Shown: positions 1 through 64,000 of the stretch, piece after piece
Layout of the letters: every line of letters begins with the position of its first letter
Position numbering within the stretch: position 1 is the stretch's first letter
From: Streptomyces sp. V4I2
Lineage (GTDB): Bacteria > Actinomycetota > Actinomycetes > Streptomycetales > Streptomycetaceae
Assembly: GCF_030817655.1 (NCBI RefSeq)
Contig: NZ_JAUSZM010000003.1
Location: 7,130,001 to 7,194,000, forward strand
Direction: 5' to 3'
Length of the DNA: 64,000 nucleotides
Position numbers and translations under genes: made by a program
The notes under the pieces: model-generated
The model's database searches: none
What the model saw: only the letters and a program-made list of their open reading frames with translations
Told to the model about the DNA's origin: nothing

Positions 1-1
1 C

Positions 2-634
2 TTCTGGGGCCCGGTCGGCCGCAGCCTGATCGTGTCCCTCGCCGTGGTCCTGATCGGCATGGTCGTCGGCCTGCTGGCCGCGCTCGCCATCTCCCGCTTC
101 GCCTTCCGCGGCCGGAAGATCGTGATAGTGGGCATCCTCGCGGTCCAGATGGTCCCGCTGGTCGCCATGATCATCCCGGTCTTCCTGCTCCTGAACGACC
201 TCGGCCAGTACGACCGGCTGACCGGCCTGATCATCACCTACCTGACCTTCATCCTCCCCTTCACGGTGTGGACGCTGCGCGGCTTCATCGTCAACATCCC
301 GAAGGAGCTGGAGGAGGCGGCGATGGTCGACGGCTGCTCCCGCACCAGCGCCTTCATCCGGGTGGTGTTCCCGCTGCTGGCCCCCGGCATGGTCGCCACC
401 TCCGTCTACGGCTTCATCCAGGCCTGGAACGAGTACCTGTACGCCCTGATGCTGCTCAGCCAGAAGAACCAGACCGCGACCGTCTGGCTCGGCAACTTCA
501 CCACCAAGCACGGCACCGAATACGCCCCGATGATGGCCGGATCCACCATGATGGCCGTGCCGATCGTCGTCCTGTTCCTCCTCGTCCAGCGCAAGATGGC
601 CGCGGGCCTGACCGCGGGCGCCGTGAAGGGATAA
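2..634 (+). CDS. dasC: Sugar ABC transporter permease DasC, 5' end missing
   Basis: Inner-membrane permease of a carbohydrate ABC transporter (MalG/CUT1 type). The last 210 residues are visible; family members are about 275-280 aa, so roughly 65 residues lie outside the window. Several hydrophobic segments are evident and the cytoplasmic EAA loop that contacts the ATPase is present (ELEEAAMVDGCSR, followed by the FPLLAPG turn). The identification as DasC rests on context: the next genes are a GH3 hexosaminidase and nagB behind a DasR-type operator, the order known for the Streptomyces das locus. DasABC imports N,N'-diacetylchitobiose and uses the shared ATPase MsiK. The gene stops 8 bp before dasD, so the two are probably co-transcribed. 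The permease assignment is firm; the substrate is inferred from context. Confidence 0.85.
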   Translation, partial: FWGPVGRSLIVSLAVVLIGMVVGLLAALAISRFAFRGRKIVIVGILAVQMVPLVAMIIPVFLLLNDLGQYDRLTGLIITYLTFILPFTVWTLRGFIVNIPKELEEAAMVDGCSRTSAFIRVVFPLLAPGMVATSVYGFIQAWNEYLYALMLLSQKNQTATVWLGNFTTKHGTEYAPMMAGSTMMAVPIVVLFLLVQRKMAAGLTAGAVKG

Positions 635-642
635 CGCCCCCG

Positions 643-2139
643 ATGACGACATTCGCCAGCGGTACGGACACTCTCACGCGCGACGCGCTGACGGTCCTCC
701 AGCCCGGCTTCCCGGGCACCACCGCCCCAGACTGGCTGCTGCGCCGCCTGGGCGAGGGCCTCGCCTCCGTCGGCCTGTTCGGCCGCAACATAGCCTCACC
801 CGAACAACTCGCCGCGCTGACGGCACAGTTGCGCGCCGAACGCGACGACGTCCTGGTCGCGATCGACGAGGAGGGCGGAGACGTGACGCGCCTGGAGGTG
901 CGGACGGGCTCCAGCTTCCCCGGCAACAACGCGCTGGGCGCGGTGGACGACACGTCACTCACGCGGGAGGTGGCGTCGGAACTCGGCCGCCGCCTCGCGG
1001 CCTGCGGCGTGAACCTCAACTGGGCCCCGTCGGCCGACGTGAACTCGAACCCCTCGAACCCGGTGATCGGCGTACGGTCCTTCGGCGCCGAGCCCGACCT
1101 GGTCGCCCGGCACACCGCGGCCTACGTCACCGGCCTCCAGTCGGCCGGCGTCGCCGCCTGCACCAAGCACTTCCCGGGCCACGGCGACACGGCGGTCGAC
1201 TCCCACCACGCGCTGCCCCGCATCGACGTGGACGCCCCGGCGCTGCGCGAACGCGAACTGGCCCCGTTCCGCGCGGCCATCGCCGCCGGCACCCGAGCGC
1301 TCATGACCGCCCACATCCTGGTCCCGGCCCTGGATCCGGAACGCCCGGCCACCCTGTCCCGCCGGATCCTCACCGACCTGCTCCGCCGCGAACTCGGCTA
1401 CGACGGCCTCGTCGTCACCGACGGCATGGAGATGCAGGCCATCGCCGGCACCTACGGCATCGAACGCGGCAGCGTCCTCGCCCTCGCCGCCGGCGCCGAC
1501 GCGATCTGCGTGGGCGGTGGCCTGGCCGACGACGCGACGGTACGCCGCCTGCGCGACGCCCTGATCACCGCCGTACGCACCGGCGAACTCCCCGAGGCCC
1601 GCCTGGCGGACGCCGCGGAACGGGTACGCGAGCTGGCCCGGTGGACGGCATCGGCGGCCCGCACAGCGGGTGACGTCCCGCCGGACTCCCTCGGCGATGA
1701 CGTCGGTCTGCGCGCGGCCCGGCGTGCCCTGCGGCTCACCGGCGGGGAGACCTTCACTCCGCTCACCGAACCGCCGTACGTCGCCGCGTTCACCCCGGTG
1801 GCGAACTTCGCCGTGGGTGACGAGACCCCCTGGGGTGTGGCCGCGGAGCTGTCCCGCCTGCTCCCCGGCACGCGGACGGGCACCTTCACCGACGAGGACG
1901 CCGCACACACGGCCCTGCGGTCGGCCGACGGGCGCCGCATCGTGGCCGTCGTCCGCGACGAACACCGCCACCCCTGGACGGCCGCGGCCCTCGACACCCT
2001 AATGGCGGCCCGCCCCGACACGATCGTGGTCGAAATGGGCCTCCCCCAGGCCACCCCCCGAGGCGCCCTGCACATCGCCACCCACGGCGCGGCCCGCGTC
2101 TGCGGGCGGGTGGCGGCGGAGGTCATCGCGGGGGTGTAG
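643..2139 (+). CDS. dasD: GH3 beta-N-acetylhexosaminidase DasD
   Basis: Glycoside hydrolase family 3 enzyme of 498 aa, predicted to release N-acetylglucosamine from imported chitobiose. The NagZ-type signature KHFPGHGDT followed by DSHH lies near residues 175-188 and supplies the His/Asp acid-base pair. The nucleophile Asp is in VTDGMEMQ near residue 260. A C-terminal domain of about 160 residues follows the barrel. No signal peptide is visible, so it should act in the cytoplasm. ATG at 643 was chosen because it lies 8 bp after the dasC stop, and upstream in-frame codons fall inside dasC in another frame. Last gene of the das operon before a long repeat-rich gap. Family assignment is certain; the name depends on the neighbourhood. 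Confidence 0.88.
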   Translation: MTTFASGTDTLTRDALTVLQPGFPGTTAPDWLLRRLGEGLASVGLFGRNIASPEQLAALTAQLRAERDDVLVAIDEEGGDVTRLEVRTGSSFPGNNALGAVDDTSLTREVASELGRRLAACGVNLNWAPSADVNSNPSNPVIGVRSFGAEPDLVARHTAAYVTGLQSAGVAACTKHFPGHGDTAVDSHHALPRIDVDAPALRERELAPFRAAIAAGTRALMTAHILVPALDPERPATLSRRILTDLLRRELGYDGLVVTDGMEMQAIAGTYGIERGSVLALAAGADAICVGGGLADDATVRRLRDALITAVRTGELPEARLADAAERVRELARWTASAARTAGDVPPDSLGDDVGLRAARRALRLTGGETFTPLTEPPYVAAFTPVANFAVGDETPWGVAAELSRLLPGTRTGTFTDEDAAHTALRSADGRRIVAVVRDEHRHPWTAAALDTLMAARPDTIVVEMGLPQATPRGALHIATHGAARVCGRVAAEVIAGV

Positions 2140-2537
2140 CCGGTTTGGCGAGGCGGGGCAACCTCGGGGGAGCGGCCGCAGGGGCGCGGCCTCGGAGGGA
2201 GTGGCCGCCGGGGCAGTGGCCGCTCAGTGGCCGCTGGCGGTACCTTGCGCCCGCCCGGCACGACGGCTCCTGCGGGCCTGGCGTGCAGGCTTCCGTTTGG
2301 GGGAGGCGGCAGGCGCCCTGTACGGGGGGCCTGCATCCCGCCCGGAGGGCAGGGTCCTGAGCGGGACGGGGCCCCAACTCCGCCGGGCGGGCGGGCTCCC
2401 GCGCAGGCCGGTGTTTGCATCCTGCTCGGCGGTCAGTCTCGCCGTGCGTGCGGGGCCCCAACTCCGCCAGGCGGGCAGGCTCCCGAGCGGGCCGGGCCCC
2501 ACCCCACCCGGCGGGCTCCCGCACGGGCAGGACGTCA
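2140..2537. repeat. Gene-free GC-rich stretch with degenerate tandem repeats
   Basis: No credible gene. The stretch is a mosaic of imperfect repeats rich in GGCGGGC and GGCTCCCG. The clearest pair, beginning GGGGCCCCAACTCCGCC, is at 2368-2401 and 2452-2485 (period 84 bp), with further half-units on both sides. Open frames on both strands have low-complexity Pro/Arg/Gly composition and no start signals. It directly abuts copy 1 of the 365-bp element. Confidence 0.6.
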
Positions 2538-2903
2538 ACCGTTCCTGTGGACTGAGCAGGAGTGAGTCCGCTCAGCCGCACGCCCCGAACGGTCTTGGGC
2601 GCACTGGTCCCCGGCGTACTCGACCCCGGGGCAGCGACACGGATCCTGTCCGTGGTCCGATCCCGGGAGGCCGGTTCCCTGCGTGACCTGGCCAGATGGG
2701 TACAGCCAGAGGCGACGGGGAGGCCCCGAACCATCACTCCGGTGGAGCGGGGGCCCCGCACGCTGGCGCCGTACCCGGCGTCCCAGATCACACGATCACC
2801 GTAGCCCGAACGGACCAGGACGCCGCAAGCCCGGAAGTCGACCATCACACGATCGAGTTAAACCGTCCTCGTCCACAGTCCCCGGCCAACAGCTGGCAAC
2901 CCC
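2538..2903. repeat. Three-copy 365-bp structured element, copy 1
   Basis: First of three dispersed copies (others at 19068-19430 and 36190-36554), bounded by ACCGTTCCT and GGCAACCCC. It holds hairpins CTGAGC/GCTCAG (2552-2557 with 2570-2575), CACGGA/TCCGTG (2638-2643 with 2649-2654), CTGGC/GCCAG (2688-2692 with 2705-2709) and CGGCGTCC/GGACGCCG (2776-2783 with 2818-2825). Near the right end is CACACGATCGAG. Strand is undetermined. It lies between the converging dasD and nagB genes. Function unknown. Confidence 0.8.
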
Positions 2904-3161
2904 AGCCGACGGGCGGGCCCCGCAGGGCCCAACCTCACCCAGCGGACAGGCTCGCCGTGCGGGCGGCACGCCAGTCCCACCCGGTGGAGAGGCTCCCGCG
3001 GGGGCTGAGACCCCGACCCCGGCGGTCGGGACGCCAGTCCCCCCGGCGGACAAGCTCCCGCGAGGCTGGGGCCCCCGGCCACCCCACCCGCACGACCCCG
3101 CACGACAAAGGTGCCGGTCAGCCCCCTCGGGGCAGCCGGCACCTTCGTGTATCCCGCCCTG
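2904..3161. repeat. Gene-free GC-rich repeats downstream of nagB
   Basis: Continues the degenerate repeat mosaic on the right side of the element, with units resembling CCCACCCGGTGGAGAGGCTC and CCGGCGGACAAGCTCCCG about 45-60 bp apart (2935-3100). GGTGCCGGTCAGCCCC at 3111 and GGCAGCCGGCACC at 3131 can pair as a hairpin just past the nagB stop, a likely terminator for nagB on the minus strand. No gene is supported. Confidence 0.5.
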
Positions 3162-3947
3162 CTAAATCCCCTGCCAGTCCGGCTTGTTGACGTACGTGTG
3201 CCGGAAGTAGTCCGCCAGCTTCAGCTTGGACGCGGCGGCCTCGTCGACCACGACCGTGGCGTGCGGGTGGAGCTGCAGCGCCGAGGCGGGGCACACCGCG
3301 GCGACTGGTCCCTCCACGGTCGCGGCGACCGCGTCGGCCTTGCCCTCGCCCGTCGCCAGCAGCACCAGGTGCCGCGCCTCCAGGATCGTCCCGATGCCCT
3401 GTGTGATGACGTGGTGCGGCACCTGTGCGATGTCACCGTCGAAGAACCGCGCGTTGTCGACGCGGGTCTGCTCGGTCAGCGTCTTGATCCGGGTCCGCGA
3501 GGCCAGCGAGGAGCACGGCTCGTTGAACCCGATGTGCCCGTCGGTGCCGATCCCCAGCAGCTGAAGGTCCACCCCGCCGGCCGCGGCCAGCGCCCCGTCG
3601 TACGCCTCGCACGCTCCCTGCACGTCCTCCGCCGTGCCGTCCGGCCCCATGAACGCGTCCATCCCGATCCCGAGCGGCTCCAGCACCTCACGCCTGAGCA
3701 CCGAGCGGTACGACTCCGGGTGCTCGGCGGCCAGCCCCACGTACTCGTCGAGCTGCGCGATCCGCGCCCGAGAGGCGTCCACGGCACCGGAGCGCACCTT
3801 CGCCGCCAGCGCCTCGTAGATGGGCAGCGGCGTCGAGCCGGTGGCCACGCCGAGCAGGGCGTCGGGCCTGCGCCGCAGCAACTGTGCCATGGCCTCGGCG
3901 ATGAGCTCGCCGCCCGACTTGGCGTCCGGAACGATGACAACTTCCAC
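3162..3947 (-). CDS. nagB: Glucosamine-6-phosphate deaminase NagB
   Basis: Cytosolic enzyme of 261 aa converting glucosamine-6-phosphate to fructose-6-phosphate and ammonia, the step linking N-acetylglucosamine catabolism to glycolysis. Visible family motifs are the phosphate loop ATGSTPLP near residue 35, QLDEYVGL near 68, and GTDGHIGFNEP near 135. Length is normal. The start is GTG at 3947; the ribosome site before it is weak (GGCAGG). A DasR-type operator lies at 4021-4036 and a duplicated 17-bp leader sequence lies between operator and start. Convergent with dasD, from which it is separated by the repeat-rich gap. GlcN-6-P, its substrate, is the known inducer that releases DasR, so the gene is probably induced by aminosugar supply. 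Confidence 0.95.
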   Translation of the reverse strand: MEVVIVPDAKSGGELIAEAMAQLLRRRPDALLGVATGSTPLPIYEALAAKVRSGAVDASRARIAQLDEYVGLAAEHPESYRSVLRREVLEPLGIGMDAFMGPDGTAEDVQGACEAYDGALAAAGGVDLQLLGIGTDGHIGFNEPCSSLASRTRIKTLTEQTRVDNARFFDGDIAQVPHHVITQGIGTILEARHLVLLATGEGKADAVAATVEGPVAAVCPASALQLHPHATVVVDEAAASKLKLADYFRHTYVNKPDWQGI

Positions 3948-3961
3948 GCTGGGCCTGCCGA

Positions 3962-3998
3962 TCTGAAGAGGGGCACTCGACTCTGAAGAGGGGCACTC
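3962..3998 (-). repeat. Duplicated 17-bp sequence in the nagB leader
   Basis: TCTGAAGAGGGGCACTC occurs exactly twice in tandem (3962-3978 and 3982-3998, period 20 bp), 15 bp upstream of the nagB start codon. On the nagB strand it reads as repeated GAGTGCCCCTCTTCAGA in the untranslated leader. Confidence 0.8.
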
Positions 3999-4020
3999 AC
4001 CTATGACCCGATAGGGCCTA

Positions 4021-4036
4021 TGTGGTTTAGACCAAT
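4021..4036 (-). promoter_or_regulatory. DasR-type operator (dre) upstream of nagB
   Basis: On the minus strand the 16-mer reads ATTGGTCTAAACCACA, close to the known DasR responsive element ACTGGTCTAGACCACT. The TGGTCTA/ACCA core is kept. It ends 74 bp upstream of the nagB start, as expected for DasR control of nagB. Confidence 0.85.
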
Positions 4037-4107
4037 CTAACAGAGGCGGCTCCTACGGCCCAGGTGGCAGAACAAGGGTGACGCAGGCGCGCTGTGCCGG
4101 CGCAGTC

Positions 4108-4860
4108 CTACGTCAGCGAACCTCCCGTCACGTCCACCCAACTCCCCGTGACCCACCGGCCGCCATCCGACGCCAGGAACGCCACCACGTCCGCGACGTC
4201 GGCGGTCTCGCCCACCCGGCCCAGCGCCGACAGCGCCGCCGCGTCCGCCCACGCGTCCTCGCTCTTGTGCAGCAGCTCGTAGGTGTTGTCGGTGGCGATG
4301 ATCCCCGGTGCCACCGAGTTCACGGTGATGTTCCGGGGGCCGAGCACCTTCGACAGGTCCCGGGAGAGCACGTCCAGCGCGCTCTTCGTCATGGCGTACG
4401 CCATGTTGTTCGGCATCGCCGCTGTCCGGGCGAGCCCCGACGAGATGTTGATGACCCGGCCGCCGTCCCGCAGGCGGGGTATGCCGTGCTTGACCAGGAA
4501 GAACGGTGCCTTCACGTTCACCGCGAAGACCGTGTCGTACTCCTCCTCGTCGAGCTCCTCGATCGGCCTGGAGCTTCCGATGGCGGCGTTGTTCACCAGG
4601 ATGTCAAGGCCGTCCGCGTGCCGGTCGAACTCCTCCCACAGGGCCTCGGCGTCTCCCGGCAGCCCCAGTTCGACCCCGATCGCGAAGGCCGAGCCGCCGG
4701 CGGCCTCGATCGCCGCCACCGTCTCCTTGGCCGCCGCCTCGTTCCTGCCGTAGTGCACCGCGACCCGGGCGCCGTCACGACCCAGCCGCTCGGCGATTCC
4801 TCGGCCGATGCCCCTGTTCGCCCCGGTGACCAGAGCCGTCCTGCCCGCAAGCACGCCCAT
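4108..4860 (-). CDS. Short-chain dehydrogenase/reductase
   Basis: Classical SDR of 250 aa, a soluble NAD(P)(H)-dependent oxidoreductase. The Rossmann dinucleotide motif TGANRGIG is at residues 11-18, NNAA near 92, the catalytic Ser in NISSG near 138 and the catalytic pair in YAMTK near 155. The C-terminus WVDVTGG is also typical. FabG-like members are common; the substrate cannot be read from sequence. It is transcribed away from the TetR gene at 4958, with two palindromic operators in the 97-bp gap, so it is probably the regulator's target. Confidence 0.92.
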   Translation of the reverse strand: MGVLAGRTALVTGANRGIGRGIAERLGRDGARVAVHYGRNEAAAKETVAAIEAAGGSAFAIGVELGLPGDAEALWEEFDRHADGLDILVNNAAIGSSRPIEELDEEEYDTVFAVNVKAPFFLVKHGIPRLRDGGRVINISSGLARTAAMPNNMAYAMTKSALDVLSRDLSKVLGPRNITVNSVAPGIIATDNTYELLHKSEDAWADAAALSALGRVGETADVADVVAFLASDGGRWVTGSWVDVTGGSLT

Positions 4861-4884
4861 GTCGGCGCCCCCTTCGTATTTCCC

Positions 4885-4896
4885 TAGCGGTCGCTA
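4885..4896. promoter_or_regulatory. Palindromic operator 1 between SDR and TetR genes
   Basis: TAGCGGTCGCTA is a palindrome apart from its centre. It matches the second site at 4933-4944 (consensus TAGCRGYCGCTA). The sites sit 25 bp upstream of the SDR start and in the divergent promoter region, where a TetR repressor would block both genes. Confidence 0.65.
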
Positions 4897-4932
4897 CAGA
4901 AAAGACCGTACAACACGACCCCGACATTTCTC

Positions 4933-4944
4933 TAGCAGCCGCTA
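4933..4944. promoter_or_regulatory. Palindromic operator 2 between SDR and TetR genes
   Basis: TAGCAGCCGCTA, second copy of the palindrome, 14 bp upstream of the TetR start codon. The centre-to-centre distance to site 1 is 48 bp. Predicted autoregulatory site. Confidence 0.65.
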
Positions 4945-4957
4945 TACAATTCACTCC

Positions 4958-5590
4958 ATGGTGAGCAGCGAGGAGACGAAAGCGCAGGCCAGGACCGCAC
5001 CCAAGCCCCGAGGTCGCCCCCGCTCCTTCGACCGCGAGACCGCGCTGGAGAAGGCGCTCCTCGCCTTCTGGGAGCACGGCTACGAGACCACGTCGGTCTC
5101 GGACCTCACCCGCGTGATGGACATCGGTGCCCCCAGCCTCTACGCGGCCTTCGGCGACAAGCGCTCGCTGTTCGAGGAGGTCGTGCGGGAGTACGGCACG
5201 AAGTACGGCTCCTTCGGTGACCGCGCCCTCGCCGAGGAGCCCACGGCCCGTGCCGCCGTCGAGCGCATGCTGCGGGAGGCCGCCGTCGAGTACACCGACC
5301 CCGCCCACCCTTCCGGCTGTCTCGTGATCCACGCGGCCGCCAACTGCTCGACCCCCGAGGTCGAGCAGTCCCTGCGGGATCGTCGCAACGCCAACATCGC
5401 CGCGTTCGAGAGTCGTATCAAGGCCGACATCGCCGCGGGTGAACTCCCGCCCCACACCGACGCCGCCGCCCTCGCCCGGCACACCGGCGCGGTCATCCAG
5501 GGCATGTCCCAACAGGCGCGCGACGGCGCGAGCCGGGGGGAGTTGGAGGCGCTCGCGGAAATTGCCATGACCATCTGGCCCCGCACATGA
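4958..5590 (+). CDS. TetR/AcrR-family transcriptional regulator
   Basis: DNA-binding repressor of 210 aa. After a polar N-terminus (PRGRPRSFDRE) comes the TetR helix-turn-helix, with FWEHGYETTSVSDLT and the recognition helix LYAAFGDKRSLFEEV near residues 30-75. The ligand-binding C-terminal part is of the AcrR/TetR_C type. ATG at 4958 was chosen because it follows operator 2 and gives a normal-length N-terminus. It diverges from the SDR gene and likely controls both through the paired palindromes. The inducer is unknown. Confidence 0.92.
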   Translation: MVSSEETKAQARTAPKPRGRPRSFDRETALEKALLAFWEHGYETTSVSDLTRVMDIGAPSLYAAFGDKRSLFEEVVREYGTKYGSFGDRALAEEPTARAAVERMLREAAVEYTDPAHPSGCLVIHAAANCSTPEVEQSLRDRRNANIAAFESRIKADIAAGELPPHTDAAALARHTGAVIQGMSQQARDGASRGELEALAEIAMTIWPRT

Positions 5591-5973
5591 ACCCACACGG
5601 GTTAGGCTGCGTGGTGGATGCCAGGGCGTCCAACTACCGGGGACACCGCAGTGACGCCCGCAGGAAAGTCCCAACAACAAACAGGCTTCAACGCATGGAC
5701 ACACGAAGTGGTCTAGTCCACAATGCGTAGGGACAAGTAAAAACCAGCATGCTTCCGCCTTCCCCGCACAGGAAGGCGGACCGAGGAACCGGAGCTCTCT
5801 GCCCTGACTGCCCCGGGTCCTCATCCTTCGGCCGACTGGGACCGCACACCCCACGGTCGATGTTGCTCCGGGCTGCGGTGCCGGGAGGGTTGAGGGTCCC
5901 TCTCAGGCGCCGCGGCCCGCGGGTGTTTTCGGGCCCGCCCATATGCCCGGGTACGCTCGCACACGTGCCCTCC
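5591..5973. promoter_or_regulatory. Gap upstream of the sensor-kinase gene, holding a dre-like site
   Basis: No gene is supported in these 383 bp. The only clear signal is the dre-like site at 5707-5722, itself flanked by the inverted pair ACGCAT (5691) and ATGCGT (5723). The remainder is GC-rich promoter-type DNA of the kinase gene. Confidence 0.5.
5707..5722 (+). promoter_or_regulatory. DasR-type operator (dre-like) upstream of the histidine kinase
   Basis: AGTGGTCTAGTCCACA matches AGTGGTCTAGACCACT at 14 of 16 positions. It lies about 250 bp upstream of the kinase start and 117 bp past the TetR stop. Distance makes direct control of the kinase uncertain. Confidence 0.6.
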
Positions 5974-7440
5974 ATGAACGAACTCGTACACCAGCACACA
6001 GCCCTCGACGACTCCGACCTCGAGTGGCTCCACCTGCTGGTCTCGGAGTGGCAGCTGCTCTCCGACCTCTCCTTCGCCGACCTCGTACTGTGGGTCCCCA
6101 CCCGCGACGGCACCCGCTATGTGTCCGTAGCGCAGATGCGGCCCAACACCGGCCCCACCTCCTACCAGGACGACATGGTCGGCCACCTCGTCCCCCGCGG
6201 CCGCCGCCCCCTGCTGGACGCCGCCCACGACGAGGGCCGGATCGTACGCGAGGGCGACCCGGAGTGGCGCGAAGAGGTCCCGGTCCGCGTCGAGTCGATT
6301 CCCGTACGACGGGAAGGGCGCGTGCTCGGTGTCATCGCGCGCAACACCAACCTCCTCACCGTGCGCACTCCGAGCCGCCTGGAGCTGACGTACCTCCAGA
6401 GCGCCTCGGACCTCGCGCAGATGATCGCGGCCGGCTCCTTCCCGTTCGCGAACCAGCAGGTCGACATGGACGCCTCGCCCCGCGTCGGCGACGGCCTGAT
6501 CCGCCTGGACGCGGACGGCGTCGTCCAGTACGCCTCGCCGAACGCGCTGTCCGCCTACCACCGGATGGGCCTCGCCTCCGACCTCGTCGGCCACCACCTC
6601 GGCAAGACCACCGCCGAACTCGCGCCCACCCACGGGCCGGTGGACGAGGCGCTCGCCAAGGTCGCCAGCGGGTGGGCGCCGCGCGAGTTCGAGATCGAGG
6701 CCCGCGACGGTGTGATCCAGTTCCGGGCGATCCCGCTCAAGCCCAAGGGCACCCGGATCGGTTCACTGGTGCTGCTCCGCGACGTCACGGAACTGCGCCG
6801 CCGCGAGCGCGAGTTGATCACCAAGGACGCGACGATCAGGGAGATCCACCACCGCGTCAAGAACAACCTCCAGACGGTGGCGGCGCTGCTGAGACTCCAG
6901 GCCCGGCGCATCGACTCCGAGAGCGGCCGCGAGGCGCTCGAAGAGGCGGTACGGCGGGTCGGGTCCATCGCGATCGTGCACGAGACGCTGTCCCAGAATC
7001 TGGACGAGCGCGTGGAGTTCGACGAGATCGCCGACCGAGTCCTCGCCATGGTCGCCGAGATCTCGCCGGGCAAGGTCGCCGGCCGGCGCACCGGCCGCTT
7101 CGGCATCCTGGACGCGGAGGTCGCCACACCCCTGTCCATGGTCCTGACCGAGATCCTTCAGAATGCCCTGGAACACGGCTTTCGCGAGGGCGACACCGGC
7201 ACCGTCGAGGTCTCCGCGGTCCGCGGCGGCACCACCAAGGAGTCCCGCCTCCTCGTCACCGTCCAGGACGACGGTGTCGGCCTCCCCGAGGGCTTCGACC
7301 CGCACACCGCCGGCAACCTCGGCCTGCAGATCGTACGAACCCTGGTGGAGGGCGAGTTGGGCGGCACGTTCGACATGGTCCCGGCTCCGGAGCGGGGAAC
7401 CCAGGTGATCCTGGACATTCCGGTGCGGGCCCACAAGTAG
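5974..7440 (+). CDS. PdtaS-like sensor histidine kinase (GAF-like, PAS, HisKA_2)
   Basis: Soluble 488-aa histidine kinase with no membrane segment. Order: N-terminal GAF-like H_kinase_N domain (about 1-150), PAS domain (about 165-280), HisKA_2 phosphoacceptor with IREIHHRVKNNLQ at 288-300, and an HATPase domain with the N box EILQNALEHG and DDGVGLP near 433. This architecture and the adjacent wblE match mycobacterial PdtaS, which sits next to whiB1 and signals to the RNA-binding antiterminator PdtaR. No PdtaR is in the window. Start ATG at 5974; GTG at 5965 in frame is an alternative. Ends at a strong hairpin shared with wblE, which is convergent. Confidence 0.88.
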   Translation: MNELVHQHTALDDSDLEWLHLLVSEWQLLSDLSFADLVLWVPTRDGTRYVSVAQMRPNTGPTSYQDDMVGHLVPRGRRPLLDAAHDEGRIVREGDPEWREEVPVRVESIPVRREGRVLGVIARNTNLLTVRTPSRLELTYLQSASDLAQMIAAGSFPFANQQVDMDASPRVGDGLIRLDADGVVQYASPNALSAYHRMGLASDLVGHHLGKTTAELAPTHGPVDEALAKVASGWAPREFEIEARDGVIQFRAIPLKPKGTRIGSLVLLRDVTELRRRERELITKDATIREIHHRVKNNLQTVAALLRLQARRIDSESGREALEEAVRRVGSIAIVHETLSQNLDERVEFDEIADRVLAMVAEISPGKVAGRRTGRFGILDAEVATPLSMVLTEILQNALEHGFREGDTGTVEVSAVRGGTTKESRLLVTVQDDGVGLPEGFDPHTAGNLGLQIVRTLVEGELGGTFDMVPAPERGTQVILDIPVRAHK

Positions 7441-7482
7441 CGCCGCGCGAGAGGCCGGACCGGAGTCGGCGCACAGCAAAGA

Positions 7483-7508
7483 GCCCCGGACCGTTCAAGG
7501 TCCGGGGC
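7483..7508. terminator. Hairpin terminator between the sensor kinase and wblE
   Basis: Perfect 10-bp stem GCCCCGGACC / GGTCCGGGGC around the loop GTTCAA. It lies 43 bp past the kinase stop, in the convergent gap with wblE, and can serve both directions. There is no long U tract, which is usual in Streptomyces. Confidence 0.8.
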
Positions 7509-7630
7509 CCAACATGCTCGTTGCCAGCATTTGCTGCGCATCGGGGGTACTGCGCGCTGCGGCTCGGGGGCGGGAGATGCGTACTCGCTGTACGCGCCGC
7601 CAAGCTCAGGCTGTTTGCGGGGCGGGTGTG

Positions 7631-7888
7631 TCAGGCAGAAGCCTGACGGGCCCGGTTGCGGGCGGCGCGGCGCTTCATGGCGCGGCGCTCGTCCTCGCTG
7701 AGACCACCCCAGACGCCGGAGTCCTGGCCGGACTCGAGCGCCCACTGCAGGCACTGGTCCATAACGGGACAGCGACGGCAGACGGCCTTGGCTTCCTCGA
7801 TCTGCAGCAGCGCAGGACCGGTGTTGCCGATGGGGAAGAAGAGCTCGGGGTCTTCCTCGCGGCAAACGGCGTTGTGACGCCAGTCCAT
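7631..7888 (-). CDS. wblE: WhiB-family iron-sulfur regulator WblE
   Basis: Wbl protein of 85 aa. Four cysteines that bind a [4Fe-4S] cluster are at 9, 37, 40 and 46 (NAVCREED, AVCRRCP, DQC), followed by the GVWGG turn near residue 60 and a basic tail (KRRAARNRAR) for DNA contact. It is the WblE/WhiB1 type; WhiB1 in mycobacteria is an essential NO-sensitive protein binding the principal sigma factor. The neighbour kinase is conserved in both genera. A good ribosome site (AAGGAGAGG) precedes ATG at 7888, and a CRP-type palindrome lies 44-59 bp upstream. Confidence 0.95.
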   Translation of the reverse strand: MDWRHNAVCREEDPELFFPIGNTGPALLQIEEAKAVCRRCPVMDQCLQWALESGQDSGVWGGLSEDERRAMKRRAARNRARQASA

Positions 7889-8207
7889 GGCTGCTACCTC
7901 TCCTTGGTATTACATTCAGGTTGCTTGTGAATGTGAACGCTTTCACGAATCCCTCAACAAGTGAAGGGCCGACTGCCAGGTTCCCTGGTGTGGTCCTGTG
8001 ATTTGGAGAGGGGTTCCGGTGATCTGCTGAGACCGATGCTGCGGGCCGTCCCGATCGCCACGTAGAGACTCGCAAACCTCAGCGGCGGATACAACCCCTT
8101 CTGGAAAGTTTTTTTTGATTCCTCGGTGTCGACTAGGTCACAGCCGTACTTCCATGGGGTGGACCCTGGTCTAAACGTTCGAGTGAAAGGACTTTGGCCC
8201 CTTCTGC
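7889..8207 (-). promoter_or_regulatory. wblE promoter and long leader region
   Basis: Gene-free 319 bp upstream of wblE. Contents: ribosome site near 7900, CRP-type site at 7932-7947, an A/T-rich run around 8107-8117 unusual for this GC content, and a half-dre sequence near 8167. No open frame of interest. Confidence 0.5.
7932..7947. promoter_or_regulatory. CRP-type binding site upstream of wblE
   Basis: TGTGAACGCTTTCACG fits the CRP consensus TGTGA-N6-TCACA at 9 of 10 defined positions and contains the perfect palindrome GTGAA-CGCT-TTCAC. The mycobacterial homologue whiB1 is a documented CRP (Rv3676) target, which supports the reading. Confidence 0.6.
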
Positions 8208-9176
8208 TCACACAATCACACGCAGTGCACGGCGTACGCCTGTGAACGTCACGCTCGTACGCAGTCCGAGGTGGTCGCCGTCCATCTGGAGGGGTAGCGG
8301 CACCTTCGAATGCAAGGTGAACTGGTCCAGGTCGTGCAGGGATACCGCGTGCTTGCCGTGCGGTCCACGCTCGGGGGACGAAGTGAGCAACTGGGTGCCA
8401 TACCGGGCAACCGCGGTCGTCGTCATACGGCTGAGACCGAGTACGTCGAGGCCTTTATCGAACGAGGCCTTAGGTGACGCGTACATCGGGTGGTTGCCCA
8501 GGAAGGTCCACGGAGAGGTGTTCGAGACTATGGAGAGGACCAGATCGGTCACCGGCTCCGTGTCCGGCCGCTCCAGCGTGATCGTCCCGTGCCGCCGGTG
8601 CGCCTCGCCGAAGAACTGGCGCATCGCCTGGCGGACGTAGAGCGCATGGGTGGACCTTCTGCCGCGCTCGCGCTGCTGCTCGACGCGCCCCACCACACCG
8701 GCGTCGAAGCCGAGTCCGGCGTTGAAGGTGAACCAGCGGGGCGGCACGGCCTCGTCGTCCGTGCCGGGGGTGCCCGAGGTCAGGCCCAGGCCGACCGTAC
8801 GTTCGCTGCCCTCGCGCAGGGCGTCGAGCAGGGCGCCGGTGGCTTCCACGGCGTCGTTGGGCAGCCCCAGGGCGCGGGCGAAGACGTTGGTCGAGCCGCC
8901 GGGGACCACCGCGAGGCCGGGCAGGCGCTCCGGGTCGGGGCCGGCGTGCAGGAGGCCGTTGACCACCTCGTTGACCGTGCCGTCGCCGCCGAGGGCCACG
9001 ATCAGGTCGACGTCCGCGCTCTCCGCCGCCTGGCGGCCCAGGTCGCGCGCATGGCCGCGGTACTCGGTGGTGACCGCCTCGAGCTTCATCTCGCTCGCGA
9101 GCGCGTGGATCAGGACGTCGCGCGTACGTGCGCTTGTGGTGGTTGCCGCCGGATTGACCACGAGAAGTGCACGCAT
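8208..9176 (-). CDS. Diacylglycerol/lipid kinase family protein
   Basis: Lipid kinase of 322 aa in the DAGK catalytic (YegS/DgkB) family, which phosphorylates diacylglycerol or a related lipid with ATP at the membrane face. The N-terminus ALLVVNPAA and the nucleotide loop GGDGTVNEVVNGLL near residues 55-70 are diagnostic. PGGSTNVFARALG near 95 is the second family motif. Start ATG at 9176 was preferred over in-frame upstream codons because it begins exactly at the conserved N-terminus. Lies upstream of wblE on the same strand with a 319-bp gap, so they are probably separate units. Confidence 0.9.
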   Translation of the reverse strand: MRALLVVNPAATTTSARTRDVLIHALASEMKLEAVTTEYRGHARDLGRQAAESADVDLIVALGGDGTVNEVVNGLLHAGPDPERLPGLAVVPGGSTNVFARALGLPNDAVEATGALLDALREGSERTVGLGLTSGTPGTDDEAVPPRWFTFNAGLGFDAGVVGRVEQQRERGRRSTHALYVRQAMRQFFGEAHRRHGTITLERPDTEPVTDLVLSIVSNTSPWTFLGNHPMYASPKASFDKGLDVLGLSRMTTTAVARYGTQLLTSSPERGPHGKHAVSLHDLDQFTLHSKVPLPLQMDGDHLGLRTSVTFTGVRRALRVIV

Positions 9177-9292
9177 GAGTTGCAGCGTACCTACTGGGTG
9201 GTACCGGGCACAGGGCGAGGTAGGGATCAAGTAAGACTTCCGGGCGTGAACCTCGCCACGAGGGCGTACGGACCGAGAGCTACTCTGCTGGG

Positions 9293-9742
9293 GTGAGCGC
9301 TGAAAACCCCACCCCCGAAGCCGCGGATTCCGCCCGAGCGGAGCCCCGTCCCGGCCGGCTGACCGCCGCGGCGGCGCTGACCGCGCTGGAAGGGCTCACC
9401 CTGGCCGTCGGCGGTGCCTGGATGCTGGTGGAGGGCTTCGCGGGGGACCCGGACGACCGGCAGTCGGCCGTCACCGGCGGCATCACCCTGATCGTGCTCG
9501 CGCTGCTGCCGCTGCTCGCCGCGCGCGGACTGCTCGCCCGGCGCAGCTGGAGCCGGGGGCCGGCCGTCATCACCCAGATCATGGCCTTGCCGGTGGCCTA
9601 CAACCTGCTTCAGGCCGACAGCGTGGCGATCCCGGCGGGCATCGCCCTCGCCGTCGTGGCCCTCACCTCGCTGGTGCTGCTCATCAATGCGGAGACGACC
9701 CGGGCCCTCGGGATCCGGGGGCCCGGCAACGTGCAGAAGTAA
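9293..9742 (+). CDS. Small integral membrane protein
   Basis: Protein of 149 aa with a polar N-terminus (about 20 residues) and four predicted membrane segments, roughly at residues 24-45, 60-80, 88-108 and 115-135. No catalytic motif is visible and no family function is known to me. GTG start at 9293. It is divergent from the lipid kinase and convergent with sigH, the usual position for a conserved hypothetical in this locus. Confidence 0.75.
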   Translation: MSAENPTPEAADSARAEPRPGRLTAAAALTALEGLTLAVGGAWMLVEGFAGDPDDRQSAVTGGITLIVLALLPLLAARGLLARRSWSRGPAVITQIMALPVAYNLLQADSVAIPAGIALAVVALTSLVLLINAETTRALGIRGPGNVQK

Positions 9743-9762
9743 CCGCCACAGGCGCTGCTCAC

Positions 9763-9831
9763 GAAGCGTTGCCCCCGAAGCATTGCTCCCGGAGCGTTAC
9801 TCCTGAGCGTTACCCCTGAGGCGTTACTCCT
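9763..9831. repeat. Five tandem 13-14 bp repeats running into the sigH stop codon
   Basis: Units: GAAGCGTTGCCCCC (9763), GAAGCATTGCTCCC (9777), GGAGCGTTACTCCT (9791), GAGCGTTACCCCT (9805), GAGGCGTTACTCCT (9818). The last unit contains the sigH stop codon (TAA on the minus strand at 9824-9826). The array fills the gap between two convergent genes. Confidence 0.85.
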
Positions 9832-10942
9832 CCACCAGCAGCTTCTCCCGCAGCTGTGCCAGTGTCCGGGCCAGCAGCCGGGACACGTGCATCTGCGAGA
9901 TGCCGACCTCCTGCGCGATCTGCGACTGGGTCATGTTGCCGAAGAACCGCAGCAGCAGGATCCGCTTCTCGCGCGGGGGCAGGTCCTCGAGGAGCGGCTT
10001 GAGCGACTCCCGGTACTCGACGCCCTCCAGTGCCTCGTCCTCCGCGCCCAGGGTGTCCGCGACCGCCGGGGACTCGTCGTCGGTGTCGGGGACGTCCAGG
10101 GACAGCGTGGAGTACGCGTTGGCGGACTCCAGGCCCTCCAGGACCTCCTCCTCCGAGATGGCCAGCTTCTCGGCCAGCTCGTGCACCGTCGGGGAGCGGC
10201 CGTGCTGCTGGGACAGCTCGGCCGTAGCCGTGGTCAGTGCGAGGCGCAGCTCCTGGAGCCTGCGCGGCACCCGCACCGCCCAGCCCTTGTCGCGGAAGTG
10301 CCGCTTGATCTCGCCGACGACCGTCGGGGTCGCGTACGTCGAGAACTCCACCCCGCGGTCCGGGTCGAAGCGGTCGACCGACTTGATCAGGCCGATGGTG
10401 GCGACCTGGGTGAGGTCGTCCAGCGGCTCTCCCCGGTTCCGGAAACGGCGCGCGAGGTGCTCGACGAGCGGCAGGTGCATGCGGACCAGCCTGTTGCGCA
10501 GCTCCGCGTACTCCGGGCTGCCGTCCTTCAGGGTGCGCAGCTCCAGGAACAAGGCACGCGCCCCGCTGCGGTCCTGAGGGTCGTGCCGCGTGGCCTGCAC
10601 GCGCTGCGGGGCCTTCGCCTCGTTGTCGGAGTTTCGCTCGTGCTCGCTCATCGTCCCGCCCGTAGCCCTTCCCCGAGCCCTCGCCTGCGCTCGGACAGGG
10701 GACACCCCGATCCGTCCGTCCAGAGGCGTGCTCTGTGCGGCACCTTCCCGATCACCCTGCCCGTCGTCCACGAGGCCGGTCTCCGAGGAGTCGTCCTCCG
10801 GGTGCGGACGGGCCTGCTCGGGGATGCCGTCGATGCCGTCCGCCATGCGTCGGGACGTGCTCGGGCCGCCCGTGTCCTCGGCGACCGGCAGCTCCCGTGT
10901 GCCGCGCTCTTCGTCCCGCACCGGCCCGTCCCCGTCCCTCAC
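9824..10942 (-). CDS. sigH: Stress-response sigma factor SigH with N-terminal extension
   Basis: SigB/SigF-type group 3 sigma factor. Region 2 (LVRMHLPLVEHLARRF, DLTQVATIGLIKSVDRFD) and region 3 are followed by region 4 (LPPREKRILLLRFFGNMTQ, QIAQEVGISQMHVSRLLAR). The longest coupled start is GTG at 10942, overlapping the antagonist's stop codon by 4 bases, giving 372 aa with an extension of about 97 residues rich in acidic and Pro/Gly residues. Internal ATGs at 10846 and 10651 give 340 and 276 aa. S. coelicolor SigH is known to occur in long and short forms through translational control and proteolysis, so several starts may be real. Acts in osmotic stress and differentiation. Confidence 0.9.
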   Translation of the reverse strand: MRDGDGPVRDEERGTRELPVAEDTGGPSTSRRMADGIDGIPEQARPHPEDDSSETGLVDDGQGDREGAAQSTPLDGRIGVSPVRAQARARGRATGGTMSEHERNSDNEAKAPQRVQATRHDPQDRSGARALFLELRTLKDGSPEYAELRNRLVRMHLPLVEHLARRFRNRGEPLDDLTQVATIGLIKSVDRFDPDRGVEFSTYATPTVVGEIKRHFRDKGWAVRVPRRLQELRLALTTATAELSQQHGRSPTVHELAEKLAISEEEVLEGLESANAYSTLSLDVPDTDDESPAVADTLGAEDEALEGVEYRESLKPLLEDLPPREKRILLLRFFGNMTQSQIAQEVGISQMHVSRLLARTLAQLREKLLVEE

Positions 10943-11352
10943 GCCGGCCCGGGTCCCGCGCCGCGCTGTTTGTAGAGGCTGATCGAAACGGTCTTGTCCT
11001 CGTCGACCGCCGATGAGACCTTGCCCGCGAGGGCCGACAGCACGGTCCAGGCGAAGGTGTCCCGCGCGGGGGCGTGACCGTCCGTGGTCGGCGCCGAGAC
11101 GGTGACCTCCAGTGAGTCGTCGACAAGGCGGAAGACGCAACTGAGTACGGAGCCGGGCACGGCCTGCTGCAGCAGGATCGCGCAGGCCTCGTCCACCGCG
11201 ATGCGAAGATCCTCGATCTCGTCGAGGGTGAAGTCCAAACGGGCCGCGAGACCGGCCGTGGCCGTACGCAGCACCGACAGGTAGGCACCCGCAGCCGGCA
11301 GCCGGACTTCGACGAAGTCCTGGGTCGCGGGCTCGCCTGCGATCTGGGACAC
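10939..11352 (-). CDS. prsH: RsbW-like anti-sigma factor (PrsH/UshX)
   Basis: 137-aa GHKL ATPase-fold protein that binds and inactivates SigH. The fold is recognisable from LDEIEDLRIAVDEACAILL (helix with the N box; RIAVDEACA) near residues 50-65 and the C-terminal GKVSSAVDEDKTVSISLYK. Start GTG at 11352 is preferred because GGAGG lies 5 bp before it; TTG at 11364 would place that site inside the gene. It precedes sigH with a 4-base overlap, the usual antagonist-sigma operon that keeps their amounts balanced. Confidence 0.9.
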   Translation of the reverse strand: MSQIAGEPATQDFVEVRLPAAGAYLSVLRTATAGLAARLDFTLDEIEDLRIAVDEACAILLQQAVPGSVLSCVFRLVDDSLEVTVSAPTTDGHAPARDTFAWTVLSALAGKVSSAVDEDKTVSISLYKQRGAGPGPA

Positions 11353-11481
11353 CCTCACCTCCAAGGTGGTACAAGCTTCTCGGGGCCGAGGGTCGCCCCC
11401 CGGGGTAACGCGATACGTGGTTCTGCGGTGACGCTACCGCGCTCTCAACATTCCTGTCCCCAGGACCCCAACCCCGCGCTG

Positions 11482-11494
11482 TCACTCATAGTAA
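11482..11494. promoter_or_regulatory. BldD-type box upstream of the prsH-sigH operon
   Basis: TCACTCATAGTAA fits the BldD pseudo-palindrome TNAC-N5-GTNA exactly, 130 bp upstream of the prsH start. A sigH promoter is an established target of the c-di-GMP-dependent developmental repressor BldD in S. coelicolor. Confidence 0.65.
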
Positions 11495-11602
11495 ACATGC
11501 GAACACGCTCCGTGGCTAGGGGGTTCGCGGACCCAATTGGGAAGAGCGCGCGCCGGGTTGACGTACCCAGGCGTCAGACGGTCGAACCGTCCGGATCGGG
11601 GG

Positions 11603-11863
11603 TCATACGAGGACGTGGTCGACGAAGCACCACCGCCATGCCTCACCGGGCTCGAAGGTCCGCATGATCGGGTGTCCGGAGTCCTTGTAGTGCTCCGTCG
11701 CATGCCGATGCGGAGAGGAGTCGCAGCAGCCGACGTGGCCGCAGGTCAGGCACAGCCGAAGCTGTACCGGGTGCGTGCCGGTCGCCAGACACTCCAGGCA
11801 GGTCTCGCTCAGCGGCCCGGGTTCCGGGTGCGGCAGCGCGTCGGCGTGCGTGCACTGTTTCAT
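11603..11863 (-). CDS. UBP-type zinc finger protein
   Basis: 86-aa protein consisting almost entirely of a UBP (ZnF-UBP) finger. The Cys/His ligands are CTHAD (N-terminus), CLECL, CLTCGHVGCCDSS and the HATEHYKDSGHPIM segment, in the family's order. In eukaryotes the domain binds the free C-terminus of ubiquitin; the bacterial role is unknown. ATG at 11863. Transcribed away from the antiporter gene; it lies upstream of prsH on the same strand but across a 250-bp promoter region. Confidence 0.88.
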   Translation of the reverse strand: MKQCTHADALPHPEPGPLSETCLECLATGTHPVQLRLCLTCGHVGCCDSSPHRHATEHYKDSGHPIMRTFEPGEAWRWCFVDHVLV

Positions 11864-11949
11864 GATTGCCAGGTTACGACGGCTGTGCGGGCGACCGCGC
11901 GGAATACCGAGGGCGGGCGAAGGACGATGAACGAGGGTGGGCGAGGATC

Positions 11950-13545
11950 ATGGACGTGATGCCCCTGCTGTTGCTGGTGGCGGGCAGCGCGGTGATCGCC
12001 GCGGCCGCCCGCCGGACCCCCGTGCCGGCTCCGCTGCTGCTGGTCGCCGCCGGGCTCGTGATCTCGTACGTGCCGGGGGTCCCGGACTACACCCTCGATC
12101 CGCACATCGTGCTGCCGCTCATCCTGCCCCCGCTGCTGTACACGGCGGCCACCGACAGCTCGTACCTGGATCTGCGCGCACAACTGCGGCCCGTGGCTCT
12201 GCTGTCCGTCGGGTACGTCCTCTTCGCGACCTTCGCCGTGGGCTGGGCCGCCTACCTGATCGTGCCGGACCTGCCGCTGACCGCGGCGCTGGTGCTGGGC
12301 GCGGTGGTGGCGCCGCCGGACGCGGTCGCGGCCACGGCCGTCGCGCGCCGGGTCGGGCTGCCCTCCCGGGTCACCACGATCCTCCAGGGCGAGTCGCTGG
12401 TGAACGACGCCACCGCGATCACCGCCTACCGGGTGGCCCTGGCGGCGGCGGTCGGCGAGGGCGCCACCTGGGCCGGCGGGATCGGCGAGTTCCTGCTCGC
12501 GGCGGTCGGCGGCGTCGGCTTCGGGCTGGTGCTGATGGTGCCGATCCACTGGCTGCGCACCCACCTCAAGGAGGCGCTGCTGCAGAACACGCTGTCCCTG
12601 CTGATCCCGTTCGTGGCGTACGCCGCCGCCGAACAGGTGCACGCCTCCGGTGTCCTCGCGGTCGTCACGGTCGCGCTCTATCTCGGACACCGCGCGTGGG
12701 AGGTCGACTTCGCGACCCGCCTCCAGGAGGACGCGGTGTGGAGGATGGTCGCGTTCGTCCTGGAGTCGGCGGTGTTCGCCCTGATCGGGCTGCAACTGCC
12801 CGTGATCCTCAGGGGCCTCGGGGAGTACGAGGGCGGCCGCGCCGCCTGGTACGCGGTCGCCGTCTTCCTCGTCGTCGTGGCGACCCGGTTCGTGTGGGTG
12901 TACCCGGCGACCTTCCTGCCCCGCCACCTGTCGGCCCGTATCCGGAAACGCGAGGAGAACCCCACCTGGAAGGCGCCGTTCGTCATCTCCTGGGCCGGCA
13001 TGAGAGGCGTGGTCTCCCTGGCCATCGCCTTCTCCATCCCGATGACGATGCACGGCGGCGAGCCCTTCCCCGAGCGCAACCTCATCCTCTTCCTGACCTT
13101 CACCACGGTCATCGGAACACTGGTCCTCCAGGGCCTCACCCTGCCCCCGCTGATCCGCCTCCTGAAACTCCCCGGCCGGGACGCCCAGGCCGAGACCCTC
13201 GCCGAGGCGAACGCCCAGGCGCAGGCCTCCCGGGCCGCCGAGCGCCGCCTGGACGAACTCCTCTCCGACGAGCGCAACGCCCTCCCACCGCCGCTCGCAG
13301 ACCGCCTCCGCAGCGTCCTGGAACGCCGCCGCAACGCCGTCTGGGAACGCCTTGGCCAGGTCAACCCCCTCACCGGCGAAACCGTCGACGACACCTACCG
13401 CCGTCTGGCCCGGCAGATGATCAGCGCCGAGCGCGCGGTCTTCGTCAAGCTCCGCGACGGCCGCTACATCGACGACGAGATGCTGCGGACGCTGCTGCGC
13501 CGGCTGGACCTGGAGGAGGCGGCCGCCTATCGGGAGGCGGCGTGA
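11950..13545 (+). CDS. CPA1-type Na+/H+ antiporter
   Basis: Integral membrane cation/proton antiporter of 531 aa. About twelve membrane segments occupy residues 1-410. The ion-binding region carries LGAVVAPPDAVAATAVARR near residue 120 and GESLVNDATAITAYRVAL near 152, both typical of CPA1 exchangers. WAGMRGVVSLAIAFSIP near 355 is also conserved. The C-terminal 120 residues are cytoplasmic, charged and helical. ATG at 11950 is chosen at the first hydrophobic segment; 11959 is an alternative. Single-gene unit, convergent with the PLP-enzyme gene. Placement beside an osmotic-stress sigma factor is suggestive but not proof of a link. Confidence 0.9.
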   Translation: MDVMPLLLLVAGSAVIAAAARRTPVPAPLLLVAAGLVISYVPGVPDYTLDPHIVLPLILPPLLYTAATDSSYLDLRAQLRPVALLSVGYVLFATFAVGWAAYLIVPDLPLTAALVLGAVVAPPDAVAATAVARRVGLPSRVTTILQGESLVNDATAITAYRVALAAAVGEGATWAGGIGEFLLAAVGGVGFGLVLMVPIHWLRTHLKEALLQNTLSLLIPFVAYAAAEQVHASGVLAVVTVALYLGHRAWEVDFATRLQEDAVWRMVAFVLESAVFALIGLQLPVILRGLGEYEGGRAAWYAVAVFLVVVATRFVWVYPATFLPRHLSARIRKREENPTWKAPFVISWAGMRGVVSLAIAFSIPMTMHGGEPFPERNLILFLTFTTVIGTLVLQGLTLPPLIRLLKLPGRDAQAETLAEANAQAQASRAAERRLDELLSDERNALPPPLADRLRSVLERRRNAVWERLGQVNPLTGETVDDTYRRLARQMISAERAVFVKLRDGRYIDDEMLRTLLRRLDLEEAAAYREAA

Positions 13546-13615
13546 GCATCCGGCCAAGAGCTCAAGACCCAAGCGCCCAAGACCCAAGCGCGGCTTCAGC
13601 CGGAAGTCCCGCCCG

Positions 13616-14557
13616 TCACCGGCCGAACGGCGCCCCGGTCACCACCGCGATCACCGCATCCCCCTTCCCGAACCTCCCCTCCTCCACCATCACGACAAGC
13701 CCATACAGCAACTTGGCGACATAGAGACGCTCGACCGCCACCCCGTGCCGCTCCTCGAAGTCCTTGGCGAAGGCGTCGAATTCGGCGGTGGTACGGCCGT
13801 AGCCCCCGAAATGGAAGCGGTCGTCGAGTGCCCAGTCGCCGCGCCGCTCGCCGAAGGCCTGCTCCTGGAGCCGCTCGATGTCGGCCGCCAGGAAGGCGCC
13901 TTTCAGCACCGGTATGCCCAACGCCCGTTGCCCGGGCCCCAGTCCTGCCGCCAGCCCGGCCAGTGTGCCGCCCGTACCGCAGGCGAGCGCGACGACATCG
14001 GCCTGCCCCCGCAGCTCCTCGCCGAGCTCCCGGCAGCCTCGCACGGCAAGCGCATTGCTGCCGCCCTCCGGGACGACGTACGCCCCTTCGGCGCCGGCCG
14101 CCCGCAGCAGCCCCGCCTGGGTCTCCGTCTCACTCTTGCGTCGGTATGTCGTCCTGTCGACGAAGTGCAGCCGCATGCCATCGGCGACGCACCGGGCGAG
14201 GGAGGGATTGAGAGGGCGGTCGGCCAGTTCCTGGCCCCGCACGATACCGATCGTGGGGATGCCCAGGAGGCGCCCGGCCGCGGCCGTGGCGCGCAGGTGG
14301 TTGGAGTACGCGCCGCCGAAGGTGACGACCGTACGGCTGGCTGCGGCGATGAGATTGGGGGCGAGTTTGCGCCACTTGTTGCCGACGAGTTCGGGGTGGA
14401 TCAGGTCGTCGCGCTTGAGCAGCAGGCGGACGCCCCGGCGAGTGAAGCGGTCGTCGGTGACCTCCTGCAACGGCGAGGGGAGCCGTGGGCGGAGGGCGGC
14501 GAGGTCGGAGGCGTCGGGGCTGGTCACAGCTCCATTGTCGTCACCCGTTGCCGCCAT
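13616..14557 (-). CDS. PLP-dependent ACC deaminase / D-cysteine desulfhydrase family enzyme
   Basis: Cytosolic fold-type II PLP enzyme of 313 aa. The Schiff-base lysine is in VGNKWRKL near residue 60. TFGGAYSNHLRATA near 80 and the phosphate-binding GTGGTLAGLAAGL near 190 are family features. Members deaminate 1-aminocyclopropane-1-carboxylate or desulfurate D-cysteine; sequence alone does not separate these, though the former is rarer. ATG at 14557. The upstream amidase gene on the same strand ends 24 bp before it, so its stop and this start are close and co-transcription is likely. Confidence 0.85.
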   Translation of the reverse strand: MAATGDDNGAVTSPDASDLAALRPRLPSPLQEVTDDRFTRRGVRLLLKRDDLIHPELVGNKWRKLAPNLIAAASRTVVTFGGAYSNHLRATAAAGRLLGIPTIGIVRGQELADRPLNPSLARCVADGMRLHFVDRTTYRRKSETETQAGLLRAAGAEGAYVVPEGGSNALAVRGCRELGEELRGQADVVALACGTGGTLAGLAAGLGPGQRALGIPVLKGAFLAADIERLQEQAFGERRGDWALDDRFHFGGYGRTTAEFDAFAKDFEERHGVAVERLYVAKLLYGLVVMVEEGRFGKGDAVIAVVTGAPFGR

Positions 14558-14581
14558 CTGTCCGGTGCGCCCGGCGGCAGG

Positions 14582-15172
14582 TCACTTCAGGCGTTCCCGG
14601 ATCCGCTTGCGCATCGACGCCATCGTGAAGCCCCGGGGATCCACCTTCCCCGGCTGCCACTCCAGATGGCCGACGACCGATCGTTCCGTCCAGCCGTGGT
14701 GGCGGCAGATCGCGGCGGCCGCTCTCTCGATCGCGTCCAGCTGGGCCTCGGGCCAGGGGTCCTTGCCGTCGCCGAGGTTCTCGCACTCGAAGCCGTAGAA
14801 GTGGCGGTTGCCGTCGGTGTTGGCCTCGTTGTCGTGGGGGAGTGCCTTCTCGGCGATCACCGCGCGCAGGACGTCGTCGTCACCGAGACCGGCGTGGTTG
14901 GCGCGGCCGTAGCCGACGAGGTGCACACGGCCGTCCTTGGTGATGACGCCGTGGCACAGCGGGCCCGGGAGGCCCTCGTAGCCGTTCCGGCAGAGCTTCA
15001 CGGTGCGTTCGCTGCCCTTGGTCACGGTGTGGTGGATCATCACGCCGTGGACGGGGCCCCACGGACCCTTGTGGTTGCGGTTGTGGTGCTCCCAGTCGCC
15101 GACCTCGACGACGCTGAGCCCCTCCGCCCGCAATCGGGCCAGGAAACCACCCGCGGACATGGGTGAGGCCAT
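14582..15172 (-). CDS. Peptidoglycan recognition / N-acetylmuramoyl-L-alanine amidase domain protein
   Basis: 196-aa amidase_2 (PGRP-type) protein predicted to cut the muramic acid-L-alanine bond of peptidoglycan. Zinc ligands are in [10 protein letters not shown] near residue 40 and [16 protein letters not shown] near 172; [13 protein letters not shown] lies between. No signal peptide is visible, so secretion would need another route. Start ATG at 15172 has GGAGG 5 bp upstream; ATG at 15160 is an alternative. First gene of a two-gene unit with the PLP enzyme and divergent from eshB. Confidence 0.88.
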
Positions 15173-15485
15173 GGCCGCCTCCTTCACACTGCACGCCGAC
15201 CGCCGTGCGCGGCCGCCTCGTACCGCTTGCTTGTACCGGAAGCGGAGGATCCGGACTACTCGTTCGCGCGGCGTGCGAGCCGATCCGGACAACCTCTGTC
15301 CGCTCCCCGGACTGTGGAAGCGGAAGGCGGTGTTGGACGGGATCCCCCTATGTGCCCAGTCGGACAATGATCCATTCCCGCTCGTTCGTGTAATAGCACC
15401 GGAACGGTCCGTGATGGAAGGCTTGTGCACGGAGATCGACGCGTGGCGCAGATCAGCGCCGGGCAAACCGGGAGGGCAATTCCTT
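15173..15485. promoter_or_regulatory. Divergent promoter region of the amidase and eshB genes
   Basis: 313 bp without a supported gene. It carries the amidase ribosome site (15179-15183), the eshB ribosome site GGAGGG near 15470, and AT-enriched DNA at 15355-15400 where the eshB promoter most likely lies. GTGTAATAGCAC (15388-15399) is a short palindrome of unknown meaning; its spacing does not fit CRP. Confidence 0.45.
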
Positions 15486-16892
15486 ATGTCGGTAGGCGAA
15501 GAGGTCCGCACCGAGCAGGACAAGCCGCAGCAGAGCCTCGGCACGGCGGCCGCGCGGAACCTGGCCACCACCACCAAGTCCGTACCGCAGATGCAGGAGA
15601 TCAGCTCCCGCTGGCTGCTGCGCACGCTGCCCTGGGTGAATGTGCAGGGCGGCACGTACCGGGTGAACCGGCGACTCACCTATGCCGTGGGGGACGGCCG
15701 GGTGACGTTCGTGAAGACCGGTGACCGCGTCGAGGTGATCCCCGCCGAGTTGCGCGAGCTTCCCGCACTGCGGTCCTACGAAGACGAGGAGGTGCTCACC
15801 GAGCTCGCCCGGCGCTGCGAGCAACGGGAGTTCGACGCGGGGGCCGTGATCGCGGAGTTCGGCAGCCAGACCGACGAGATCTTCCTGCTGGCGCACGGCA
15901 GGGTGGAGAAGGTCGGCACCGGCCCGTACGGCGACGACGCGGTCCTCGGAGTCCTCGCCGACGGGGCGTACTTCGGCGACCAGGGGCTCCTCGACCCGGA
16001 CACCATCTGGGAGTACACGGCCCGCGCCGTCACCGCCTGCACGGTGCTCGTCCTGCCTCGCACGCATGTCGAGCAGGTCGCGGAGCGCTCGGAGTCCCTG
16101 GGCGGGCACCTCCAGGAGCAGCGCGCGATCCCCTCGCAGCGCACCAACAAGTTCGGCGAGAAGGAGATCGACCTCGCGGCCGGCCATGACGGCGAGCCGG
16201 ACATCCCGCACACCTTCGTGGACTACGAGGCCAGGCCCCGCGAGTACGAACTGAGCATCGCCCAGACGGTACTGCGCATCCACTCCCGCGTGGCCGACCT
16301 CTACAACCAGCCGATGAACCAGACCGAGCAGCAGATCCGGCTGACGGTCGAGGCGTTGAAGGAACGCCAGGAGCACGAGCTCGTCAACAACCGCGAGTTC
16401 GGGCTGCTGCACAACTGCGAGTACGACCAGCGGCTCCAGCCGCACGACGGCGTGCCCAGCCCCGACGACCTGGACGAGCTGCTCAGCAGGCGGCGCGGCA
16501 CCAAGCTGCTGCTCGCCCACCCGCGCGCGATCTCCGCCATCGGGCGTGAGCTCAACAAGCGCGGCCTCGTCCCGGAGACCATCGAGGTGGCCGGCAACCG
16601 GATTCCCACCTGGCGCGGCGTGCCGATCTACCCGTGCAACAAGATCCCGGTCACCGAGGCCCGTACGACCTCGATCATCGCCATGCGTACCGGCGAGGCC
16701 GAGCAGGGCGTCATCGGTCTTCAGCAGGCCGGCATCCCGGACGAGATCGAGCCGAGCCTGTCGGTGCGCTTCATGGGGATCAATGAGCAGGCGATCATCA
16801 AGTACCTGGTGACGGCCTACTACTCGGCCGCGGTCCTCGTGCCGGACGCGCTCGGCGTCCTGGAGAACGTCGAGATCGGCCGCTGGAGGTGA
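15486..16892 (+). CDS. eshB: Family 2B encapsulin shell protein with cyclic-nucleotide-binding domain (EshB)
   Basis: 468-aa protein of the EshA/EshB family, now classed as family 2B encapsulins: HK97-type shell proteins carrying a cyclic-nucleotide-binding domain. Residues 1-90 form the N-terminal arm and start of the shell domain ([20 protein letters not shown]). About 90-205 is the cNMP-like domain, with [17 protein letters not shown] and the cassette AYFGDQGLL, where the usual Glu is Asp. From about 220 to 468 the HK97-type region resumes ([65 protein letters not shown]). ATG at 15486 has GGAGGG 9 bp upstream. Next is a polyprenyl diphosphate synthase, the known partner type for this shell family. 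Ligand binding cannot be judged from sequence. Confidence 0.92.
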
Positions 16893-16917
16893 CGTTCGCG
16901 CACTCGAAAGCCGTGCC

Positions 16918-16935
16918 CCCGCCCTGCGGGGCGGG
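16918..16935 (+). other. Hairpin between eshB and the polyprenyl synthase gene
   Basis: CCCGCCC / GGGCGGG stem with the 4-base loop TGCG, 26 bp past the eshB stop. It could terminate most transcripts or protect the shell mRNA 3' end, giving more shell than cargo. No U tract. Confidence 0.45.
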
Positions 16936-17007
16936 TACACCCCGGTCGTACGCGCCCAGCCACAGCGCAGGCGCGCCACGGTCCGCGGACTCTCCGAGGG
17001 GGACCCC

Positions 17008-18132
17008 ATGGCCGAGTTCATGACGGAGACGAAGCAGGGCGTCGGTGCACAGCCCACCGGACAGTGCGCAGGACACCCCAGCGGGCACTCCGCGGGCGCG
17101 CATCCGCTCGACGGGTACGAGGCGGGGGTGATCCTGGAGCGGGCCCGGACCTCGGTCGACCCCGAGCTGCGTTCCGCCCTCGAGTCGCTGCCCGGCTCCA
17201 TGCGCCGTATCGCGCTCTACCACTTCGGCTGGGAGCACGCGGACGGCAGCCCGGCGGCAGGCAACGCGGGAAAGGCCATACGCCCCGCGCTCGTTCTCAC
17301 CGCGGCCGCGGCACTGGGCGGACCGCGGGCGCGGACGGCGGCCGTACGGGCGGCCGCGGCGGTGGAACTGATCCACAACTTCACGCTGCTGCACGACGAC
17401 GTGATGGACCGGGACACCACCCGGCGGCACCGGGCCACCGCGTGGACCGTGTTCGGTGACACCGACGCGATCCTCGCCGGGGACGCGCTCCAGGCGCTCG
17501 CCCTGCGGCTGCTCGCCGAGGATCCCCATCCGGCTTCCGCGCGGGCCGCCGCCCGGCTCGCGGACTGTGTCGTCGAGCTGTGCGCCGGCCAGCACGCGGA
17601 CACCGCCCTGGAGCTGTGCCGCCCGGGCGATGTGACGCTCGACGAGGCGCTCGCCATGGCCGAGGCCAAGACGGGAGCGCTGCTCGGATGCGCCTGCGCG
17701 CTGGGCGCCCTGTACGCGGGGGCACCGGAGGAGGACGTCGAGGCGCTGGACGCGTTCGGCCGTGAGGCCGGGCTCGCCTTCCAGCTCATCGACGACGTGA
17801 TCGGCATATGGGGCGATCCTGGCAGCACCGGCAAGCCGGTCGGTGCGGACCTCGTCGCCCGCAAGAAGTCGCTGCCGGTCGTCGCCGCGCTCACCTCCGG
17901 CACGCCGGCGGCCGGAGAACTGGCCGAGTTGTACGGCGTTCCGTACGAGGAGGGGGACCTGGAGCGGACGGTTCTCGCCGTGGAGCGGGCGGGCGGTCGC
18001 GACTGGGCGCAGGTCCAGGCCGCCGACCGCATGGCCCGCGCCATGCAGGAGTTGGCCCGCGCGGTGTCCGACCCGGAGGCGGCGGGCGGGTTGCTGGCGC
18101 TGGCGGAGTTCGTGACGCGGCGCAGCAGCTGA
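17008..18132 (+). CDS. Polyprenyl diphosphate synthase, probable encapsulin cargo
   Basis: 374-aa trans-isoprenyl diphosphate synthase that condenses isopentenyl diphosphate with an allylic diphosphate. The first Asp-rich motif is LLHDDVMD near residue 130, with basic residues RRHRATAW after it. The second is LIDDVIG near 260, DDxxG rather than the usual DDxxD. The GKAIRPALVL motif is near 87. The first 35-40 residues are Gly/Gln/His-rich, low in predicted structure and not part of the catalytic fold. In family 2B systems such disordered N-termini direct cargo into the shell. ATG at 17008 follows GAGGGGG. It lies 115 bp after eshB on the same strand. Product chain length is unknown. Confidence 0.9.
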   Translation: MAEFMTETKQGVGAQPTGQCAGHPSGHSAGAHPLDGYEAGVILERARTSVDPELRSALESLPGSMRRIALYHFGWEHADGSPAAGNAGKAIRPALVLTAAAALGGPRARTAAVRAAAAVELIHNFTLLHDDVMDRDTTRRHRATAWTVFGDTDAILAGDALQALALRLLAEDPHPASARAAARLADCVVELCAGQHADTALELCRPGDVTLDEALAMAEAKTGALLGCACALGALYAGAPEEDVEALDAFGREAGLAFQLIDDVIGIWGDPGSTGKPVGADLVARKKSLPVVAALTSGTPAAGELAELYGVPYEEGDLERTVLAVERAGGRDWAQVQAADRMARAMQELARAVSDPEAAGGLLALAEFVTRRSS

Positions 18133-18140
18133 AGTTACCC

Positions 18141-18193
18141 CGGAGCCGCCGGGGCCGTGCGGTCCTGACCCCGCGCGGCTGTCGGCGGCTCCG
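18141..18193 (+). terminator. Inverted repeat after the polyprenyl synthase gene
   Basis: CGGAGCCGCC (18141-18150) and GGCGGCTCCG (18184-18193) form a perfect 10-bp stem around a 33-base GC-rich loop that can fold further. It lies 8 bp past the stop codon. Probable terminator separating the synthase from the GNAT gene. Confidence 0.5.
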
Positions 18194-18299
18194 GTCGGGC
18201 GGGTCCCGCACATCCCCACGGTGTGCGGGCCCTCGCCCGTTCCTCCCGATAGGCTCAACGCTCGTACGGTCAAGGCCAGTTGACGCGAAGGGGCGGAAC

Positions 18300-18917
18300 A
18301 TGGGCGTGGTGATCCGGACGGCGAGCGCGGACGACCGTGAGCTGGTCGTCCGGCTGCTGGACGCGGCCTTCCAGGACGATCCGGTCAGCCGTTGGGTGTT
18401 CCCCGGCGATGAGCACCGCCGTACGACGCACCCCAGGCTGATGGCCGCGTTCACCGACATCGTGCTCGCCGAGGGCCGTGTGGACGTCACCGAGGACGGC
18501 ACGGCGTGCGCGCTGTGGCTGTCCGTACCGGCGGCGGACGACCACGGTCAGGGCGACGGCCAGGACACCGGCGAGGACGACGGCCCCGCCCAGGTGCGCG
18601 CCGCCGTCGACCCCGACAACGAGCGCGTCGAAGTCATCGGCCGGCTCACCGCCGATATCCACCCCTCGGGCCGCGCCCACGCCTACCTGTGGGTGATCGG
18701 CGTCGCCCCCGAGCACCAGGGCGAGGGCCTGGGCACCGCGCTCATCGCCTCGGTGCTCGACCGCTGCGACCGCGAGGGCCTGCCCGCCTATCTGGAGGCC
18801 AGCAACGCCCGCAGCCGCAAGCTCTACGAGCGCCTCGGCTTCGAGCTCGTCGGCGCCCCCCTCGACCTGCCGGACGGCCCGCAGATGTGGCCGATGTGGC
18901 GCGAGCCGCGCAGCTGA
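18300..18917 (+). CDS. GNAT-family N-acetyltransferase
   Basis: 205-aa single-domain GNAT transferring acetyl from acetyl-CoA to an unknown amine. The acetyl-CoA motif is LWVIGVAPEHQGEGLGTALI near residue 130 and the C-terminal NARSRKLYERLGFELVG near 168 is standard. A Gly/Asp/His-rich insertion (DDHGQGDGQDTGEDDG) lies near 82-97. ATG at 18300. Same strand as eshB and the prenyl synthase, but separated by 167 bp with an inverted repeat; whether it belongs to the compartment system is open. Downstream is copy 2 of the 365-bp element. Confidence 0.88.
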   Translation: MGVVIRTASADDRELVVRLLDAAFQDDPVSRWVFPGDEHRRTTHPRLMAAFTDIVLAEGRVDVTEDGTACALWLSVPAADDHGQGDGQDTGEDDGPAQVRAAVDPDNERVEVIGRLTADIHPSGRAHAYLWVIGVAPEHQGEGLGTALIASVLDRCDREGLPAYLEASNARSRKLYERLGFELVGAPLDLPDGPQMWPMWREPRS

Positions 18918-18920
18918 GCC

Positions 18921-19067
18921 AGGTCCTCCGGTGTGCCGGCATCAGGTAGTTGAGCCGCGCTTCCGGTGTGCCGGCGCCCGGCCCTGGGCCCCGCTTTCGG
19001 TGTGCCTGCACCCGGCAGCTGGGCCCGGCCTCCCGTATGCCGCCCCCGCAGCCCCACCCTTCCCGCT
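18921..19067. repeat. Tandem repeats of about 35 bp before element copy 2
   Basis: Four degenerate units share TTCCGGTGTGCCGGC followed by CCCGGCAGCTGGGCCC (around 18927, 18958, 18992 and 19030). They stop where the 365-bp element begins. No gene is supported. Confidence 0.65.
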
Positions 19068-19430
19068 ACCGTTCCTGGGCAGTGGGCGGGAGTGAGTCCG
19101 CGCACTGGCACGCCCCGAACGGTCTTGGGCGCACTGGTCGTCCGCTTTCGCAACCGGGTGGCGACACGGATCCTGTCCGTGGTCCGGTCCCGGAAGGGCG
19201 GAGTCCCTCACGACCTGGCCGTATGAATGCGGCCAGAGGCGACGGGGAGGCCCTGAACCATCTCGCCGGTGGAGCAGGGGCCCCGCATGGCGGCACCGCG
19301 CTCGGCGTCCCAGATCGCGTCGCTCACGTTACTCCGGCCTGCACTGGACACCGCAAGCCTAAAAGCCGACGATCACACGATCGAGCTAAATCACCCTCAC
19401 GCACGCTTCCCGGCGAGCAGTTGCCTACCC
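19068..19430. repeat. Three-copy 365-bp structured element, copy 2
   Basis: Most diverged copy. Equivalent hairpins: GTGGGC/GCGCAC (19082-19087 with 19100-19105), CACGGA/TCCGTG (19165-19170 with 19176-19181) and CTGGCCG/CGGCCAG (19215-19221 with 19230-19236). It has a net change of length relative to copies 1 and 3 that breaks any shared reading frame. The right edge overlaps the last codons and stop of the TetR gene at 19425. Confidence 0.8.
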
Positions 19431-20015
19431 CTCCGGCACCACCGTCGCCACGATCCGCTCCACCAGCCCTTCCGGCACGCTCACCCCGGGCAGTACGCCG
19501 TCCAGGACGCCCGGCAGGGTCAGGTGTTCCAGGATCAGCCCGAGCATCGCGAGGTAGAGCACGGTGACGGTCTCGTCGCCGCCGGGCAGGCCGGCGTTCC
19601 GGTGGAACTCCATGCCGTACTCCAGGTCCCCGCGCACCGACTTGGTGTAGGAGGCGAGCAGTCCGGGGCGGCGGGTGGCTTCCAGGCGCATCTCCAGGAG
19701 GGCGAGATAGCCGGTGCGGTCGCGGGTCGCGCGGGTCATGAGGTCGTGCATGAAGGCGGTCACCAGTGAACGGTCCCTCGGTCCCTTCAGCAGGTCGGCC
19801 ATCACCTCGGGGTCGGGTGCGAGCCGCACGTGTACCCGGGCGTCGATCTGCCGCAGCAGGTCGTCGCGGTCGGTGAAGTAGTTCGAGGCCGTCCCCACCG
19901 GCACCCCCGCCTCGGTGTCCACCGCGCGGAACGTCAGCCCGCGCGCCCCCTCGCGCGCGAGCACCTCGACCCCGGCGTCCACGAGCACGGCCCGGCGCTC
20001 CGGATTGCTGGCCAT
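19425..20015 (-). CDS. TetR-family regulator beside the DHFR-like gene
   Basis: 196-aa repressor with an N-terminal TetR helix-turn-helix (VEVLAREGARGLTFRAVD, then VPVGTASNYFTDRDDLLRQ, residues about 12-55) and a helical ligand domain. ATG at 20015 begins the conserved MASNPERRAVL; the gene could extend in frame to 20063 but a purine-rich site (AGAGGGG) sits just before 20015. Its 3' end runs into repeat copy 2. It is divergent from the DHFR-like gene, with 14-bp direct repeats in the gap that are its probable operators. Confidence 0.9.
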   Translation of the reverse strand: MASNPERRAVLVDAGVEVLAREGARGLTFRAVDTEAGVPVGTASNYFTDRDDLLRQIDARVHVRLAPDPEVMADLLKGPRDRSLVTAFMHDLMTRATRDRTGYLALLEMRLEATRRPGLLASYTKSVRGDLEYGMEFHRNAGLPGGDETVTVLYLAMLGLILEHLTLPGVLDGVLPGVSVPEGLVERIVATVVPEG

Positions 20016-20065
20016 GCGGAATCCCCTCTGCCACTTGATTCCGTGCCCGGAATCCACTTGCAACC

Positions 20066-20109
20066 ACTACAACCGAAGTACTACAAGTGAAGTACTACAA
20101 CTGGAGTTG
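20066..20109. promoter_or_regulatory. 14-bp-period direct repeats and palindrome in the TetR/DHFR-like gap
   Basis: ACTACAA recurs at 20066, 20080 and 20094 (period 14); the last two are within exact GAAGTACTACAA copies (20075-20086 and 20089-20100). The overlapping CAACTGGAGTTG (20098-20109) is a palindrome. The cluster lies between the divergent starts and is the likely repressor-binding region. Confidence 0.6.
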
Positions 20110-20140
20110 TTCACCGGACAGCCTACGAAAAGAGATCGGC

Positions 20141-20725
20141 TTGCGAAAGCTCACCTACTTCATCGCCTGCTCCATCGACGGGTTCATCGGGGACCCGGGC
20201 GGCGACGCGACGACCATGTACCGCTTCGTCGACGAGGAGTTCTTCGAGTTCCTCAGCACCGAATATCCGGAGACCGTGCCGACCCAAGGCCGCCGGAGCG
20301 TCGGCATCGACGACCGGCCGAACCAGAAGTTCGACACGATCATCCAGGGCCGCGCCAGCTACGACATCGCACTGCAGGAGGGCATCACCAGCCCGTACGC
20401 CCACCTGCGCGAGTACGTCGCCTCGCGCACCCTCGAGGAGTCGCCGGACCCGAACGTCGAGATCATCGCCGACGACCTGGTCGGGAAGGTGCGCGCACTC
20501 AAGGCGGAGGACGGCGAGTTCGGCATCTACCTCTGCGGCGGCTCGGTGCTCGCCGGCGAACTGCTCGACGAGGTCGACGAGCTGGTCATCAAGACGTACC
20601 CGATCGTGCTGGGCACCGGCATGCCGATGTTCGGGTCCGGCTTCGCGGTCACCGACTTCGAGCTGGACTCGGTGCGCACCTTCAAGAACGGGGCGCTGGT
20701 GCGGACGTACAGCAGGAAGCGCTGA
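20141..20725 (+). CDS. Dihydrofolate-reductase-like (RibD C-terminal) protein
   Basis: 194-aa protein of the YyaP/RibD_C family, with a DHFR-like fold binding NADPH; true substrates are unknown. The N-terminus RKLTYFIACSIDGFIG is the family signature. FDTIIQGRASYDIAL near residue 65, EFGIYLCGGSVLAGELL near 125 and VLGTGMPMFG near 160 follow. The conserved N-terminus begins at a TTG codon (20141), taken as start because it has AGAGA 6 bp upstream and removes a non-homologous leader. Divergent from the TetR gene, its probable repressor. Confidence 0.87.
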   Translation: MRKLTYFIACSIDGFIGDPGGDATTMYRFVDEEFFEFLSTEYPETVPTQGRRSVGIDDRPNQKFDTIIQGRASYDIALQEGITSPYAHLREYVASRTLEESPDPNVEIIADDLVGKVRALKAEDGEFGIYLCGGSVLAGELLDEVDELVIKTYPIVLGTGMPMFGSGFAVTDFELDSVRTFKNGALVRTYSRKR

Positions 20726-20751
20726 GGCCCGGCTCGCCCTACTCTGAAGGC

Positions 20752-20997
20752 ATGGACAGCGACGCACCTGCCTGTCCCGCATGCGGACAGCCCGTCGATA
20801 CAGTCGTCCGGCGTCACAAGACGCTGGGCGCGTGGGTCCCGGTATGGGTGCCCGGCCCGTGCCGCAACCCGAGGTGCGAGGCGTACGTCGCCAAGGCCGC
20901 GGAAGTGGCCACGGCCGACGACAAGCACCGCACCGCCGTGACGAACACGCCCGTGACGAACACCTCCACGGACACCGCCGACACGAAGAAGACCTGA
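20752..20997 (+). CDS. Small zinc-ribbon-like protein
   Basis: 81-aa protein. CPACGQ near residue 8 and CRNPRCE near 37 give four cysteines arranged like a zinc ribbon around a WVPVWVPGP core. The C-terminal 30 residues are Thr/Asp/Asn-rich with the repeat VTNTPVTNTSTDT. No known family role. ATG at 20752, 26 bp after the DHFR-like gene, so probably in its operon. Moderate confidence because it is short. Confidence 0.65.
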   Translation: MDSDAPACPACGQPVDTVVRRHKTLGAWVPVWVPGPCRNPRCEAYVAKAAEVATADDKHRTAVTNTPVTNTSTDTADTKKT

Positions 20998-21042
20998 GCC
21001 GAGTCCAGGAAAAAGCGGGTCGAAGAAAAAGCCGAGCCGAGT

Positions 21043-21069
21043 TGTCGAGAACCCCCGACCGGCTCCGAC
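21043..21069 (+). promoter_or_regulatory. Predicted ECF42-dependent promoter
   Basis: TGTCGA at -35 (21043-21048), 17-bp spacer, CGAC at -10 (21066-21069). Studies of ECF42 in S. venezuelae describe a TGTCGA -35 and a CGA-type -10 upstream of the partner DGPF genes, which this fits. It lies 70 bp before the YCII/DGPF start. Confidence 0.65.
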
Positions 21070-21139
21070 GTCCCCTGTGAGAGCCGCCCACCACGGGCGG
21101 ACCGAGGCGAAGACGCCGAAGACGCGAAGGAGTGAACTC

Positions 21140-21556
21140 ATGAAGTACCTGGTCATGGTGCAGGGCACCCAGGCGGACTACGAGGCGATGCGCGGCAAGG
21201 CGTCCCCGGGCTCGCCGGCCTGGAGCGAGCAGGAGATCCAGGCGATGTACGCCTACATGGAAGCGATCAACAACGACCTCTCCGAGACCGGCGAGTTCAT
21301 CGACGGACAGGGCTTGGCCGAGCCCGCCAAGATCCGCACGGTCACGCTCGGTGACGACGGCAAGGCGGTGATCACCGACGGCCCGTACAGCGAGACCAAG
21401 GAGCTGATGGCCGGCTACTGGGTGCTGGAGTGCGAGAGCCTGGAGCGGGTCACGGAGATCGCCGACCGCGTCACCCGCTGCCCCCAGCCCGAGGGCGCCC
21501 CCACTTACCCGGTGGTGATCCGGCCCATTCTGGACGGCGCCGGGGACATCTGCTGA
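21140..21556 (+). CDS. YCII/DGPF-domain protein partnered with ECF42
   Basis: 138-aa single-domain YCII-related protein. The family motif appears as TDGPYSETKELMAGYWVLE near residues 77-95 (DGPY in place of DGPF), after MKYLVMVQG at the N-terminus. Start ATG at 21140 has AAGGAG 7 bp upstream. It stops 7 bp before the sigma-factor gene. DGPF proteins are the conserved genomic partners and the regulon of ECF42 sigma factors; their biochemical role is not established. Confidence 0.9.
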   Translation: MKYLVMVQGTQADYEAMRGKASPGSPAWSEQEIQAMYAYMEAINNDLSETGEFIDGQGLAEPAKIRTVTLGDDGKAVITDGPYSETKELMAGYWVLECESLERVTEIADRVTRCPQPEGAPTYPVVIRPILDGAGDIC

Positions 21557-21563
21557 CGCGACC

Positions 21564-22790
<1,227 letters not shown>

Positions 22791-22799
22791 CTTGATCCC

Positions 22800-23132
22800 A
22801 TGACCGGTCCTACGCCTCCCACGCCCCTCCTTCACCTCACCGAGCGCTCCCTCTGGGAGGCGGCCCGCGCGCGAGGCACGTACGAGATGTCGACCCGCGG
22901 CCGCACCCTCCAGGAGGAGGGCTTCATCCACTGCTCGACCCGCGCCCAGCTCCCGCGCACGGCGGCAGCCTTCTACGAGGGCGTCGAGGATCTCGTGGTC
23001 CTGGTCGTGGACCCCTCCCGCCTCGACGCGCCGGTGAAGTACGAGGCGGCGAAGCCCGGCGGCGAGGAGTTCCCGCACGTGTACGGGTCCATCCCGGTGG
23101 CGGCCGTGGTGGACGTGGAGGCGTGGGACTGA
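22800..23132 (+). CDS. DUF952 family protein
   Basis: 110-aa protein of DUF952. Typical features are LLHLTERSLWEAARARGTY near the N-terminus, EEGFIHCSTRAQL near residue 40, VVLVVDPSRLDAPVKYE and FPHVYGSIPVAAVV near the C-terminus. The fold resembles glutathione S-transferase-associated or ADP-ribose-handling proteins, but no function is proven. ATG at 22800, 9 bp after the ECF42 gene, so probably in the same transcript. Confidence 0.87.
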   Translation: MTGPTPPTPLLHLTERSLWEAARARGTYEMSTRGRTLQEEGFIHCSTRAQLPRTAAAFYEGVEDLVVLVVDPSRLDAPVKYEAAKPGGEEFPHVYGSIPVAAVVDVEAWD

Positions 23133-23139
23133 GCGCGGA

Positions 23140-23874
23140 TCAGGCGGGAAGCCCGCCCGTCTCCGGGTCACGGCCCGTCAGGCAGTATGTGCCGCCCGCC
23201 GGATCGCGCATCACCGTCCAGTGACGGCCGTGGGCCACGAGTTCCGCGCCGAGCCGCTGGTGTTCGACGCGGGTCGCTGCGATGTCCGCGCAGGCCAGAT
23301 CCAGATGGGCGGAGACGGGCCGTTCCTCGCCGAGACGCTGGAGGAGGATGCGGATCGGCAGCCCGGGCGGCGGCTTGACCACATGGAACTCGGGGAGCGA
23401 TCCGGGCAGGGACTGCCAGTCGGGCAGCAGCGCGCCCCAGAAGGCGACCTCGGCGTCGTACGCGGACGGCGGGACGTCGACACACACCTGGTCGAGCCGG
23501 CTGCCCCGCACCACCGGCGGCCGCACCGACTCCCCCTGCCAGGGCACGGCACAGAACAACTGCCCCGCGGGCGACCGCAGTACGGCCCACCCCTCGTGCT
23601 CGGCGGCCATGGACGCCCCGCACCCCACCGCCGACGTCACGAACTCCGGTACGTCCGCCACGGCGAAGTCGAGATGCGCGCCCCCGGCGCCGTCCGCCAC
23701 CCCCTGGACCTTCACGCAGGCGTCCGTGCCGTCCGGCACGAGCGTCGCGAACTCGCCCTGCTCGCCCCGGGGTTCGGACAGCCGCGTGTCCGTGACGGCC
23801 GTCCAGAACTCCTGGGCCCGGCCGAGGCCCTGGGCGGGCCGGTCGATGAAGGCGTACGTCCAGCGGATGCTCAT
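23140..23874 (-). CDS. VOC (glyoxalase-like) two-domain protein
   Basis: 244-aa protein with two tandem vicinal-oxygen-chelate modules (about 1-120 and 125-244). Each has the beta-alpha-beta pattern, with AHLDFAVADVPEF in the first half and AHLDLACADIAATRV in the second, ending in HWTVMRDPAGGTYCLTG. Such proteins include dioxygenases, glyoxalases and bleomycin-type resistance proteins. Metal ligands are only partly recognisable, so it may be a binding protein. ATG at 23874. Convergent with DUF952 (8-bp gap) and divergent from the PiT gene. Confidence 0.85.
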   Translation of the reverse strand: MSIRWTYAFIDRPAQGLGRAQEFWTAVTDTRLSEPRGEQGEFATLVPDGTDACVKVQGVADGAGGAHLDFAVADVPEFVTSAVGCGASMAAEHEGWAVLRSPAGQLFCAVPWQGESVRPPVVRGSRLDQVCVDVPPSAYDAEVAFWGALLPDWQSLPGSLPEFHVVKPPPGLPIRILLQRLGEERPVSAHLDLACADIAATRVEHQRLGAELVAHGRHWTVMRDPAGGTYCLTGRDPETGGLPA

Positions 23875-23987
23875 CCGGTGATCGTAGGCGGGGTGACCGG
23901 CGGTCTCCCTCACCCGGGCGCGTGGACCTGGAACAGCCTTTGCCTTCAGTTCGCCGGGGAGCGGCTTCGGCTTGTTTGCATTGCGGA

Positions 23988-25142
23988 ATGGACCACATCA
24001 CGTTGCTGGTGGTCGTCGTCATCGTCACGGCGCTCGCCTTCGACTTCACCAACGGCTTCCACGACACGGCGAACGCGATGGCCACGTCCATCGCCACGGG
24101 GGCGCTCAGGCCCAGAACTGCCGTACTGATCAGCGGGATCCTCAATGTGGTGGGCGCCTTCCTGTCCACCGAGGTGGCGAAGACGATCTCCGGCGGCATC
24201 GTGGACGACACCCTCGTCACGCCCGGGATGGTCTTCGCGGGCCTGGTCGGGGCGGTTCTGTGGAATTTGCTGACCTGGCTGGTCGGGCTGCCGTCGAGTT
24301 CGTCGCACGCGCTGTTCGGCGGGCTGATCGGGGCGGTGTGGGTCGGCGCCGGCTCCCAGGGCGTGCACTTCGACAAGGTGGTCGAGAAAGTGCTGATCCC
24401 GGCCGTGGCCTCGCCGGTGGTGGCGGGCGCCGCGGCACTGATCGCCACCTACCTCGCCTACCGGCTCACCACCCGGGCCCGCGAGAACTCGGTGACGAAG
24501 GGCTTCCGGCTCGGCCAGATCGCCTCCGCCTCCCTCGTCTCCCTCGCCCACGGAACGAACGACGCCCAGAAGACCATGGGCGTCATCACCCTCACCCTGA
24601 TCTCGGCGGGGGCGCTCGGGCACGACGCAGGTCCGCCGGTGTGGGTGATCGCGTCGGCGGGGCTCGCCATCGGCCTCGGTACGTATCTCGGGGGCTGGCG
24701 GATCATCCGCACCATGGGCAAGGGCCTTACCGAGATCCAGTCGCCGCAGGGCTTCGCCGCGGAGACGTCCTCCACGACCGTCATCCTCACCTCCGCGCAC
24801 CTCGGCTTCGCCCTGTCCACCACACAGGTGGCATCGGGCAGCATCCTCGGGGCGGGCCTCGGCCGGCGCCTCGCGGAGGTGCGCTGGGGCATCGCGGGCC
24901 GGATGGTGCTGGCCTGGCTGGTCACGCTGCCCGCCGCCGCGCTGGTCGGAGGCGTCTCCGCGAGCGTGGTCAAGCACGGCGGCAACGCCGGCACGGTCGT
25001 GGTCGCCCTCGTCGGCGCTGCCGTCGCCGCGGGCATCGTGGCCGTCTCCCGCCGCAACCCGGTGAGCGCGCACAACGTCAACGACGCCCACGAGGTCGCC
25101 CTCCGAGCCACCGAGCCGACGCGTGTCGGTACGGCCGCCTGA
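23988..25142 (+). CDS. PiT-family inorganic phosphate transporter
   Basis: 384-aa membrane protein of the PHO4/PiT family, taking up metal-phosphate using the proton gradient. The two inverted PiT signature regions are FDFTNGFHDTANAMATSIATG near residue 18, written here as FDFTNGFHDTANA, and SLAHGTNDAQKTMGVI near 182. LVGLPSSSSHALFGGLIG near 100 and LTSAHLGFALSTTQVASG near 265 are the matching serine-rich loops. About ten membrane segments. ATG at 23988. Probably in one operon with the small membrane protein 18 bp downstream. A PHO-box-like repeat was looked for but not convincing. Confidence 0.93.
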   Translation: MDHITLLVVVVIVTALAFDFTNGFHDTANAMATSIATGALRPRTAVLISGILNVVGAFLSTEVAKTISGGIVDDTLVTPGMVFAGLVGAVLWNLLTWLVGLPSSSSHALFGGLIGAVWVGAGSQGVHFDKVVEKVLIPAVASPVVAGAAALIATYLAYRLTTRARENSVTKGFRLGQIASASLVSLAHGTNDAQKTMGVITLTLISAGALGHDAGPPVWVIASAGLAIGLGTYLGGWRIIRTMGKGLTEIQSPQGFAAETSSTTVILTSAHLGFALSTTQVASGSILGAGLGRRLAEVRWGIAGRMVLAWLVTLPAAALVGGVSASVVKHGGNAGTVVVALVGAAVAAGIVAVSRRNPVSAHNVNDAHEVALRATEPTRVGTAA

Positions 25143-25160
25143 GCCAAGGGAGTTCACACC

Positions 25161-25394
25161 ATGAGCATCGACTGGACCGCACTCGGCCAGGTCACCGCCG
25201 TGAGCATCGGTGTCACCGTCGCCGTGGTCGTCGTCTTCGCCCTCGGCATCCTCGGCCTCGCCCGCTTCGAGGGGGCGCGGGAGGGGAACGGCGGCACCTC
25301 GGCGGTCGGCCTCGCCCAGGCCGGCCTGTGCTTCCTCGCCTGCGAGGCGGTGGTGGCGCACGGGATCTGTCTGATCGTGCCGCAGTTCCACTGA
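25161..25394 (+). CDS. Small membrane protein downstream of PiT transporter
   Basis: 77-aa protein with two predicted membrane helices (about residues 10-32 and 50-70) separated by a charged loop (RFEGAREGNGG). No recognised domain. ATG at 25161 has AGGGAG upstream and is 18 bp past the transporter gene, so co-expression is likely; an accessory role to the transporter is a guess from position. Confidence 0.75.
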   Translation: MSIDWTALGQVTAVSIGVTVAVVVVFALGILGLARFEGAREGNGGTSAVGLAQAGLCFLACEAVVAHGICLIVPQFH

Positions 25395-25474
25395 CACGGG
25401 CTTCAGGCAAGAGACCGGAACGGCGAACTCCGGCCGCCCGGCCTCTGTCGACGGGACACACGGCGGACGACCGC

Positions 25475-25496
25475 GCCTGAGTACGCGTACTCAGGC
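25475..25496. promoter_or_regulatory. Perfect 22-bp palindrome upstream of the GNAT-aminotransferase gene
   Basis: Half site GCCTGAGTACG followed by its exact complement, centred at 25485/25486. It is 80 bp past the PiT-operon stop and 79 bp before the next start, so it may be a terminator stem without a loop, or an operator. Confidence 0.55.
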
Positions 25497-25574
25497 CGAG
25501 TGTGCCGCTCGGCCCTGGCGCGGCCGATCCGCGTTCCCCATGATGCAATCCTCCCTGCATCAGAAGAGGTACTC

Positions 25575-27365
25575 ATGGGCTGTGACCTGCAGCTACGCTC
25601 CGCCACTTTGGAGGATCTCGAGTGGATCCACGAACTGCGTCACCGGGTGTACGCACAGGAGTTGGGCCAGCATGCGCCGGATCCGGCCGGGCGGCTGCGC
25701 GACGGACTGGACGGCGACAACGTCTACCTGGTCGCGGCGCGGGGCTCGGCACGCATCGGCTTCGTCAGCCTGACTCCGCCCTGGCTGGGGCGCTACGCGC
25801 TCGACAAGTACCTGACCCGTGACGAGCTGCCGCTGCTGACCGAGGACGATGTGTTCGAGGTGCGGATCCTCACCGTCGAGCCGCGCTGGCGGGCCTCCGC
25901 GGCGGCACCGCTGCTGATGTACGCGGCGCTGCGCTGGATCGCCGCCCGGGGCGGTCGCCGGGTGGTGGTGATGGGGCGCACCGAGCTGCTCGCCATGTAC
26001 CGGGCCGCCGGCCTGCGCCCGGTCGGCCGTACCGTCCACAGCGGTGCGTTGACGTTCGAGGTGCTGACGGGCGACGTGACCGAGCTGACGAAGGCCACGA
26101 TGGACCGCTACCGCACCACGCTGGAGCGTCTGCGGTCCGAGGTGGACTGGCGGCTGGACGTGCCGTTCGCACCCCGGCCGGACGGCTGCGAGCACGGCGG
26201 CGCCTCGTTCACGGCCGTCGGGACGGACTTCCGCAGCCTGCACCGGCGTCATCAGGTCGTCGCGGCCGACGTGCTGGACGCCTGGTTCCCGCCGGCCCCC
26301 GGAGTGCGGGCGGCGCTCGCGGACGATCCGGACTGGGCCGCCCGGACCTCGCCGCCGACCGGCGCCGAGGGACTGCTGGCGGAGATCGCCGCGGCCCGGG
26401 CGCTGCCGACCGGGACACTCGCGGTGGGCGCCGGTTCGTCCGACCTGATCTTCAGGGCGTTCGGCCAGTGGCTGACCCCGGAGAGCAGGGTGCTTCTGAT
26501 GGACCCGGGCTACGGCGAGTACGCCCACGTCACGGAGCGGGTGATCGGATGCCGGGTGGACCGGTTCCGGTTGCGCCGCGAGGACGGCTGGCGGATCGAT
26601 CCGGCCCGGCTGTCCGCTGCCGTCGCCTCCGGCCGCTACGACCTCGTGGTGGTGGTCAACCCGAACAACCCGACCGGACGCCACGCACCGGCCGCGGAAC
26701 TGCGCTCCGTGATCGCCGCCGCACCGGCTCGAACCCGTTGGTGGATCGACGAGGCATACCTCGGCTATGTCGACATGGCCGAGTCGCTCGCCGGCCTCGC
26801 CGCGACGGACCCGCGGGTGGTGGTCTGCAGCTCGCTGTCCAAGATGTACGCCCTGTCCGGTATGCGGGCCGCGTACCTGGTGGCCGAGCCGACCACCGCG
26901 GCCCAGCTACGTCTGCGGACACCGCCCTGGCCGGTCAGCCTCCCGGCACAACTGGCCGCGGTGGCAGCCCTGCGCGACCCGGCGTACTACAGCGCCTGCT
27001 GGCTGCGCACCCACGCGCTGCGCCGGCAGCTCGCCGCCGACCTGGCCGACCTGGCCTGTTCGGACGAGGCCCTGGTGGTCGAGGAGGGCGTGGCGAACTT
27101 CCTCACCGTGACCCTGCCGTCCGGCGGGCCGAGCGCCGCACAGCTGGTGAACGAGTGCCGCCGCCGCGATGTCTACCTGCGCGACCTGTCGCCGATGTCC
27201 TCGGAGTACCAGGGCCGCACCGTCCGCATTGCCGTCAAGGACACCGCCGAGAACGCGCGCATCGTGGCCGCCTGTCAGGCCGCCCTGGACGTGCTGCTGC
27301 CGCGTGCGGCGGCCTCGCTCCCTTCGACGCCTGAGGGCGTTGCCGCCGCCGGAGCCGCTCGGTGA
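25575..27365 (+). CDS. GNAT-aminotransferase fusion protein
   Basis: 596-aa two-domain protein. Residues 1-185 are GNAT-like (LRSATLEDLEWIHELRHRVY, FEVRILTVEPRWRASAAAPL). Residues about 215-580 are a fold-type I aminotransferase of the HisC-like class: substrate/PLP regions VGAGSSDLIFRAFGQWL, VVVNPNNPTGRH, the Asp/Tyr in WWIDEAYLGY, and the PLP lysine in CSSLSKMYALSGMRAAYL. The GNAT glycine loop is weak, so that part may bind rather than catalyse. ATG at 25575 with AGAGG upstream. Overlaps the CdsA-like gene by 4 bases. Substrate unknown; a lipid or phosphonate amino compound is conceivable from the partner. Confidence 0.88.
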   Translation: MGCDLQLRSATLEDLEWIHELRHRVYAQELGQHAPDPAGRLRDGLDGDNVYLVAARGSARIGFVSLTPPWLGRYALDKYLTRDELPLLTEDDVFEVRILTVEPRWRASAAAPLLMYAALRWIAARGGRRVVVMGRTELLAMYRAAGLRPVGRTVHSGALTFEVLTGDVTELTKATMDRYRTTLERLRSEVDWRLDVPFAPRPDGCEHGGASFTAVGTDFRSLHRRHQVVAADVLDAWFPPAPGVRAALADDPDWAARTSPPTGAEGLLAEIAAARALPTGTLAVGAGSSDLIFRAFGQWLTPESRVLLMDPGYGEYAHVTERVIGCRVDRFRLRREDGWRIDPARLSAAVASGRYDLVVVVNPNNPTGRHAPAAELRSVIAAAPARTRWWIDEAYLGYVDMAESLAGLAATDPRVVVCSSLSKMYALSGMRAAYLVAEPTTAAQLRLRTPPWPVSLPAQLAAVAALRDPAYYSACWLRTHALRRQLAADLADLACSDEALVVEEGVANFLTVTLPSGGPSAAQLVNECRRRDVYLRDLSPMSSEYQGRTVRIAVKDTAENARIVAACQAALDVLLPRAAASLPSTPEGVAAAGAAR

Positions 27366-28165
27366 TCACCGTGGCCTCCCTGGCGCCCTACCTCGGTGGG
27401 GCGCTGGCGCTCGGCGGCATCGCGGTGGCCGCGTCCCGGCGCCGCGAGCTGCTGATCCGGTGGTGCGCCTGGGCGGTCGGAGTGCCCCTGGTCACCGGTG
27501 CGTTCTGGCTGGGCCGTCCGGGCGCCGCGGCCGTCGCCATCGCGGTCGGGGTGATCGCGGTGCTGGAGTTCGGCGGGCTGATGCGGCTGGGCCGGCCGGA
27601 CCGGGCGGTGCTGGCCGCGGCGGTGGCGGGCGTGGTGCTGACCGCCTGGCTGGCGCCCGGGCAGGAGCTCCGGGCGGCCGCGATCGGGGCGCTCGCGGTG
27701 GCCGCGGTGCCGCTCCTGGCCGGCGACGCCGACCACGGCCTGCACCGGCTCGGCGCCGGGCTCCTCGGGCTGGCCTGGCTGAGTGTGCTGGCCGCGCTGG
27801 TGCCGCTCGGGGCGAGTGCGCTGGCGTTGTTCGTGGCGGTCTCGGTCGCCGACATCGTGGCGTACTTCGCCGGTCAACGGCTGGGCGGGCCGCGGCTGTC
27901 GCCCCTCTCCCCGGCCAAGCGGTGGAGCGGGACCCTGGCCGGGGCCGCGGCCGGCCTCGGCGTGCTCGCCGTGCTGTCCGCGCTGAGCTGGCCGATGGCG
28001 GTTGCGGTGGCGGTCGGCGGCCCGGCCGGCGACCTGCTCGAATCCATGGTCAAGAGAGGTGTGCAGACGAAGGACGCCGGCCACTGGCTGCCCGGCTCCG
28101 GCGGCCTGCTGGACCGGATCGACTCGCTGCTCGTCGCGCTGGCCGTCCTGCTCGTTCTGCGCTGA
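27362..28165 (+). CDS. CdsA-like phosphatidate cytidylyltransferase
   Basis: 267-aa integral membrane protein with about eight hydrophobic segments. The C-terminal CTP_transf_1 signature is present as SMVKRGVQTKDAGHWLPG then GGLLDRIDSLL (residues 222-253). It also keeps the SVADIVAYFAGQRLG segment and SPAKRWSGT. Canonical enzymes convert phosphatidic acid and CTP to CDP-diacylglycerol. GTG start at 27362 overlaps the previous stop (GTGA), so it is translationally coupled to the GNAT-aminotransferase. A housekeeping cdsA is expected elsewhere in a Streptomyces genome, so this is likely a specialised paralogue. Confidence 0.87.
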   Translation: MITVASLAPYLGGALALGGIAVAASRRRELLIRWCAWAVGVPLVTGAFWLGRPGAAAVAIAVGVIAVLEFGGLMRLGRPDRAVLAAAVAGVVLTAWLAPGQELRAAAIGALAVAAVPLLAGDADHGLHRLGAGLLGLAWLSVLAALVPLGASALALFVAVSVADIVAYFAGQRLGGPRLSPLSPAKRWSGTLAGAAAGLGVLAVLSALSWPMAVAVAVGGPAGDLLESMVKRGVQTKDAGHWLPGSGGLLDRIDSLLVALAVLLVLR

Positions 28166-28492
28166 CCTGTGCCGAGAGCCCGACACTGGGCGGATCGCGA
28201 CCAGGATGGGGCCGCGGCCGCATCCTCCGGCGTCGACGGTGAGGACGACGACGGCCGCCGCGGCGGTCAGGTCGCGGACGGCCTGCCGCCTGCCTCGGCG
28301 GGGAAGTCGTCGCTGCCGAGCAGCCGTTCGCCGACGTACGGGACGTGGGCGGCGGGGGACCTCGGGCGACCAGGCTCCTTCGCGCCGCTGATGGCGCGAG
28401 TGGTGGGCAGCGTGCCGTGCCGGCAGGGATCGGTGATCTCCTCGGCGCGCAGGGCGGCATGGGGCACGCGGCGGGCTGCGCGGGCCGACACG
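28166..28492. other. Gene-free gap between CdsA-like gene and sodN
   Basis: 327 bp with no convincing gene. A 74-codon frame on the minus strand (28267-28491) has no ribosome site, no recognisable domain and ordinary shadow composition. No repeat was detected. Confidence 0.45.
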
Positions 28493-28535
28493 CCGAAGGG
28501 GCCCGACCGGAGTTCGTCCGGTCGGGCCCCTTCGG
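28493..28535. terminator. Strong terminator downstream of sodN
   Basis: Perfect 18-bp stem, left arm CCGAAGGGGCCCGACCGG (28493-28510), right arm its complement (28518-28535), loop AGTTCGT. It is 60 bp past the sodN stop and also faces the CdsA-like gene, so it is probably bidirectional. Confidence 0.88.
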
Positions 28536-28594
28536 ATTGCCCATAGACCCGCGATGGTGCACCGATCGCCGGTCGGGCGCAGGCTGACGGAAGG

Positions 28595-28990
28595 TCAGGC
28601 CTTCTTGGTCTCCCAGAAGATCTTGTCGATCTGGGCGATGTAGTCCAGGGCCTTCTGGCCCGTGGCCGGGTCGGTCGACGCCTTGGCGGCCGAGAGGGCC
28701 TTCAGGGCGTCGTTGACCAGCTGGTGCAGCTCCGGGTACTTCTCGAAGTGCGGGGGCTTGAAGTAGTCGCTCCACAGCACGGAGACGTGGTGCTTCGCCA
28801 GCTCGGCACGCTGCTCCTTGATGACGGTGGCGCGCGCCTGGAAGTGCGGGTCGTCGTTGGCGGCCATCTTTTCCTGGACGGCCTTGACCGACTCGGCCTC
28901 GATGCGGGCCTGGGCCGGGTCGTACACGCCGCAGGGCAGGTCGCAGTGGGCGCTGACCTTGACCTTGGGGGCGAACAGGCGGGAAAGCAT
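28595..28990 (-). CDS. sodN: Nickel superoxide dismutase SodN
   Basis: 131-aa precursor of Ni-SOD, which disproportionates superoxide. The 14-residue propeptide MLSRLFAPKVKVSA is followed by the nickel hook HCDLPCGVYDP; after cleavage His1, Cys2 and Cys6 bind nickel. ATG at 28990 was chosen because it gives the exact known precursor length and has GAAGGA 6 bp upstream; a TTG two codons upstream is less likely. Divergent from sodX, the processing protease. In S. coelicolor, sodN translation is repressed under low nickel by a small RNA processed from sodF mRNA pairing near the start; the leader at 28991-29030 is the place to look for that pairing. Confidence 0.98.
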   Translation of the reverse strand: MLSRLFAPKVKVSAHCDLPCGVYDPAQARIEAESVKAVQEKMAANDDPHFQARATVIKEQRAELAKHHVSVLWSDYFKPPHFEKYPELHQLVNDALKALSAAKASTDPATGQKALDYIAQIDKIFWETKKA

Positions 28991-29134
28991 GCGCAATCCT
29001 TCCTCGTGATCGTCTTCTCAGGTGCGACATTACTCCCCGAGGGAAGGGATTTCGCGAGTGCCCCCATGGGCTTAGGACAAAAGTCCGGGGTCAGACTGAG
29101 ACTGGTGGAGGAACGGACCGGGGAGGTGCCGGCG

Positions 29135-29569
29135 ATGCCGGAGCTGTCGCAGGAGACCGAGCGCAGGGGGGCCGTACTGCCTTTCGGGCTGGCCGAGGTG
29201 ACCGGGCCGTCCATGGTGCCCACGCTCAGTCACGGGGATCAGCTCGTCGTGCAGTGGGGGGCTCGGGTCAGGCCCGGTGACGTGGTCGTCCTGCGCCATC
29301 CGTTCCAACAGGACCTGCTCGTCGTCAAGCGGGCCGCGCAGCGGCGCGAGGGCGGCTGGTGGGTGCTCGGGGACAACGCGTACGCCGGCGGCGACAGCAC
29401 CGACTACGGGACCGTGCCGGACGAACTGGTGCTCGGCAAGGTCCGGTTCCGCTACCGGCCGCGCAGGCCGGATCAGCGCTCGCCGTTCGCCGCGGTGCGC
29501 TGGGCGCTGTCGGCCGCGAGGCCGGTCTTCTCCGACCGGTCGGCCTCCAGGCGCTTGCGGGCGCGGTAG
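29135..29569 (+). CDS. sodX: Ni-SOD maturation protease SodX
   Basis: 144-aa S26 signal-peptidase-like protease that removes the SodN propeptide. The catalytic Ser lies in TGPSMVPTLSHGD near residue 25 and the Lys in DLLVVKRAAQRR near 65; WVLGDNAYAGGDSTDYG near 80 is the third S26 box. No membrane anchor, consistent with a cytoplasmic substrate. ATG at 29135 has GGAGG 8 bp upstream; longer in-frame starts exist. Its last 97 bp overlap the convergent CGNR gene. Confidence 0.93.
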   Translation: MPELSQETERRGAVLPFGLAEVTGPSMVPTLSHGDQLVVQWGARVRPGDVVVLRHPFQQDLLVVKRAAQRREGGWWVLGDNAYAGGDSTDYGTVPDELVLGKVRFRYRPRRPDQRSPFAAVRWALSAARPVFSDRSASRRLRAR

Positions 29570-30102
29570 GCCGCCACGTTGGCTCGGGTGGCGCAGCGGT
29601 CGGAGCAGTAGCGCCGCGAGCGGTTCGTGGACGTGTCGAGGTAGGCGTTGCGGCACGGCGCGGCCTCGCACAGGCCGAGGCGGTCGACGCCGTACTCCGT
29701 GAGGTGGAAGGCGAGGCCCATCGCCGCGATGGCCGCGTAGCCCGCGGTCGCGTTCGACGGGTGGTCCGCCAGGTGCATGTGCCACAGCGGGCGGCCCTCG
29801 TCGTCCCGGTAGTCGTGGCCGGAGATCTGCGGGCTCACCGGGAACTCCAGGAGGAGTGAGTTCAGCAGGTCGACGGCCAGGGTCTCGCTGTCGGCGTCCG
29901 CCGCCTCGAAGACCGCCCGGAGCCGGGCCCGTACGCCCCGGAAGCGGGTGACGTCGGCGTCCGTGGCGCGCCGGGCCACCCCTTCGTTGCCGCCGAAGAG
30001 GTCGTGGATTGCCTCGACGGATGTCAGCGCGTCCTTGCCCCGGGCCGGTTCCTCGCTGTTGACGAGTCGTACGGCGTAGTCCGAGTAATAGGCCAGTTCC
30101 AC
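29473..30102 (-). CDS. CGNR zinc-finger regulator
   Basis: 209-aa protein of the ABATE/CGNR type. The N-terminal helical domain (1-130; AVRLVNSEEPARGKDAL) is thought to bind a ligand, and the C-terminal finger has CEAAPCRNAYLDTSTNR followed by RRYCSDRCATRANVAAYR (about 145-182). These are putative transcription factors linked to stress or antibiotic response. GTG start at 30102. It is convergent with and overlaps sodX by 97 bp, and diverges from the methyltransferase gene, which is a plausible target. Confidence 0.88.
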   Translation of the reverse strand: MELAYYSDYAVRLVNSEEPARGKDALTSVEAIHDLFGGNEGVARRATDADVTRFRGVRARLRAVFEAADADSETLAVDLLNSLLLEFPVSPQISGHDYRDDEGRPLWHMHLADHPSNATAGYAAIAAMGLAFHLTEYGVDRLGLCEAAPCRNAYLDTSTNRSRRYCSDRCATRANVAAYRARKRLEADRSEKTGLAADSAQRTAANGER

Positions 30103-30174
30103 TTGTAGTCCTTACGGAGGCGTTCTATGGTCGTCGGGCGGTCGGGGTAACAGCCGGTCGTGCATCCAGGGTAT

Positions 30175-30204
30175 TACGTGACGTCTATGACGTGACATCG
30201 TGAC
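30175..30204. promoter_or_regulatory. GTGAC direct repeats in the CGNR/methyltransferase gap
   Basis: ACGTGACGT (30177-30185), ACGTGACAT (30190-30198) and TCGTGACGG (30198-30206) give three near-identical 9-mers at 13 and 8 bp spacing, immediately before the methyltransferase ribosome site. Candidate operator for the divergent regulator. Confidence 0.4.
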
Positions 30205-30215
30205 GGAGGGGCTCG

Positions 30216-30992
30216 ATGACGGACACGAACACGGACACCACCACGGCCGGTACCGACTGGCAGGCCTGGCAGCAGAGCTGGGACCGGCAGCAGGAGTGGT
30301 ACATGCCCGACCGGGAGGAACGCTTCCGGATCATGCTCGACATGGTCGAGGCCCTCGTCGGCACCGCCCCGCGCGTCCTGGACCTCGCGTGCGGCACGGG
30401 AAGTATCACGGCCAGGCTCCTCGCCCGGTTCCCGGAGGCCACCAGCACGGGCGTCGACCTCGACCCGGCGCTCCTCGCCATCGCCGAGGGCACCTTCGCG
30501 GGCGACGAGCGGGTCTCCCTCGTCACCGCCGACCTCAAGGATCCCGACTGGCCGTCGAGGCTGCCGTACGAGTCGTACGACGCCGTCCTGACCGCCACGG
30601 CCCTGCACTGGCTGCACAGCGATCCCCTCGCGGCCCTCTACGGTCAGGTCGCGGAACTCGTCCGCGACGGCGGTGTCTTCATGAACGCGGACCACATGAT
30701 CGACGACACCACGCCCAGGATCAACGCGGCCGAGCGGGCGCGGCGGCATGCGGGCATGGAACAGGCCAAGGCCGACGGCGCCCTCGACTGGGCCGAGTGG
30801 TGGCAGGTCGCCGCCAAGGACCCCGTCCTCGCCGGGCCCACGGCCCAGCGCTTCGCGATCTACGGCGAGCACGCCGACGGCGACATGCCGCCCGCCGCAT
30901 GGCACGCGCGCGTGCTGCGCGAGAAGGGCTTCGGGGAGGCGCGTCCGGTGTGGTGCTCGCCGTCGGACACGCTGCTGCTGGCGCTGAAGTAG
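30216..30992 (+). CDS. Class I SAM-dependent methyltransferase
   Basis: 258-aa soluble methyltransferase. The SAM-binding motif I is VLDLACGTGSITARLL near residue 52, motif II TGVDLDPALL near 77 and motif IV AVLTATALHWLHSDP near 115 (methyltransf_25 type). The N-terminus WQAWQQSWDRQQEWYMPDRE is family-specific. Substrate unknown. ATG at 30216 follows GGAGGGG. Stands alone, divergent from the CGNR regulator. Confidence 0.9.
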   Translation: MTDTNTDTTTAGTDWQAWQQSWDRQQEWYMPDREERFRIMLDMVEALVGTAPRVLDLACGTGSITARLLARFPEATSTGVDLDPALLAIAEGTFAGDERVSLVTADLKDPDWPSRLPYESYDAVLTATALHWLHSDPLAALYGQVAELVRDGGVFMNADHMIDDTTPRINAAERARRHAGMEQAKADGALDWAEWWQVAAKDPVLAGPTAQRFAIYGEHADGDMPPAAWHARVLREKGFGEARPVWCSPSDTLLLALK

Positions 30993-31010
30993 CGCCGGAG
31001 AATACGGCAA

Positions 31011-31070
31011 GGGGCGGTACGGCGAAGGGCGGTACGGAAAGGGGCGGTACGGAGATCTCCGTACCGCCCC
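31011..31070. terminator. Repeated GGGCGGTACGG motif ending in a 30-bp perfect palindrome
   Basis: GGGCGGTACGG occurs at 31012, 31028 and 31042. The last is the left arm of a perfect palindrome (left GGGGCGGTACGGAGA at 31041-31055, right arm its complement to 31070), between the convergent methyltransferase and ABC-transporter genes. Acts as a bidirectional terminator. Confidence 0.8.
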
Positions 31071-31100
31071 TGCTCTGTTCAGCCTCTGTTCAGCGAAGCG

Positions 31101-31862
31101 TCACAGCACCTTGGACAGGAACGACTGCGTCCGCTCGTGCTGCGGGTTCGTCAGGACGTCCCGCGGGTCGCCGGACTCGACCACCACGCCGTCGTCCATG
31201 AAGACCAGGCTGTCGCCCACCTCGCGGGCGAAGCCCATCTCGTGGGTGACGACGATCATCGTCATGCCGGACTCGGCGAGGTCGCGCATGACGTCGAGGA
31301 CGTCACCGACCAGCTCCGGGTCCAGGGCCGAGGTCGGCTCGTCGAAGAGCATCAGCTTCGGGTCCATGGCCAGCGCGCGGGCGATCGCCACGCGCTGCTG
31401 CTGGCCGCCGGAGAGCTGCGAGGGATAGGCGCTCGCCTTGTCGGCCAGCCCCACGCGTTCGAGCAGCTGGCCCGCGCGCTCCCGGGCCTGTGCCCTGCTG
31501 ATGCCCTTGACCTGGACCGGCGCCTCCATGATGTTGTCCATCGCCGTCATGTGCGGGAACAGGTTGAAGCGCTGGAAGACCATGCCGATGTCCCGGCGCT
31601 TGAGAGCGACCTCGCTGTCCTTCAGCTCGTACAGCTTGTCGCCCTTCTGGCGGTAGCCGACCAGCTCGCCGTCGACGTACAGACGGCCCGCGTTGATCTT
31701 CTCCAGGTGGTTGATGCACCTGAGGAACGTGGACTTGCCGGAACCGGAGGGGCCGATGAGGCAGAACACCTCGCCGGACTTCACTTCCAGGTCGATGCCC
31801 TTGAGGACTTCGACCAGACCGAAGGACTTGTGGACGCCCTCGGCCTTCACCATGGCGGTCAT
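31101..31862 (-). CDS. Amino acid ABC transporter ATP-binding protein
   Basis: 253-aa ATPase of the GlnQ/HisP (polar amino acid) class. Walker A is GPSGSGKST near residue 37, Q-loop [16 protein letters not shown] signature [15 protein letters not shown] near 150 and Walker [16 protein letters not shown]. The H-loop THEMGFARE follows. ATG at 31862 overlaps the permease stop codon (ATGA). Third gene of a transporter operon with permease and binding protein; substrate likely glutamate/glutamine, cystine or a basic amino acid. Confidence 0.95.
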
Positions 31863-32806
31863 GCGGTGCCTCCCGCCGACGAGGAACGGTTCGACAGGGA
31901 CAGCAGGTTCGCCCTGATCTTCTGGAACGGTGTCGCCGGCAGGCTGCGGCTGGAACCGCGGGCGTAGTAGCGCTCCAGGTAGTACTGGCCGACGCTGAAG
32001 ATCGAGGTCAGCACCAGGTACCAGGCCGCGGCGAGGAACAGCATCTCGGCCGGGGCACCGGAGGTCTGGCCGATGTCCTGGGCGACGCGCAGCAGTTCCG
32101 AGTACTGGACGACGGACACCAGCGAGGTCGTCTTCAGCATGTTGATGACCTCGTTGCCCGTGGGCGGCACGATCACGCGCATCGCCTGCGGGACGACGAT
32201 CCGACGCAGCGTCTTGCTGTGGCTCATGCCCAGCGCGTGCGACGCCTCGGTCTGGCCCTCGTCGACCGAGAGCAGACCGGCCCGGCAGATCTCGGCCATG
32301 TAGGCCGCCTCGTTGAGGCCGAGGCCCAGCAGCGCCGTCAGGAACGGGGTCATGAACTGCGACCACTCGTCCTTGTAGATCGGCCCGAGGTTGATGGTCT
32401 CGAAGACCAGGCCCAGGTTGAACCAGACGATGAGCTGGACCAGGACCGGGGTGCCGCGGAAGAACCAGATGTAGAACCACGCGATGGACGAGGTGACCGG
32501 GTTCTTCGACAGGCGCATCACCGCCAGCAGGATGCCGCCGACGACGCCGATCAGCATGCACAACACCGTGAGCAGCAGCGTCTTGCCCACGCCGCTGAGG
32601 ATGCGGTCGTTGAAGAAGTAGTCCGGGATCGCCCCCCAGTTGATCCTGCCCTGGGAGAACGCGTAGATGACCCCGCCCAGCAGGGCGAGGGCGATGACGG
32701 CGGAGACGTACCGTCCGTAGTGACGGACCGGGATGGCCTTGATGGCCTCCGGGCCGGCCGGCGGGGTGTCCGCCGGCCCGTCCGTCTTGTCGATGTCAGC
32801 AGTCAC
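31859..32806 (-). CDS. Amino acid ABC transporter permease
   Basis: 315-aa membrane permease of the HisMQ/GlnP family. After a 30-residue cytoplasmic tail come about five to six membrane segments, the conserved [16 protein letters not shown] near residue 113 and the EAA loop [22 protein letters not shown] near 190 (given here as EASHALGMS). A fairly long external insert near [20 protein letters not shown] suggests lineage-specific shape. GTG start at 32806, 34 bp after the binding-protein gene. Forms a homodimer or pairs with an unlinked partner, as only one permease is in the operon. Confidence 0.93.
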
Positions 32807-32840
32807 GGGTGTTGCCTTTCAGTGGCCGCAGGCCGCGCGG

Positions 32841-33809
32841 TCACTTGCCGCCGTTGATGGTGGCTTCCTTGACGGCGCCGTCGGCGACGCCCCACTTCGT
32901 GATGATCTTGTCGTACTCGCCGTTCGCGATGATCGCGTCCAGCGCGGCCTTCAGGGCGTCCCGCAGCTGGGTGTCGTTCTTGGCGACCGCGATGCCGTAC
33001 GGGGCGGCCTCGACCTGCTCGCCGACCAGCTGGAAGTCGTTGCCCCCGCCGGAGGTCTTCACGGCGTACGCGGCGACCGGGAAGTCGGAGGAACCGGCGT
33101 CGGCGCCGCCCGCGCGCAGGCGGGTCTGGGCCTGCTGGTCGTTGTCGAAGGCCTCGATGGAGATCGTCTTGCCGCCGGTGCACTTCTTGGCCTCGGCCTT
33201 GGCGAGGTCCTCGGAGACCGTGCCCCGCTGCACCACGATCTTCTTGCCGCACAGGTCGGACCAGGACTTGATGCCCTGGTCGTCGCCCTTCTTGGTGTAG
33301 ATCGAGACACCGGCGGTGAAGTAGTCCACGAAGTCGACGCCCTCGCCGACCTTCTTGCCGGTGTCGGAGTCGACGCCCTCCTGGCGGTCCTTGGTGTCGG
33401 TCATCGCGGACATGGCGATGTCGTACCGGTCCGAGCGCAGACCCGTGATCAGCGTGTCGAAGGTGCCGTTCTCGAACTCGAACGTCACGCCGAGCTGCTT
33501 GCCCATGGCGGCCGCGAGATCGGGGTCGATGCCGACGGTCTTGCCGGAGCTGTCCTTGAACTCGACCGGCGCGTACGCGATGTCGGAACCGACCTTGATG
33601 ACGCCCGCGTCGCGGATCTCCTTCGGCAGCTTGTCGGCCAGCGGGGCCGCGCTCGCCGAGGGGGTGTCGGTGCTGTCCGAACCGCTGTCACTGTCATTCG
33701 TCTGGTCACCGCAGCCGGTGAGCAGCAGCGCGCCTGCGACCGCGATCGCACCGACCGCTGCTAGCCGGGAGTGCGCGGCGGTCGTACGACGGGTGGAGCT
33801 TGCGGTCAT
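32841..33809 (-). CDS. Amino acid-binding lipoprotein of ABC transporter
   Basis: 322-aa extracellular solute-binding protein of family 3. The lipoprotein signal peptide has a basic start (MTASSTRRT), a hydrophobic core (AAVGAIAVAGALLL) and the lipobox LLTGCG with Cys near residue 33; a Ser/Asp/Thr linker follows. Family motifs are VIKVGSDIAYAPVEF, VGIDPDLAAAMGKQLG, and DRYDIAMSAMTDTKDRQ. ATG at 33809 with GGAGGA upstream. First gene of the operon, so the most abundant product is expected. Tethered to the outer membrane face, it delivers substrate to the permease. Confidence 0.95.
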   Translation of the reverse strand: MTASSTRRTTAAHSRLAAVGAIAVAGALLLTGCGDQTNDSDSGSDSTDTPSASAAPLADKLPKEIRDAGVIKVGSDIAYAPVEFKDSSGKTVGIDPDLAAAMGKQLGVTFEFENGTFDTLITGLRSDRYDIAMSAMTDTKDRQEGVDSDTGKKVGEGVDFVDYFTAGVSIYTKKGDDQGIKSWSDLCGKKIVVQRGTVSEDLAKAEAKKCTGGKTISIEAFDNDQQAQTRLRAGGADAGSSDFPVAAYAVKTSGGGNDFQLVGEQVEAAPYGIAVAKNDTQLRDALKAALDAIIANGEYDKIITKWGVADGAVKEATINGGK

Positions 33810-34531
33810 GGTGGGTTCCTCCGGCGGATGGGTGGAGTTGCCGATGGGGCGGACGGCTGCCGATGGGTTCGGCAACTGCCATGGGACCTCGGCTGGTGCT
33901 TGGGTCCTGGGTCGACGAGAGCACACGTCTTCGAGTGTCGCGACCTCGTGTGATGACCGCATCTTGCCATTCGGACGAAGGCATTCAGGGGCGCAGCGAT
34001 GTCAAAATCGGATAACGGGCGACACCCGAACCACACCAGGTCGGTACATCCCGACCGCACCATCTGCGGGAATCCTCCCTTCCGGCCGCAAGATCTCCGG
34101 TACATCTCGGGATGTGGACGCCGGACCGGTGCAGGTCGGAGCGGGTTGAGCGCCGTTCAAGCACCCGTCAAGCCGATCTTGAGAGCTTGTGCCGGTATGT
34201 CCCATGATTCATGTCACCGGGTGGGTGGCGGGCAAGTGGCCGGTAAGTGGATGTCCGCATTCCGCCATGTGACCTTGCACGTATTGGACTCGTCCTCGGT
34301 GCGGTCCGTCCGGTAAGAAGGTTCTTTACACCCCTCATCCGGGGCTCAGGGCGCGTGTGCGGCGCGCCCGTCGCGTATGGCTCGTACGTACCCCGTGCGG
34401 GTGCGGCACCAGATGCAGCAGATGCAGATGCAGCACAGGTGCAGCACTACCAGGGCCGTCCGCGGTGCCCGCCCACTTCTCAACCAGGAGTGGCCACCCT
34501 CAAACCATGAAGACCTAAGGGGTAAGACAAA
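33810..34531. promoter_or_regulatory. Long divergent promoter region of the ABC transporter and malic enzyme genes
   Basis: 722 bp without a supported gene. It contains a leader hairpin for the binding-protein gene (33836-33877), a near-palindrome GTAAGAAGGTTCTTTAC (34313-34329) that may be an operator, and a short ATGCAG-rich stretch at 34410-34445. A frame starting near 34377 with repeated Gln-Met codons runs into the malic enzyme gene in another phase and lacks support. Much of the rest is unassigned. Confidence 0.4.
33836..33877 (-). other. Leader hairpin of the amino-acid-binding protein mRNA
   Basis: AGTTGCCGA (33836-33844) and TCGGCAACT (33869-33877) are perfect complements around 24 bases that carry a second GCCGATGGG copy. 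It lies just upstream of the ribosome site and could modulate translation or be an mRNA stabiliser. Confidence 0.35.
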
Positions 34532-35755
34532 GTGGCAGCGGAGATCGTCAATCCTCGCAGCGACAGCAGTACGGAGCAGGAAGGCGGGGCCGAGCCCCTC
34601 GATTCCATCGATCCGGCGTTCGCGCTGCACCGCGGCGGCAAGATGGCCGTGCAGGCCACCGTGCCGGTCCGCGACAAGGACGACCTGTCCCTGGCGTACA
34701 CGCCCGGCGTCGCGAAAGTGTGCAGCGCGATCGCCGAGCAGCCCGACCTCGTCCACGACTACACGTGGAAGTCGTCGGTCGTCGCCGTCGTGACGGACGG
34801 TACGGCGGTGCTCGGACTCGGCGACATCGGTCCCGAGGCCTCCCTCCCCGTGATGGAGGGCAAGGCGATCCTCTTCAAGCAGTTCGGCGGCGTGGACGCG
34901 GTGCCGATCGCTCTGAACTGCACGGGCGTCGACGAGATCGTCGAGACCGTGGTCCGGCTCTCGCCGTCCTTCGGCGGCGTGAACCTGGAGGACATCTCGG
35001 CGCCCCGGTGCTTCGAGATCGAGCGCAAGCTCCAGGAGCGGCTGGACATCCCGGTCTTCCACGACGACCAGCACGGTACGGCGGTCGTGACGCTGGCGGC
35101 GCTGCGGAACGCGGCGAAGCTGACCGGGCGGGGTATCGGTGAGCTGCGGGTCGTCATCTCGGGCGCCGGTGCGGCCGGGGTCGCGATCGCGAAGATGCTG
35201 GTCGAGGCCGGTATCGGGGACGTGGCGGTGGCGGACCGCAAGGGGATCGTGTCGGGTGACCGGGACGACCTGACCTCGGTCAAGCAGGAGCTGGCCTCGT
35301 TCACGAACAAGGCGGGCATCACCGGGTCGCTGGAGGCCGCGCTGGAAGGCGCCGACGTCTTCGTCGGCGTGTCCGGCGGTACGGTGCCGGAGCCGGCGAT
35401 CGCCTCCATGGCCAAGGGTGCGTTTGTCTTCGCCATGGCGAACCCGAATCCCGAGGTCCACCCCGATGTCGCGCACAAGTACGCGGCGGTCGTGGCGACG
35501 GGTCGGTCCGACTTCCCGAACCAGATCAACAACGTGCTCGCGTTCCCGGGGATCTTCGCGGGGGCGCTGCAGGTGCGGGCCTCCCGGATCACCGAGGGCA
35601 TGAAGATCGCTGCGGCTGAGGCGCTGGCGTCGGTGGTCGGCGACGACCTTGCCGCGGACTACGTGATTCCGTCGCCGTTCGACGAGCGGGTTGCTCCGGC
35701 CGTGACGGCGGCTGTGGCCGCGGCGGCTCGGGCGGAGGGCGTGGCTCGGCGCTGA
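34532..35755 (+). CDS. NAD(P)-dependent malic enzyme
   Basis: 407-aa malate oxidoreductase (decarboxylating), converting malate to pyruvate and CO2 and so linking the TCA cycle to acetyl-CoA and NADPH supply. The N-terminal malic domain has SLAYTPGVAKVC near residue 53 and GLGDIGPEASLPVMEGKA near 95, with the metal-binding VFHDDQHGTA near 178. The NAD-binding domain has VVISGAGAAGVAIAKML near 210. Length is typical for short bacterial forms. GTG start at 34532 follows AAGGGG. Monocistronic, ending at a strong terminator. Confidence 0.95.
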   Translation: MAAEIVNPRSDSSTEQEGGAEPLDSIDPAFALHRGGKMAVQATVPVRDKDDLSLAYTPGVAKVCSAIAEQPDLVHDYTWKSSVVAVVTDGTAVLGLGDIGPEASLPVMEGKAILFKQFGGVDAVPIALNCTGVDEIVETVVRLSPSFGGVNLEDISAPRCFEIERKLQERLDIPVFHDDQHGTAVVTLAALRNAAKLTGRGIGELRVVISGAGAAGVAIAKMLVEAGIGDVAVADRKGIVSGDRDDLTSVKQELASFTNKAGITGSLEAALEGADVFVGVSGGTVPEPAIASMAKGAFVFAMANPNPEVHPDVAHKYAAVVATGRSDFPNQINNVLAFPGIFAGALQVRASRITEGMKIAAAEALASVVGDDLAADYVIPSPFDERVAPAVTAAVAAAARAEGVARR

Positions 35756-35770
35756 GGTTCTGTGCGGTGT

Positions 35771-35801
35771 GGCCCCGTCCGGTTGGACGGGGCCATTTTT
35801 T
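35771..35801 (+). terminator. Rho-independent terminator of the malic enzyme gene
   Basis: Stem GGCCCCGTCC / GGACGGGGCC with loop GGTT (35771-35794), followed by ATTTTTT. One of the few canonical U-tract terminators in the window. Confidence 0.93.
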
Positions 35802-36189
35802 ACCTGCGGGACCGGCTGTTCGGGTGGGTTGAGTGGGTTCGGGGGTGGGGCGGGTGATGCCTGCGGCGGCCTGTGCCGGGTGGGTGGGGGCGGGCGTAGC
35901 GCCTTGCGTTGGGTGGTGGGTCGGGGCCGCGCCGGGGGGTGTCCGTCCTCGGAACGGCGCGGAATCGGTCGGCCAGGGAGGTACCGGCGTGGACGCGCCA
36001 ACCGCTGCGGGCGGACACCCCCCGACACGTCCCCTTCCCGCCGTACGCGACTGCGGGAGCGTCCACCTTCCGACCTTCCGACCGACCACCTCTCGGCGCA
36101 TCGAGCCACCCGCCTGGGGCAGTCCAGTCCCCAGGCCGAAGCTCACCTCTCGGCTGACCAAGTCGGGTGGTGGGTGGAGGCCGTCCCGG
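35802..36189. other. Gene-free GC-rich stretch before element copy 3
   Basis: 388 bp, no supported gene. A perfect 13-bp inverted repeat, CGGGGGGTGTCCG (35933-35945) with its complement at 36012-36024, encloses 66 bp. The rest is Gly/Pro-codon-like low-complexity DNA similar to that beside copy 1. Confidence 0.5.
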
Positions 36190-36554
36190 ACCGTTCCTCT
36201 GGACTGAGCAGGAGTGAGTCCGCTCAGCAGCACGCCCCGAACGGTCTTGGGCGCACTGGCCCCCGGCGTACTCAACCCCGGGGCAGCGACACGCATCTTG
36301 TGCGTGGTCCGATCCCGGGAGGCCAGCTCCCTGCGCGATCTGGCCGGATGGGCACGGCCAGAGGCGACGGGGAGGCCCTGAACCATCACTCCGGTGGAGC
36401 AGGGGCCCCGCACGCTGGCACCGCACCCGGCGTCCCAGATCGCAGGATCACCGTAGCCCGAACGGCCCAGGGCGCCGCAAGCCAGGGCGCCGATCATCAC
36501 ACGATCGAGCTAACTCGACCTCGTGCACGCTTCGCGGCGAACAGTTGGAACCCC
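36190..36554. repeat. Three-copy 365-bp structured element, copy 3
   Basis: Collinear with copy 1. Hairpins: CTGAGC/GCTCAG (36204-36209 with 36222-36227), CACGCA/TGCGTG (36290-36295 with 36301-36306) and CTGGCC/GGCCAG (36340-36345 with 36356-36361). The second differs from copy 1 at both paired positions (G-C to C-G), keeping the stem. It ends with GAACAGTTGGAACCCC. Confidence 0.82.
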
Positions 36555-36757
36555 GCCCACCCGCTGGGGGCGCAGCCCCCGGGGCGAGGTCCGCCTCTTG
36601 GCCGACCGAGACGGGTGGTGGGTGGGCATAGGCCTGGGGGTCTGGGGGCGGAGCCCCCAGCGGGGGTCCGTAGGCGTGCCGGGTGGGTTGACAAGAGGGT
36701 GTGTGTCACAGGGGTCGGCGGTTCCGCCCGCACGCCCGCAGCCCTATCGTCAAGGTC
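36555..36757. other. Gap with GGGGGC-type hairpins before the oxidoreductase gene
   Basis: Two short hairpins, GGGGGC-GCA-GCCCCC (36566-36580) and CTGGGGGC-GGA-GCCCCCAG (36642-36660), of a kind common in Streptomyces intergenic DNA. The promoter of the downstream gene must lie between about 36670 and 36750 (TTGACA at 36688 is a candidate -35). Confidence 0.5.
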
Positions 36758-37723
36758 ATGTTCGCTGTCTACGCCGCCCGAATCGACCGCGACCAGCCGC
36801 TCTCCGGTCTGGAGTTGGGGGAGCGCCCGGCTCCTGAACCCCGCCCCGGCTGGAGCGTCGTCGACGTCAGGGCCGCCTCCCTCAATCACCATGACCTCTG
36901 GTCCCTGCGAGGCGTGGGCCTCGCGGAGGACAAGCTGCCGATGATCCTCGGCTGTGACGCCGCCGGCGTCGACCAGGACGGCAACGAGGTCGTCCTGCAC
37001 TCCGTCATCGGCCAGACCGGCCACGGCGTCGGCCCGAAGGAGCCTCGCTCCATCCTGACCGAGCGCTACCAGGGCACGTTCGCCGAGCAGGTCGCCGTAC
37101 CGACGTGGAACCTGCTGCCCAAGCCCAAGGAGCTCTCCTTCGAGGAGGCCGCCTGTCTGCCCACGGCGTGGCTGACGGCGTACCGGATGCTCTTCACGAA
37201 CGCGGGGGTCCGGCCCGGTGACTCCGTGCTCGTGCAGGGCGCCGGCGGCGGTGTCGCCACGGCCGCCATCGTGCTCGGCAAGGCGGCGGGGCTGCGGGTC
37301 TTCGCGACCAGCCGGGACGAGGCGAAGCGGAAGCGGGCCGTCGAGTTGGGGGCCGTGGAGGCGGTGGAGCCGGGGGCGCGACTGCCGCAGCGGGTCGACG
37401 CCGTGATCGAGACCGTCGGCGCGGCCACCTGGTCGCACTCGGTGAAGTCGCTGCGGCCCGGCGGCACGCTCGTCATCTCCGGCGCGACGAGCGGTGACCG
37501 TCCCTCGCACGCCGAGCTGACCCGGATCTTCTTCCTGGAACTCAAGGTCGTCGGCTCCACGATGGGCACCAAGGACGAACTGGAGGACCTCCTCTCCTTC
37601 TGTGCCGCCACCGGCGTACGTCCCGTCATCGACGAGGCGTTCCCGCTCGACCGGGCCCGCGAGGGCTTCGAGCGGCTGGAGTCCGGGGAGCAGTTCGGGA
37701 AGATCGTCCTCACGAACGGCTAG
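36758..37723 (+). CDS. Zinc-type alcohol dehydrogenase / quinone oxidoreductase-like protein
   Basis: 321-aa medium-chain dehydrogenase/reductase. N-terminal GroES-like domain (ASLNHHDLWSLRGVG near residue 37; MILGCDAAG near 63) and NAD(P)-binding domain (DSVLVQGAGGGVATAAIVLG near 163). Catalytic zinc ligands of true alcohol dehydrogenases are incomplete, which favours a quinone-oxidoreductase-like or crotonyl-CoA-type role. ATG at 36758; the ribosome site AAGG is close. Single-gene unit between element copy 3 and the HTH/Clp-N pair. Confidence 0.9.
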   Translation: MFAVYAARIDRDQPLSGLELGERPAPEPRPGWSVVDVRAASLNHHDLWSLRGVGLAEDKLPMILGCDAAGVDQDGNEVVLHSVIGQTGHGVGPKEPRSILTERYQGTFAEQVAVPTWNLLPKPKELSFEEAACLPTAWLTAYRMLFTNAGVRPGDSVLVQGAGGGVATAAIVLGKAAGLRVFATSRDEAKRKRAVELGAVEAVEPGARLPQRVDAVIETVGAATWSHSVKSLRPGGTLVISGATSGDRPSHAELTRIFFLELKVVGSTMGTKDELEDLLSFCAATGVRPVIDEAFPLDRAREGFERLESGEQFGKIVLTNG

Positions 37724-37775
37724 CAGGTCTTGGTCTCTGACGGTCGGTCCGGTTTTCGGGCCGGCCGTTTGGCTT

Positions 37776-37791
37776 GTCAACTTCGGTTGAC
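37776..37791. promoter_or_regulatory. Palindromic operator 1 of the HTH/Clp-N operon
   Basis: GTCAAC-TTCG-GTTGAC, a perfect 6-bp-arm palindrome 31 bp upstream of the HTH gene start. Shares GTCAA-N6-TTGAC with the second site. Confidence 0.65.
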
Positions 37792-37802
37792 GGGCGAGAT
37801 GT

Positions 37803-37818
37803 GTCAATGTAAGTTGAC
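37803..37818. promoter_or_regulatory. Palindromic operator 2 of the HTH/Clp-N operon
   Basis: GTCAA-TGTAAG-TTGAC, overlapping the leader immediately before ATG at 37822. Spacing of 27 bp between site centres places both on nearly the same DNA face. Confidence 0.65.
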
Positions 37819-37821
37819 GTC

Positions 37822-38031
37822 ATGACCGAAGCAACGGATCTCGCCGAGCGCGCGGGCGACCGGGACCCCCGGATCGGCCTGCGGGCCGTCGCGGCGCTGC
37901 GCAGGCTGCTGGAGCAGTTGGAAGCGGTGCAGGTGCGCAGTGCGCGCAATCAGGGCTGGTCGTGGCAGGAGATCGCCGCGGAACTCGGTGTGAGCAGGCA
38001 GGCCGTGCACAAGAAGTACGGGAGGCATTGA
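37822..38031 (+). CDS. Small helix-turn-helix DNA-binding protein
   Basis: 69-aa protein. A helical N-terminal half (LRAVAALRRLLEQLEAVQVRSA) leads into a compact HTH (WSWQEIAAELGVSRQAVHKKYG, seen from about residue 45; recognition helix VSRQAVHKK). It resembles stand-alone MerR/sigma-4-like HTH proteins. ATG at 37822. Its stop overlaps the start of the Clp-N-domain gene by one base, so the two are coupled. Two palindromes in its promoter imply autoregulation. Confidence 0.85.
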   Translation: MTEATDLAERAGDRDPRIGLRAVAALRRLLEQLEAVQVRSARNQGWSWQEIAAELGVSRQAVHKKYGRH

Positions 38032-38594
38032 TGTTCGAACGGTTCACGAAGGACGCCCGGGACGTGGTGCGCGGGGCGGTCGAGTACGCCGAGGGAGCGG
38101 GCGCACAGGCCGTCGAGGCGGAGCACATGCTGCTCGCCCTACTGGACCGGAAGGCCTCCCGCGCCTCCTTCGGTCTGGCCGCACTCGGTCTCACCGACCG
38201 CAAGGAGTCCGTACGGTCCTCCCTGAGCGAGGCGCGGCGACGCGCGGGCCTCTCCCAGGCCGACGCCGACGCTCTGGCGGGACTGGGCATCGACGTCTCC
38301 GAGATCGTCGCCCGGGTGGAGGAGGTGCACGGCGTCGGAGCGATGTCCGGCGACCGCAAGGGCAAGGGCTGGTGGTCGGGGCGCCGCACCTTCGGCCGGG
38401 ACGCCAAGGAGGTCCTGGAGAAGTCGCTGCGAATTGCCCTCGCCCGCCGCGACCGCCATGTCGGCGACGAGCACATCCTGCTGGCCCTGACGGCCCGCCC
38501 CGGCGTGCCCGCGGAGGTCCTCGCCGACCACGGCGTGACGTACGAGACGGTGACGCGCGTGCTGTACGGGGGCGGGGAGGCGAAGGCCGGCTGA
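38031..38594 (+). CDS. Stand-alone Clp N-domain protein
   Basis: 187-aa protein made of two Clp_N repeats (MFERFTKDARDVVRGAVEYA with AEHMLLALL near residues 1-40; FGRDAKEVLEKSLRIALARRD with DEHILLALTARPG near 120-160). It has no AAA+ module, Walker motifs or protease-binding loop, so it is not a chaperone itself. It may present substrates to ClpC or block it as a decoy. ATG at 38031 after GGAGG (38021-38025), overlapping the HTH stop. Regulated with the HTH gene. Confidence 0.9.
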   Translation: MFERFTKDARDVVRGAVEYAEGAGAQAVEAEHMLLALLDRKASRASFGLAALGLTDRKESVRSSLSEARRRAGLSQADADALAGLGIDVSEIVARVEEVHGVGAMSGDRKGKGWWSGRRTFGRDAKEVLEKSLRIALARRDRHVGDEHILLALTARPGVPAEVLADHGVTYETVTRVLYGGGEAKAG

Positions 38595-38665
38595 GCGGGG
38601 CCTGGTGGTGGCTCCGGCAGTGGGGCTGAGGCACCGGCTCTGCCGCACTGCCATCGGTGTGTCGC

Positions 38666-39754
38666 TCACGCCTTCGGCGTGCGCAGCAGCGCCCCGATGT
38701 GTGCCGCCGCTGTCGACAGGTGACGGCGGGCGTCGCGGAGTTGGTCGGGTGTGACTCCGTGGTCCCGGGCGGTGTCGCGGATGTCGTCCCGGAAGCGGTC
38801 GAGCAGGCGGTCCAGGTCGCGGGCCGGGTCGCCGGTGGGGTCCTCATGGGCCCACGTCGGCTCGTACTCGGCCGGGAAGTCCTCCGGGGTGTGTGAGTAC
38901 TCGGGCGCGGGCGCCGTCTTCCCCGCGTCGCCGTTGCCCCGTGCGAAGCCGAAGCCGAAGTCCTTCCCGAACTCCTTGCCGTAGTCCTTTCCGAGCTCGC
39001 CGAACTCCTTGGCCAGTTCGGTCAGGCCCTCCCGTACGCCCGTCGGCCAGTCGCCGCGTGCGAAGTGGTCCTGCACCTGCTCCTGGACCCGGCGGGCGAT
39101 GCGCTGCACTTCCTCCTGTGCCTGTTCCCGGGCCCGCTCCTGCGCCTCCTTGGCCTGGTGGCGGGCCCGCTGGGCCTCCTCCCGCGCCCGCCGGCTCTCG
39201 TCCTTGGCGCGCCGGGCCTGCTCCTTCCACTCCTGCTTGACGCGGCGCATCTCCTCCTTGGCGGCGCGCCACGCCTCCTTGTCGGTGTACTCGCCGAAGT
39301 CACCGAAGGGGCCGCCCTGTTCGCCGTCGCCGGCCTTGGTGCCGGTGCCGCCGGGCCCGGTGCTCCGCCGGGCTTCGGAGGCCGCCGCCCGCATCTCGCG
39401 CCGCAGATCACCCGCCGCGCCGCGCACGTCGGCCCGGATCTCGGCGGCGAGTTCCGCGACCGACTCGCGGATCTCCAGTTCCAGGTCGGCCAGTTCACCG
39501 CTGCGGTCGGCCAGCTCGGCGCGGCCCGCGTCCGTGATGGCGTACACCTTGCGGCCGCCCTCGGTGGTGTGGGTGACCAGGCCCTCGGCCTCCAGCTTTG
39601 ACAGACGGGGGTAGACAGTGCCCGCCGAGGGGGCGTACAGGCCCTGGAAGCGCTCCTCCAGGAGGCGGATCACCTCGTAGCCGTGGCGCGGGGCCTCGTC
39701 CAGCAGCTTCAGCAGGTAGAGGCGGAGGCGGCCGTGCGCGAAGACGGGGGACAT
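38666..39754 (-). CDS. PadR-family regulator with long coiled-coil tail
   Basis: 362-aa protein. Residues 1-85 are a PadR winged helix (LRLYLLKLLDEAPRHGYEVI, FQGLYAPSAGTVYPRLSKLE, GRKVYAITDAGRAEL). Residues about 90-125 and 150-225 are highly charged, Glu/Arg/Ala-rich and predicted to coil (EEMRRVKQEWKEQARRAKDE). A Gly/Asp/Phe-rich stretch and a final helical part (DLDRLLDRFRDDIRDTARDH) follow. PadR proteins are normally 110-200 aa, so the tail is unusual. ATG at 39754 is one base past the DUF4097 stop, giving translational coupling. Confidence 0.9.
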   Translation of the reverse strand: MSPVFAHGRLRLYLLKLLDEAPRHGYEVIRLLEERFQGLYAPSAGTVYPRLSKLEAEGLVTHTTEGGRKVYAITDAGRAELADRSGELADLELEIRESVAELAAEIRADVRGAAGDLRREMRAAASEARRSTGPGGTGTKAGDGEQGGPFGDFGEYTDKEAWRAAKEEMRRVKQEWKEQARRAKDESRRAREEAQRARHQAKEAQERAREQAQEEVQRIARRVQEQVQDHFARGDWPTGVREGLTELAKEFGELGKDYGKEFGKDFGFGFARGNGDAGKTAPAPEYSHTPEDFPAEYEPTWAHEDPTGDPARDLDRLLDRFRDDIRDTARDHGVTPDQLRDARRHLSTAAAHIGALLRTPKA

Positions 39755-39755
39755 G

Positions 39756-40712
39756 TCAGAGCACCTTCTTGTCGGTTGTACCGTCGGCCGGGGCGCTGGT
39801 CGAGCCGTCGCCCGGGCCGGAAACGGAATTGTCCCCCGAGCCGCTCCGCGGGCTGTCCGCCGGGTCGCCGGCGCCGGAGTCCATGGTGTCGTCCCACGGC
39901 TCGTCCTCCCGGGGTGGCCTGCGCAGGAGGGCGATCGAGCCGGAGATGGTGGTGGCCCGCAGCTTGCCGTTGCCCGGGCCGAGGCGGCCGGTGATCTTGT
40001 GGGCGCCCCACTGGCCGTGCACCCGGAGGCCGTCGAAGGCGTTGGAGATGGTCCCGCTCGCCGTGTTGGCCTCGACCTCGGTGTCGGCCGGCTGGGGGAG
40101 CCGGATGGCGATCTCGCCCGAGATGCTGGTCAGCCGGACGTCGGTGGGGCCGCCGGGGTCGAGGTCGACGATCATGGAGCCGCTGACCGAGTCGGCTCGC
40201 ACGGCGCTGCCCGAGCCGTCGACGACGGTCAGATCGCCGGAAACGGAGTTGAACCGGAGGTCGCCGGTGACGGCCTGGGCCTCCAGGTTCCCGGCGACCG
40301 TGTCGGCGCGGACCGGGCCGGAGAGCCCGACGAGTGTCGTGTCGCCGGAGACCCCCTTCACCACGGACGGCCCGCGCAGCCCGGAGACGACGGCTCCCGC
40401 GCTGATCACACCCACCTCGACATGCGTGTCGGCCGGCACGGCGAGGGAGACGACGGCACTGCGCCGCCATCCCTTCCGGTCGAGCCACTTGAGGAAGCCC
40501 TTCCAGGGGAGGTCGTCGTACGCCACGGTGAGCGTGCCGCCCTCCTGGGTCACGACCAGGGGTGGGCCGTCGATCTCGGAGACTTCCAGGCGGGCGGAAC
40601 CTTCGTCGGTGCCCACCACGTTCACTGTTCCGTCGACGATACGGACGCGGAGGGTGGTGACGGGATCGTCGAAGGTGAGCTTCGTGGGCTCGGTGACGGA
40701 CCACTCGGACAT
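39756..40712 (-). CDS. DUF4097 beta-helix protein
   Basis: 318-aa protein of the DUF4097 (putative adhesin) family. Residues 35-265 form repeating strands of the type VSGDTTLVGLSGPVRADTVAG and SVSGDLTVVDGSGSAVRADS, giving a right-handed beta-helix-like pattern. The C-terminal 40 residues are Asp/Ser/Gly-rich and disordered. No signal peptide is obvious, so location is uncertain. ATG at 40712. First gene of a pair with the PadR gene; PadR-type sites lie in its promoter. Related pairs often respond to envelope stress. Confidence 0.88.
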   Translation of the reverse strand: MSEWSVTEPTKLTFDDPVTTLRVRIVDGTVNVVGTDEGSARLEVSEIDGPPLVVTQEGGTLTVAYDDLPWKGFLKWLDRKGWRRSAVVSLAVPADTHVEVGVISAGAVVSGLRGPSVVKGVSGDTTLVGLSGPVRADTVAGNLEAQAVTGDLRFNSVSGDLTVVDGSGSAVRADSVSGSMIVDLDPGGPTDVRLTSISGEIAIRLPQPADTEVEANTASGTISNAFDGLRVHGQWGAHKITGRLGPGNGKLRATTISGSIALLRRPPREDEPWDDTMDSGAGDPADSPRSGSGDNSVSGPGDGSTSAPADGTTDKKVL

Positions 40713-40740
40713 CGGTTCAGACCTCCCGTAGCAACGCGCC

Positions 40741-40775
40741 ATATCGCGTCTCCTGCTATTCACGATATATCGCGG
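40741..40775. promoter_or_regulatory. PadR-type operator region upstream of the DUF4097-PadR pair
   Basis: CGATATATCG (40763-40772) is a perfect palindrome within CACGATATATCGCGG, and the related half ATATCGCG is at 40741-40748. AT-rich palindromes of this form are characteristic for PadR regulators and stand out in this GC-rich DNA. Confidence 0.6.
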
Positions 40776-40843
40776 TTCGGGAAAGTCAAGACACCCGTTC
40801 CGGGGATCTTTGGGTCATGGTGAGCGATCAAATGATGCTCAAA

Positions 40844-40860
40844 TAGGGCGAATCGCCCTA
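40844..40860. promoter_or_regulatory. Palindrome immediately before the 40871 gene
   Basis: TAGGGCG-AAT-CGCCCTA, perfect 7-bp arms, ending 10 bp before ATG at 40871. It would cover the ribosome site or transcription start; a likely operator or translational control element. Confidence 0.55.
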
Positions 40861-40870
40861 GCGTGTGAGC

Positions 40871-41722
40871 ATGTCGACGGAAGCATCCCGAACCGGTCCG
40901 GCCGGTCCCGCCGGTCGCGCCCCCGGCGCCGTGCTGCTCTGCCGGGCGCAGCCCGATTCCGTCGCCCCCGCGGCCCAGCTGCTGCGCGAACGCATGCTGC
41001 TCACGCGCGCGGGCGAGGACTGGAGCGTGCTCGTCCCCGAGGGCAGGCCCTGGCTGCACGGCGGCGAGCCCGTCGACCGCGTCCTGACCGGCTGGGCCAC
41101 CGCACTCGCCGTCTGCGCCTCCTGGCCCGTACTCGCCCTGTGGTGGGACGCGGACCGCGCCGGTTTCGTCCTCGCCGTCGGCTTCCGCCGTCCCGTCGGC
41201 TACGTCTGGCTGGCCAACGGCACCCCCGCGGGCGAGGACGAGGCCATGCGCACCTTCGCCGCCCGCCTCGGCCTGGATCCGGTCCTCGACACGCAGTCCC
41301 TCGACCAGCTCACGAAACCGGCCGCCAGGACCGACGCCCGCGCCCGGCTGGGCGCCCTGCTCGCCGTCCTCACGCGCGCGGGAGTCACCCTCCCCACCGG
41401 CCTCACCCCCGGCGAACCCGTCGCCCGCCTCCACGAGGCCGCCCGCGCCCAGCCGGACGCCCGCCCGGTCGAGTGGCCCGGCCTGCGCGCCGCGGTCCGC
41501 ACGGAGATCGACGCCGTGACCCGCCCCCGCCTCAGCCCCTGGCTGCCCTGGTCGGGCGACCCCCGAGCCCGCCTCCTGGCCCTCGCCCAGCTCACGGCAG
41601 GCCTCCCGGTCACTGCCTGGGGCGTACGGCGCCGCAGCGCCGGCTGGATCACGGCAGGGGCACTCCTGCTGGCGCACGGCGCGCTGGGACTGACGTACGA
41701 CCTGGCACGCCCGCGCGACTGA
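40871..41722 (+). CDS. Conserved hypothetical protein
   Basis: 283-aa protein with no domain I recognise. The N-terminal 20 residues are Gly/Ala/Pro-rich. The body is soluble and Ala/Arg/Leu-rich, with WSVLVPEGRPWLHGGEPVDRVL (written here as WSVLVPEGRPWL) near residue 55. A hydrophobic stretch (LALAQLTAGLPVTAWG) and a last one (ITAGALLLAHGALGLTY) near the C-terminus suggest a membrane anchor. ATG at 40871; GTG at 40865 is an alternative. Divergent from the DUF4097 gene. Confidence 0.75.
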   Translation: MSTEASRTGPAGPAGRAPGAVLLCRAQPDSVAPAAQLLRERMLLTRAGEDWSVLVPEGRPWLHGGEPVDRVLTGWATALAVCASWPVLALWWDADRAGFVLAVGFRRPVGYVWLANGTPAGEDEAMRTFAARLGLDPVLDTQSLDQLTKPAARTDARARLGALLAVLTRAGVTLPTGLTPGEPVARLHEAARAQPDARPVEWPGLRAAVRTEIDAVTRPRLSPWLPWSGDPRARLLALAQLTAGLPVTAWGVRRRSAGWITAGALLLAHGALGLTYDLARPRD

Positions 41723-41735
41723 GAGCACAAAAAAG

Positions 41736-41754
41736 GGGCGCCGCACGGGCGCCC
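41736..41754 (-). terminator. Terminator of the DUF6104 gene
   Basis: GGGCGCC / GGCGCCC stem with loop GCACG. On the minus strand it is followed by TTTTTT, making it a canonical intrinsic terminator for the gene at 41789; it also lies just past the convergent gene. Confidence 0.8.
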
Positions 41755-41788
41755 GGCGAAACCAGTCCTACTCGTCCTGCCTGTCGTC

Positions 41789-41971
41789 CTACTCGTCGTC
41801 GTCCTCGTCGTCCAGCCGCGCCAGCCACGTCGCCAGCCGCTCCACCGGCACCTCGAAGTCCGGGTTCAGATCGACGAACGTCCGCAGCTGCTCGGCGAGC
41901 CACTCGAAGGTGACCTCCTCCTCGCCCCGCCGTTTCTCCAGCTCTTCGATGCCACGGTCCGTGAAGTACAT
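41789..41971 (-). CDS. DUF6104 family small protein
   Basis: 60-aa acidic protein (MYFTDRGIEELEKRRGEEE, then VTFEWLAEQLRTFVDLNP and a C-terminal DDEDDDE). Conserved in Streptomyces, commonly downstream of kgd. Function unknown. ATG at 41971. It follows kgd on the same strand by 84 bp, so read-through is likely, and it ends at a U-tract terminator. Confidence 0.8.
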   Translation of the reverse strand: MYFTDRGIEELEKRRGEEEVTFEWLAEQLRTFVDLNPDFEVPVERLATWLARLDDEDDDE

Positions 41972-42055
41972 GCCTCAAGGATAAGTGGGCGGAAACGACC
42001 GGGCCGCACCCCCCAGAGGGGATGCGGCCCGGTCACGTACGGCCTGCGAGAGCGG

Positions 42056-45000
42056 TTACGCCTCGAACACCTCACGCACCAGCTGCTCCTGCTCGGCCTG
42101 GTGCCGCTTCGCGGACCCGACCGCCGGCGAGGAGCCGTGCGGGCGGGAGATGCGGCGCAGGCGCTCCCCGTGGGGGACGTCCGCGCCGACCGCCAGGTCG
42201 AGGTGGTCGATGAGGTTGAGGGCGATGAACGGCCAGGCGCCCTGGTTGGCCGGCTCCTCCTGGGTCCAGAGGTACTTCTCGGCGTTGGGGTACTTGGCGA
42301 TCTCGGCCTGGACCTCGGCACCCGGCAGCGGGTACAGACGCTCGAGGCGGATGATCGCCGTGTCCCTGACGCCGCGCTTCTGACGCTCGGCCTCGAGGTC
42401 GTAGTAGACCTTGCCGGCGCAGAAGACGACCTTCTTGACCGCGGCCGGGTCGACCGACGCGTCGCCGATGACCGGGCGGAACTGGCCCGTCGTGAACTCC
42501 TCCGCCTTCGACGCCGCGGCCTTCAGACGCAGCATCGACTTCGGGGTGAAGACGACCAGCGGCTTGTGGTGCGGGTTGTGCGACTGCCACCGCAGGAGGT
42601 GGAAGTAGTTCGACGGGAGCGTGGGCATCGCGACCGTCATGTTGTTCTGCGCGCACATCTGGAGGAAGCGCTCGGGGCGGGCGGACGAGTGGTCCGGGCC
42701 CTGGCCCTCGTAGCCGTGCGGGAGGAGCAGGGTGACGCCGGACGTCTGGCCCCACTTCTGCTCCGCCGACGAGATGAACTCGTCCACGACCGTCTGCGCA
42801 CCGTTGACGAAGTCGCCGAACTGGGCCTCCCACAGCACGAGCGCGTCGGGGCGGGCCAGCGAGTAGCCGTACTCGAAGCCCATCGCCGCGTACTCGCTGA
42901 GCAGCGAGTTGTAGACGTTGTAACGCGCCTGGTCCTCGGAGAGGTACATCAGCGGCGTGAACTCGTCGCCCGTCGCGCGGTCGATCAGCACCGCGTGGCG
43001 CTGGCCGAAGGTGCCGCGCTGCGAGTCCTGGCCGGCCAGCCGGACCGGGACGCCCTCGAGGAGGAGCGAGCCGACCGCCAGGGTCTCGCCCATGCCCCAG
43101 TCGATGGTGCCGTCCTCGACCATCGTCGCCCGGCGCTGCAGCTGCGGCAGCAGACGCGGGTGGACGGTGATGTGGTCGGGGACGTTGAGCTGGGACTCGG
43201 CGATCCGCTTGACGACCTCCGTGGAGATCGCGGTGTTCACGGCGACCGGGAACTCCGGCTGCGGGTCCGCGGACTCCGACGACAGCGGCTGCGCGGTGGC
43301 CTCGCGGACCTCGGTGAAGACCTTCTCCAGCTGGCCCTGGTAGTCCTGCAGGGCCTGCTCGGCCTCTTCCAGGGTGATGTCGCCGCGACCGATGAGGGAC
43401 TCGGTGTACAGCTTGCGCACCGAGCGCTTCTTGTCGATCAGGTCGTACATCAGCGGCTGGGTGAAGGCCGGGTTGTCCGACTCGTTGTGACCGCGGCGGC
43501 GGTAGCAGATGAGGTCGATCACGACGTCCTTGTTGAACGCCTGGCGGAACTCGAAGGCCAGGCGGGCCACGCGGACCACGGCCTCCGGGTCGTCGCCGTT
43601 CACGTGGAAGATCGGCGCCTCGATCATGCGGGCCACGTCGGTGGCGTACATGGAGGAGCGGGCCGATTCCGGCGCGGCGGTGAAGCCGACCTGGTTGTTG
43701 ATGACGATGTGAACCGTGCCGCCGGTGCGGTAACCGCGCAGCTGCGACATGTTCAGGGTCTCGGCGACCACGCCCTGGCCCGCGAAGGCCGCGTCACCGT
43801 GCAGGGCCACCGGCAGGACCGTGAAGTCCGTGCCGCCCTTGTTGATGATGTCCTGCTTGGCGCGGGCGATGCCCTCCAGGACCGGGTCGACCGCCTCCAG
43901 GTGGGAGGGGTTGGCGGCCAGCGAGACCTTGATCTGCTCGCCGTCGAGACCGGTGAAGGTGCCCTCGGCGCCCAGGTGGTACTTCACGTCGCCGGAGCCG
44001 TGCATCGACTTCGGGTCGAGGTTGCCCTCGAACTCGCGGAAGATCTGCGCGTACGACTTGCCGACGATGTTGGCGAGCACGTTCAGGCGGCCGCGGTGGG
44101 CCATGCCGATGACGACCTCGTCCAGGCGGGACTCGGCGGCCGAGTCCAGCACCGCGTCCAGCAGCGGGATGACGGACTCGCCGCCCTCCAGGGAGAAGCG
44201 CTTCTGGCCGACGTACTTCGTCTGCAGGAAGGTCTCGAAGGCCTCCGCCGCGTTCAGGCGCCGCAGGATGCGCAGCTGCTCCTCGCGCTCCGGCTTGCTG
44301 TGCGGGCGCTCGATGCGGTCCTGGATCCACTTGCGCTGCTTGGGGTCCTGGATGTGCATGAACTCGACGCCGGTGGTGCGGCAGTACGAGTCGCGCAGCA
44401 CACCGAGGATGTCGCGCAGCTTCATCATCGACTTGCCGGAGAAGCCGCCGACCGCGAACTCGCGCTCCAGGTCCCACAGGGTGAGGCCGTGCTCGGTGAT
44501 GTCCAGGTCGGGGTGCTTGCGCTGGCGGTACTCCAGCGGGTCGGTGTCGGCCATGACGTGGCCGCGGACCCGGTAGGAGTGGATCAGCTCGAAGACGCGG
44601 GCGGCCTTGGTGACGTCGTCGTCGTGGCTGGCGTCGATGTCCTTGAGCCAGCGGACCGGCTCGTAGGGGATGCGCAGCGACTCGAAGATCTCGTCGTAGA
44701 AGCCGTTCTCGCCGAGCAGGAGGTTCGCGACGATCCGCAGGAACTCGCCGGACGCGGCGCCCTGGATCACCCGGTGGTCGTAGGTCGACGTGAGCGTCAT
44801 GACCTTCGAGATGCCGAGCTTGTTCAGGGTGTCCTGGGAGGTGCCCTGGAACTCCGCCGGGTAGTCCATCGAGCCGACGCCCATGATGACCGACTGGCCG
44901 GGCATCAGGCGCGGGACGGAGTGGACGGTGCCGAGGCCGCCGGGGTTGGTCAGGGAGACCGTGACACCGGTGAAGTCGTCCATCGTCAGCTTGCCGTCGC

Positions 45001-45871
45001 GGGCGCGGCGGACGATGTCCTCGTAGGCCTGCCAGAACTCGAAGAAGTTCAGCGTCTCGGCCTTCTTGATGCCGGCCACGACGAGCTGGCGGTCGCCGTT
45101 GGGCTTCACCAGGTCGATGGCCAGGCCGAAGTTGACGTGCGGCGGCTTGACGAGGGTGGGCTTCCCGTCCTTCTCCGCGAAGTGCCAGTTCATCGACGGC
45201 ATGGCCTTGATGGCCTGCACCATCGCGAAGCCGATCAGGTGCGTGAAGGAGATCTTCCCGCCCCGGGCCCGCTTGAGGTGGTTGTTGATGACGATGCGGT
45301 TGTCGAACAGCAGCTTCACCGGGACCGCGCGCACGGACGTGGCCGTGGGCAGCTCCAGGGAGGCGTTCATGTTCTTGGCGACCGCGGCGGCCGGGCCGCG
45401 CAGCGTCACGAACTCCGGGCCCTCGGCGGAGGCGGCGGGCGCTGCCTTCGGGGCCGCGGCGGCCGGCTTCGCGGCCGGAGCCGGAGCCTTGGCCGGCGCG
45501 GCGGCCTGTGCGGGCGCAGGAGCGGCTGCCGCGGGCTTCGGGGCCGCGGGAGCCGGGGCGGCCGCGGCCGGAGCCTGGGCGGGCGCCTGGGCCTGCGCCG
45601 GCGGGGCGGCAGGCGCGGGGCGGGCCGTGGTGGTGGTCTCTGCGGCCCCCGCGGCCGCAGTACCCGCCGGAGCCGAGGCGGTGGCCGCCCCCGGCTTGTA
45701 GTCGGCGAAGAAGTCCCACCAGGCTCGGTCTACCGAATTGGGGTCCTGGAGGTACTGCTGATAGATCTCGTCGACGAGCCACTCGTTCGGACCGAAGGCC
45801 GCTGCGGGGTTCTTACCCGCTTGGTCTGCGTCGGTGGAGATGCTCGAGTTACTGGGGGACTGTGGCGACAC
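42056..45871 (-). CDS. kgd: Multifunctional 2-oxoglutarate dehydrogenase/decarboxylase Kgd
   Basis: 1271-aa enzyme fusing the E2-type succinyltransferase catalytic domain to the thiamine-diphosphate E1 component, as in mycobacterial and corynebacterial KGD/OdhA. It opens with the E1-like helix [16 protein letters not shown]. An Ala/Pro-rich linker covers about 65-150. The acyltransferase core carries [15 protein letters not shown] near 375, where the usual DG is QG. E1 motifs are [14 protein letters not shown] near 625, [11 protein letters not shown] near 705 and VINNQVGFT near 735. GTG at 45871 was chosen over GTG at 45898 because it gives the conserved N-terminus. No separate lipoyl domain is present. 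Catalyses the TCA step at 2-oxoglutarate; partners (E2p, E3) are elsewhere. Confidence 0.97.
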
Positions 45872-46153
45872 GGCGGCAACCGCCCTCTTCCGCTTCACAA
45901 GGTGATGGACAGCGGGAATAAAGGCTACGCCTCCAAGACCGAGAAGGTCAGGCCGGGTCCGTCCATCGTCGTGTAAGTCACATCAAACAGCGAGTTTCAG
46001 GGGTGGAAATGGCGGGAAACAAGCGAGGTTCCGCTTCATCCGGGATGGGCTGAGCCGGCCTCAGCGCGACGACGGCGCGGGCCTGTGCCTGATCACACGT
46101 GTCCGTCAGCACGGAACGACCGTGGATCTTGTGGCTCCGTTTCGAACTTTACG
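45872..46153 (-). promoter_or_regulatory. kgd promoter region
   Basis: 282-bp gap between kgd and the upstream sensor-kinase stop. No gene; the region is AT-enriched at 45905-46005, where the promoter should lie. No assigned operator. Confidence 0.4.
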
Positions 46154-47256
46154 TCAACTTGGCAAAGATGGAAGTCCCGGAAGGGTGACAAGGATCCGGC
46201 AGCCCCGCTCGGATTCGGCCACTCCGATCCGGCCGCCGTGCAGATCCACCGCCCAGCGGGCGATCGCCAGGCCGAGACCCGTGCCGCCGTCGCTGCCGGG
46301 ACCGTGCGGCCGGTTGACGCTGCCGCGGTTGAACCGCTCGAAGACCCGGTGCCACTCCGACCGCGGAATGCCGGGGCCCTCGTCGAGAACCTCCAGCTCG
46401 AGCGACTCGGAGCCGCCCCCGCGCCGCGCCTTGACCGTGACCCGGCCGTGCGGCGGACTGTGCTTGACCGCGTTGTCGATGAGGTTCGCCACGACCTGGT
46501 GGATCCGCTCCGGGTCCGCGTGCGCGGTCAGCTCCGGCGGGGACACGTCGAGATGCAGATGGACGTCCGTCCGCGTGTGGCTGCCGGATCCGGAGGCGAT
46601 GCCCGCGCGCGCGGAGGCGACCATGTTGGCCTCCTTCAGGACCCCCGACAGGTACGGCCACACCTCGAACCGCCGCTTGCGCAGCGGTACGACCCCGTTG
46701 TCCAGCCTGGACAGGTCGAGGAGCGTCTCCACGAGACGACCCAGCCGCTCCGTCTGCTTCAGGGCCGTCCGCATCGTCTCCTGGTCGGCCTGCGTGACGC
46801 CGTCGACGATGTTCTCCAGGACGGCACGCAGGCCCGCGATGGGCGTGCGCAGCTCGTGCGAGACATTCGCCACGAGCTCCTTGCGCGCCTGCTCCTGCGC
46901 CTCCAGGTCGTCCGCCATGCGGTTGATCGTCTGGGCCAGGTCGCCCAGCTCGTCCCGGCGGTTCTCCCGAACCCGGCGGCTGTAGTCGCCGTGCGAGATC
47001 GAACGGGCCACCGCGTTCATCTCGTCCAGCGGCGAGGTGAGCGAGTGCGCCACGAACTGCGTAATCAACAGTGTGGCGATCATCGAGAAGACCGTGATGA
47101 AGCGCAGCTCCGTCTTGGTCTGCACCGCGATCACCAGCAGACCCGTGGTGATCAGCACCGAGATGACGACCAGAGCGCCCAGCTTGGTCTTGATCGAGAA
47201 CGGGCGTACGCCGCCCCAGGGCTCCCCGGGGCGTCTTGGTGCGGCCGGCCCGTCGC

Positions 47257-47260
<4 letters not shown>
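46154..47260 (-). CDS. Two-component sensor histidine kinase
   Basis: 368-aa membrane kinase. Two adjacent hydrophobic segments (about 23-43 and 50-70) are separated by only a few residues, so there is almost no extracellular sensor loop, as in intramembrane-sensing kinases. HAMP domain, then HisKA with phosphoacceptor in ANVSHELRTPIAGL near 140, N box NLIDNAVKHSPP near 260, DEGPGIP and GTGLGLAIARW near 335. ATG at 47260 overlaps the regulator stop by 4 bases. Likely autophosphorylates and passes phosphate to the upstream-encoded regulator. Confidence 0.94.
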
Positions 47261-47994
<734 letters not shown>

Positions 47995-48118
47995 CGCCCG
48001 CCCCTGAGGTGTGCAATTCCGGAACCAGTGGGGTGATCCCTTGTCTGCGCATGACTGCGCTTGACGCTTGAATGATCGGCGTCAGGGAAGCAGAGTACGG
48101 GGAGTTACCTCGGCTTTG

Positions 48119-48796
48119 CTATCCAGGTCGGACGGCAAGGTGCACGACGTCCGGAACGCCCCGGGCAACCGGGATCTCTTCGGTACGCACCCGTTGGAAC
48201 CCGGCATTCCGTAGGGATCCTTCAAATTCCGGAGAGGGCTGGGCCGACCACACGGCCAGTACCCCTCCTGGCCTCAACATCCTTGCGCAGCTTGCCAGTC
48301 CGGCCTCGGAGTACAGTCCGCCGTTGCCCTCGGTGACCGTCCAGCCGGGGCCGTTGTCGATGTCCAGGCACAACGCGTCGAACGTGTCGCATGTCTCATT
48401 GACGAAAGCGACAAGATCGGTTTCCACAATGTCGGTGCGCGGATCCGCGAGGGCCCGCGCCGACAGCGCGGACAGCGGCCCGGCGCGGTGCCAGTCGATG
48501 ATGGCGCGCTCCCGCTCGACCACGGTGATCCGGCCCCAACGGGAATCGGCCGCGGCGTGCGCGAGCGAGAACCCGACGCCGAGACCGCCGATGAGCACGC
48601 TCGGCCGACCGCGACCCCCGAGCGCGTCCAGCGCCGCGTCCACGAGCCGCCGCTCCGAGCGGCCGTCGGAGGTGTCCATCAGGAAACAGCCGTTGGCGAT
48701 GATCTGCAGCAACTCACCGTGCCGTCGCAGCACGACCTCGCCGTGCGGGCCCTCGCGCCGGTCCAGGATCTGGGGAATGTCGTACGAGGTGGACAT
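48119..48796 (-). CDS. Spermidine-synthase-like methyltransferase-fold protein
   Basis: 225-aa protein with the Rossmann-type fold of spermidine/spermine synthases and other SAM-binding enzymes. VLIGGLGVGFSLAHAAAD near residue 65 is the nucleotide motif, TVVERERAIIDWHR near 90 the acidic loop and DALCLDIDNGPGW near 140 the catalytic region. Canonical putrescine-binding residues are not obvious, so polyamine synthesis is uncertain. ATG at 48796. Divergent from the membrane protein gene at 48988. Confidence 0.82.
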   Translation of the reverse strand: MSTSYDIPQILDRREGPHGEVVLRRHGELLQIIANGCFLMDTSDGRSERRLVDAALDALGGRGRPSVLIGGLGVGFSLAHAAADSRWGRITVVERERAIIDWHRAGPLSALSARALADPRTDIVETDLVAFVNETCDTFDALCLDIDNGPGWTVTEGNGGLYSEAGLASCARMLRPGGVLAVWSAQPSPEFEGSLRNAGFQRVRTEEIPVARGVPDVVHLAVRPG

Positions 48797-48987
48797 CGGC
48801 CCATTCTTGCAGGTGGGAGAAGGCCGGGCCGATGGAATCACCTCGGACGGCGACCGTGGGTCCTCGGCCACGAGGGCTTCGCCATGGCCGGGCGCGAAGT
48901 GGCTGCACATCCTTGAGAAGTGACTGTGAATCGGCACCCGGGTGGCGCCCGTCACAGACAGCGGCTGCACGGGGCACGGAGGCTGGG

Positions 48988-49881
48988 GTGAAACGGAAGG
49001 AGCGCCTCACCGTGGAACGGACTGAGACGGACGGTACGGCGGGTTCGCCGGCGCCCGCGCCGAGCGATTCGTCCGTCCCTCAGGATGTGCCCCCTCCGCG
49101 CTACGACGCCTGCCTGCAGGACGTCTCAGGACTGCTGGACGGGATGCCGCGCCAGCGAGAGGCGCCTGCGACCATGCCGGTTGGACCGCCGGTTGCGCCC
49201 CTCGCCGTCGAGCCTCCGGAAGCCCGCCCCGGCCCCCGCCCCCGCCCCTGGCGCCTGCTCCCCACCCCCACCGGCACACCGTTCACCTTCGGCTACGGCG
49301 TCGTCCTCGCCGTCACCTCACTCGTCACCGAGTACGCCGACCCGGCCGTCGTGCACGACCTCCACCAGGCCTCCAGCACCGATGTGGCGCACCTGGTGCA
49401 GACGCCCGCACTGGTGCTGCTGACCAGCGCGTTGTGGATCGCGGGCGGGATCCTCTCGCCGTTCGCGATCGGTTTCCTGCTCGTCCTCACCGCACTGGAG
49501 CGCCGGATCGGCGGGCTGCGCACGGCCGGGGTCTTCCTGCTCGGGCATGTCCTCGCCACCCTCGCGACCGAAGTCCCCATAGGGCTCGCGGTCCTGATCG
49601 GCCACCTGCCCGACAGCTCGCTGCACCGCCTCGATTACGGCGTCAGCTTCGGCGTCGCCGCCGGGGTGGGCGCCCTGGCCGGACTCCTCACCCCGTGGCT
49701 GCGCTGGCCGCTGCTGGCGGTGTTCGGCGCGATGCTGCTGCGGAGTCTGCTGGCGTTCACGGACCCGATGACCGACTGGGGGCACCTGACGGCGTTCGCG
49801 ATCGGCATCGGGACCTGGCCGGTGGTGCGGGGCTGGTACCGGGCACGGCTCGCTGCGGGCCCCTTGCCCGGGGTCGCCTAG
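48988..49881 (+). CDS. Rhomboid-like membrane protein
   Basis: 297-aa protein. The first 95 residues are hydrophilic and Pro-rich (DVPPPRYDACLQD; PGPRPRPWRLLPTPT). Residues about 100-290 hold six hydrophobic segments resembling rhomboid-family membrane cores (FGYGVVLAVTSLVTEY; GGILSPFAIGFLLVLTALER; GVSFGVAAGVGALAGLL). The rhomboid GxSG Ser and partner His are not clearly present (SFGVAAG only), so protease activity is doubtful. GTG at 48988 has GGAGG 5 bp upstream; GTG at 49012 is also possible. Convergent with a GNAT gene. Confidence 0.8.
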   Translation: MKRKERLTVERTETDGTAGSPAPAPSDSSVPQDVPPPRYDACLQDVSGLLDGMPRQREAPATMPVGPPVAPLAVEPPEARPGPRPRPWRLLPTPTGTPFTFGYGVVLAVTSLVTEYADPAVVHDLHQASSTDVAHLVQTPALVLLTSALWIAGGILSPFAIGFLLVLTALERRIGGLRTAGVFLLGHVLATLATEVPIGLAVLIGHLPDSSLHRLDYGVSFGVAAGVGALAGLLTPWLRWPLLAVFGAMLLRSLLAFTDPMTDWGHLTAFAIGIGTWPVVRGWYRARLAAGPLPGVA

Positions 49882-49970
49882 GGCCGCGGGCCGCGGCCAA
49901 CTCCCGTGCGAGCGCTGGTGCGGGGTCATGGCGTCGGACTTGCGGCGCTGTGTCGGCCTGGGCGGGCCGG

Positions 49971-50774
49971 TCAGCCGGCGGGTGGCGTCCAGACGTACGG
50001 CGTGGTCGTGGTGACGGCCTGGAAGCCCAGGCGGCGCAGGATGGGCGCGCTGTCGTCGGAGGCGTCGACGTGCAGGTACGTGACGCCCCGGGCGGCGGCG
50101 AGCCGGGCCCGCTCGGCCACCAGGGTCCGGTAGATGCCCCTGCCGCGCCACTCGGCGAGCGTGGAGCCGCCCCACAGGCTCGCGAACCCCGTGCCCGCGC
50201 GGAAGACCAGCCAGGCGGCGCAGACGACCTCCCCGCCCGCCTCGGCCACGTACACGGCGATCTCGTCCGGCGCGGCGGCCACCCGGCCGATCAGGTCCTC
50301 GGCGAGCCAGCTCCAGTCGTCGTCCCACACGACCGACTCCATGTCCGCGATCCGCCGCAGGTCCGCGTCCGCCGTCACCCGGCGCAGCGCGACACCGTCC
50401 GGCAGGACCGGCTGTCGTACGGCCATCTCGGCGGCGCGTCCGACAAGTACCGTCTCCCGCTCCTCGGGTACGAACCCGGCCGCCCGCAGCCGGTCGGTGA
50501 GGTCGGCCGGGACGTCGTGCGCCCGGGTCTTCCACTCCACCGCCTCACCGCGCGCCGCGAAGAAGTCCCGCTGACGCGCGATCAGTTCATCCAGCACGTC
50601 GCCCTCCACGCCGAGGTCGCGCGGCCCGCTGACGAACCCGCGGAACTGCCCGACGATCCGCAGCAGCGGCCCGTCGTGTTCGTACGTCACTCCCGCGGGC
50701 GGATTCGGGGGAGCACCGCGCATCTGGTCGTCGTAGGCGGCGAGAAGGGGGCCGGTGGTGGCTGTTTCTGTCAC
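49971..50774 (-). CDS. GNAT-family N-acetyltransferase
   Basis: 267-aa protein. The C-terminal half is a GNAT domain: VCAAWLVFRAGTGFASLWGG and LAEWRGRGIYRTLVAERARLA (acetyl-CoA loop RGRGIYRTL) near residue 215. YLHVDASDDSAPILRRLGF follows. The N-terminal 110 residues are a less conserved domain. Substrate unknown. GTG start at 50774, directly after a region that carries a fragment of a second acetyltransferase. Confidence 0.87.
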   Translation of the reverse strand: MTETATTGPLLAAYDDQMRGAPPNPPAGVTYEHDGPLLRIVGQFRGFVSGPRDLGVEGDVLDELIARQRDFFAARGEAVEWKTRAHDVPADLTDRLRAAGFVPEERETVLVGRAAEMAVRQPVLPDGVALRRVTADADLRRIADMESVVWDDDWSWLAEDLIGRVAAAPDEIAVYVAEAGGEVVCAAWLVFRAGTGFASLWGGSTLAEWRGRGIYRTLVAERARLAAARGVTYLHVDASDDSAPILRRLGFQAVTTTTPYVWTPPAG

Positions 50775-50814
50775 CGGACGACGGTCGGGTGAGGGGGCAA
50801 GCGAGGGCAACCGG

Positions 50815-50913
50815 TTTTTCCCCACCGGCCTTGGGTCTGCACGCGCGCGTGCAGGTGCCCTCCAGGGCGAACCCGGCCTTCGCGGCGAGGCGGCAAGACG
50901 CGTGGTCGGCCAC
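50815..50913 (-). pseudogene. Remnant of a RimJ/RimL-type acetyltransferase
   Basis: Thirty-three codons on the minus strand read DHASCRLAAKAGFALEGTCTRAC, resembling the conserved C-terminal NxxSxRVxEKxGFxxEGxxR segment of ribosomal-protein acetyltransferases. No start, N-terminal half or in-frame continuation is present. It lies directly upstream of the intact GNAT gene in a different frame. Probable gene relic. Confidence 0.5.
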
Positions 50914-51071
50914 CGAGTGCCGGGAAGGTCCGGCAGAGGTTGAGCGTTGTCGGACGTACGGCCCGCAAGGACGACCGAGGGTGTGGGAGTGACATGCCTG
51001 GTCAGAGGGCAGTCCGAGCGTGATCGCTCACAGCGAACGCAACCCGGGGAACATCCAGAGGCTCCCGTGCA

Positions 51072-51090
51072 TTGAGTCGGCATAGCTCAA
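51072..51090. promoter_or_regulatory. HspR-type HAIR element upstream of lon
   Basis: TTGAGT-CGGCATA-GCTCAA matches the HspR-associated inverted repeat CTTGAGT-N7-ACTCAAG at 11 of 12 core positions. It ends 22 bp before the lon start. HspR is the established repressor of lon in Streptomyces. Confidence 0.8.
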
Positions 51091-51112
51091 CTTGACTGCC
51101 GAAGGGGAGATC

Positions 51113-53527
51113 ATGGCTTCGACGTCCACACCGCTCACCCTGCCTGTGCTGCCGCTCGACGACGAGGTCGTGCTGCCCGGGATGGTGGTTCCACTGGACC
51201 TCAATGACGCCGATGTGCGCGCCGCGGTGGAGGCCGCCCAGGCCGCCGCGCGCTCGGAACCCGGCAAGCCCAGGGTTCTGCTGGTGCCACGCATGGACGG
51301 GACGTACGCGAGCACCGGCGTGCTCGGCACGATCGAGCAGGTCGGCCGGCTGGCCGACGGTGACCCGGGCGCGCTGATCCGCGGCCGGAGCAGGGTGAAG
51401 ATCGGTGCGGGGACCACGGGCCCGGGTGCCGCCCTCTGGGTCGAGGGCACCCGTGTCGACGAGAGCGTGCCCGAGCCGCTGCCCGGGCAGGTGACCGAAC
51501 TGGTCAAGGAGTACAAGGCCCTTGCCACCGCCTGGCTGCGCAAGCGCGGCGCCTGGCAGGTGGTCGACCGGGTCCAGGCGATCGACGACGTGTCCGCCCT
51601 CGCCGACAACTCCGGTTACTCGCCCTTCCTGACCACCGAACAGAAGGTGGAACTCCTGGAGACCGGCGACCCGGTCGCCCGGCTCAAGCTCGCCACCCAG
51701 CACCTGCGCGACCACCTCGCCGAACAGGACGTCGCCGAGACCATCGCCAAGGACGTCCAGGAGGGCGTCGACAAGCAGCAGCGCGAGTTCCTGCTCCGCC
51801 GCCAGCTGGAGGCCGTACGCAAGGAACTGCGCGAACTCAACGGCGAGTCGGAGGGCGAGGAGTCCGACGACTACCGTGCCCGCGTCGAGGCCGCCGACCT
51901 GCCCGAGAAGGTCCGCGAGGCCGCCCTCAAGGAGGTCGACAAGCTGGAGCGGTCCAGCGACCAGTCGCCCGAGGGCTCATGGATCCGCACCTGGCTCGAC
52001 ACCGTCCTCGAACTGCCGTGGAACGAGCGGACCGAGGACCAGTACGACATCCACGGCGCCAAGACGATCCTGGACGCCGAGCACGCCGGCCTGGAGGACG
52101 TGAAGGAGCGGATCACCGAGTACCTGGCGGTGCGCAAGCGCCGTACCGACCGCGGGCTGGGTGTCATCGGCGGGCGCCGAGGCGGTGCCGTGCTCGCGCT
52201 CGTCGGCCCGCCCGGTGTCGGCAAGACCTCGCTCGGTGAGTCCGTCGCGCACGCCATGGGGCGGAAGTTCGTCCGGGTCGCCCTCGGTGGTGTCCGCGAC
52301 GAGGCCGAGATCCGCGGTCACCGGCGGACGTACGTCGGCGCGCTGCCCGGCCGGATCGTCCGCGCCATCAAGGAGGCCGGGTCCATGAACCCGGTGGTGC
52401 TCCTCGACGAGATCGACAAGGTGGGGTCCGACTTCCGGGGCGACCCGGCGGCCGCCCTCCTGGAGGTCCTGGACCCGGCGCAGAACCACACCTTCCGGGA
52501 CCACTACCTGGAGGTGGAGCTGGACCTGTCGGACGTCGTCTTCCTGGCCACGGCCAACGTGCTGGAGGCCATCCCGGAGGCGCTGCTCGACCGTATGGAG
52601 CTGGTCCGCCTCGACGGCTACACCGAGGACGAGAAGATCGTCATCGCGCGTGACCACCTGCTGCCGCGCCAGCTGGAGCGGGCGGGGCTCGAGACGGCCG
52701 AGGTCACCCTCGACGAGAGCGCGCTGCGCAAGCTCGCCGGCGAGTACACGCGCGAGGCGGGCGTCCGCAACCTGGAGCGGTCCATCGCACGGCTGCTGCG
52801 CAAGGTCGCGGCCCAGCACGAACTGGGCGAGCGGAAGCTGCCGTTCACCGTCCGGGACGAGGACCTGCGCGGCCTGATCGGACGGCCGCACCACGTGCCC
52901 GAGTCCGCACAGGACCCGGCGGAGCGCCGCACAGCCGTGCCGGGCGTGGCGACGGGCCTCGCGGTCACGGGCGCCGGCGGTGACGTCCTGTTCGTCGAGG
53001 CGTCGCTGGCCGACCCGGAGACGGGCGCGGCGGGCCTGACCCTGACGGGCCAACTGGGCGACGTCATGAAGGAGTCGGCGCAGATCGCGCTCAGCTTCCT
53101 CCGCTCGCACGGGGCGGAGCTGGAACTCCCCGTGGCCGACCTGAAGGACCGGGGCGTGCACATCCACTTCCCGGCGGGCGCGGTCCCGAAGGACGGCCCG
53201 AGCGCGGGCGTCACGATGACGACGGCACTGGCGTCGCTGCTGTCGGGCCGTCTGGTCCGCACGGACGTGGCGATGACCGGCGAGGTCTCGCTGACCGGCC
53301 GGGTCCTCCCGATCGGCGGCGTGAAGCAGAAGCTGCTGGCCGCGCACCGGGCAGGAGTGACGACCGTCGTCATCCCGAAGCGCAACGAGCCCGACCTGGA
53401 CGACGTCCCGGCCGAGGTCCTGGACAAGCTCGACGTCCACGCCGTCACGGACGTCCGCCAGGTCCTGGAGCTGGCGCTGTCCCCGGCGACGAACGGGGCC
53501 GCGCCGGAGGTTCCGGTGGCGGCGTGA
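51113..53527 (+). CDS. lon: ATP-dependent protease Lon
   Basis: 804-aa LonA protease degrading damaged and regulatory proteins in the cytoplasm. N-terminal substrate domain (LPVLPLDDEVVLPGMVVPL), helical region with QREFLLRRQLEAVRKEL, AAA+ module with Walker A VGPPGVGKTSL near 365 and Walker B NPVVLLDEIDKV near 430. The C-terminal protease has the catalytic Ser in PKDGPSAGVTM near 695 and the Lys in IGGVKQKLLAA near 738. ATG at 51113 has AAGGGGAG upstream. The HAIR site implies induction on heat shock. Confidence 0.98.
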   Translation: MASTSTPLTLPVLPLDDEVVLPGMVVPLDLNDADVRAAVEAAQAAARSEPGKPRVLLVPRMDGTYASTGVLGTIEQVGRLADGDPGALIRGRSRVKIGAGTTGPGAALWVEGTRVDESVPEPLPGQVTELVKEYKALATAWLRKRGAWQVVDRVQAIDDVSALADNSGYSPFLTTEQKVELLETGDPVARLKLATQHLRDHLAEQDVAETIAKDVQEGVDKQQREFLLRRQLEAVRKELRELNGESEGEESDDYRARVEAADLPEKVREAALKEVDKLERSSDQSPEGSWIRTWLDTVLELPWNERTEDQYDIHGAKTILDAEHAGLEDVKERITEYLAVRKRRTDRGLGVIGGRRGGAVLALVGPPGVGKTSLGESVAHAMGRKFVRVALGGVRDEAEIRGHRRTYVGALPGRIVRAIKEAGSMNPVVLLDEIDKVGSDFRGDPAAALLEVLDPAQNHTFRDHYLEVELDLSDVVFLATANVLEAIPEALLDRMELVRLDGYTEDEKIVIARDHLLPRQLERAGLETAEVTLDESALRKLAGEYTREAGVRNLERSIARLLRKVAAQHELGERKLPFTVRDEDLRGLIGRPHHVPESAQDPAERRTAVPGVATGLAVTGAGGDVLFVEASLADPETGAAGLTLTGQLGDVMKESAQIALSFLRSHGAELELPVADLKDRGVHIHFPAGAVPKDGPSAGVTMTTALASLLSGRLVRTDVAMTGEVSLTGRVLPIGGVKQKLLAAHRAGVTTVVIPKRNEPDLDDVPAEVLDKLDVHAVTDVRQVLELALSPATNGAAPEVPVAA

Positions 53528-53547
53528 CGGGCGCTGCCGGATGAGGG

Positions 53548-53581
53548 AAGGCCCGGGTTTCGTGAGGGAGGCCCGGGCCTT
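53548..53581 (+). terminator. Hairpin terminator after lon
   Basis: AAGGCCCGGG (53548-53557) and CCCGGGCCTT (53572-53581), a perfect 10-bp stem with a 14-base loop, 20 bp past the stop. Confidence 0.8.
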
Positions 53582-53860
53582 CGCCTTGCCTGTTCCTCGG
53601 TCCGGAGGAGGCGCCCTGCCACAGGGTGCGGTACGACCATCCCGCCGACGGCGTCTCCACCGTCGAGGCGTAGCGGGCGACCCCAGCGGGCTGGCGGCGG
53701 CGAAGCCCGTCCGACGGGCCAGCCACGCACGGAGAGCGCCGGGTCGGAAGGGGCCCAGAGGCTGCCGTTGGTCCAGCCCTGCGAAATACTGACGGAGCTG
53801 CGGCGATGACAGGCGTTCGGCGGAAACTTTCAGTACGGGAAAACCGAGGCAGGGGCTGAC
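53582..53860. other. Gap between lon terminator and MarR gene
   Basis: 279 bp with no gene I can support. The minus strand is open but its frames lack starts with ribosome sites and match nothing I recognise. The MarR promoter should be near 53790-53850. Confidence 0.4.
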
Positions 53861-54373
53861 GTGCACGACAACGGGATCGGCGACGGACGCGGAGTCGAAC
53901 CTGGGGGTGCCCCCTCCGGGGGAGTGTCCGCGAGCGGTGTGGACCAACCCGCGTTCCTCGCCCTGGAACGCGAACTGACCGTCCTGCTGCGACGCGCCCG
54001 TGCCAACCAGGGCGAGATGGCCCGTGAGGTCCACCCCGACCTGGAGTCGGCGGCGTACGGCCTTCTCGTACGGCTCGACGAGTGCGGCCCCCAGCGTGCC
54101 ACCGAGCTCGCCGCGTACATCGGCGTCGGCAAGGCCACGATGTCCCGCCAGCTGCGCGCCCTGGAGGACCTCGGCCTGGTGACCCGCGAACCCGACCCGG
54201 CGGACGGCCGTGCCTGGCTGGTCGCGCTCACTCAAGAGGGCCACGACCGGGTACGGCGGGTGCGCGAGGCCCGCCGGGCGCGGTACGCCGGGCGGCTTGC
54301 CGACTGGGATACGCGCGAGGTGGGGGAACTGGCGCGGTTGCTGCAGCAGTTGAATCGAGGGATGGAGAAGTAG
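53861..54373 (+). CDS. MarR-family transcriptional regulator
   Basis: 170-aa winged-helix regulator. After a Gly/Ser-rich N-terminal 25 residues comes the MarR fold: dimer helix FLALERELTVLLRRARANQ, HTH RATELAAYIGVGKATMSRQLRALEDLGLV (here GVGKATMSRQLRALE) and wing EPDPADGRAWLVALTQEG. GTG start at 53861. Stands alone, convergent with the phosphatase gene (47-bp gap). Ligand unknown. Confidence 0.92.
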   Translation: MHDNGIGDGRGVEPGGAPSGGVSASGVDQPAFLALERELTVLLRRARANQGEMAREVHPDLESAAYGLLVRLDECGPQRATELAAYIGVGKATMSRQLRALEDLGLVTREPDPADGRAWLVALTQEGHDRVRRVREARRARYAGRLADWDTREVGELARLLQQLNRGMEK

Positions 54374-54420
54374 AGGCGGGCCACCGGGCAAGTCCGCGTC
54401 ACGCCCGTGCACACCCGGAG

Positions 54421-55209
54421 TCACAGCTCCACGAACACCACCGTCGCATCATCATGCGTCTTGCTCCGCCCCAGAAACTCCCGAGCCCCCGCATCCCCCC
54501 GCTCCAGCCCTCGCACCCGCTCCACCAACGCCCCCGCCCCCTCCTTGCGCACGAACCGGAAGCAGTCCGCCCAGTCGCCCTCCCGGAAGGTCTCCACCCA
54601 CCGGGTCGCCCCGTCCGTCAGCGCGGCCAGGGCGCGGACCTCAGCCCGCGCTACGACCCCCGTCACCGCCCGCCCCGCCACCGTCGGATCCGCCGCGGCC
54701 GTGAAGAAGCCGCCCTCCTTGTTGCGGATCTCCGCGTCGATGAGGGCGTCCGTGGCCAGGGCGGCGCGGGGGAGGAGGGCGAGGCGGTCGTCGAGGTGGG
54801 GGGTCACCGTGCCGTCGGGGGACTCGACCAGCAGGGCCGAGTCGGACAGGACCAGGTACTCCACCGACTCCGGCGACCAGCGCGCCACAACCACGGTTGC
54901 CTGTGGGGTGCGTGGGTGAGAAAGGTCACAAGTGGTGTAGTGGGCCTCGGCTGTTCGAAGGATCGCCCGCGAGAGGATCTCCGGCAGCGTCAGATCTCGG
55001 CAGGAAACGGTCAGTTCGGTCAGTGCGCCGCCGAGGCGGGACACGAACCAGGGAACCGAATGCAGACAGTCTGTCGAAGTCCGCGGGGGTGTCACTCCAT
55101 CCAGGACGACCAGCGCGCCGCCCAGTCCGGAAGCCGGTAGGGCGACGCCGGCGAAGTCCTCGTTGGGGCGGGTCGGATCGCCGGGCTCCGAAACAAGTTC
55201 CGTACGCAT
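54421..55209 (-). CDS. PP2C-like protein phosphatase
   Basis: 262-aa protein with PP2C-family metal-binding motifs, though shorter than canonical enzymes: N-terminal TRPNEDFAGVAL, the metal Asp in VVLDGVTPP near residue 38, VLSDSALLV near 125, AALTDGATRW near 195 and the final DDATVVFVEL. Some canonical positions are altered. Predicted to dephosphorylate Ser/Thr in a cytosolic partner. ATG at 55209. Divergent from the conservon, though nothing in sequence connects them directly. Confidence 0.85.
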   Translation of the reverse strand: MRTELVSEPGDPTRPNEDFAGVALPASGLGGALVVLDGVTPPRTSTDCLHSVPWFVSRLGGALTELTVSCRDLTLPEILSRAILRTAEAHYTTCDLSHPRTPQATVVVARWSPESVEYLVLSDSALLVESPDGTVTPHLDDRLALLPRAALATDALIDAEIRNKEGGFFTAAADPTVAGRAVTGVVARAEVRALAALTDGATRWVETFREGDWADCFRFVRKEGAGALVERVRGLERGDAGAREFLGRSKTHDDATVVFVEL

Positions 55210-55554
55210 CCGGCCAGTCTGCACGAGCTCTTCACAAGGTGCGCGAAAGGCTGGCATCGGTTGCCGAATCGACGTACACGTGCAGGTCAGGCGCCTGGTT
55301 TGGGGTGGAATGAATCCCTCCGGGAAGGCGCGGCGGCGAATACTGCCACTGCCCGCCGCCGACGTCCAACCGGCCCGCCGTGCAAGGGTGTCGCACGGGC
55401 CGGAGTGACTTGCCCGCCAACTCGGGTCCGATGTTCACTCCTTCGGGTGGCGGGCCCAGCGATGCGCGACCACTGCCCACCGGCACTGGGAGGGTCGGGG
55501 ACCGTACCGGGTGTACGCAGAGTCGGCAGTCAGTGACGGAGCGTAGCCCGGCCC
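55210..55554. promoter_or_regulatory. Divergent region between the phosphatase gene and conservon
   Basis: 345 bp without a supported gene. Two inverted repeats stand out: one at 55370-55402 (CCGGCCCG with CGGGCCGG) and GGAGTGA (55402-55408) with TCACTCC (55435-55441). These hairpins may shape the conservon leader or mark a minor terminator. Confidence 0.45.
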
Positions 55555-58320
55555 ATGGGTACTCACGAGTCAGGAATGCGAGCACCGGTGCAGAAGACGC
55601 GGCCTCGTCGTACAGGCAAGAAGGCGGCCTCCGAAAAAGGCGTGGACCCCACGCCCGGCACCTCCGGCACCCCCGGTACCCCCGTCGGCAAGGGCCGTCC
55701 CACCCACGTCCGTAACCGACTCATCCTCGCCGTCACCGTCGTGGCCGCCGCCATCGCCGGAGCCGGTGTGCCCTCCCTGGTCACCGCCTCCGGGGAGCTG
55801 AGCGACTCGCAGGACCTGGTCACGCTCGCCGAGCAGACCCAGGACGCCCTGGCGCTCGCCCACTCGCTCGCCGACGAGCGCGACGAGGTGACGCCGTACA
55901 TCGCCGCCGGACGGCCCAAGTCCAAGGCGCCCAGCGAGCAGCGCAGCGTCCGCGTGGACCGGCAGGTGGAGGAGCTGCATGCCGACACCGACCTGCCCGC
56001 CACCCTCCGCGGCGATCTCGACGGCATCGCGGCCGTCCGCCGGGCGGCGCTGAGCGGCAAGAGCAGTGCCCTGGAAGCGCACCAGGCGTACTCCGCCGCC
56101 ATCAACGACCTGCACCGGCTCGCCGAGGACCTGGCCGAGCAGCTGCCGCCCCGCGCGGGCTCCGGCGGGTACGCCCTCGCCGAGCTGGACTCCGCCGTCC
56201 AGCAGGCCGCCGCCACCCGAGGGCTCCTCCTCGCGGCCCTCGCGGTGCCGACGACGACCCGGACCGTCGTGGACCCGATCACCGGCCTGGCGTCCACCGA
56301 GACCACCTCCTCGGACGCCGACGCCAAGCAGCGCGACGCCCTCTCCGCCGCCGCCCAGCAGGCCCGCGTGCGCTCCGACGCCGCCCTCGCCGACTTCGCG
56401 GACACCGCGCCCACGACGGCCAAGGCGCGCTACGACTCCACGGTCACCGGCCCCGAGATCAACTCGGCCGACAAGTACCTCGCCACCCTCACCGACCAGC
56501 CGACCCTGTCCGACGGCGAACTCGGCACCAGCGCCACCAAACTCGACGCCGCCCTCTCCGCCCGCATCGACGCGATGCGCGGAGCGGAGGCCGCCCTCTA
56601 CGACCGCCGGGTCAAGGACCTCGCCCAGCTGCGCGACGACGACGTCACCGCGCTGGAGATCCGCATCGCCGTCCTCGGCGCCCTGATGCTGCTGGCCGTC
56701 GGTATCGCCACCGCCATGGCCCGTACGCTCACCCGGCCGCTGTCCGTCCTGCGCCGCGGCTCGGCCCGCCTCGCCGGCGCCGAGGACCCGACCGCCGAGG
56801 AACCGGTCGCCTTCACCGGCCGCAACGACGAGTTCGCCCAGGTCGTCCGCTCGGTCAATGCCCTGCACGCGCACGCCGCCGCCCTCGCCGAGCGCGTCAC
56901 CACCCTGGAGGCCGACCGCAAGCACCTGGTCGGCCAGCGGCAGAAGATGGCCGACGCCCGCGAGCAGCTCAAGGCCGAACTCGCCGAGTCCGCCGCGCAG
57001 TTGGAGCGGTTGCGTACCACCATCGGCGCCACCTTCGTCAGCCTCGCGCTGCGCACCCTGGGCCTCGTCGAGCGGCAACTCGCCGTCATCGAGGGCCTGG
57101 AGGAGCGCGAGCAGGACCCGGACCGGCTCGCCACGCTCTTCAAGCTCGACCACTTCGCCACGGTCATGCGCCGGCACAGCGAGAACCTCCTCGTCCTGGC
57201 CGGCACCGAGCACGTCCAGCAGAGCGCCGGCCCCGTCCCGCTCGTCGACGTCGTGCGTGCCGCGGTCAGCGAGATCGAGCGCTACGAGCGGGTCCGCATC
57301 GCCGCCCTGCCGCCGCACGCCCACATCGCCGGGTTCGCCGCGGACGACCTCTCCCATCTGCTGGCCGAGCTGATGGAGAACGCCACCTCGTTCTCCCCGC
57401 CCGACCTGCCCGTCGAGGTCTCCGCCTGGCTCCTGGAGAGCGGCGAGGTCATGCTCTCCGTCCAGGACGAGGGCATCGGCATGGCCGGCGACCGCCTCAC
57501 CAGGCTCAACAGCCGCCTCGCCGACTTCGACCCCGAGACGACGTACGACTCCTACGACCAGGAGGACGAGGAAGGCCTCGGCCTCGGCCTGTACGTCGTC
57601 GCCCGCCTCGCCCACCGGCACGGCGTCCGCGTGCAGTTGCGCGAGCAGAAGCAGGGCGGCATCGCGGCCGTCGTCGTCCTGCCCAAGACCCTGCTGGCGC
57701 CCGCACCGACCGCCGCCGTCCCTGCCGCGTCCTCGCCCATGTCCGGGAGCGGCACGCACGCCTTCTCCCTGCCCGGCGCGGATGCCGAGGTCAACTCCAA
57801 TGTTCTGTACGGCCGTTCGGAGAACGGCGACCCCCTGGTCGCCCTCGCGGAGAAGGCCGTACAACGGTCGGAGGGGGAGACCCCAGCCGAGACCACGATG
57901 GAACTCCTGATCCCCGAACCCGCGGCGGACGGAACAGAACCCGTCGAAGGCGAAGGCAAAGGCGAAGGCAAAGGCGAAGGCAAAGCTGAAACCGCAGCCG
58001 CAGCCGCAGCCGACACCGCAGCCGAAACGGAACACGAGCGCGTCCCCGACGAGCCGGAGGAACTCGTCACCGACAAGGGCCTCCCCAAGCGCACCCCGAA
58101 GGTCACCGCACCCACCCAGGCACCGCGCCAGCGCAGTGGCTCCGTGGACGCCGAAGCACTCCGCCGCCGCCTCGGTGGCTTCCGCCGGGGGGCGGAGGCC
58201 GGCTACCGGGACGTAGAGGCGGAGATCGCCGAACAGACAGGCACCCACAAGGCGCCCGTCAGGGAATCCGCAGCATCCGAAGAAGCCACGGGGGGCACCG
58301 TCGAGGAGGCAAGCAGTTGA
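55555..58320 (+). CDS. cvnA: Conservon sensor kinase-like protein CvnA
   Basis: 921-aa membrane protein with nitrate/nitrite-sensor-type architecture. After about 50 polar residues is a hydrophobic segment (LILAVTVVAAAIAGAGV), then a helical extracellular region (about 75-360), a second segment (IAVLGALMLLAVGIATAMA) and HAMP. The coiled region and an HATPase domain follow, with LLAELMENATSFSPPD (N box) near 605, VQDEGIGM and GLGLGLYVVARLAHRHG near 680. No phosphoacceptor His box is visible. The C-terminus is disordered with EGKG repeats. CvnA proteins anchor conservon GTPase signalling at the membrane. Start uncertain (55555, 55576 or 55588). Confidence 0.9.
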   Translation: MGTHESGMRAPVQKTRPRRTGKKAASEKGVDPTPGTSGTPGTPVGKGRPTHVRNRLILAVTVVAAAIAGAGVPSLVTASGELSDSQDLVTLAEQTQDALALAHSLADERDEVTPYIAAGRPKSKAPSEQRSVRVDRQVEELHADTDLPATLRGDLDGIAAVRRAALSGKSSALEAHQAYSAAINDLHRLAEDLAEQLPPRAGSGGYALAELDSAVQQAAATRGLLLAALAVPTTTRTVVDPITGLASTETTSSDADAKQRDALSAAAQQARVRSDAALADFADTAPTTAKARYDSTVTGPEINSADKYLATLTDQPTLSDGELGTSATKLDAALSARIDAMRGAEAALYDRRVKDLAQLRDDDVTALEIRIAVLGALMLLAVGIATAMARTLTRPLSVLRRGSARLAGAEDPTAEEPVAFTGRNDEFAQVVRSVNALHAHAAALAERVTTLEADRKHLVGQRQKMADAREQLKAELAESAAQLERLRTTIGATFVSLALRTLGLVERQLAVIEGLEEREQDPDRLATLFKLDHFATVMRRHSENLLVLAGTEHVQQSAGPVPLVDVVRAAVSEIERYERVRIAALPPHAHIAGFAADDLSHLLAELMENATSFSPPDLPVEVSAWLLESGEVMLSVQDEGIGMAGDRLTRLNSRLADFDPETTYDSYDQEDEEGLGLGLYVVARLAHRHGVRVQLREQKQGGIAAVVVLPKTLLAPAPTAAVPAASSPMSGSGTHAFSLPGADAEVNSNVLYGRSENGDPLVALAEKAVQRSEGETPAETTMELLIPEPAADGTEPVEGEGKGEGKGEGKAETAAAAAADTAAETEHERVPDEPEELVTDKGLPKRTPKVTAPTQAPRQRSGSVDAEALRRRLGGFRRGAEAGYRDVEAEIAEQTGTHKAPVRESAASEEATGGTVEEASS
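57949..57984 (+). repeat. Tandem 12-bp repeat inside cvnA
   Basis: GGCGAAGGCAAA occurs three times in a row, encoding GEGK units. A GCAGCC run follows. It lies in the disordered C-terminal tail, so copy number may vary between strains. Confidence 0.85.
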
Positions 58321-58826
58321 CCGCGCCCAGTACCTTCGGACTGAGCCGTGAGGCCCGCAATCTTCACTTTCTGCTGACGAATCTCGTCGAGGAGGTGCCG
58401 GGCATCCGGTCGGTCGCCGTCGTCTCCTCCGACGGTCTGCTCCTGCTCTCCTCCGACGCCGACCGCAACGCGCAGGCGCGGGAACCCCGTCAGGACAAGC
58501 CGTCCGGCCCGCGCGGCTCCGCCGCCGACCTCGCCACCATCGTCTCCGGCATCGGCAGCCTCACCATCGGCGCCGCCAAGCTGATGGACTCCGGTCCGGT
58601 GAAGCACACCATGGTCGCGATGGAGGAGGGCAGCCTGTTCGTGATGTCGATCAGCGACGGTTCGCTGCTCGGCGTGCACGGCGCCGCCGACTGCGACATG
58701 AGCGTCGTGGCGTACCACATGGCGCTGTTCGTGGGCCGGGCCGGCCACGTCCTGACCCCCGAACTCCGCAGCGAGCTGCGGCAATCCCTGGAGAACGAGT
58801 CGACGCCGACGGGGAGCACCCGATGA
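58317..58826 (+). CDS. cvnB: Conservon roadblock/LC7 protein CvnB
   Basis: 169-aa roadblock/LC7 fold protein. The fold begins with LHFLLTNLVEEVPGIRSVAVVSSDGL and continues with AKLMDSGPVKHTMVAMEEG and GSLLGVHGAADCDMSVVAYHM. Such proteins dimerise and act on the partner GTPase. A TTG start (58317) overlaps the cvnA stop by 4 bases (TTGA), with GAGGAGG about 8 bp upstream. Second gene of the four-gene conservon. Confidence 0.93.
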   Translation: MTAPSTFGLSREARNLHFLLTNLVEEVPGIRSVAVVSSDGLLLLSSDADRNAQAREPRQDKPSGPRGSAADLATIVSGIGSLTIGAAKLMDSGPVKHTMVAMEEGSLFVMSISDGSLLGVHGAADCDMSVVAYHMALFVGRAGHVLTPELRSELRQSLENESTPTGSTR

Positions 58827-59242
58827 GCGGTACACCGAACAGGCTTCCCGTGCGCGGCGCCGACCGCAAACCCGCCCGCGTGCGCCCCTACTCGCTCACC
58901 GGCGGCCGTACCCGCTTCGGACACGTCCTCCTGGTGGAGACGTTCGTGGCCACCACCGCCGCGATCGAGGCAGCCGAGGAGCGCAGGGAACTGACGAACG
59001 GTTCCCTGCACAGCCGGGTCATGCCGGAGATGCGGGCCATCGTCGAACTGTGCCGCCGTATGCGCACGGTGGCGGAGATCGCCGCGCTGCTGAAGATGCC
59101 GCTCGGCGTGGTCCGGGTGCTCCTCAGCGACCTCGCGGACCAGGGAAAGATCCGGGTGTACGGAACAGGAACCGGTCACGGCACGGGTCGGCCGGACCGC
59201 GCTCTGCTGGAAAGGGTGCTGAGTGGACTCCGTCGTCTCTGA
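58823..59242 (+). CDS. cvnC: Conservon DUF742 protein CvnC
   Basis: 139-aa DUF742 protein with the family N-terminus VRPYSLTGGRTRFGHVLLVET and the helical C-terminal segment AEIAALLKMPLGVVRVLLSDLADQG, which resembles a winged-helix region. ATG at 58823 overlaps cvnB (ATGA). Its 3' end overlaps cvnD by 20 bases. Role in conservons is not biochemically defined; it probably bridges the GTPase and the rest. Confidence 0.93.
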   Translation: MSGTPNRLPVRGADRKPARVRPYSLTGGRTRFGHVLLVETFVATTAAIEAAEERRELTNGSLHSRVMPEMRAIVELCRRMRTVAEIAALLKMPLGVVRVLLSDLADQGKIRVYGTGTGHGTGRPDRALLERVLSGLRRL

Positions 59243-59858
59243 CGCCGTTGGCGTCTCCCCGCTCCTCGAGGAAGAGGGGCCGGTACAGCCCTGGCAGACG
59301 GACCGTACCCGTGCCCCGATCGCCACGAAGATAGTCGTGGCGGGCGGCTTCGGCGTCGGCAAGACCACGCTGGTCACCGCCGTCTCGGAGATCACGCCCC
59401 TGCAGACCGAGGCGCTGATGACCGAGGCGAGCGAGGAGCACGACGACCTCACCGCCACGCCGGAGAAGCTGACCACCACCGTGGCCATGGACTTCGGCCG
59501 CCTCACGCTCGACGACGACCTGGTGCTCTACCTGTTCGGCACGCCGGGCCAGCAGCGGTTCTGGTTCATGTGGGACGACCTGGTGCGCGGCGCGATCGGC
59601 GCGGTCGTGATGGCCGACACCCGCCGGCTGAAGGACTGCTTCCCCGCGCTCGACTACTTCGAGAGCTGCGGGATGCCGTACGTCGTGGCGGTCAACCACT
59701 TCGACGGCAGTGAGCGGTTCGAGCCCAAGGACGTGCGGGAGGCGTTGACGATCCCCGCGCACGTACCTGTCATGATCATGGACGCGCGCCGCAGGATATC
59801 CGTCATCGAGACCCTGCTGTCCGTCGTCGGCCACGCGCTGGACGTCACCCCCGAGTAG
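59223..59858 (+). CDS. cvnD: Conservon small GTPase CvnD
   Basis: 211-aa GTP-binding protein. The P-loop is AGGFGVGKTTLV near residue 40, the switch-2 motif is LYLFGTPGQQRFWFMW near 107, and the guanine specificity loop reads VNHFD in place of NKxD. MglA-like family. GTG start at 59223 overlaps cvnC by 20 bases, so the four genes form one translationally coupled operon. Cycles between GDP and GTP forms to relay a membrane signal. The oxygenase gene follows after 67 bp. Confidence 0.95.
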   Translation: MDSVVSDAVGVSPLLEEEGPVQPWQTDRTRAPIATKIVVAGGFGVGKTTLVTAVSEITPLQTEALMTEASEEHDDLTATPEKLTTTVAMDFGRLTLDDDLVLYLFGTPGQQRFWFMWDDLVRGAIGAVVMADTRRLKDCFPALDYFESCGMPYVVAVNHFDGSERFEPKDVREALTIPAHVPVMIMDARRRISVIETLLSVVGHALDVTPE

Positions 59859-59925
59859 GCCCGGGCAGAGGCGTGCAGACCCGAGCAGACCTGAGCAGCA
59901 CCCCGAGTAGGAGAACACCACCCGC

Positions 59926-61188
59926 ATGCGGAAGATACTCGTCGTCGGAGCCGGCCAGTCCGGACTCCAGATCGCCCTCGGACTCCAGTCGAACGGGTAC
60001 GAGGTCACCCTGATGTCCAACCGGACCGCGGACGAGATCCGTACCGGCCGGGTCATGTCGACGCAGTGCATGTTCCACACGGCACTCCAGCACGAGCGCG
60101 ATCTCCAGCTGAACTTCTGGGAGTCCCAGGCCCCGAAGATCCAAGGACTCGGCGTCTCGGTCGCCGCCCCCGGCTCCTGGGGCGAGGGCCCCGCGGCCCG
60201 CGCGATCGACTGGGTGGGCACGCTCGACGGGTACGCGCAGTCGGTCGACCAGCGGGTGAAGATGGCCGGCTGGATGGAGACGTTCGCGCAGCGCGGCGGC
60301 CAGCTGGTCATCCACGGCACGGCGGTCGGCGACCTCGACTACTTCTCCCGCGCCTACGACCTGGTGCTGGTGTCGGCGGGCAAGGGCGAGCTGGTCTCCA
60401 TGTTCGCCCGGGACCCCGAGCGCTCCCCCTACAGCGAGCCGCAGCGCGCCCTCGCGGTGGCCTACGTCCACGGTCTCGGCCCGCGCCCGGAGCACCCGGA
60501 CTACGACGCGGTCCGCTGCAACCTGGTCCCCGGCGTCGGCGAGCTGTTCGTCATGCCGACGCTCACCACCTCCGGCCGCGCCGACATCCTCTTCTGGGAG
60601 GGCATACCCGGCGGCCCGCTGGACGTCTTCAACGGCGTCAAGGACCCGGCGGAGCACCTCTCCCTGACCCTGGAACTCATGGAGAAGTACACGCCCTGGG
60701 AGCACGCGCGGGCCTCCAAGGTCGAACTGACGGATGCCGGTGGCACGCTGGCCGGCCGCTACGCGCCCACGGTCCGCAACCCTGTCGGCCGCCTCCCCGG
60801 TGGCGGACTGGTCCTGGGCGTCGCCGACGTCGTCGTCGCCAACGACCCGATCACCGGGCAGGGCTCCAACTCCGCGTCCAAGTGTGCGGCAGCGTATCTC
60901 GCGTCGATTCTCGAGCGCGAGGACAAGCAGTTCGACGAGGAGTGGATGCGGGCGACGTTCGACCGGTACTGGGACACCGCGCAGCACGTCACCAAGTGGA
61001 CCAACGCGATGCTCGGGCCGCCGCCGGAGCATGTGCTGAACCTGATCGGGGCGGCGGGGCAGCTGCCGCCGGTGGCTGATCGTTTCGCCAACGGGTTCGA
61101 CGATCCGGCGGATTTCGAGAACTTCTTCTACGAGCCGGAGAAGACGGGGGCTTACCTCGCCTCGGTCACTGGGGCTCAGTCGCCGTAG
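59926..61188 (+). CDS. Styrene-monooxygenase-like flavoprotein
   Basis: 420-aa FAD-dependent monooxygenase of the StyA (group E) type. N-terminal Rossmann motif ILVVGAGQSGLQIALGLQ (GxGxxG), then EGIPGGPLDVF near residue 225. Conserved VVVANDPITGQGSNSASKCA near 305 is the FAD-ribityl/DG-like motif. ATG at 59926 with TAGGAGAA upstream. Such enzymes use a separate NADH:flavin reductase, which is not in the window. Position after cvnD suggests the conservon's output gene; P450 genes fill this place in other conservons. Convergent with the NlpC/P60 gene, overlapping it by 23 bp. Confidence 0.88.
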   Translation: MRKILVVGAGQSGLQIALGLQSNGYEVTLMSNRTADEIRTGRVMSTQCMFHTALQHERDLQLNFWESQAPKIQGLGVSVAAPGSWGEGPAARAIDWVGTLDGYAQSVDQRVKMAGWMETFAQRGGQLVIHGTAVGDLDYFSRAYDLVLVSAGKGELVSMFARDPERSPYSEPQRALAVAYVHGLGPRPEHPDYDAVRCNLVPGVGELFVMPTLTTSGRADILFWEGIPGGPLDVFNGVKDPAEHLSLTLELMEKYTPWEHARASKVELTDAGGTLAGRYAPTVRNPVGRLPGGGLVLGVADVVVANDPITGQGSNSASKCAAAYLASILEREDKQFDEEWMRATFDRYWDTAQHVTKWTNAMLGPPPEHVLNLIGAAGQLPPVADRFANGFDDPADFENFFYEPEKTGAYLASVTGAQSP

Positions 61189-62233
61189 AGGTCGGCTTGT
61201 CCGGACGTACGGCTCCCAGGATCGGATACGACGCGATCGGGGAGATCTTGATCTTCTCGCCCGGTCTCGGGGCCTCGACCACCTCGCCCTCACCCATGTA
61301 CATGGCCACGTGGGTGGCATCCGGGTGGTAGATCACCAGGTCACCCGGCCTCAGCTCGTCGAGCGGAATGCGCTCCAGCTGGGCCCACTGTTCCTGGCTG
61401 GTACGGGGGATCGGGGTCCCCGCGTGGGTCCAGGCCTGCGAGGTCAGCCCCGAGCAGTCGTACGTCTTGGGGCCCTCGGCGCCCCATTCGTACGGCTTCC
61501 CCAGCTGCCGTACGGCGTAGCGCAGCGCCCGGTCGCCCTGCGGGGACGGTTCGCGTTCGCTGCTCAGGGCGCCGGAGGTGATGAGCTTGTCCTGGGCCTT
61601 CGCGATGCCCTTCTCCTCGAACTCGGCCAGGGCGGTGAGCTGTTCGGCGGTGAGGGAGGCGAGGAGCTCCTCGACCTCCTTCAGTCGCTTGTGTACGGCG
61701 TCCCCCTCCTTCTTCTGGCGGGCGGCGAGGGTGAGTTGGCCGTCCAGGGCCTTGCGGGCCTCGCGGGCCAGATCGTCGGCCTTCTTCTCGCTGCCGGTGA
61801 GGCGGCCCACCGTCTCGGCGCGCTCGCGTGCCAACTGGCCGATCACATGGCCCTGGTCGAGGGCGTGCTGGGGGTCGCGGGCGAGGAGCAGGCGTACGTA
61901 GGGGGAGATGTCGGTGCTGTTCTGGTACTGCTGGCGGGCCAGCCGGCCGGCCGCTCCCCGGCTGTCGTGCAGGGAGAGCCGGGCGCGGGACAGCTCGGTG
62001 TCCAGGCGCCTGACCTCGGCGCGCCGCTTCTTCAGCTCTTCCTCGGTGGCGTTGTACGTCTCGGTGGCCTGCTCGGCCTCCTGGTACAGGCGCTGAAGGT
62101 CCGTCAGCAGCTCGGCGACGGACCGTCCGGCGGGTTCCGGGGGCTCGGGCACGGCCGCCGCGGGCAGTGGCGCGAGGACGGTTCCGGCCGCGATCGCCGC
62201 CGTACAGACGAGACGCAGAAGCCTTCCTGACAC
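61166..62233 (-). CDS. Secreted NlpC/P60 peptidoglycan hydrolase
   Basis: 355-aa secreted hydrolase. Signal peptide with hydrophobic core LVCTAAIAAGTVLAPLPAAA. Residues about 45-230 are coiled coil (TYNATEEELKKRRAEVRRLD; REARKALDGQLTLAARQ). The C-terminal NlpC/P60 domain has catalytic Cys in KTYDCSGLTSQAW near 265 and His in DATHVAMYMGEG near 315. It resembles RipA-type endopeptidases cutting D-Glu-mDAP/L-Lys bonds. GTG at 62233 has GGAGG 7 bp upstream, and the signal peptide starts there. No riboswitch-like structure was found in its short leader. Confidence 0.93.
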   Translation of the reverse strand: MSGRLLRLVCTAAIAAGTVLAPLPAAAVPEPPEPAGRSVAELLTDLQRLYQEAEQATETYNATEEELKKRRAEVRRLDTELSRARLSLHDSRGAAGRLARQQYQNSTDISPYVRLLLARDPQHALDQGHVIGQLARERAETVGRLTGSEKKADDLAREARKALDGQLTLAARQKKEGDAVHKRLKEVEELLASLTAEQLTALAEFEEKGIAKAQDKLITSGALSSEREPSPQGDRALRYAVRQLGKPYEWGAEGPKTYDCSGLTSQAWTHAGTPIPRTSQEQWAQLERIPLDELRPGDLVIYHPDATHVAMYMGEGEVVEAPRPGEKIKISPIASYPILGAVRPDKPTSTATEPQ

Positions 62234-62336
62234 GTCATCACCTCCGGTGCGGGGCAGCCCTTCCGCTCCGCACCGCGAGCATGAGACGTGGGTGCCGGGT
62301 CCGCGCGCCGAGTGTGCGCGGTTCGGCGCAACGGGG

Positions 62337-62690
62337 TCACCCGTCGGTGGCGTCCGGCTTGCCGCCCGGCGTGCCGCCTGGCTGGGTGTCCGGCTCGGTG
62401 TCCTGTTTGGCGTCCGGTTTGGACCAGGGCCACTTGCGTCGGCCGGCCTGTCCGGTGGGGTCGTACTCGTACTTCCACCCCTGGTGGAGCCCGAGCCGCT
62501 TGCTGTGCGCGCGCGGGACCCTGCGGTAGACGAGCACGGTCGGCGGGCCGCCGGCGGCATCCGGGACCGGGATGCGGTACGTCTTGGGCGGGTGCCCGGT
62601 GGCGCCCAGCAGGACGGGCAGGACCCGCCCGTCCATGGGGCCGCCCTCGAAGGGGGTGTCTTCGCTCTTCACGGCACCAGTGTCAGCCAT
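62337..62690 (-). CDS. Hypothetical protein downstream of TetR gene
   Basis: 117-aa hydrophilic protein. TGHPPKTYRIPVPDAAGGPP near residue 30 and VYRRVPRAHSKRLGLHQGWK near 53 are the only notable parts; the C-terminal 25 residues are Gly/Pro/Thr/Asp-rich and disordered. No known domain. ATG at 62690 overlaps the TetR gene by 8 bases, so they are translationally linked. Confidence 0.68.
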   Translation of the reverse strand: MADTGAVKSEDTPFEGGPMDGRVLPVLLGATGHPPKTYRIPVPDAAGGPPTVLVYRRVPRAHSKRLGLHQGWKYEYDPTGQAGRRKWPWSKPDAKQDTEPDTQPGGTPGGKPDATDG

Positions 62691-63336
62691 CCACCGCGAG
62701 CGCCTCGACCAGCGTGGAGGTCTGCGGGTCCCGCCGTGCCGTCACCGACAGGACCGCCACGAACTGCTCCACCAGCCAGTCCCGCAGCTCGTCGGCGGGC
62801 GGCTGCTTGTTCTCGTCCAGCCAGATGAGGGAGGCCGCCTCCACCGCCGTGATCCACATCCGGACGGTCATCCGGAGGCGGGGGCCGGGGTCCGTGACCT
62901 CCAGGTGCCGCATGATGTGCTCGGCCGCGGCCCGCCGTACGCCGTCCACTGTGGCCGTCGTACGGGACGTCTCGACGACGCTGCCGCCCTGGAGCAGCGC
63001 GCTGAAGCCGGCGTCGTGCTCGTCGACGAAGGTGAGGTAGCGGTCCAGGGCGCGGGCGAGGCGGGGGAGGAGGGGGCCCTGGCGGGGCTCGTCGAAGCAC
63101 TGCTGGAGTTCCTCGGCGGCGGACCGGAGGGCGGCCTCGTACAGCTGCTGCTTGCCGCCCGGGAAGTACCGGTACACGAGCGGCCGTGACACTCCGGCCG
63201 CCTCCGCCACGTCGTCGAGCGACACGTCCTCGGGCACCCGGTGCGCGAAGAGCGACAGCGCGGCGTCGAGCAGCTGACTGCGCCGCTCCTCGACGCTGAG
63301 GCGGCGGTAGGCGGGAGTGGGGGCCGAGGGGGTCAT
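62683..63336 (-). CDS. TetR-family regulator near the diiron oxygenase
   Basis: 217-aa TetR protein: HTH in ERRSQLLDAALSLFAHRVPE, DVSLDDVAEAAGVSRPLVYR and YFPGGKQQLYEAAL (residues about 17-65), then a helical ligand domain ending in RMWITAVEAASLIWLDE. ATG at 63336 matches the conserved start of the domain; an in-frame longer start to 63399 is possible. It follows the oxygenase on the same strand after about 98 bp, and may regulate it. The hypothetical gene downstream overlaps its stop. Confidence 0.9.
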   Translation of the reverse strand: MTPSAPTPAYRRLSVEERRSQLLDAALSLFAHRVPEDVSLDDVAEAAGVSRPLVYRYFPGGKQQLYEAALRSAAEELQQCFDEPRQGPLLPRLARALDRYLTFVDEHDAGFSALLQGGSVVETSRTTATVDGVRRAAAEHIMRHLEVTDPGPRLRMTVRMWITAVEAASLIWLDENKQPPADELRDWLVEQFVAVLSVTARRDPQTSTLVEALAVDG

Positions 63337-63433
63337 GACGGGCAGCGTAACCGGCATGCCTCGGCAGGTGAGCGGGCGAACCGGCCGGTACTCGGCCACC
63401 AGGCCTAGATCAGCAGACCCTGGCCACCAGGCC

Positions 63434-64000
63434 CTAGGCCAGCAGGCCGGAGGACCTCCACAGCCGCCGCCCGGCTCCCCTCAGCACCCCGATGTCGTCC
63501 AGGAAGTCCGTCAGCTTCTTCGCCCCCGTCTGCATGACCTCCCGCCGATGCACGCTCGCCTTCACCTGGGCCATGGCCTCCCGGCGGTCCAGCCCCACGT
63601 TCGGGTACACCTCGGGGTTCACGAACGCCACCGAGAACACCCGCGCGAACTCGCCGGAGGTGATCCGGGTGAACTCCTGCGACCACTTCGGCGCCGTCAG
63701 CATCTGGCGCCGCAGCTCCTCCCGGGCGTACCGCACATGGCGGGCCTCCTCGACCACGTGGATCCGGGTGACCCCGCGGATCAGGGTCTGCACCCGCTCG
63801 TCCGGGAAGGTCAGCCGCTGCATCCAGTCGAGGACCTCCTCGCCGAGCAGCGTGGCGGTGAAGGAACCCGGTGTGGTGGAGATGGTCTTGAACAGCCGGC
63901 CGAGGTGCTGGTGTGCCCGGCTCACCGGGTACCAGGGCGTCCCGCCCTGCGAGATCAGCCGGGCGAACATCTTGGAGTGGCGGCACTCGTCCTCGATCTC
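63434..64000 (-). CDS. AurF-type diiron N-oxygenase family protein, 5' end missing
   Basis: The visible C-terminal 188 residues belong to the p-aminobenzoate N-oxygenase (AurF-like) diiron family. Metal-ligand motifs are EIEDECRHSKMFARL at the window edge and HVVEEARHVRYAREEL near 80 residues later. The N-terminal ligand helices (ExxxE and more) lie outside. Family members oxidise an aromatic amine to a nitro group, but many are uncharacterised. Upstream part runs beyond the window, so operon start and product are unknown. Confidence 0.85.
   Translation of the reverse strand, partial: EIEDECRHSKMFARLISQGGTPWYPVSRAHQHLGRLFKTISTTPGSFTATLLGEEVLDWMQRLTFPDERVQTLIRGVTRIHVVEEARHVRYAREELRRQMLTAPKWSQEFTRITSGEFARVFSVAFVNPEVYPNVGLDRREAMAQVKASVHRREVMQTGAKKLTDFLDDIGVLRGAGRRLWRSSGLLA

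Follow-up and report, generated by a model that had tools for sequence, protein, structure and literature searches.

Three copies of a 365-bp repeat, with unrelated flanks, lie within the window, the 64-kb stretch of Streptomyces DNA analyzed here. An earlier note on this DNA described a dispersed repeat in three copies, and nucleotide comparison bears this out:

2538..2903, minus strand: copy 1, the mini-element, with a GGGG left end at 2900-2903 and a right end (...GGAACGGT) that stops at 2538
19068..19431, minus strand: copy 2, with the reRNA core at 19068-19193, a predicted guide at 19048-19067 and a GGGG left end at 19428-19431
36190..36554, minus strand: copy 3, with the reRNA core at 36190-36318, a predicted guide at 36170-36189 and a GGGG left end at 36551-36554

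In a nucleotide search, copy 2 displays 78% identity to copy 1 (E 1.6e-77) and copy 3 displays 89% (E 6.5e-136). The boundaries of copy 1 were set by comparison with full elements and with the empty sites of two other copies. The repeats had been placed in gaps after dasD, a GNAT gene and the malic enzyme gene. Pfam agrees with such neighbours, identifying a glycosyl hydrolase family 3 gene, GNAT and TetR genes, and malic enzyme and zinc dehydrogenase genes, but copy 2 is no clean gap insertion, since its left end provides the stop codon of a TetR-type ORF (19425-20063, minus strand). Two other RNA matches are present in the window. Rfam recognizes scr5239, a known Streptomyces sRNA, at 5752-5910 on the plus strand (169 bits), and the antisense sRNA family Sernc350 at 15520-16024 on the minus strand (143 bits); the latter falls where a long ORF runs on the same strand (15453-17201), and coding conservation may drive the match.

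The repeat is not confined to the window. A nucleotide search of the 11.1-Mb genome to which the window belongs returned 19 matches; 11 of them are long and share 74-89% identity with copy 1. Nucleotide matches are found in 9 of 41 genomes, all within one of six genera. Further copies and an Infernal covariance-model search had both been suggested as checks, and relatives were found: at E 0.01 or better the model of the RNA described below has 28 reRNA matches in the window's genome. Of 199 Streptomyces genomes, 68 contain matches, and so do 40 of 147 genomes from the order, every one of these 40 belonging to that same genus. Thirteen of the 28 reRNAs in the window's genome have a tnpB gene within 1.5 kb and 15 do not, the latter including truncated and weak ones. 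Genomes were termed short-type by a model match length of 126-130 nt; there are 23 of these, and in the 21 whose loci were inspected no tnpB lies within 1.5 kb. The element measures 351-362 bp in 17 copies, with 3-bp and 1-bp gaps, while L011 and L012 are truncated copies. A plasmid search gave 9 records, none covering 80% of the query; the 790-kb plasmid record NZ_CP109170.1 (Streptomyces sp. NBC_01724) has 12 places resembling the element.

The hairpins that the earlier note had read on the plus strand are real, but the structured RNA is predicted to lie on the minus strand. In copy 1 its parts are:

2538..2666, minus strand: reRNA scaffold core (covariance model R1, 143.5 bits, copy 1 being among the 26 training sequences of R1)
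2518..2537, minus strand: predicted 20-nt guide, in the flank outside the repeat
2538..2544, minus strand: 3' arm of a predicted pseudoknot, GAACGGT, pairing with the loop at 2587-2593
2552..2575, minus strand: 3' hairpin CTGAGC/GCTCAG (2552-2557 with 2570-2575)
2578..2604, minus strand: middle hairpin GTGCGCCC/GGGGCGTGC, whose loop contains the 5' pseudoknot arm
2638..2654, minus strand: 5' hairpin CACGGA/TCCGTG

A pattern search requiring an ACGGT end gave 28 copies. Of these, 26, with and without tnpB, served for the pairing test and for building the covariance model, and L010 and L021, both with a palindromic insert, were excluded. The double change of CACGGA/TCCGTG to CACGCA/TGCGTG and the variation of CTGAGC/GCTCAG, first noticed in the three window copies, both prove real and recur widely among the 26 copies, the latter as a change to CAGTG/CACTG-type stems. 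Both-sided change affects 5 of 7 pairs of the 3' hairpin, 4 of 8 of the middle hairpin and 3 of 6 of the 5' hairpin. In the whole fold 96.1% of cells pair and 13 of 30 pairs are altered on both sides, whereas shuffling gives 6.1±1.3 and none of 500 shuffles reaches 13, a control inflated by the relatedness of the copies; register-slid controls, which retain that relatedness, give 3 to 6 pairs with paired changes while pairing drops to 25-46%. The covariation on which the earlier proposal hung is strong. The predicted pseudoknot is paired in 95.1% of cells across the 26 copies, with four of its seven pairs invariant and none showing paired changes. A long-range CGGCGTCC/GGACGCCG helix, also proposed before, was set aside: a rough test gave it no support, averaging 5.3 of 8 positions paired in 29 of 34 copies, with five copies unparsable and several mis-parsed.

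Rfam 15 gives no match at the copies (for copy 1, up to E 5), nor in four full loci up to E 1, RAGATH-18 included, and a known Rfam RNA was rejected on this account. A consensus scan between the left end and the reRNA found no promoter. Bases past the right end are unconserved among copies, and by analogy with TnpB biology the 20-nt flank of copy 1 is predicted to act as a guide; within the 64-kb window, the opening 12 nt of each of the three guides have no match apart from the guide itself. Two of the copies, L010 and L021, from two genomes, carry a palindromic repeat of ~30 bp (TGGGGGTACCTCCCACGCCC...GGGGGAGC type) at one reRNA loop position, and a similar palindromic sequence lies near the reRNA at L042 in another genome.

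Partial-length matches of the repeat led to larger elements of ~1.84 kb, where an ORF on the antisense strand extends as far as the repeat and encodes a protein of ~550 aa. Its affinities are with TnpB, the ancestor of CRISPR-Cas12. The protein matches NCBIfam guided_TnpB at E ~1e-12 (48 bits against a cut-off of 100), surpasses the TIGR01766 cut-off narrowly in one of three proteins tested, and has a weak match to a Cas12f1-like TNB domain, most TnpB family scores being under their cut-offs. Sequence matches to solved structures are likewise weak (best E 0.011). An AlphaFold model, itself weak (pLDDT 63.8, pTM 0.49), retrieves AsCas12f/Cas12f as top Foldseek hits (E 2e-10, global TM 0.25-0.31), other Cas12 proteins, and, with a low global TM-score, the IS607 TnpB structure 8iaz (ISFba1 TnpB). 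We aligned 35 TnpB proteins drawn from the 45 loci, of the best 80 of 410, whose frames were checked. The RuvC residues are D in 35/35, E in 35/35 and D in 31/35, and the C-terminal CxxC zinc finger is absent from all 35, its place being taken by a cysteine-free DPAYTSxWGAQHWQKPL-type stretch. These residues and the weak model identify the partner protein as a predicted TnpB with the RuvC D-E-D and a Cas12/TnpB fold.

The minus-strand repeat corresponds to the RNA region that overlaps and follows the 3' end of tnpB. The covariance model matches this end in 80 of 80 related tnpB loci (E 1.2e-22 to 3.5e-9), which are the best 80 of 410 relatives of one protein, with Nonomuraea and Micromonospora among them; three of the 80 (L194, L196, L206) appear to be in the training set of the model. 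The scaffold lies there beside the flank, and mini-elements hold the same RNA with no tnpB within 1.5 kb. This shared position points to the minus-strand RNA being the putative reRNA/omegaRNA scaffold of a zinc-finger-less actinobacterial TnpB. The tnpB frame stays open to within ~40 nt of the reRNA end or beyond it in 43 of the 45 loci checked (best 80 of 410). The open frames noted earlier as collinear in copies 1 and 3, whose interruption in copy 2 had been weighed against a protein, fit relics of this 3' coding extension overlapping the reRNA. Open tnpB frames (L132-L211) often end in a QQDSLPLSL-like sequence, a long overlap of coding sequence and guide RNA.

A TnpB match at E 1e-20 or better is present in 21 of 23 genomes, all chosen for holding short-type reRNAs; G113 and G120 have none, and in G211 the match is a fragment of ~100 residues only. 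The window's genome has seven near-full-length TnpB frames without a stop. An IS110-family element (PF01548, PF02371) of ~1.33 kb, near-identical between copies, sits in 8 of the 13 tnpB copies of this genome (L071-L078), always at one point of the reRNA 3' hairpin (for example, L040:829-2194). Because eight of thirteen copies are split at the same reRNA point, IS110 seems to target the TnpB guide scaffold. The insert is absent from 117 other loci (80 named tnpB and 37 of short or tnpB type), in a search that found its positive control. With these eight tnpB-linked reRNAs split and several mini-element scaffolds intact, the guide supply in the window's genome may have shifted to the mini-elements.

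The origin of the element can be read from its relatives and its ends. Of the 80 related loci (the best 80 of 410), 19 have an IS607-type serine recombinase gene immediately in front of tnpB, and four have too little upstream sequence to judge. The PF00239 resolvase domain is found in three TnpA proteins tested; the two of them that lie beside these tnpB genes are 199 aa long and score above the NCBIfam IS607 cut-off. The mini-element itself has no serine recombinase TnpA, which makes it a derivative of IS607 and no autonomous member of the family. A TnpA of the matching clade is also missing from the window's genome, the single IS607 TnpA over the cut-off being 54% identical, so mobility there may be past. 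Left ends of the form GGGGT...CTG are common to tnpA-tnpB elements, tnpB-only elements and mini-elements where readable, and diverge past ~20 bp; counted by eye, a readable GGGGT left end occurs in 17 of 32 short copies scanned, the others being truncated or altered. The right end is GGT in 114 of 115 copies, a count taken from model matches and free of the ACGGT-pattern bias, and the unconserved bases that follow make a sharp boundary. The right-flanking nucleotide is T in 34 of 35 short copies and 80 of 80 tnpB copies (best 80 of 410). As multi-copy internal-deletion derivatives that share both ends with autonomous relatives, the mini-elements conform to the PATE or MITE pattern.

Two insertion sites were reconstructed. 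The site of the L007/L054 copy is empty in G009, G107 and G120, where an uninterrupted gene aligns at 87-88% identity; the flanking GGGGT joins the right flank without target duplication, although all three relatives have CGGGT in place of GGGGT. A coenzyme A transferase gene (PF01144, E 4e-25) is interrupted by the L003/L053 copy; four ways of joining its halves were tried, and a single one, with GGGGGT remaining in the flank, restores the reading frame. In these two copies insertion is at GG without target duplication, as is characteristic of IS607. As the portions of PMC10711439 covered describe it, the TnpA of IS607 is a serine recombinase that works on double-stranded DNA and crosses over at GG dinucleotides, and the nucleotide flanking the right end is fixed and counts as scaffold; the ends and empty sites observed here fit that account. 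An IS200/IS605 (Y1) origin was considered for the sharp right end and dropped once tnpA-tnpB elements with a serine recombinase turned up; of 12 genomes searched for Y1 transposases, 10 have them, and two, G145 and G120, gave no match. The earlier choice between a structured RNA and a hairpin-based mobile element thus resolves into both at once, but the single-strand transposase recognizing hairpins that it implied gives way to the double-strand IS607 serine recombinase.

Mini-elements form a group of their own. In a tree of 73 reRNA regions, including 36 of the 80 tnpB loci (best 80 of 410), all 37 mini-element rows fall on one side of a branch with support of 100/100. Support is 100/99 in a tree of 68 rows to which divergent tnpB copies from the window's genome were added (21 of the same 80 tnpB loci, best 80 of 410, and 13 own-genome copies). 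Short-type rows are the best-scoring loci returned by searches; both trees omit L068 (truncated), L069 (a tnpB-type remnant) and L103 (which ends in GGC), and the smaller also omits L066, L082 and L086. The trees thus portray the mini-elements as a probable single lineage, apart from the sampled tnpB-bearing copies, and the 100/100 branch argues that they are not repeated fresh deletions of those copies. Among 30 mini-element copies alone, again taken from the best-scoring search matches, 98.0% of cells are paired and 7 of 30 pairs show paired changes, as against 1.9±0.9 when shuffled. Pairing kept within copies that have no tnpB suggests that the RNA fold was selected after tnpB loss, or in an unsampled source lineage.

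We are highly confident that the 365-bp copies are IS607/TnpB-derived elements with an reRNA. The explanation we favour, with a probability of roughly 0.7, is that of a non-autonomous IS607-type mini-element that has lost tnpA and tnpB, kept its reRNA and works in trans. Such an element retains its left end (GGGGT...) together with a right end that holds the complete reRNA scaffold. The TnpA of an autonomous relative, a serine recombinase, would recombine the ends at GG dinucleotides and insert the element at GGGG|T; shared ends and empty sites are what suggest this trans-mobilization. A minus-strand transcript would run past the right end, so that the neighbouring ~20 nt become the guide, and a TnpB encoded elsewhere in the genome would bind the scaffold RNA in trans. 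Guided by it, TnpB would cut the empty insertion site on the sister copy, consisting of a G-rich motif followed by the guide sequence, and repair from the filled copy would restore the element. Expression of the RNA, its binding by TnpB and the guided cleavage that retains the element are thus presumed steps, and a working guide function in trans, judged from the sequences, has somewhat better than even odds. The preference for an RNA or mobile element over a protein holds for the element itself, yet a protein partner, TnpB, is presumably involved in trans. We regard as evenly balanced the further proposition that the mini-elements are an old, independently evolving, protein-free lineage of guide-RNA transposons that would parasitize IS607 twice, borrowing a recombinase to move and TnpB to persist.

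The most serious competitor, which we nevertheless consider unlikely, holds that the copies are decaying deletion derivatives moved by TnpA in trans, with an idle RNA whose fold was inherited and maintained only in tnpB-bearing ancestors. Truncated copies, the 74-89% identity of long copies to copy 1 and the 3 of 23 genomes without a substantial TnpB match all speak for decay, but the paired changes arise within the tnpB-less lineage itself, and full branch support (100/100) sets this lineage apart from the tnpB copies sampled. It is improbable that the element is a plain MITE whose hairpins are DNA structures or TnpA binding sites for recombination instead of RNA: hairpins at the right end and the sharp boundary there would suit it, but the IS607 TnpA described above acts on double-stranded DNA at GG dinucleotides, the paired-change signal reaches ~120 nt inward, and the layout is that of a TnpB guide scaffold, with a loop that can pair with the 3' end beside the guide. 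A domesticated host RNA, either a regulatory guide with an inactive TnpB or a small RNA, would account for a stand-alone scaffold with varied guides and for the 4 of 35 aligned TnpB proteins without the third RuvC aspartate; dispersed copies with varied flanks, and a site empty in three relatives, make it very improbable. A short protein gene or protein relic behind the conservation, for which the overlap of the reRNA with the open tnpB extension might be cited, can be virtually dismissed, as copies vary in length and display paired base changes rather than codon-wise conservation.

If guide scaffolds do persist as a mobile lineage of their own within the non-autonomous IS607 mini-elements proposed here, one TnpB could serve many dispersed guides, the intermediate stage leading from self-guided transposons to CRISPR-like systems with several guides. 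With this family, the action of TnpB in trans could be tested clearly in Streptomyces; it also provides an RNA family without an Rfam 15 match and a set of zinc-finger-less TnpB proteins of ~550 aa with a predicted G-rich target motif.

Guide RNAs apart from their nuclease gene have a parallel in the stand-alone omegaRNAs of IscB, encoded away from the nuclease, that Altae-Tran reportedly described in 2021; the nuclease and the RNA of that system are different ones. In PMC11061315, to the extent of the text available, 64% (10,258 of 16,029) of RAGATH-18 RNAs adjoin an IS607 tnpB and about 36% do not. These orphans resemble our mini-elements as guide scaffolds without an adjacent nuclease gene, but that text does not present them as a mobile family, and contig ends may explain some of them. 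Non-autonomous forms have been discussed for tnpB-only elements, which the portions of PMC3627910 covered treat as possible non-autonomous derivatives; in the corresponding portions of PMC9956272 and PMC11870625 nothing was found on such forms, and the open-licence PMC literature on non-autonomous TnpB elements, as far as it was covered, yielded no IS607 mini-element family with an reRNA.

Two known systems come closest. IS607 elements with TnpB and reRNA, as excerpts of PMC10711439 (ISXfa1) and PMC11061315 (ISFba1/RAGATH-18) describe them, share the GG crossover, the fixed flanking nucleotide in the scaffold, a G-rich TAM (GGG in ISXfa1; AGGAG and GAGGG for IS607 TnpB proteins in PMC11061315) and a pseudoknotted reRNA at the tnpB 3' end. 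The mini-element differs in having neither tnpA nor tnpB and no RAGATH-18 or other Rfam match, and its partner TnpB differs in its ~550 aa and missing usual zinc finger, compared with an average of 390 aa in the sources as covered. The closest known kind is that of PATE-like deletion derivatives. The palindrome-associated transposable element of Halanaerobium, in the part of PMC7290912 covered, joins 28 nt of the left end, the final 58 nt of tnpB and a complete 160-nt right end into ~271 nt, and like our element it is reduced to its ends, without a transposase. That PATE belongs to IS605 and occurs as one copy in one genome, whereas the Streptomyces mini-elements are IS607 kin that form one lineage in many genomes, with a fold kept by paired changes. 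PATE-like remnants and IS607 TnpB elements are thus both known; given the lack of an Rfam match and of such an IS607 family in the literature covered, a mini-element family of IS607 carrying its own reRNA is apparently new.
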